The translations under genes and the position numbers were made by a program. Below, piece by piece: positions 1-21,831 of a stretch of 21,831 nucleotides of DNA. Each line of letters starts with the position of its first letter. Position 1 is the first letter of the stretch. The notes under the pieces are model-generated. The model was not told where the DNA came from. It worked only from the letters and a program-made list of their open reading frames with translations, and searched no databases. The stretch is from positions 1 through 21,831 of the IMG/VR virus record IMGVR_UViG_3300005253_000074. The stretch is one strand, 5' to 3'. This DNA is from a virus.

Positions 1-121
1 TGGAGAGAGATTATCCTGAGTTAAAGTTTGATGCCCTACGATCTCTTGGGGATATTTCGGGTCGGGCTCTGAGAATTGCACGTCAACCCGCAGAGACAAA
101 AGTTCTCCAGAGGCGGGCAAA
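1..121. repeat. Terminal direct repeat, left copy (circular contig overlap)
   Basis: These 121 bases are identical to the last 121 bases of the window (21711-21831). The portal reading frame enters on one copy and continues without interruption from the other, so the repeat marks a circular or terminally redundant molecule with a unit length of 21,710 bp. Exactly 121 bp is a common assembler k-mer length, so an assembly overlap on a circle is more likely than a packaged terminal repeat. Confidence 0.95.
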
Positions 122-425
122 CTACGATGATGGCTTAAAGAGAGTGCTTCAAATGGCAGTCTCCATTGGTGGTTTCCGCAGCCTGTTTGGGTTTAATCTG
201 GATAGTTATGGAAGCGGGGCACTGGAGTTTGAGTTTGGGAAACGCAGTGTTTTCGCTATAGACATTCTCGAAGAACATGAGGAAGATAAGGCTTTCTGGG
301 AAGCTGTGAAGATCGCCAAAGAAGCTGGCATGCCGCTGTTAGCTTACCTGGAGCTCAAGGGTTGGGATGAAGTGGCCCTGGCCAAATTGCGTGCTGGGCC
401 ATCGAACAACAACAACAACAACTAA
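1..425 (+). CDS. Portal protein, C-terminal part (continues from 20666-21831)
   Basis: This is the 3' end of the portal gene that begins at 20666. The first complete codon starts at base 3, and this stretch encodes the last 140 of 489 residues, with stop TAA at 423-425. The portal is the dodecameric ring at the capsid vertex through which the terminase pumps DNA. Identity rests on the position directly after the large terminase gene, the total length of 489 aa (normal for siphophage portals) and the N-terminal features seen at the other end of the window. The C-terminus is acidic and helical, then ends in six consecutive Asn residues encoded by six AAC codons. The stop codon overlaps, tail to tail, the stop of the minus-strand FtsK-like gene by 4 nt, and no terminator is visible between the convergent genes. 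Confidence 0.85.
   Translation, partial: ERDYPELKFDALRSLGDISGRALRIARQPAETKVLQRRANYDDGLKRVLQMAVSIGGFRSLFGFNLDSYGSGALEFEFGKRSVFAIDILEEHEEDKAFWEAVKIAKEAGMPLLAYLELKGWDEVALAKLRAGPSNNNNNN
405..422 (+). repeat. (AAC)6 trinucleotide microsatellite
   Basis: Six perfect AAC units end the portal coding sequence as six Asn codons just before its TAA. The last bases also lie in the terminal codon overlap with the minus-strand gene. Such a tract can gain or lose units by slippage without changing the portal frame. Confidence 0.95.
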
Positions 426-1834
426 TAGTCAATATCCCACTTGTCCAGAACGGCCTTAATCCGCTCGTTATTTGGCCCGGTGGCAGACCAGCCCAGTAGC
501 CCGGTGACGCGCATCATCACGATCTTGCCCTTCGCGTTCCTGCTGCTTTGGGCCGCATCGATGATCTCTTGCTCCTTGTCCGTTGGCTCCGCCTCTATAA
601 ATGCCAGTTCGTCAATGGTCACTTCGGGCTCCGGCGCTGGCTCCAAAACCAAATACTTCTCAGTTTTAGTCATCTCGCTTCGAGCCTGCGTGTCGCTGTA
701 GTACATCCGCCCGTTGTATGCCCCCGGGGTGATTAGCTCGTAGGGGTCCTTGTCCTTAAAACTCTTGCCCAGTATGGCGCTGTGCTCGCCCGTGATAGCA
801 TCTTTTTCAAGTGTAATAAAGTACTCGACGCCAGCCAGCAAGTTCCCCATCCCCTGCAAGCCCAGGCTCCCAACGGTGTGTTCGTGGCTCACCAGGAAGT
901 AGCCCCATCCAGCTTTGCGGCTATCCATATACAGCATGCGATTATCGTCCGGCCCCCATTGTTTTTTCGCTTGCAATTCAGCCAGCACTCCTGACCATTC
1001 TTCACAGATTACAAAGCAAGGCGGAGATGGCAGTGGCGTACTATCATCCCCGCAGCCGGCCTCGTAGCGCTTCTTGATGTCCGACTGCATTTGATCCAGG
1101 AAGCCTCGGATGGAACCATAATCCAGCCCGGCCCCGATGATCGTTACGTCATCACCGCCCCAGACCGTCTTGGGCGCATGGGGGTCCAAAATAAAAACTC
1201 TGCCGTCCCGCTTTTGAACTATCTCTTGCTTTGCCAGGTCTACCATGTGCTTCGCAAGGGTTGTTTTTCCGGTGTCCATTGCGCCAAAACCAATAAATCG
1301 ACCTGAGCCACGGGATGATAGCGCCTTGCGTGCTACAGGCTCAAATTCAAGCCTTCGGGGAGGCGCTTCCAGCAGGGGAACCTCATTCTCTTGCTTGCTG
1401 ATAATCGTAGCCGGGAAGTGGTCAAACTTTGCCCCTTCGCCCAGGGTTGTCGGGTGGATGAGGCCATGATCAAGCTGTTTCAGTGCGGCATTTATAAGGC
1501 CCCACTCAGCATCCGTGCGCATTTGCATACGATCACTTTCGATACCGGACTGCCGGGCCTCGTTTTGCAGTAACGATCTGTCACGGCGCCCCTGGGCAGT
1601 CCTGGTCATCGACCACCCGCCGAGCCAGATGGCCAGCACCGGGACTGTAATCAAGACAGCGATCACGATACCGCCAGCAACCGCCCAGACTATAAACGGG
1701 GTGGCATCCTCTATGGCTCTTTTGGCCGTAATCCAGGTAAAGACGGCAGCAATCAAAATCACCGGCGATACCAGCGCTGCCAGGCAGGCCATAGCTTCGA
1801 TTAACTTGAAGTGTCGTTCCAAAGGTTTTCCCAT
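422..1834 (-). CDS. Membrane-anchored FtsK/HerA-type DNA translocase ATPase
   Basis: The protein has 470 aa when started at the ATG at 1834, which has GGAG 9 nt upstream; a TTG five codons earlier is less likely. Two hydrophobic helices (about residues 12-36 and 46-73) anchor it in the membrane. A basic linker follows, then a RecA-like motor with Walker A G184-A-M-D-T-G-K-T191, a DPHA strand near 217-220, Walker B with the acidic pair E278-E279 after FVIC, and a SHEH segment near 316 where FtsK/HerA relatives carry a sensor motif. The last 45 residues look like a winged helix. The plan matches FtsK, Streptomyces TraB and other dsDNA pumps. Because a terminase is present elsewhere, I infer a role in plasmid-state partition, dimer resolution or cell-to-cell transfer rather than packaging. 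It is the last gene of the minus operon, 4 nt after its neighbour. Confidence 0.8.
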   Translation of the reverse strand: MGKPLERHFKLIEAMACLAALVSPVILIAAVFTWITAKRAIEDATPFIVWAVAGGIVIAVLITVPVLAIWLGGWSMTRTAQGRRDRSLLQNEARQSGIESDRMQMRTDAEWGLINAALKQLDHGLIHPTTLGEGAKFDHFPATIISKQENEVPLLEAPPRRLEFEPVARKALSSRGSGRFIGFGAMDTGKTTLAKHMVDLAKQEIVQKRDGRVFILDPHAPKTVWGGDDVTIIGAGLDYGSIRGFLDQMQSDIKKRYEAGCGDDSTPLPSPPCFVICEEWSGVLAELQAKKQWGPDDNRMLYMDSRKAGWGYFLVSHEHTVGSLGLQGMGNLLAGVEYFITLEKDAITGEHSAILGKSFKDKDPYELITPGAYNGRMYYSDTQARSEMTKTEKYLVLEPAPEPEVTIDELAFIEAEPTDKEQEIIDAAQSSRNAKGKIVMMRVTGLLGWSATGPNNERIKAVLDKWDIDY

Positions 1835-1838
1835 AATC

Positions 1839-2081
1839 TCACTCTCCAAATAGACCCTTAAACAGGCCGCCCATCCTACTCTTTTTCAATACCACTTCAG
1901 GGCGGCCAAGGATATTCAAAATGGTGTTTCCCATATCAAGCTGCGCGTGCGCAAAGCCGTATTCCGCTCGACCTATATCGCCCTTGCTCATCTTGGCGGC
2001 GGCGAGCGTTGCCTCCGTTCTGGCCACGTCCTCTATCTCGGCGAGTTGCTTGGCCAAGAAAGCACATCCCTGACAACTCAT
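1839..2081 (-). CDS. Hypothetical 80-aa protein with N-terminal CxxC
   Basis: I do not recognise this family. The protein begins MSCQGC, so a C3-x2-C6 pair sits at the very N-terminus. A predicted helical hairpin rich in Ala, Glu and Lys follows, and the tail is basic and glycine-rich. The ATG at 2081 is preceded by a strong GGGAGGAGGG ribosome site and overlaps the TAA of the upstream 56-aa gene as TAATG, so the two are probably translationally coupled. It lies 4 nt before the FtsK-like gene, whose ribosome site is inside this gene's end. A small accessory to the translocase is possible from position alone. Confidence 0.65.
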   Translation of the reverse strand: MSCQGCAFLAKQLAEIEDVARTEATLAAAKMSKGDIGRAEYGFAHAQLDMGNTILNILGRPEVVLKKSRMGGLFKGLFGE

Positions 2082-2251
2082 TATTCCCTCCTCCCGATGT
2101 TCTTCAGAAGACGCTTTGCTGCTGCCTTGGCTTTTGCCGGCGTGGTCCCGGTTTCGCTTCCAAAGCAGGCACCGTTTATGAAAACTTCTACCACATACTT
2201 GCCATCCCTCGAAAGACGAATTGGCTTAGTGAAACTAACCGTGTTGGCCAT
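2081..2251 (-). CDS. 56-aa protein resembling the C-terminal part of a dsRNA-binding domain
   Basis: This small gene fills the only gap between two coupled neighbours. Its ATG at 2251 overlaps the upstream gene's TAA (TAATG) and its own TAA overlaps the next ATG at 2081. AAGGTG lies about 9 nt before the start. The 56 residues show a short strand, the segment KYVVEVFING, a glycine-rich strand ending GSETGTT, and then a lysine/alanine helix with AKAKAAAKRLL. That order (two strands, G-x-G turn, basic A-K-A-A-A-K helix) is the signature of the second half of a dsRBD. The first helix of a standard 65-70 aa dsRBD is missing. RNA binding is inferred from this resemblance only. A generic small beta-beta-alpha protein is the alternative. 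Confidence 0.65.
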   Translation of the reverse strand: MANTVSFTKPIRLSRDGKYVVEVFINGACFGSETGTTPAKAKAAAKRLLKNIGRRE

Positions 2252-3102
2252 TATTCCGCACCTTCTGGTCGATCATTAAGCTGATGTCGATAATTTCTGA
2301 TGGTGCGCTCATTCCTGCCCACCATTTTGCCTATCTCCACATTGGAATATCCATCGGAAATGAAGCCGGGCAGCCGTTCCAAAATGTCCGCCCTGTCCAG
2401 TTTCCGACCGGAATTAATTTCCGGCAAAACGCCGTTTCCCGTGTTCTGATCGTTTTTCCAGTTGGAATTTTCCGGCTGCGTTCCGGCTGTTTCCGAGAGA
2501 CTGGCCAGTTTCAGTTCATGCTTATTGTCCGCTCTTTTCCGGTCTGTTTCCCGATTGTCCGCTCTGTCCTCATCCTCTAGCTTCTGCGAACGGGCCAGTT
2601 CCTCATCCTCCAGGTGGTGCTTTCTGGCCAGTTCCTCATCGCGCTGTTGAGTCGTCTGCGCATGATTGTTTTCGATGTCGGCCTTAAGCGTTTTGGCCCA
2701 GTAGCCGATCACCACGAAGAAAGGGATCGCCAGCTTTACATACTCTGATATAACACCCTGGTCAGTCATCTCTATATAGTGAGCGAAAGTAAAGAAGACG
2801 GCAAATACGATGCTGAAAAACCAGAGGAGCCTGCTATTAGCACGGGCGGCGGCTCCCACGAGATAGACGGCCAGTCCCTCGACAGCGATGAAAGCTACAA
2901 TGGCTATGGTAATGGCGTAGGGAAGCGGTTGGCCGTTTACCAGTAAATCAGTATAAATGCCCCAGGCCACCAGAGAGGCGTTGAACCCGCCGACAAAGTA
3001 AATGCCAGCCTCTAAATAGAAGTCGTTGATTATTGCGCCAAGTGAACTGAAGATACTTTTAGCTCTATTGGCTATTCTGGTTTCAATATTTTGTCTAATC
3101 AT
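2251..3102 (-). CDS. Four-TM membrane protein with coiled coil and C-terminal helix-turn-helix
   Basis: The protein has 283 aa. Four hydrophobic segments lie near residues 31-51, 61-85, 91-111 and 119-137. A highly charged, repetitive coiled coil follows (about 148-205, with recurring DEELAR and LEDED units), then a Ser/Asn-rich linker. Residues about 236-275 form a helix-turn-helix of resolvase/LuxR-like appearance, with the second helix at NERTIRNYRHQL. The layout suggests a membrane-tethered DNA-binding protein. The start ATG overlaps the previous stop as ATGA and has GAGGTG upstream. It sits three genes before the FtsK-like pump, so I infer that it recruits or anchors DNA at the membrane for that pump or for partition. 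I know no named family with this exact order. Confidence 0.75.
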   Translation of the reverse strand: MIRQNIETRIANRAKSIFSSLGAIINDFYLEAGIYFVGGFNASLVAWGIYTDLLVNGQPLPYAITIAIVAFIAVEGLAVYLVGAAARANSRLLWFFSIVFAVFFTFAHYIEMTDQGVISEYVKLAIPFFVVIGYWAKTLKADIENNHAQTTQQRDEELARKHHLEDEELARSQKLEDEDRADNRETDRKRADNKHELKLASLSETAGTQPENSNWKNDQNTGNGVLPEINSGRKLDRADILERLPGFISDGYSNVEIGKMVGRNERTIRNYRHQLNDRPEGAE

Positions 3103-3296
3103 TTCGTCACCTCGGTTCCTCTCGGTAAAAGGGCCATCAATCTACGGACGGCAAGTAGTCCCGCTGCCGCGCCAAGCCTCAACGCATCGATGTCATCGGC
3201 CTCTGCTATTGTCAGGATACAATCCGTAACATCTTCACGCGCTGTCTTAATCTGACCTTCAATTCGTTTCGGGGAGGATTTTCTGTTATAATTCAT
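3099..3296 (-). CDS. Hypothetical 65-aa protein
   Basis: No family is recognised. The N-terminus is basic (MNYNRKSSPKR); the rest is predicted to be two helices, the second Ala/Leu-rich. AAGAAGG lies about 4 nt before the ATG, and the stop overlaps the next start as ATGA, which supports translation as part of the operon. The leader and ribosome site lie opposite a possible plus-strand antisense RNA (3299-3357), so its translation may be controlled by RNA pairing. Confidence 0.6.
   Translation of the reverse strand: MNYNRKSSPKRIEGQIKTAREDVTDCILTIAEADDIDALRLGAAAGLLAVRRLMALLPRGTEVTK
3264..3292 (+). promoter_or_regulatory. Candidate extended -10 promoter for antisense RNA
   Basis: TATAAT at 3287-3292 is preceded by TG one base upstream (TGTTATAAT), a full extended -10 element on the strand opposite the genes. 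The -35 hexamer at 17-bp spacing (TCGTTT) is poor. The -10 coincides with codons 2-4 of the 65-aa gene, so chance is a real alternative. Confidence 0.4.
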
Positions 3297-3298
3297 GT

Positions 3299-3357
3299 TG
3301 CCTTCTTGTTATATAGTTAGTTGTCGGGCCTCCAGTGCTGGAGGCCCTTATTTATTT
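3299..3357 (+). ncRNA. Candidate short antisense RNA opposite the 65-aa gene leader
   Basis: A transcript starting about 7 nt after the -10 at 3287-3292 would run about 58 nt and stop at the hairpin and T-rich tract at 3326-3357. It would be complementary to the ribosome site and leader of the 65-aa gene but not its coding region. The inference rests on the promoter-terminator pairing alone. Confidence 0.4.
3326..3357 (+). terminator. Perfect 9-bp hairpin followed by T-rich tract
   Basis: GGGCCTCCA (3326-3334) and TGGAGGCCC (3339-3347) pair perfectly around a GTGC loop and are followed on the plus strand by TTATTTATTT. The minus strand has no U-tract after the hairpin, so as a terminator it works in the plus direction, against the surrounding genes. 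On the minus-strand mRNA it would be a stable intergenic hairpin just after the stop of the 81-aa gene. Confidence 0.65.
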
Positions 3358-3358
3358 G

Positions 3359-3604
3359 CTAGTTTCGCGCCAATACTCCAGATGGCCTGGGGGTTGGATC
3401 ACCCAGAGCGGCCTGGATGGAGCCTACAACCGTTGGGTCAGACAAGCAGTCAAGTTCAGCGGCTATCTCCGCCCTGCTCCGCCCGCTTGAGCTTTGCGCT
3501 CGTATGGTGGCAAGTAGTTCTGATGGGACCTCGGCGTCAAATAGCGTGCCGTGTTCCCGGTTAAGTCTCGACAAGAGCGCTAATCGCTCATCTATAGTTT
3601 TCAT
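3359..3604 (-). CDS. Hypothetical 81-aa protein
   Basis: No family is recognised. The protein is acidic and helical in the N-terminal half, with SRAEIAAELDCLSDPTVVGSIQAAL in the middle resembling a small HTH-like helix pair, and ends in a proline-rich tail. The ATG at 3604 has TAGGAG 8 nt upstream. Its leader is nearly the same as that of the 126-aa gene at 4633. It lies just downstream of the tmRNA-like RNA and upstream of the 3326-3347 hairpin. Confidence 0.6.
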   Translation of the reverse strand: MKTIDERLALLSRLNREHGTLFDAEVPSELLATIRAQSSSGRSRAEIAAELDCLSDPTVVGSIQAALGDPTPRPSGVLARN

Positions 3605-3646
3605 CTTGTTTCTCCTAAAATAGTGATAATTGCTTAAATTACTAAG

Positions 3647-3765
3647 TGGAAGCGCGGGGGATCGAACCCCGGTCCAGAGCGAGGCTGTTGTTGGCCTTTT
3701 GGCGCTTTTGCTGTGGGCCTTTACGCCTAACGGGCCACCTCGTCTGTCGAAACCATTTCGCTCCC
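3647..3765 (-). ncRNA. Compact tmRNA-like RNA (tRNA-like domain, P2 and one pseudoknot only)
   Basis: RNA numbering runs from 3765 (1) to 3647 (119). The acceptor stem is GGGAGCG (1-7) with CGCUUCC (112-118), including a G3-U pair, the alanine identity element. The 5' segment GGUUUCGACAG (12-22) and the 3' segment UCUGGAC plus a T arm (95-111, loop UUCGAUC) match tmRNA ends. P2 pairs 20-28 with 82-91 (9 bp, one bulged C). A PK1-like pseudoknot forms from 30-33/47-50 and 39-43/61-65. Normal tmRNAs are about 350 nt. Here PK2-PK4 are absent, a tag-like ANNSLAL frame begins at 71, and no frame has a stop after the pseudoknot. CCA is not encoded. It lies 7 nt after the stop of the 90-aa gene and is probably processed from the operon transcript. 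Confidence 0.8.
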
Positions 3766-3772
3766 ATAAGTG

Positions 3773-4045
3773 TTACCCTTCGAGAAGCGGAGACCATATT
3801 GGATTTCCAGCTTCTACATACTCCGCGAACTTCAGTACGTTGCTTGACAATTCCGGCTCGGCGGCAGCAAACCAATCCTCGTTGCACAGTCGTCTTATTC
3901 CGGCTATCCGACCTTCGAGTGACCCCAGTTGCTGGCTCTTGCTACCTTTCATTCGAGAGAAGCGGTTCGGGTCGGTGGTCTTGGACTTCGTAATGTCTGA
4001 TATGTGGGCGGAGATTAGTTGCTTGCTTATCAGTACGCTTGGCAT
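3773..4045 (-). CDS. Hypothetical 90-aa protein
   Basis: No family is recognised. The ATG at 4045 has GGAG 6 nt upstream and overlaps the preceding stop as TAATG, so I prefer it to a GTG four codons earlier. The protein has a basic first half (many Lys, Arg and Ser) and a more acidic, aromatic second half. Its stop lies 7 nt before the first base of the tmRNA-like RNA. Confidence 0.6.
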   Translation of the reverse strand: MPSVLISKQLISAHISDITKSKTTDPNRFSRMKGSKSQQLGSLEGRIAGIRRLCNEDWFAAAEPELSSNVLKFAEYVEAGNPIWSPLLEG

Positions 4046-4224
4046 TATATGCTCCACTTAAGTAATCTCTTGCAAATGCCGTACAAGGCCCTGTACGTAG
4101 GTCCGAAGGTTCCGGTACTGGCGGTTGGCTTGTAAACATCCCAATAAGTCTTATATCTTAATAGAGTGCGCGCTCCTCCTCCAATTACTACGGTTGGACG
4201 ACTTCCTGCGTTTTCGTGTTTCAT
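4045..4224 (-). CDS. Hypothetical 59-aa basic protein
   Basis: No family is recognised. The ATG at 4224 has AGGAG 8 nt upstream. The product is rich in Arg, Lys, Tyr and Gly and ends with a basic amphipathic helix (YGICKRLLKW). Its TAA overlaps the next ATG (TAATG). Small size and the lack of a detectable domain limit any functional call, but spacing and ribosome site favour a real gene. Confidence 0.55.
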   Translation of the reverse strand: MKHENAGSRPTVVIGGGARTLLRYKTYWDVYKPTASTGTFGPTYRALYGICKRLLKWSI

Positions 4225-4252
4225 AATTCTAGCTCCTGCTATAATTAGTTGA

Positions 4253-4633
4253 TTAGTTCCTGGCGTACACCGATGGCAACATTGCCTCGGCCCGCTCTTT
4301 GAATTCGTCCGCGACAACGGTCAAGACGTTCATATCTACGAAGGTGGGTTTTGGCCTCGTTTCATAGAAACAACCATTCAGGATAGCAATTGCGCCGGGC
4401 TTATCAACCGACAAACAATGCATCGCCAGTCCAATCGCCTTTTGCCAGTGCCATCCTTTGCCGCATGACCAGGAATTGTGGTATGTACCGACCACAATCG
4501 TTTGGCCGCAGAAACAACGGCCTCTGTGCAAAGTTCTATGACCCCACTTGTAACGTTCCATTTCAATTCCTAACGACCGTAACAGGGAAAGTACGTTCCT
4601 GGAGTCCGCGCTCTTGATTACGAAATACTTCAT
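4253..4633 (-). CDS. Hypothetical 126-aa protein with Cys/His cluster
   Basis: No family is recognised. Four cysteines and several histidines lie between about residues 40 and 73 (CFC, then SCGKGWHW, then HC), which could bind zinc. The N-terminal 25 residues look like a strand-helix-strand. The ATG at 4633 follows TAGGAGTAACAAG, and the TAG of that ribosome site is also the stop codon of the upstream putative rep gene, so the two genes are tightly coupled. Confidence 0.6.
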   Translation of the reverse strand: MKYFVIKSADSRNVLSLLRSLGIEMERYKWGHRTLHRGRCFCGQTIVVGTYHNSWSCGKGWHWQKAIGLAMHCLSVDKPGAIAILNGCFYETRPKPTFVDMNVLTVVADEFKERAEAMLPSVYARN

Positions 4634-4643
4634 CTTGTTACTC

Positions 4644-5636
4644 CTAATTATTCCAGCAAAAGTTCATTTGTCGTTCGATACATTCTTGTTCAGAGACTTC
4701 AAAGTGGTAGAATACCGGGCCGGGTTCGGGCTCTGGCTCATTAAACAAGCTATCTTGTCCAGATAAGGCCCCTATACTTAGGTCTGTCTCTATAGGTGTC
4801 TTATTTGGACATTCGACCACATTGGCGTTGTATTTCAATCGGTCAATCGGTCTGGTCTGTCTGATAAGGCCCTCGGTCTGGTATCCTATGCCTGCCTCAT
4901 CCAGGGCGCCTGTCAATCTGGAAGTCAGGGAAAAGATACGTGCTTGATGTTCCTTCTGATCAAAGGCGTACTTATTGGGCTTGATAGTCTTTGCTATAAT
5001 GGTAATGCGCTTGCTGTCACCGGGCTTCTCAGCCGTGATCTTGGTTAGATTGAGTGAATAGGTATCTTCTTTCTCGGCAGCTATTTTCTTTGACTTCAGG
5101 CTGTAAAGTAAACCGGTCTGTCGTTTGCCCTTTTCCTTCGAGATTTTAGCGGCCAGGGCGAAATCGTATTTCGGAGTCTCTACCACCTCTCCGTAAACTT
5201 CATCGCTCTGGATAATGAAGTCAAAGGCGCCGGCCTCGTTGAAAGCACGGTAGTACTGAGCCGTTTCGTCCCTTTGAATTCGCTTCTGCAGGGCCATTAC
5301 TTTGACCGCAGGGACGCTGAGTACGGAGATGACCAAACTATCGTTGCCGTCCTTGCGTATCTCCAGTCGTCTTAAAACACGCCGTTCAGTCTGGTCTGCT
5401 TTTCGCTGTAGGCACTCATCGCAGTGGCCGCACCGGATAGGCCGCGCTGACCATTCTCCTCGTGCGTTAAAAAGGCCGCTCCAATACTTGCCACAGTCTT
5501 CGTCTACATTTACTTGGTGGGCCAGGTCTATTTGTTGAGTCAACCCTTCGGCAAGGTTGTCGGACTGTGCTGCATGTCCAACGTTGGACTCTGTTGTCGG
5601 CGTGAAGTTATCGGCACTCTCATTTTCGCTGTTCAT
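4644..5636 (-). CDS. Putative replication initiation protein with Cys cluster
   Basis: The protein has 330 aa from the ATG at 5636, which has GGGAG 5 nt upstream. The frame is open back to a GTG at 5798 (384 aa) that overlaps the CopG-like stop as GTGA. I prefer the ATG because the intervening 158 nt hold an antisense RNA gene. C48 and C69-x2-C72-x2-C75 followed by QRKADQTERR resemble the N-terminal zinc motif of microvirus VP4-type replication initiators. The rest is mixed alpha/beta, with a basic middle and an acidic, Pro/Glu-rich C-terminus. I could not find a clear HUH motif or catalytic tyrosine. The replication call comes mainly from the layout: a CopG-like gene, a counter-transcribed RNA and then this gene, next to iteron-like repeats. 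Confidence 0.55.
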   Translation of the reverse strand: MNSENESADNFTPTTESNVGHAAQSDNLAEGLTQQIDLAHQVNVDEDCGKYWSGLFNARGEWSARPIRCGHCDECLQRKADQTERRVLRRLEIRKDGNDSLVISVLSVPAVKVMALQKRIQRDETAQYYRAFNEAGAFDFIIQSDEVYGEVVETPKYDFALAAKISKEKGKRQTGLLYSLKSKKIAAEKEDTYSLNLTKITAEKPGDSKRITIIAKTIKPNKYAFDQKEHQARIFSLTSRLTGALDEAGIGYQTEGLIRQTRPIDRLKYNANVVECPNKTPIETDLSIGALSGQDSLFNEPEPEPGPVFYHFEVSEQECIERQMNFCWNN

Positions 5637-5651
5637 CTTTTCTCCCAGTCC

Positions 5652-5680
5652 TTGCTTTATTGAGGACTTTCTGGTATAAT
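5652..5680 (+). promoter_or_regulatory. Strong extended -10 promoter for antisense RNA
   Basis: On the plus strand TTGCTT (5652-5657) and a perfect TATAAT (5675-5680) are separated by exactly 17 bp, and TG one base upstream of the -10 completes an extended element. No plus-strand gene follows; a terminator does, about 80 bp on. The predicted start is near 5687. Confidence 0.75.
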
Positions 5681-5686
5681 CAAAAG

Positions 5687-5788
5687 TAATAAGGGTTTCT
5701 GTGACTGGAGCCCGCGCCTCGCTGAGGTGATATACCTGTGTGGTGTCGATTTGCAGGGGTCCCCGTGTGTGGCGGGGGCCTTTTTGTT
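5687..5788 (+). ncRNA. Antisense (counter-transcribed) RNA between copG-like and rep-like genes
   Basis: The RNA is defined by the promoter at 5652-5680 and the intrinsic terminator at 5758-5790, giving about 100 nt. Besides the terminator hairpin it can form a small CCTC-GCT-GAGG stem-loop near 5716-5726. It is fully complementary to the leader of the putative rep mRNA, upstream of its ribosome site. In pMV158-family plasmids RNAII has this place and orientation and limits Rep synthesis together with CopG. The same role is inferred here. Confidence 0.65.
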
Positions 5789-5790
5789 TT
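5758..5790 (+). terminator. Intrinsic terminator of the antisense RNA
   Basis: GGTCCCCG (5758-5765) pairs with CGGGGGCC (5773-5780), with one G-U pair and a 7-nt loop, followed directly by TTTTTGTTTT. The U-tract exists only in the plus direction, opposite to the genes here. Confidence 0.8.
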
Positions 5791-5794
5791 CTGG

Positions 5795-5983
5795 TCACGG
5801 TTTACTTTCCTTCAGTACTGGTCTGGCCAGGTCAACCTCAATCGTCCCATCTACGACCCACCCTAAAACCAATCTAACGAGCTCCGGCGCTTTCAGTCCT
5901 TGCTTTTCCGCAGTCGTCTTGAGCGCCTCTTTCATTCCTACTGGTAATCTTATCATATAAACTTCCATTGGGTCTTCTTTCAT
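5795..5983 (-). CDS. CopG/Arc-like ribbon-helix-helix repressor
   Basis: The protein has 62 aa from the ATG at 5983, which has AGGAG 8 nt upstream. Residues 7-13 (EVYMIRL) form the DNA-contacting strand, followed by PVGMKEALKTTAEKQG as the first helix and KAPELVRLVLGWVV as the second, the classic RHH order of CopG, Arc and similar dimeric repressors. It is the first gene of the minus operon, directly after the promoter at 6025-6053. The spacer of that promoter contains an 11-bp palindrome that would suit an RHH dimer. Placed before a putative rep gene and an antisense RNA, it most likely represses its own promoter and so sets copy number. An antitoxin is the alternative, but the next gene does not look like a toxin. 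Confidence 0.8.
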   Translation of the reverse strand: MKEDPMEVYMIRLPVGMKEALKTTAEKQGLKAPELVRLVLGWVVDGTIEVDLARPVLKESKP

Positions 5984-6024
5984 CGTTGCTTCTCCTAAGT
6001 GCAATAGTTAGTTACTTGAATGAT

Positions 6025-6053
6025 AGTATACACTCGTAGTGGAGTAATAGCAA
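6025..6053 (-). promoter_or_regulatory. Promoter of the minus-strand (replication) operon
   Basis: Read on the minus strand, TTGCTA (6053-6048) and TATACT (6030-6025) are 17 bp apart. The predicted start near 6018 gives a short leader to the CopG-like gene at 5983. Confidence 0.7.
6031..6041. promoter_or_regulatory. Candidate operator: CACT-CGT-AGTG palindrome
   Basis: This perfect 4-bp inverted repeat with a 3-bp centre lies between the -10 and -35 of the minus promoter. RHH repressors such as CopG bind short pseudo-symmetric sites in their own promoters, so it is a candidate autoregulatory site. Confidence 0.4.
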
Positions 6054-6082
6054 GTGCTTTGCGTGAATTTAGCGTAAGGATC

Positions 6083-6112
6083 ACCCTACGTTTACCCTAC
6101 GACCACCCTCCG
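6083..6112 (+). repeat. Three 11-bp-phased iteron-like repeats (candidate origin)
   Basis: ACCCTACG starts at 6083 and 6094, and ACCCTCCG at 6105, so the copies recur every 11 bp, on one face of the helix. They lie between the divergent promoters in the only gene-free stretch of this size (6005-6222). That is where a replication origin bound by the nearby Rep, or an operator array, would be expected. No AT-rich 13-mer array or DnaA box is evident to the eye. Confidence 0.5.
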
Positions 6113-6156
6113 CACGAGTGGCTGAACACTTCTTCTGTCAACCGTATTGCTTGACG

Positions 6157-6185
6157 TTGACAAACAGTGTAACTCGAATTATACT
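6157..6185 (+). promoter_or_regulatory. Near-consensus sigma70 promoter of the structural operon
   Basis: Consensus TTGACA (6157-6162) and TATACT (6180-6185) are separated by 17 bp. Transcription would start near 6192 and read the scaffold gene first. No equally strong promoter is seen downstream, so this one may serve the whole 16-kb morphogenesis block. Confidence 0.85.
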
Positions 6186-6222
6186 ATACATAAGAATTAT
6201 TATAGGAGAGGATGGTGTCGGG

Positions 6223-6723
6223 ATGGCTGAATTAAAGGATATGACTCCAGAGGAGTTGGTTAAAGAAATAGAAGGTGCTCGCGAGCAAATAAAGAGGGTT
6301 AACTCCGAAAGTGCCGGAAGGCGCAAGCAGTTGGAGGCTTTTGAAAAGGAAAAGACAGACGACCTGTCCGCATCCGAGAAGCTCCAGGCTGAGATGAAAA
6401 CCCTTAAGACCGATCACCTGGCCCTGCAAGCCAGTCTAAGCGCGGAGAGAGTCCGTACTGCGATACTTGCAAAGGCAACTGAATTGGGTTTTGCCACTCC
6501 AGGAGATGCTTACTCATTGATCGACCTGTCACAGGTTGAGACAACCGATGGCGAGGTTTCTGGCTTTGGAGAGTCGTTAGAGGCCCTGGCTAAATCAGGC
6601 CGGCTGACAATGACCGATGAAGATCAAAGGCAGAGCGATGGTCTGGGTACACCGCCGAGTAGTAAAGGTAAAAAACCCGTTAAGCAGGACGTAAAACAAG
6701 CTACACCTAATCTTAGGATTTAA
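6223..6723 (+). CDS. Capsid scaffold protein
   Basis: The protein has 166 aa from the ATG at 6223, with AGGAGAGG 11 nt upstream. A longer open frame reaches back to 6118, but that would include the promoter. Residues about 5-95 are a charged coiled coil rich in Glu, Lys and Leu, followed by a short Gly/Ser region and a basic C-terminus, the usual build of a phage scaffold (GP20-like), whose basic tail contacts the capsid protein. It precedes the decoration and major capsid genes. No capsid maturation protease is seen nearby. Confidence 0.75.
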   Translation: MAELKDMTPEELVKEIEGAREQIKRVNSESAGRRKQLEAFEKEKTDDLSASEKLQAEMKTLKTDHLALQASLSAERVRTAILAKATELGFATPGDAYSLIDLSQVETTDGEVSGFGESLEALAKSGRLTMTDEDQRQSDGLGTPPSSKGKKPVKQDVKQATPNLRI

Positions 6724-6738
6724 TCAAGGAGTTTTATA

Positions 6739-7170
6739 ATGGCAAACATTGCATTAACTGCTGCTCAAATCGGAGCAATAGACCCCAAGAAAGCTACAAT
6801 CAAATCTTATCTTGCGGGGAGTACGATCACCAAGGGACAGCCTGTATCTCAAGAAACTGATGGAACTGTTGATCCTTCCGACGCTTCTACTGGAGGCGTT
6901 TATCTCTTTGAGCAGTTTAGAGGTATTGCTCTCAGCGGCGGCGGCGCGGGCCAGGCCATTGACGTTCTTGAGGACGGCGAGCTTTACGGCTTTACCGTCT
7001 CTGGTAAAAACTGCGGTGATTTACTGTATGTATCTAACGACGTTGGTCGAATTGCAGATGCGGCTGGAGATGAGACCGTATATGTAGGGAGAGTTACTGC
7101 CCTGACCGATGGAAGCGCTACGAAAGTGGCACGTATTCAAGTTATCTACTCTGAAGCAAAAGCTACTTAA
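6739..7170 (+). CDS. Capsid decoration (head-stabilising) protein, DUF2190-like
   Basis: The protein has 143 aa. It is rich in small residues and predicted beta structure, with a pattern of short strands around GQAIDVLEDGELYGFTVSG and GDLLYVSNDVGRI that is typical of the DUF2190-type trimeric decoration proteins which bind the outside of HK97-fold shells. It sits directly upstream of the major capsid gene, the usual place. Its translation leader (AAGGAG then TTTTATAATGGCA) is identical over 19 nt to that of the capsid gene, which would suit two proteins needed in similar, high amounts. Confidence 0.7.
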   Translation: MANIALTAAQIGAIDPKKATIKSYLAGSTITKGQPVSQETDGTVDPSDASTGGVYLFEQFRGIALSGGGAGQAIDVLEDGELYGFTVSGKNCGDLLYVSNDVGRIADAAGDETVYVGRVTALTDGSATKVARIQVIYSEAKAT

Positions 7171-7181
7171 GGAGTTTTATA

Positions 7182-8279
7182 ATGGCAGGTATTTTTGGAC
7201 ACTTAAATGTATCAGACCAGGATTACGTATTTAATTCCACTGTTGGTCAGCGCGTTATCTATGAGGCCGCTGCGAACTATGTGAACCTTGCCAGCACGGA
7301 ACTAACACGACTCCTGTCTATATTTGTTGCCCGTTCTACATCGGAGCATACACTCCGTTACAAATTGCCGGGCAACGGTTATCTTCAACGAAGGGGGCCT
7401 GATGGGCGCTATGGTTCAGTCAAAGCCTCCGGCCAGTGGGACGTTGCCTTTCCGTTGGAAGATTTCGGCGCTATGATTGCCGGCAACGATGTTGATATGG
7501 CCTATATGACAGTAGATGAACTTGATCGCCACATTGACACCGTAATCGCCCAAAACGTCAACACCTCGCGCTACGAAGTGCTTACGGCATTGATGAGCCG
7601 CTCTAACGGAACCTTCATCGATGATAAGCAAGGGAGTTTAACGATCCGATCCCTCGCCAATACCGATGGAACGCTGTACCCTCCGGTTATCGGCAGTATG
7701 ACCGACGCCGATGATGAGCACTATCTGGAACTTGGGGACGTTGCAACTGCGATTGACGATACTCATGATCCCTGGACCGGTGTAAATACTAACACCGTCA
7801 ATATCGTGGCTGAGCTGGAAGAGCACTTCGGTATTCAGGCTGGCTCCGCCGAGATCGTCAGTTTTATCAATCAGGCTGAAGTCCCCGAAGTTGTTGCCCT
7901 GACTGACTTCGAGCCAGTTGACATTCGACAAATTCGGGAAGGCGCACAGACAGCCTCCCCAGTGCAGGTTCCGACCGATCTGCCCGGTGTAGTTATTGGG
8001 CGTCACAGAGCAGGAGCCTGGATTGTGCGTTGGGATCAAATTCCGGCCACCTATATCTTGAGCTTAACTACCGCTGTCGAAGCCCCGCTGTACAAGCGCG
8101 TTGATCCTGCGGCAACCGGTCTGGGCACCGACTTACAGATGGTGGCAAAGGATGAGGAGTTTCCATTTAATGATACCATCTGGCGACACCGGTTTGGATA
8201 TGGCGTCGGCAATCGTCTCAATGGTATTTGTGTAGAATGTGCAGCCGGCGGAAGCTACACCGACCCAACGATAACCTAA
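7182..8279 (+). CDS. Major capsid protein, HK97 fold
   Basis: The protein has 365 aa. An N-terminal helical segment leads into a long region with FPLEDFGAMIAGNDVDMAYMTVDELDRHIDTVIAQN (about 90-125), which reads like the E-loop to spine-helix transition of HK97-type capsid proteins. The C-terminal third (VIGRHRAGAWIVRWDQIPATYIL and NDTIWRHRFGYGVGNRLNGI) resembles the A-domain end, where related proteins keep an aromatic/Arg-rich strand. Length, order after scaffold and decoration genes and the strong AAGGAG site support the call. No prohead protease or obvious N-terminal propeptide is seen, so the shell may mature without cleavage. Confidence 0.8.
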   Translation: MAGIFGHLNVSDQDYVFNSTVGQRVIYEAAANYVNLASTELTRLLSIFVARSTSEHTLRYKLPGNGYLQRRGPDGRYGSVKASGQWDVAFPLEDFGAMIAGNDVDMAYMTVDELDRHIDTVIAQNVNTSRYEVLTALMSRSNGTFIDDKQGSLTIRSLANTDGTLYPPVIGSMTDADDEHYLELGDVATAIDDTHDPWTGVNTNTVNIVAELEEHFGIQAGSAEIVSFINQAEVPEVVALTDFEPVDIRQIREGAQTASPVQVPTDLPGVVIGRHRAGAWIVRWDQIPATYILSLTTAVEAPLYKRVDPAATGLGTDLQMVAKDEEFPFNDTIWRHRFGYGVGNRLNGICVECAAGGSYTDPTIT

Positions 8280-8292
8280 CAGGAGAAGTTTT

Positions 8293-8496
8293 ATGGCAAC
8301 GCAAAAAGCGATGAAGTTGAAAGACGATGCTCATCGCAAGTTGCTGGAGGAAGGTATTTCTAAGCTCCTCATCCAGCAAGAGCAAATCTTCGATCTTTTG
8401 AGAACTGTGGCGATGACTGTAGAGAAGCCAGTTCCAGCGAATTCAAAGGGGGTTAAACGTGAACGACCTACGAAACAAGTTTCAAAGCGCGAGTAA
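8293..8496 (+). CDS. Hypothetical 67-aa basic protein in the head module
   Basis: No family is recognised. It is a short, lysine-rich protein with a central amphipathic helix (HRKLLEEGISKLLIQQEQIFDLLRTVAMTV) and a basic tail. AGGAG lies 8 nt before the ATG. The last 38 nt overlap the next gene, whose GGGG ribosome site lies inside this one, which suggests coupled translation. A small capsid accessory or chaperone is possible from position. Confidence 0.6.
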   Translation: MATQKAMKLKDDAHRKLLEEGISKLLIQQEQIFDLLRTVAMTVEKPVPANSKGVKRERPTKQVSKRE

Positions 8497-9655
8497 GTAT
8501 TGGTATGTTGTAGCACTTGTTGCAATACTGCTTGTTGTTGGCTCGACGGTAAATGTTTATGGTGACGGTTTGTATGTGCGGTGGCAACGCTTTGGAGCTA
8601 TTCTCGTTAACGAATTACTTGTTACGAATAACACTGCTCTGGGCAACTCAGCCAACGATACGCTCACTGTCAAGGGAGATGTAGTCTTTACTGGTATTCC
8701 TGACACAGACACCACTTCATACAATGAGTGGTTCTTAATTGAAGGGGATATGACCGGGACTGGCGGCAAGGATCGAAACTTTGGCCTTGTCATTGAGATG
8801 ACTCGCCCTTCTGGCCAGGAGATTACTACCGGAGATCACTTAGAAGCTGCTCTAAAGATCGCTATTGACACTGAGGCTGTTACTACTACTCTCGGTACTA
8901 CAATGAGAGCCATTGACGCAGAGGCGAAGGCAGATAATCCTGGTGGAACTGTTAGCAATTTAATCGGCGCAAGCATTACCGCAAAGAGTGACACTTCGGC
9001 AGGCACTGTACACAATATGACCGCACTGACTCTGCGAAGTCAGAATAACGCTGCGGTAACTGGTACTCTTATGATTGCTGACTTTGCCTTAGATCGTCAA
9101 GCTGCAACCGTACCGACTGCTGCTTATGGCCTTCAGATAAGAAACTCCAGTTCTACCGGAGCGGGGGCCGATGCTGCAATTTACGTCAAGAGTGATTACT
9201 CTGGTTCGGCTACTACGGACCGTTGGACTTATGGTCTGGACTTGTCTGGTTCAGTTGTTACTACGGCGGACATTCGCCTGAGTAATGGGGAGACCGTTTC
9301 TAATGTAACTGACACTGCTGTACAGATTTCCGGTTTCCTGGCCCTGGAAGAGGCTGCCACGCAGGATTTAACGACTAACGGCTGGACACTCACGGCCACT
9401 ACCAGTTATCAGCCTGTCACTGTAGCCGGCTCAGCGCATACCACTTCGGGTTCGGGCACGGCTATTGCCGATGGCCCTGTAGCCGGTGCGCTATTGGTTC
9501 TTTGCAACGAAGATGCGACGTATAACGTTATTGTGAAGGACGGGGCAAATACAAAGATCGGTGGCGATATTACGCTAACTGCCGGCCAGGATGACTGCCT
9601 GACCATGCTCTGGAATGGGGCGGACTGGGTTGGGCTTTCAGATATGGACAATTAA
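8459..9655 (+). CDS. Signal-anchored beta-rich virion or fibre-like protein
   Basis: The protein has 398 aa from a GTG at 8459, with GGGGG about 6 nt upstream. Residues about 14-35 (WYVVALVAILLVVG to NVYG) form a signal peptide or membrane anchor with a possible cleavage site after VYG, which is unusual in a head-gene cluster. The rest is Thr/Ser/Gly/Ala-rich predicted beta structure with weak internal repetition. The last about 90 residues look like the terminal domain of tail-fibre proteins (TLTAGQDDCLTMLWNGADWVGLS). It could be a capsid fibre or spike, or a surface protein displayed on the host. Function is not certain. Confidence 0.6.
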   Translation: MNDLRNKFQSASKYWYVVALVAILLVVGSTVNVYGDGLYVRWQRFGAILVNELLVTNNTALGNSANDTLTVKGDVVFTGIPDTDTTSYNEWFLIEGDMTGTGGKDRNFGLVIEMTRPSGQEITTGDHLEAALKIAIDTEAVTTTLGTTMRAIDAEAKADNPGGTVSNLIGASITAKSDTSAGTVHNMTALTLRSQNNAAVTGTLMIADFALDRQAATVPTAAYGLQIRNSSSTGAGADAAIYVKSDYSGSATTDRWTYGLDLSGSVVTTADIRLSNGETVSNVTDTAVQISGFLALEEAATQDLTTNGWTLTATTSYQPVTVAGSAHTTSGSGTAIADGPVAGALLVLCNEDATYNVIVKDGANTKIGGDITLTAGQDDCLTMLWNGADWVGLSDMDN

Positions 9656-9679
9656 CCAGGCCGCGGAATATTCGTTTCT

Positions 9680-9734
9680 CAGGCGCTTTGTCGGGCAACC
9701 GTAGTATTTTATCTGGTTCGCCCCAAAGCGCCTG
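9680..9734 (+). other. Long interrupted hairpin in the 116-bp gap after the beta-rich gene
   Basis: CAGGCGCTTTG (9680-9690) pairs perfectly with CAAAGCGCCTG (9724-9734). Inside it GGGC (9693-9696) pairs with GCCC (9720-9723), and AACC (9697-9700) with GGTT (9715-9718), giving 19 bp with two small bulges and a 14-nt loop. No U-tract follows, so it is not a standard terminator. It may be a processing site, an attenuator or an RNA stability element between head and connector genes. Confidence 0.65.
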
Positions 9735-9771
9735 GGGACGTTGTTCTGAAGGGGTTAAGGAGGGCTAGATT

Positions 9772-10230
9772 ATGACCGTAACGCGCGCAAATGTTGAGAA
9801 TGTCTCCATTCACCGGACCGGGCCACTAATGGCCAAAGCAGGCATGGATGGAACGACAGTTGACGGGACTAACGCAGACCTTGCCAGTCCTATTGCCTGG
9901 GCTTTAAGACAAGCGGGCTATTCCGTAGCCGATATCACCAATCCAACTACATCTGAAGTTGCTTCTGCATCTGATGATGTGGACGAAGTGCTAGACTTAA
10001 CCGAACTTCGTGTTTTGGAAGATATAATGGGTAGCCTTGACGATGTTGACGTAACTGTAGGCCCCCGAAAAGAGGCACTTTCCCAATTAGCCACCCAGGT
10101 ACAAAAACGAATAAAGTCTGTTCAGGACAGGGTAGAGAAGACTTACGGTTTTGGAGCGGCTGCACTAGAGACCGGAACTATCACTTATCAGTTCGCCGAA
10201 CACTTCAGTGGCAGCGAGAATGATGAATAA
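9772..10230 (+). CDS. Head-tail connector (adaptor) protein
   Basis: The protein has 152 aa with ribosome site AAGGAGG. The C-terminal half (about 78-130) is strongly helical, and the N-terminal part is mixed and acidic. I do not recognise a specific motif. The assignment as adaptor or first connector comes from position: after the head genes and immediately before the stopper, neck and tail-completion genes, as in HK97/SPP1-like viruses. A head-assembly protein of other kind is possible. Confidence 0.5.
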   Translation: MTVTRANVENVSIHRTGPLMAKAGMDGTTVDGTNADLASPIAWALRQAGYSVADITNPTTSEVASASDDVDEVLDLTELRVLEDIMGSLDDVDVTVGPRKEALSQLATQVQKRIKSVQDRVEKTYGFGAAALETGTITYQFAEHFSGSENDE

Positions 10231-10257
10231 ACATAGTGATTATGGTGGCGGAGGTGT

Positions 10258-10569
10258 ATAATCGAAAACTTCCTGACAGAAACTTGCACTCATAAAAATA
10301 ACCCTTCAGGAGCCTCTCTTGTTACTGTGGCTACAGGCATAGCTTGCACTCCCATAGACGATATGGACCGGGACTGGAAACAGTCTTATCCCATTGAAAA
10401 ACAATTCCTCTTGCGTCAATCTTTTACCAAATATACTGCCTTTGCAGCCGGGGACTATCTGGTAGCGGGTGGTATAACTTACGCTGTCAGGGCCATTCAT
10501 CCCTATGCCGCTCAGGGTGGTCTGGACGCATTTACTCATTTGGAGCTAGAGGAGCAATCGGGATCATGA
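10258..10569 (+). CDS. Head-tail stopper protein; start codon appears to be ATA or ATC
   Basis: The frame is open from 10240 to 10569. Homologous stoppers commonly begin with MIExFL and then a TCT strand; here the matching residues IIENFLTETCTH start at ATA (10258), with GGAGG at 10250-10254. The next codon ATC (10261) has the better 6-nt spacing. No ATG, GTG or TTG exists in frame before GTG 10327, which would remove 23 conserved-looking residues and has its nearest AGGAG 14 nt away. The body (WKQSYPIEKQFLLRQSFT, then GDYLVAGGITYAVRAIHPYA) is a small beta barrel, as in HK97 gp7/SPP1 gp16-type stoppers. The stop overlaps the next ATG as ATGA. Confidence 0.65.
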   Translation: MIENFLTETCTHKNNPSGASLVTVATGIACTPIDDMDRDWKQSYPIEKQFLLRQSFTKYTAFAAGDYLVAGGITYAVRAIHPYAAQGGLDAFTHLELEEQSGS

Positions 10570-10862
10570 CAGTTAAAATTATTGGAGCAAGGCAGCTACA
10601 GCGGGCTTTAGCCGAAGTACTCCAGAACATCGGAGACGTGTCTTTGGTTACTTCCAGGCTGGTTATAGACATGACGAAGTATGCTCATATCGCTACCGGC
10701 TTTTTGAGAGGCTCCATTTATCACAAGGACAACATTGCCGGTGCCAAGGCTCCCTATGCCGGCTTCGAGGCCGATAGAGGTGGATTGCATGATTATGCGC
10801 AGCGAGCTATTAACGTTTTTCCGGTTGAGAATTATTTTGACGAAATAGTGAGGCCGTTCTGA
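10566..10862 (+). CDS. HK97 gp10-like neck/tail completion protein
   Basis: The protein has 98 aa. The motif ATGFLRGSI (about 43-51), preceded by a helix and followed by APYAGFEADRGG, is the hallmark of HK97 gp10-family neck proteins (TGxLRxSI, then APYAxxxE). It overlaps the stopper gene by ATGA and is followed after 1 nt by the tail terminator, the standard order. It is somewhat shorter than most family members (120-150 aa), as it lacks part of the N-terminal helix. Confidence 0.75.
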   Translation: MTVKIIGARQLQRALAEVLQNIGDVSLVTSRLVIDMTKYAHIATGFLRGSIYHKDNIAGAKAPYAGFEADRGGLHDYAQRAINVFPVENYFDEIVRPF

Positions 10863-10863
10863 G

Positions 10864-11265
10864 ATGACAAGACGAATTATAAGAGAAGCGCTGGTAACTA
10901 TATTTACTGCTGAGGGCTCGTTTAATCAGGTGTTAGGCTATGCTCCAGTTTCTGTAGATGGTATGGATAAGGTGCTCTCTATTTTCAGCGATAAAACGCA
11001 CCACAAGCAGGAGAGCCTGCATCTGGAGCATAACTTCTATAGTTTCTCTCTGGACGTACTTGTTAAACGGTCTGGGGGCGAAACGGCGGAAGACACTCTG
11101 GACGATCTGCACGAGGTGGTCAGGGATGTCATTGGCGATAATCAGGGCAATGCCATTTGGGAGTATCTTTCCCTGGAAGACCCATCGGACGCATATTTTG
11201 CAGAGATTAGTGGCGTTGCCTATCGAGTAGAGAAACACTTATTATTTATTAAAGAAAATGCATAA
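10864..11265 (+). CDS. Tail terminator / tail completion protein
   Basis: The protein has 133 aa. It shows the usual plan of this family: an N-terminal helix (RRIIREALVTIF), a four-stranded sheet with a central charged helix (DTLDDLHEVVRDVIGD) and a C-terminal strand (YRVEKHLLFI). Its role is to cap the tail tube and dock it to the neck. The ATG follows the gp10-like stop after 1 nt, and the tail tube gene follows with AAGGAG spacing. The call is by structure pattern and order, not by a specific motif. Confidence 0.65.
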   Translation: MTRRIIREALVTIFTAEGSFNQVLGYAPVSVDGMDKVLSIFSDKTHHKQESLHLEHNFYSFSLDVLVKRSGGETAEDTLDDLHEVVRDVIGDNQGNAIWEYLSLEDPSDAYFAEISGVAYRVEKHLLFIKENA

Positions 11266-11275
11266 GGAGTAGATT

Positions 11276-12268
11276 ATGACCGCTGTAAGTAGACGCGGAG
11301 TTTATTATGGTAAACAAGGTGCTGTTGGAAGTTCTGTAGTTGTAGATACCAATATTCGAGCTAATTGCTCACTCAAGCCCACTGCTACCAAGGTGCAGCC
11401 GGAGGAGAATATTGGACAGCATGGCCCAAATCGACACTACATATCTAATATAATGGCAGAAGGCAGTCTAACGATGGACTCTGCTGTTTATGAGCAAATT
11501 CTCATTCCGCTTTGGCTGGCAATGGGCTCTGTATCGCCTACAGGCGGGCCAGACTATATCTGGGCTTTTACTCTGCCATTTAGAACGGACGCAATTTCCT
11601 TGATCTCCCCCCTGACTATGGAGTATATCGACTCAGGCCCCTCCAATGGCGGAGGAGATGGCGGCGGTACGTATGTCGTTAGGTTGGTAGATGCTTTTGC
11701 GACGGGCCTGACTATCTCTGGTAACGCTCCAGAGGGCTGGAAGGTGGAAGCGGAGTTATCGGGTCGAGTGATCGACTTGCCAGACTCTCTGAGTGGGAAC
11801 CCCGAACCGGATCAAACTGTTACTCCGATCAAGATGGGAGAGACAACGCTTGCTGTAGATGCTCTCTATGCCAATATCGGAGATACCGCTGTAACGGAGT
11901 TTATCTCATTCACCTGGAAGCTGGAGGACAATTATCATTCGAAACAATTCGCCGGTAGCATGTATCCTAATGGCTGGGGCACTGGCAGATGGAAGACATC
12001 ATTGGAACTTGTATTGGAAGTGTCGGCGGCGGCGGCGCAGGCTTTTGCCGATGCTGTTCTTACTACTTCCCTGTACGCCGTAAGAGTTAAAGGCTATGCG
12101 AGCGCTAGTGATAACTGCAATATTGATGGAATGTACTATGTTGACGGCGTGGATACTCTCGATGACCGGGACGGCAACAATATCATTAAAGTCTCATTAC
12201 TTGGAGTAATTGATACTCTGGGCAATGCCGGTGTAGTAACGGTTATAACCGACGTGGCTGACCTGTAG
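11276..12268 (+). CDS. Major tail tube protein
   Basis: The protein has 330 aa. The N-terminus SRRGVYYGKQGAVGSS and the strands LKPTATKVQPEEN, HYISNIMAEGSLTMD and FISFTWKLEDNYHSKQ are typical of tail tube proteins. The C-terminal part (WKTSLELVLE, then IIKVSLLGVID) fits the tube-fold beta sandwich. It is longer than the simplest tube proteins (150-250 aa), so it may carry an added surface domain. It precedes the G/GT chaperone genes, which is diagnostic of position. Confidence 0.75.
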   Translation: MTAVSRRGVYYGKQGAVGSSVVVDTNIRANCSLKPTATKVQPEENIGQHGPNRHYISNIMAEGSLTMDSAVYEQILIPLWLAMGSVSPTGGPDYIWAFTLPFRTDAISLISPLTMEYIDSGPSNGGGDGGGTYVVRLVDAFATGLTISGNAPEGWKVEAELSGRVIDLPDSLSGNPEPDQTVTPIKMGETTLAVDALYANIGDTAVTEFISFTWKLEDNYHSKQFAGSMYPNGWGTGRWKTSLELVLEVSAAAAQAFADAVLTTSLYAVRVKGYASASDNCNIDGMYYVDGVDTLDDRDGNNIIKVSLLGVIDTLGNAGVVTVITDVADL

Positions 12269-12289
12269 ACTTAGAAAGGGGATACCGAG

Positions 12290-12604
12290 ATGGTAAAATT
12301 CAAAGTTATTAAGTACAAGCATGCCCTTAAAGCTATTGAGATGACGAAAAGGAGTGACGCGGGAGAGGAACTCACGGATGAGAGCCTGCGTTTTATGGTT
12401 GGTCTGGTGAAAGAGTGGGACTTTCTGGACGCTGACACCGATGAGCCTTTACCTGTTGGCACAGAGTCGATGGGAGAAATGTCCATTGAGCAGATGAATG
12501 AAATGACTGAACTATTTAATCTGAAAATGGCCATGAAAACTACTGTCCCAAAAGCGAGCGCCGAGTGCTCACCCTCCTCCTCAACAGAATCAAGTCAGGA
12601 GTAG
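12290..12604 (+). CDS. Tail assembly chaperone G
   Basis: The protein has 104 aa. It is small and acidic, with helices suited to binding the tape measure, followed by a Ser-rich tail. It lies between tube and tape-measure genes, as lambda G does. The slippery heptamer C-CCA-AAA at 12547-12553 is exactly in the frame needed for a -1 shift (codons GTC CCA AAA), so part of the ribosomes should make the longer GT product. Confidence 0.75.
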   Translation: MVKFKVIKYKHALKAIEMTKRSDAGEELTDESLRFMVGLVKEWDFLDADTDEPLPVGTESMGEMSIEQMNEMTELFNLKMAMKTTVPKASAECSPSSSTESSQE

Positions 12605-12759
12605 AAGATCAAGGGGCCTGTCCCGAATGGCTCCCCACCCTTCTCCTGGCCAGAAGAATGGGAGTAATGCCATCCGTGGTAGAGGAGGAGCCTCTGGAGT
12701 GGGTGGCTCGGCTGCATGAATTGCACTATCAAGAGAGCAAGCAGGAGATAACCCTATGA
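12290..12759 (+). CDS. Tail assembly chaperone GT fusion via -1 frameshift at 12547-12553
   Basis: The first 88 codons are read in frame 0 to AAA at 12551-12553. After a -1 slip the next codon is AGC at 12553, and reading continues for 68 residues to TGA at 12757-12759, giving 156 aa. The T-part is open with no good independent ribosome site near its first possible start (GTG 12565). Its stop overlaps the tape-measure ATG as ATGA. This G/GT arrangement is conserved in long-tailed phages, where the G to GT ratio matters for tail assembly. Confidence 0.75.
12547..12553 (+). other. -1 ribosomal slippery site CCCAAAA
   Basis: The heptamer fits X-XXY-YYZ with X=C and Y=A, and lies between the G and T frames about 50 nt before the G stop codon. 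No strong downstream stimulator hairpin is obvious to the eye. Confidence 0.75.
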
Positions 12760-14357
12760 CCTCTATACGTCGCCTGGAAATTCGGGTTGACCAGACCGGC
12801 AGCGCCAAGGCCGGAATTAGAAGTATCGCAGGCTCTGTCGGGAGCATTGCAAGAGTTGGTATGGTCGCGGGTGCTGCTGCTATTGGCGGAGTTGCCCTCC
12901 TTTCCGGCGCAGTTCTGGGTCTCGGCTCAAGACTTACTAAACTTGGCGGAAGCGCCGAGGAGATGCAAGCGAAGTTCGATGTTGTCTTTGGGGAGTCCGC
13001 TCCTGAAGCCACCCGGCAATTAAATGCGTTCGGCTTTGCTGTAGGCCGTAATAAATTCGCTTTGATGGGGATGGCTTCGACACTGCAAGATACCTTTGTT
13101 CCGCTGGGCTTTGCCAGGGAAAAAGCGGCAGACATGTCCGTAGCTGTGACTAAACTCGCGGTGGATGTCGGGAGTTTTAACAATACTCTTGCTCCCGATG
13201 TCATGGAGGACTTTCAATCTGCCATTGTAGGCAATCACGAAACTGTCAGGAAGTACGGTATTATCATCCTTCAAACAACTCTCGATCAGGAACTCTTAAA
13301 TATGGGTATTGAGGGTGGTGTTAAGGTAGCTACTGAGATGGAGAAGGTTCAGGCTCGCCTTAATATAATTTATGCCGGAACCACTGATGCTCAGGGAGAT
13401 GCAATAGCAACAGCGGGAAGTTGGACTAATCAAATGTTGGCCCTGAACGAGTCTTTTACAGAAGGGGCAACGGAGATGGGATTATTCCTGAATGAGTCCT
13501 TGCTCCCCCTACTCAGTGAGTTTTCTCCCTGGGTGAAGGACTTGATGCCAAAAGCGGTAGAAATATTTAAGGAGTTTGCATTGAACCTGGCCGGGACAGT
13601 TTTTCCGGCGATGGACCTGGTAAAAGATGCTGTTGTCAGGATTGCAGAGGCTTTTGGCGCTCAAACAGAAGGCGTCTCCTCAGCAGATGTTGTTATGAGA
13701 GCTTTCGAGATGTCTTTGGGCGCTCTCGTTACGGCCCTTCAGTTGACAGCGCTTGCCTTTCAGGCGATGGCCGCCCTGGTAGAGGGTGCTATTGTTTTAT
13801 GGGGGGATATAAACAGGGCAGTAGCCAGGGCGGGGGTCACTCTTGGAATGATTGAAACAATCACTTTCCATGCCCTATCGGTGGCCATAGAGTCTATACG
13901 ACATGCTGTTGGTACACTTACTCTCCATTGGGATAACATGAAAAGGGCAGCATTGCAAGTTGCTGCGATCTCTTTACATGGATTGCTCGGCGGAATAAAC
14001 TCTATACGACGCGCTCTGGATAGAGTTATTGGTTATTGGGATAGAATGAAAGATGCAGCACGCCGTGCCATTGATGCTATTCCTGAATGGCTGAGACCGG
14101 GTTCTCCCACTCCATTTGAAGTAGGATTAAAAGGTATTGCCCAGGCTGCCAAAGATATTGATCTAAGCATGGGAATGGCGGGAATGGGAAAAGGAAAGAG
14201 AGGCCCAATGGCCGAGGCTGGTAGAGGTGGTGGAACTATTGTTAACGTAAATCTCACATATTCTCCGGCTATAAGTCTGGCAGATCGCTACGAGCTACAA
14301 GAGAAACTAACTCCCTTTATCATGGGAGCATTAAGAACGGCAGGGGTTACTCCATGA
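12756..14357 (+). CDS. Tape measure protein
   Basis: The protein has 533 aa. The N-terminus is typical: a basic start, then hydrophobic Gly/Ala helices (about 25-65), then LGGSAEEMQAKFDVVFG. The centre has more hydrophobic helices, and two related helical units (SIRHAVGTLTLHWDNMKRAA and SIRRALDRVIGYWDRMKDAA, about 375-430) repeat. The C-terminus is Gly-rich with a final strand-helix. At about 0.15 nm per residue it predicts a tail of roughly 80 nm. Placement after G/GT and before the hub gene is standard. The gene overlaps both neighbours by ATGA. Confidence 0.85.
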   Translation: MTSIRRLEIRVDQTGSAKAGIRSIAGSVGSIARVGMVAGAAAIGGVALLSGAVLGLGSRLTKLGGSAEEMQAKFDVVFGESAPEATRQLNAFGFAVGRNKFALMGMASTLQDTFVPLGFAREKAADMSVAVTKLAVDVGSFNNTLAPDVMEDFQSAIVGNHETVRKYGIIILQTTLDQELLNMGIEGGVKVATEMEKVQARLNIIYAGTTDAQGDAIATAGSWTNQMLALNESFTEGATEMGLFLNESLLPLLSEFSPWVKDLMPKAVEIFKEFALNLAGTVFPAMDLVKDAVVRIAEAFGAQTEGVSSADVVMRAFEMSLGALVTALQLTALAFQAMAALVEGAIVLWGDINRAVARAGVTLGMIETITFHALSVAIESIRHAVGTLTLHWDNMKRAALQVAAISLHGLLGGINSIRRALDRVIGYWDRMKDAARRAIDAIPEWLRPGSPTPFEVGLKGIAQAAKDIDLSMGMAGMGKGKRGPMAEAGRGGGTIVNVNLTYSPAISLADRYELQEKLTPFIMGALRTAGVTP

Positions 14358-16270
14358 GTTTGTACGGGAGCTTTAAGTACGGAACCGATGTAAAGTACGG
14401 AGTTGGCGTAACTACAGGCAATCTTCTGTGGTCATTTATCGTGCTGTGGGATGGAGTTTGGTGGAGTCCCAATGAGGCTTATCGGCGAATGACCAACTTG
14501 ACTGTTAAAAGAGGCCGGCAAAATATGCTGGCTGCTGGAGGTGGAGGTCTTGAGTCTTTTGGAGTCGGTGAGGTTGTTGGTATATTTGACAATGAGGACG
14601 GCAGGTTCGATCCCTTTAATATAGACAGTCCCTTGTATCCAAACGTTTCTCCTGGTAAGTTTGTGAGAATAGCAGTTAGAGATGATAGCACGGGAACTGA
14701 CTATGGTGTGATGAGAGGGATTATTGCCGACATTCAACCAATAAGACAGGGAACCAAGGACACTGTTCGGATCGTTGTTCGCGATGGCTTGCAATGGCTA
14801 AAGGATAAGGTGGTTAACCTTGGCTTGCAGCAGAACGTTTTCAAGGATACGATCTTCCTCATACTTACTGCCAAGGCAGACTGGCCCGATGAGTGGCCGA
14901 GAGGCTTTGGTGTTGACGCCGCAAATCACATCTATTACTGGGCATGGAACCAGGGGGGCTACGAGGCAATGGATGAGTGGAACCGGGCTGAATGGGCAGT
15001 AACATTTCATAGCCGGGGAGGAAATCTTCTCTGGTTTCCCCGTACCTATAGCCAGATAAACACCTATAATATCTCTCAGGATGAGCTATTGACTGACATA
15101 GGCAGGTCTCTGCCCTGGGAGAACGTTAGAACTACTGTCAAGACGTTAGCTTCTCCTATGATATTGGATACCATCAATGATATTCTCTGGCAACTTCAGA
15201 CTGTTCCTGCTATTTTGGATGGAGCAACTTTCTTTATTGAGCCTATCTTCAAATGGCAGGAATGGCGACCTGCCGGGTTTAATATAACATTTGGCTTTAC
15301 TGTCAATGCTCAGGCCGATGGCGGCGGAGCAGACCTTAGTGGGGATTGCGTTTTAGTAAATGATAGCGATATTGGCGACGGGGCAAGACTCTGGCTTACC
15401 AATAATAGTGGCACCGATGGTTTTATTACTGATTTTAGAGCCACGGGAGACGCTATTTATGCTCCATCAGAAGATATTAGGGTAGTAGAAGACGCGGCGG
15501 CCCAGGCTGAGTTTGGGTCGCGGACTTTAGTGAATACTTCTCGATGGGTAGCAGATACTGAGTATGCTCAAACCCTGTCGGCCTGGCTGTTAGATAATTT
15601 GAAGGCCCCCAACACGTTTCCTGTTATTCAGATGGAGGACAGATTACTCAATCAATTTGGTCCCGATCTCTATGACAAGATTATACTAAGGGTCCCTAAA
15701 CTAAAACTCAGGAAAGTCTTCAGGGTCGGGAACATCGAGCACCAATGGTTAAGCGAGAACGGGCAGGGGGTTAAGACCACAATGCAATTGGAGTCTTACC
15801 TGATAGAAGATATTGAGACTCGCGACGAAATCCATAATGGCTGTTTGCTTTCTCACACTGGCGCGCAAAGCATCCCCAATGACACCAATACGGACATTGA
15901 CTTTGCACAGGAACTCTTTGATAGAGGCGGATACCACACCGGGGCGGGCGGGGACATAGTTATTCCTCTTGGTCTGGAGGGTTATTATCGTATCTTGATT
16001 TCTGTTCGATGGGAGGCTAATGCTACGGGACAGAGGATAATTTTATTGCGGCGTAGTGGTACAACCCTGGCCAGCGCGACCCAGGTACCGCCTGTATCAG
16101 TACCGCCTGTAGCGATTGACCTTACACAGCACCTTGAGATAACTCTATACGTAGCCGCTGCCGACTCTCTCTCGGTATCCGTTTACCAGAATTCCGGTGG
16201 GGCCTTGGACATAGAGCATGAAGACACACCTTATACGCCGTTGTTCGGCGCACAATTCTTGGGAGCTTAA
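14354..16270 (+). CDS. Tail hub / distal tail protein with C-terminal jelly-roll-like domain
   Basis: The protein has 638 aa. The first about 120 residues (tyrosine-rich start, VKRGRQN, FDNEDGRFDPFN, GKFVRIAVRD, IIADIQP) look like the distal-tail or hub fold found in minor tail proteins that define a local coordinate frame, as in Dit/Tal. The middle is large and beta-rich. Residues about 495-638 form a separate beta-sandwich like a C1q/TNF receptor-binding domain, ending TPYTPLFGAQFLG, and this part is paralogous to the next gene. It is likely the central baseplate protein carrying a receptor-binding head. Confidence 0.7.
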   Translation: MSLYGSFKYGTDVKYGVGVTTGNLLWSFIVLWDGVWWSPNEAYRRMTNLTVKRGRQNMLAAGGGGLESFGVGEVVGIFDNEDGRFDPFNIDSPLYPNVSPGKFVRIAVRDDSTGTDYGVMRGIIADIQPIRQGTKDTVRIVVRDGLQWLKDKVVNLGLQQNVFKDTIFLILTAKADWPDEWPRGFGVDAANHIYYWAWNQGGYEAMDEWNRAEWAVTFHSRGGNLLWFPRTYSQINTYNISQDELLTDIGRSLPWENVRTTVKTLASPMILDTINDILWQLQTVPAILDGATFFIEPIFKWQEWRPAGFNITFGFTVNAQADGGGADLSGDCVLVNDSDIGDGARLWLTNNSGTDGFITDFRATGDAIYAPSEDIRVVEDAAAQAEFGSRTLVNTSRWVADTEYAQTLSAWLLDNLKAPNTFPVIQMEDRLLNQFGPDLYDKIILRVPKLKLRKVFRVGNIEHQWLSENGQGVKTTMQLESYLIEDIETRDEIHNGCLLSHTGAQSIPNDTNTDIDFAQELFDRGGYHTGAGGDIVIPLGLEGYYRILISVRWEANATGQRIILLRRSGTTLASATQVPPVSVPPVAIDLTQHLEITLYVAAADSLSVSVYQNSGGALDIEHEDTPYTPLFGAQFLGA

Positions 16271-16272
16271 AT

Positions 16273-16713
16273 ATGTTAGCATATCAGGGAGTACTATTGA
16301 CTCGATCTACATCGCAAACTATCTCCAACGACACAGAGACTACTGTTTCTTGGACCGCAGAGAAGCATGATGTTGGAGCATACCATGAGTCCTCGCAACC
16401 AACCTGGATACTGGTTCCTACTGACCTCGGAGGCACATACAATATTTATGCTTCGATTAACTGGGAAGCACACGCTGTAGGCTATCGGTGGATTAAGATT
16501 CTTGTAAACGATGTAGTGATTACGGAGAATATTCGATCCACATACCCCACCTACGAGATGACACAGTTTGTAAGCGTTCCCTGGCTTCTGGTGGAGGGTG
16601 ACGTAATAACGATTAAAGTGTATCAGGCTTCTGGTGGAGACCTTGACATTGTAAGATATGACGCTTACACCCCCTTATTTGGTATTGACTTAATGGGGAA
16701 TATAGAGATATAG
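16273..16713 (+). CDS. Small receptor-binding-like protein, paralogue of the hub C-terminus
   Basis: The protein has 146 aa. Its whole length aligns with the last about 145 residues of the hub protein: SxTISNDTxT near the start, a WEA motif (WEAHAVG against WEANATG), VYQASGGDLDI against VYQNSGGALDI, and a TPLFG ending. Start ATG lies 2 nt after the hub stop. It is therefore a free-standing copy of the same jelly-roll-like domain, probably a trimeric tail-tip or fibre-end protein that binds host surface polymers. Confidence 0.7.
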   Translation: MLAYQGVLLTRSTSQTISNDTETTVSWTAEKHDVGAYHESSQPTWILVPTDLGGTYNIYASINWEAHAVGYRWIKILVNDVVITENIRSTYPTYEMTQFVSVPWLLVEGDVITIKVYQASGGDLDIVRYDAYTPLFGIDLMGNIEI

Positions 16714-16728
16714 GTTAAAGGTGAAAAA

Positions 16729-17334
16729 GTGAGTACAGATTATCCCGGAGCATTAGACTCCTACGCTGATAAGGTAGACGGGGTAGACGACGTATTAGCT
16801 GCCCACATAAATAACCCCCAGGATGCAATCGAAGCAATAGAGGCAGAACTTGGCACTGACCCTGCCGGTACTTTTGCGACAGTTAAGCTGAGATTGGAGA
16901 AGGCTTACGGCTCATGTTATGGGAATGACCTGGCATGGGCGCAGGCTGCTGCTGTACAGAATACCTGGTACGATGTCTCCGATGCTGCTATAGTTGATGG
17001 GGAACTCTACAAGACTACTCATGACGGCAATGGAAAATTAACTGTTGCTGGCGCAGGGAAGTATTCAGCGGATTGGTCTGGTGCTTTTGAGGCGGACGCA
17101 GCAAATGTACATGTGGAGATAACGTTTTCTGTGAACGGAACTGAGGTAGCTGGAGGAACAAACGACTTTGAGACCAAAGCAGCAGACAGAGAAGAAAGTT
17201 GTGCTGGTAATGCTATTTTAAGTTTAGCAGCCAACGATACAGTAAACGTTTCTTTTCGGACAACCGATGTAGGCACTCCAGATTTAGCTATTGACCACTT
17301 AATGCTAAGACTGGTTCAACTGAGAGGTACTTAA
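16729..17334 (+). CDS. Tail fibre protein with shared N-terminal attachment module
   Basis: The protein has 201 aa and starts with GTG (16729), with AAAGG about 7 nt upstream. Residues 4-40 (YPGALDSYADKVDGVDDV, then INNPQDAIEAIEAEL) recur in the next gene and look like an attachment module with a short coiled coil for trimerisation. The rest is a beta-sandwich of C1q-like build ending DLAIDHLMLRLVQL. It is likely a short fibre whose C-terminal domain binds the host. Confidence 0.65.
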   Translation: MSTDYPGALDSYADKVDGVDDVLAAHINNPQDAIEAIEAELGTDPAGTFATVKLRLEKAYGSCYGNDLAWAQAAAVQNTWYDVSDAAIVDGELYKTTHDGNGKLTVAGAGKYSADWSGAFEADAANVHVEITFSVNGTEVAGGTNDFETKAADREESCAGNAILSLAANDTVNVSFRTTDVGTPDLAIDHLMLRLVQLRGT

Positions 17335-17335
17335 T

Positions 17336-18403
17336 ATGACAACTTTATATCCCGGAGCGCTAGACTCTTATTCTACCAAAGTGGATGGCGTCGATGATGT
17401 AATGGCAGAAGATATTAACGACCCCCAAGACGCAATTGAGGCGTTAGAGGCCCAACATCAAAAACGCAGTCTGCGTAAAATAAAGAACGGCTCTGGCGCG
17501 ACGGTAGCAGTTAATAAGATTGGCTATTTTGACGTGGCTGGAGATTTTAAGACGACGACGACAGCCAGTCTTTTAGCCTCTCCCTGGGCTGCTGTTATTA
17601 GTGGCGGAGCTAACAATACTCAAATCGTTGTGGGACAGGGTAGAGTTACTATCGAATTGACTGCTAATTGCTCTATCGGGGATTTTCTAATATCGTCAAC
17701 GACAGCGGGGAGGGCGGGAGTAGTAGCTGCATGGGAAGCTGCTGCACTTGCCGTGGCGTTAACTGCCAATACCAGTGGAGCAGGGGGCACTTGTGAAGCA
17801 ATGCTATTCCCCGAAATTGGCTTCTGGGTGGGCTTTGGTGTTGTTGTAGATGAAGTAAGGGCCAGAAACGGAGACCTCGCTCTTGGAGATACAGTTGGGG
17901 GAGGGGATGTTGACGTAAATATCAATGACGGGCAGTTTTTTGTTCAGGGTTCGGATGGTTCTATACATATTGGTGGAACCAGCCCAGGCAGGCCATTCAC
18001 AATAGAAAATGCGGACGGCTCTGGAAATTTAATTGTTTCAATTGTTTCAAGCCCAACAGGGGGAGGATTTTTTGATTTTTCAGATAGTCCGGGCGGACTT
18101 GGGCTTAATGGCGGTAGAATTGAATACGATCACAATACCGATAGGTTTGAGTTTATTACTAACGGCAGTGCTGCTGCAAAAATGACAATTGATTCGGTAG
18201 GCAGAGTCGGGCTTGGTACAGTCACACCACCCTCACGGCTTACTGTTGGGGCAGGCGCAATCGAAGGCAGCGAGATGACCGACCCCACTGCGGGTGCAGC
18301 TAATACCTATCGTATTTTTGCTGAAGATAACGGGGCGGGGAAAACAAGACTTATGGTCAGGTTTGCGAGTGGCGCGGCGCAACAAATCGCTATTGAGCCT
18401 TAA
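17336..18403 (+). CDS. Tail fibre protein, second copy of the attachment module
   Basis: The protein has 355 aa. It begins with the same module as its neighbour (YPGALDSYSTKVDGVDDV, then INDPQDAIEALEA). A beta-rich middle (GATVAVNKIGYFDVAGDFKT, GRVTIEL) follows, then a Gly-rich shaft and a C-terminal region with MTIDSVGRVGLGTVTPPSRLTV, a pattern common before tail-fibre tips and chaperone domains. The gene starts 1 nt after the preceding stop. The two fibres probably occupy equivalent sites on the tail tip and differ in receptor specificity. Confidence 0.65.
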   Translation: MTTLYPGALDSYSTKVDGVDDVMAEDINDPQDAIEALEAQHQKRSLRKIKNGSGATVAVNKIGYFDVAGDFKTTTTASLLASPWAAVISGGANNTQIVVGQGRVTIELTANCSIGDFLISSTTAGRAGVVAAWEAAALAVALTANTSGAGGTCEAMLFPEIGFWVGFGVVVDEVRARNGDLALGDTVGGGDVDVNINDGQFFVQGSDGSIHIGGTSPGRPFTIENADGSGNLIVSIVSSPTGGGFFDFSDSPGGLGLNGGRIEYDHNTDRFEFITNGSAAAKMTIDSVGRVGLGTVTPPSRLTVGAGAIEGSEMTDPTAGAANTYRIFAEDNGAGKTRLMVRFASGAAQQIAIEP

Positions 18404-18435
18404 ATCTAAAGACATTTAATGGGAGTGGCATAAAT

Positions 18436-18810
18436 ATGACTATGCATATGCTGACAATAAAAATACTTGAGATAGGAACCCGCCAAACCCCTCTCAGAAA
18501 CGTCGATATAATTATCAGTAACGGGACAGATCATTACCGGCTGGGAGTCGGCGGCTTGCCATTGGAGGGAGACTTACAATTGGAGCTTTATGAGCGCGAG
18601 GCGGAATTATGGCAAGCGGCCCAAATTGTGAGAAATCAGAAGACAACTGACGAAGTAAGACGAGTCTGCTATAATTCGCCTTTAGCCGGAGGATGGTCAA
18701 AGGATGAGTTCCAGGAGGCTTTTAACGAGAACTTCGGAGGGAAAAAGCAAAAACTGCGGCGAATTAAAGCTCTTCGGGACACAATCCGCGATGAGTGGCC
18801 AATTGCGTAG
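18436..18810 (+). CDS. Hypothetical 124-aa protein
   Basis: No family is recognised. The first half is predicted beta strands (LTIKILEIG, VDIIISNG, HYRLGVGG) and the second half is helical and basic (QIVRNQKTTDEVRRVCY, then KKQKLRRIKALRDTIRDEW). GGGAG lies about 11 nt before the first ATG; two further in-frame ATGs within five codons are possible. It lies between fibre and terminase genes, a place where regulatory or lysis genes can sit, but nothing here indicates either. Confidence 0.6.
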   Translation: MTMHMLTIKILEIGTRQTPLRNVDIIISNGTDHYRLGVGGLPLEGDLQLELYEREAELWQAAQIVRNQKTTDEVRRVCYNSPLAGGWSKDEFQEAFNENFGGKKQKLRRIKALRDTIRDEWPIA

Positions 18811-18840
18811 GCGTGTATAATACCCCGGAAGGAGGGCGAG

Positions 18841-19254
18841 ATGCCTGAAAAGCAGGGGCCCATCAAAGATAGTAGAGGTAAATGGGTCAAAGGTCAAAGC
18901 GGGAACCCCAAGGGTCGTCCTAAAGAGGGGGAAACGTTAACCGAGATACTTCGAGAATATGGAGCCGAGAAGATAGAACTTGGCGGCGAAACACTGTCAA
19001 TGAAGGCTCATCTTGCCAAAACGATTTACACGGCAATCACCCAGGGCTACAGGCTTGTTGAGGGTAAGAAAATCCCACTGAATAATGCTGCCTGGGCGAA
19101 GCTATTGGAGTGGCTCTATGACCGTGTAGATGGACGGCCCACAGAGAACCTACAGATTAGTAGCCCGGAGGTAGAGGTTACATCGGAAGACATGGCGGCG
19201 GCAGCAGCAGAGTTAGTCGAGTGGAGAAAGCATCGTGCAAAGACAAACTCCTAA
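18841..19254 (+). CDS. Small terminase subunit-like protein (KGQSGNPKGRP family, DUF5681-like)
   Basis: The protein has 137 aa. The N-terminal motif KGQSGNPKGRPKEG (about 17-30) is characteristic of the DUF5681-type proteins found just upstream of large terminases. A helical domain follows, and the acidic, Ala-rich C-terminus could contact the motor. GGAGGGCGAG precedes the ATG. The end overlaps the large terminase start by 20 nt. Role: recognising the packaging site and loading the large subunit. Confidence 0.75.
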   Translation: MPEKQGPIKDSRGKWVKGQSGNPKGRPKEGETLTEILREYGAEKIELGGETLSMKAHLAKTIYTAITQGYRLVEGKKIPLNNAAWAKLLEWLYDRVDGRPTENLQISSPEVEVTSEDMAAAAAELVEWRKHRAKTNS

Positions 19255-20662
19255 AATAGAGTGGTGTAAGTGCAACGAAGATGTGGCTTACTTCATTGAC
19301 AACTACGTTCAAATCTATGACGCCGTTGAGGGAGACTGGATTTCTTTTAATTTATGGCCTGTTCAGTTTGACGTGGTTGAAAAGCTAGAGAGTTCCTTGC
19401 TGTTGGTTATATTGAAGGCCAGACAGGAGGGATTGACCTGGCTGATCCTGTCTTACATTCTATGGTTAATGATCTTTCGACCTGTAGCAACGGCCCTATT
19501 ATTCAGCAGGAGGGACAGAGAGGCTGTATACATGCTTACTGGCCGCCTAAAGGAAATGTACAAGAGGCTTCCCCGGTGGATGCAGGCCCGGTCAATTCTC
19601 CAGGATAATGACCATGAGTGGCGGTTAAGCAATGGAAGTGAAGCAAGGGCCTTTCCAACAACAGCGGGCGATAGTTACACGGCCACAATAGTGCTGGTAG
19701 ATGAGGCGGACCTGGTTCCCGATCTCAATCAATTAATGAGAGCCGTGAAGCCCACTATAGATGCTGGGGGTAGAATGATCTTACTCAGTAGGGCAGACAA
19801 GAGTAAACCTGAGAGTGAATTCAAGAAGATTTATCGGGCCGCCAGACAGAAAATAACCAGTTGGTCGTCGATCTTCCTTCCCTGGTATGCCCGCCCCGAC
19901 CGAACAGATGAATGGTACGAAGCTCAGAAGGTGGATATTCAGGCCAGAACAGGGAGCCTGGATGATCTGTATGAGCAATATCCTGCGACTGACACAGAAG
20001 CCTTGTCCCCAAGAGTTTTGGATAAGCGCATTTCTCCTCTTTGGCTAGAGGCTTGCTTTTCAGAAAAAGAAGAAATCTTTCCGGTCAAAGCTCCGGCTAT
20101 ACCCGGCCTGGTTATCTATGAGGCTTATGTTTCCAATCAGGAGTATTGCATCGGTGCCGATCTGGCAGAGGGAAATCCCACGAGCAATGACAGCGCTCTT
20201 ACCGTAATAAGGAAAGATACGGGGGAAGAGGTTGCCAAACTTAGTGGGAAATATCAACCCTCTACATTCGCGGCCCATGTCGATGCAATAGGAATATATT
20301 ATGGTTTTGCTGCCGTAATGCCAGAACGAAACAATCATGGTCACGCTTTTATACTCTGGCTTCAGGATAATTCTCCATTGGAAATTCTGAGGGGGCATGA
20401 TGGCAAGCCGGGTTGGTTATCTTCATCAAAAGGGAAGACCATACTTTACGATGCAGGAGCGGATGCTTTCAGACATAAAGAGACCATGCTTCACACGTTT
20501 GAGACCTATACTCAATTAGCGTCCGTTGAGGGTTCCACACTGAGAGCGCCAGAAGGCTTGCCAGAAGATTTAGCAGATTCATACTGTCTCGTGTTGGCCG
20601 GCCTTCTTGCTCCTGGTGGGCTACATGTAGGAACCAATCCGATGGCAGGTTATCGAGGTTAA
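19235..20662 (+). CDS. terL: Terminase large subunit
   Basis: The protein has 475 aa from a GTG at 19235, with GGAG about 8 nt upstream. The ATPase domain shows the terminase form of Walker A (KARQEGLT, 61-68), Walker B VLVDEAD (153-159) with catalytic E157, and a coupling motif near LLSRADK (183-189). The RNase H-like nuclease follows, with D309 in IGADLAEG, E364 in PERNNHG and a third acidic position near DLADSY (about 451-456). It is the motor that cuts and pumps the genome into the head through the portal, which is encoded 3 nt downstream. Confidence 0.9.
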   Translation: MQRQTPKIEWCKCNEDVAYFIDNYVQIYDAVEGDWISFNLWPVQFDVVEKLESSLLLVILKARQEGLTWLILSYILWLMIFRPVATALLFSRRDREAVYMLTGRLKEMYKRLPRWMQARSILQDNDHEWRLSNGSEARAFPTTAGDSYTATIVLVDEADLVPDLNQLMRAVKPTIDAGGRMILLSRADKSKPESEFKKIYRAARQKITSWSSIFLPWYARPDRTDEWYEAQKVDIQARTGSLDDLYEQYPATDTEALSPRVLDKRISPLWLEACFSEKEEIFPVKAPAIPGLVIYEAYVSNQEYCIGADLAEGNPTSNDSALTVIRKDTGEEVAKLSGKYQPSTFAAHVDAIGIYYGFAAVMPERNNHGHAFILWLQDNSPLEILRGHDGKPGWLSSSKGKTILYDAGADAFRHKETMLHTFETYTQLASVEGSTLRAPEGLPEDLADSYCLVLAGLLAPGGLHVGTNPMAGYRG

Positions 20663-20665
20663 GAA

Positions 20666-21831
20666 ATGACATTATGGAGTAGAGTTATGCAGGGACTTAG
20701 AGCATTTAGAGAAGAATTTGTTTCGGGAAGCGTATTTTCGGAGGATGAGTTTGCAGACCCGGAAGCCCGCAAGGTGCGATATGATGTTAATTGGGCTGCA
20801 TATGAAAATACTATTTACAGAAGTATCCATTCCTGGGCGCGCACTTACAAGACGAGGTATGCCCTCTATGAATACACCAGGAGCATTTACGGCCCCGCCC
20901 ATCGTCTCGGAGAATTTTGGAAGTCTCATCTTTGGGGTGGTCAGCTTGATGCTGAGGCGGGAGAGACTGGCGCCCTTCCTATTGTTACTGGCAATAAGGC
21001 TCTCCGCCCTGCCGTGGCCGACATTTGGAGATGGAGCAATTGGGCCACGAAAAAAGATACCGTATCCCTTCATGGTGCTATTTATGGGGATGTTATTCTG
21101 AGAGTTATTGACGATATTGCTCTTGGCAAGGTATATGTTGAGAGTGTCTTTCCAGGATTGGTAACGAGTCTCACCAAGGACCCTTTTGGGAATATCAAGG
21201 GCTACACCATCGAAGAAAATCGGCAATCTCCAAACAATAACAAGATGGTCGTATACAAGGAAACTGCGGAAAGAGATGGGCAGTCTGTTGTCTTTAAGAC
21301 CTATATGAACGACACTCCGTATCCCTGGAATGGAAAAGCATCGGTGTGGAGAGAGCCCTACGGGTTTGTGCCAATGGTCCACATTCAGCATAACGATGTT
21401 GGGTTGGAGTGGGGATGGTCAGAACTTCACCCCTCGCGTTCCAAGATGCATGAACTGGATGACCTCGCTTCACTGCTCTCGGATCAAATCAGGAAGTCAG
21501 TAAATGCAAAGTGGTTCTTTGCCGGGATTAAAGGCTCATCTCCAAATGTGACTATGGGAAGCGTACCAAAGACTACAGCCAGACCCGAACCTGGGAGAGA
21601 GGAGGAGATGGCCATTTACTCCCCGGACCCAAACTCAAAGGCTTTCCCCTTGGTTGCGCCTGTCGATATAGAGGGCGCCACCTTACACATATCTGAAATC
21701 CTCAAAGACCTGGAGAGAGATTATCCTGAGTTAAAGTTTGATGCCCTACGATCTCTTGGGGATATTTCGGGTCGGGCTCTGAGAATTGCACGTCAACCCG
21801 CAGAGACAAAAGTTCTCCAGAGGCGGGCAAA
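20666..21831 (+). CDS. Portal protein, N-terminal part (continues at 1-425)
   Basis: The ATG lies 3 nt after the terminase stop. The frame is open to the end of the window (388 complete codons) and, through the 121-bp repeat, continues in frame to the stop at 423-425, for a total of 489 aa. YGDVILRV (140-147) is a core strand of siphophage portals. The long helical stretch GWSELHPSRSKMHELDDLASLLSDQIRKS corresponds to the region before the portal stem, and the final acidic helices form the crown. Residue counts and position after the terminase agree with this call. In the window numbering the gene is split only because the circle is cut inside it. Confidence 0.85.
   Translation, partial: MTLWSRVMQGLRAFREEFVSGSVFSEDEFADPEARKVRYDVNWAAYENTIYRSIHSWARTYKTRYALYEYTRSIYGPAHRLGEFWKSHLWGGQLDAEAGETGALPIVTGNKALRPAVADIWRWSNWATKKDTVSLHGAIYGDVILRVIDDIALGKVYVESVFPGLVTSLTKDPFGNIKGYTIEENRQSPNNNKMVVYKETAERDGQSVVFKTYMNDTPYPWNGKASVWREPYGFVPMVHIQHNDVGLEWGWSELHPSRSKMHELDDLASLLSDQIRKSVNAKWFFAGIKGSSPNVTMGSVPKTTARPEPGREEEMAIYSPDPNSKAFPLVAPVDIEGATLHISEILKDLERDYPELKFDALRSLGDISGRALRIARQPAETKVLQRRA
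21711..21831. repeat. Terminal direct repeat, right copy
   Basis: This stretch is identical to bases 1-121; see the left copy. It lies inside the portal coding sequence and should be counted once. Confidence 0.95.

Follow-up and report, generated by a model that had tools for sequence, protein, structure and literature searches.

The tmRNA-like RNA and its place in the phage genome

The window analysed here is the whole stretch of 21,831 nucleotides that makes up the IMG/VR record IMGVR_UViG_3300005253_000074. An identical repeat of 121 bp stands at its two ends (positions 1-121 and 21711-21831), which marks the record as complete: a circular (or circularly permuted) genome 21,710 bp long. 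The circular 21.7-kb genome belongs to a tailed phage and encodes major head, tape-measure, terminase and portal proteins. A 119-nt RNA resembling tmRNA lies between two ORFs, all on one strand. The coordinates given for this RNA in the initial annotation proved exact, on the minus strand. The features of the locus are as follows, in 5' to 3' order along the minus strand:

3773..4057, minus: upstream ORF of 94 aa, part of the same leftward gene block and without a known family; it ends 7 nt ahead of the RNA
3647..3765, minus: tmRNA-like RNA of 119 nt, with its 5' end at 3765 and A73 at 3647 (RF00023 match and manual reading)
3759..3765, minus: acceptor 5' strand GGGAGCG, with G3 pairing with U70; 7/7 pairs with 3648-3654
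3746..3754, minus: tmRNA 5' signature GGUUUCGAC (direct reading)
3738..3746, minus: P2 5' strand CAGACGAGG, pairing with 3675-3684 with one bulged C
3685..3737, minus: body of 53 nt between the P2 strands, a PK1-like or nested stem and an A-rich linker, no tag stop codon
3675..3684, minus: P2 3' strand CCUCGCUCUG (manual reading and fold)
3655..3671, minus: T arm CGGGG-UUCGAUC-CCCCG
3648..3654, minus: acceptor 3' strand CGCUUCC, then A73 at 3647 (pairing count)
3359..3604, minus: downstream ORF of 81 aa, part of the same leftward gene block and without a known family; it starts 42 nt past the RNA

The tRNA-like domain, by which membership among tmRNAs is judged, is complete. The acceptor stem GGGAGCG/CGCUUCC has all seven pairs, G3-U70 included, and is accompanied by A73, the GGUUYCGAC signature and a T arm with 5/5 stem pairs. 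P2 (CAGACGAGG/CCUCGCUCUG) forms 9 bp with one bulged C. CCA is not encoded, A73 being followed by CUU. The Infernal comparison proposed there gave 55.6 bits against the Rfam tmRNA model RF00023 (gathering score 47; E = 3e-23 for one genome), and the alignment runs end to end over model positions 1-374. Since this score lies above the cutoff, the RNA is more than a chance resemblance; the family described below is the stronger answer to that question. The RNA was called neither by ARAGORN nor by a default cmscan against Rfam. The folding energy of the minus strand from 3765 to 3647 was -50.3 kcal/mol (z = -2.9 against shuffles).

The genes of tmRNAs are known to serve as attachment sites for other phages. 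In the Gordonia phages Bock (L208) and Ohgeesy (L209), 3' ends resembling those of tmRNAs adjoin a tyrosine integrase and are probably attachment sites. That the 119-nt RNA is likewise a piece of a host tmRNA gene through which the phage integrates is exceedingly improbable: its 5' and 3' halves are both present and mutually paired, and the phage record yielded no match to a tyrosine integrase or serine recombinase.

Body of the RNA and comparison with known tmRNAs

A tag reading frame with a resume codon and a stop, as expected of a tmRNA, was absent from the 119-nt RNA. As the initial annotation had stated, all frames past the P2 body are free of stop codons, and one frame is open across the entire RNA. 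Its statement that PK2-PK4 are missing holds as well, since merely 53 nt separate the P2 strands. One frame past the P2 body (3647-3700, minus strand) reads ANNSLAL, which is reminiscent of a tag and has no stop codon; it was rejected as a tag because it lacks the stop and overlaps a P2 strand.

The initial annotation had also described a body with one pseudoknot. The sequence admits a PK1-like fold, yet in this RNA alone that fold is no better than in shuffled sequence (p about 0.11), and a free pseudoknot search gave p values of 0.06-0.57, i.e., weak single-sequence support. When six short forms were considered jointly, a common PK1-like arrangement reached a Fisher p of 1e-4, with test boundaries that were set after the sequences had been seen. 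The minimum-energy fold is nested and contains no pseudoknot, as is inevitable with a folding program that cannot predict them. PK1 in the 119-nt RNA is unproven. From its complete tRNA-like domain and missing tag, identification of the locus as a stripped-down, tagless tmRNA-like RNA with intact charging determinants is supported.

The RNA shares with the bacterial one-piece tmRNA (ssrA, RF00023) the G3-U70 acceptor, GGUUUCGAC, P2, the T arm and the order of parts; it differs in being a third as long and in lacking both a tag frame with a stop and the space for PK2-PK4. The complete, two-piece, permuted tmRNAs of Melnitz and other marine phages (PMC9004378) are likewise phage-borne, whereas the 119-nt RNA is one-piece, direct-order and tagless. 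A permuted two-piece tmRNA was therefore rejected for this locus, its parts being in direct order and the score against RF04321 only 16 bits. Tagless tmRNAs of mitochondria (RF02544) and of Mallomonadaceae plastids (about 65 bp), both noted in PMC11915505, also have no tag reading frame; however, they are organellar, and the mitochondrial gene is usually permuted, unlike the RNA described here. According to PMC4131195 and PMC11915505, which cite Mao et al. 2009, the tmRNA of mycobacteriophage DS6A amounts to hardly more than a tRNA-like domain. As far as that description goes, it shares with the 119-nt RNA a phage origin, a tRNA-like domain and the lack of a coding sequence, although the latter extends further, with a 9-bp P2 enclosing a body of 53 nt. 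The form is not without precedent, given DS6A and both organellar groups.

Tagless forms in other viruses

We searched viral contigs and cellular genomes for relatives by using a gapped pattern that joins the 5' and 3' signatures of tmRNA across a gap too small for a normal tmRNA. TTCGAC and the T loop are fixed in it, and the acceptor, P2 and position 70 may vary. The scans were anchored on motifs, and the counts are samples and lower bounds. Among the matches listed, the acceptor and P2 pairing test was passed by 112 of 128 viral but only 2 of 121 cellular pattern matches. Checking by hand raised the number of forms in cellular assemblies among the matches listed to about six, of which two on actinobacterial contigs (L247 and L266) have phage terminase or head(-maturation) genes beside them on the contig. 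The tagless forms of about 79 nt are strongly virus-enriched. At least 78 non-redundant virus-borne forms of this size, each a tRNA-like domain with a short P2 hairpin, were obtained in addition to several larger ones. For comparison, of the 97,179 sequences in the 2025 tmRNA database, 79 are from phages and only 9 are direct-order entries without a coding sequence (PMC11915505). We found no description of a wider viral class of tagless tmRNAs in the open-access literature; with DS6A as the one published phage precedent in the sources cited above, its breadth is the surprise.

The small RNAs were recognised by RF00023, and ARAGORN called none at the 27 loci tested. The 79-nt model R1 matched the 119-nt RNA with 28 bits in its 3' half only, as expected from the longer body of the latter. 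Weaker matches to the 79-nt model were seen in Microbacterium phage Dismas (L207, 34 bits) and Vibrio phage D239 (L212, 38 bits); these may be further variants of the small form.

The G-U wobble pair of the acceptor stem is an alanine identity element recognised by alanyl-tRNA synthetase. All 78 small forms have A73 and 77 of them have G3-U70; the one without it is a deletion variant whose relative is intact. The invariance of G3-U70 while neighbouring pairs change is the pattern expected from recognition by alanyl-tRNA synthetase. Judged by this pattern, the alanine identity of the viral tagless forms is under visible selection. P2 is also maintained: its strands form 6.2 of 7 pairs on average, compared with 2.9 after strands were swapped between RNAs. 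In an alignment of 29 small forms of equal length, 95.5% of the cells pair, and changes on both sides numbered 133 versus 41 in shuffles. The compensatory changes that the initial annotation proposed to look for are thus strong in P2 across the family; the search for relatives of the phage itself recovered none with the RNA.

The closest analogue of the 119-nt RNA among the matches listed was a 122-nt form (L009) in an unrelated phage, with which the present phage has no detectable protein in common. About eight further forms of 100-140 nt were present among the same matches. Seven of about 105-130 nt (L020, L021, L027, L185, L203, L188 and L026, the last with its acceptor register corrected by hand) have acceptors with G3-U70. 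In contrast to the tagless RNAs, phage tmRNAs of 135-140 nt (L333, L346, L351 and L196/L201), which have too little room for PK2-PK4, appear on hand reading to keep a short tag and stop, ANTAGLTE-stop and ANTVGMFK-stop. A BLAST search of the 119-nt RNA against cultured phages returned partial matches only, mainly to the T arm. The loci in CcrSC, RpAliso and phiScoe55 were read and were not convincingly tmRNA-like.

Intermediate sizes, including the 135-140-nt forms with an apparent tag, together with the missing tag and pseudoknots, could be taken to mean that the 119-nt RNA is what remains of a full phage tmRNA or captured host gene in decay. We consider this reading, the main alternative in the initial annotation, highly unlikely: every tRNA-like helix of the RNA is intact, and its relatives form a large virus-borne family that shows compensatory change and little breakage. 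A functional tmRNA-derived RNA is well supported by these pairing patterns.

The genomic context of the small forms was varied. Among 51 small RNAs with a same-strand ORF close by downstream, that ORF encoded a major head protein in 12, and among 45 with an upstream ORF it encoded a head maturation protease in 8. Twelve small RNAs lie 32-298 nt upstream of a capsid gene on the same strand, a position kept even though the capsid products have diverged to as little as 44% identity. In phiPsal1, a cultured phage of Pontimonas, an unannotated 79-nt form (L205, 5569-5647) lies upstream of the major capsid gene, a placement that recurs in a dozen metagenomic phages. This arrangement, and the position of the 119-nt RNA between two same-strand ORFs, would suit an RNA-processing or mRNA-stabilising element, in which RNase P and 3' nucleases cut the tRNA-like fold and separate the messages of a phage operon. 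Such a role is unlikely, because it leaves unexplained why the alanine-specific G3-U70 is kept while other acceptor pairs change, and because many relatives sit in tRNA arrays or beside other genes. In the cultured Streptomyces phages LuckySocke and Karimac, for example, the small form is unannotated and located inside a tRNA array.

Possible function at the host ribosome

The initial annotation had offered a decoy, a tagless rescuer or a regulator of host trans-translation as possible functions, which are not distinguishable by sequence alone. The first of these has a precedent: the DS6A form, as reported in PMC4131195 and PMC11915505, inhibits tmRNA in E. coli, perhaps through titration of SmpB, and this inhibition did not require charging. 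We give about an even chance to the reading that the 119-nt RNA is a phage-encoded tagless tmRNA derivative acting as an alanine-accepting decoy of host trans-translation. The record contains no match to SmpB and no second tmRNA match, such as the full-length tmRNA split elsewhere on the genome that the initial annotation had named as evidence against its reading; the RNA would thus have to act on host partners. SmpB was also not found in 24 records tested.

As a decoy, the RNA would be transcribed within the leftward gene block, as its position suggests, trimmed by tRNA-processing enzymes of the host and provided with CCA. Charging with alanine by the host alanyl-tRNA synthetase is strongly supported as a prediction, since G3-U70 and A73 are kept here and family-wide. 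Host SmpB and EF-Tu would bind the conserved tRNA-like domain, and the charged RNA would enter, or compete for, ribosomes stalled on broken mRNA. Since it offers no reading frame for a tag, it could tie up SmpB and the stalled ribosomes, and fewer unfinished proteins would then be tagged by the host during infection. A lowering of host trans-translation is what we infer here by analogy with DS6A, to the extent that the cited accounts describe it.

Some observations do not fit readily. The 124-kb phage record IMGVR_UViG_3300025362_000004 contains a full-length tmRNA together with a 79-nt tagless form (L365, L366), which is not readily explained by a pure anti-tmRNA role. In addition, a terminase search recovered only distant relatives of the present phage, none with the RNA signature; the absence of this signature from the closest (L153, 49% identity, 9.3 kb) speaks against the decoy.

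Inhibition by the DS6A form is described in the cited sources as independent of charging, yet charging identity is conserved in the viral family, which suggests that more than simple SmpB titration is involved. It is possible, and we propose it tentatively, that the tagless tRNA-like domains constitute a widespread virus-specific RNA class that needs its alanine charge and acts at the stalled ribosome itself, by poisoning or by tagless rescue, instead of merely soaking up SmpB; the 119-nt RNA would be a larger variant with a PK1-like body. If it acted by tagless rescue, the charged RNA together with SmpB would accept the stuck peptide, another factor or peptidyl-tRNA hydrolysis would free the ribosome, and an untagged protein would be released, which would aid the phage while leaving the host pathway unblocked. 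The conserved alanine identity suggests that peptidyl transfer matters, but we know of no release step for a tagless tmRNA-like RNA. Tagless mitochondrial tmRNAs are retained alongside SmpB and are thought to help with incomplete mRNAs (PMC11915505), whereas the related DS6A form is inhibitory as far as the cited accounts go; on balance we regard rescue of this kind as doubtful.

The decoy reading, if extended to the family, suggests that phages use stripped-down tmRNA-like RNAs to interfere with host ribosome rescue. The breadth of the viral forms and their visibly selected alanine identity make it possible to test whether viruses generally interfere with ribosome rescue, and the cultured phages of Streptomyces and Pontimonas could serve as laboratory systems for this.
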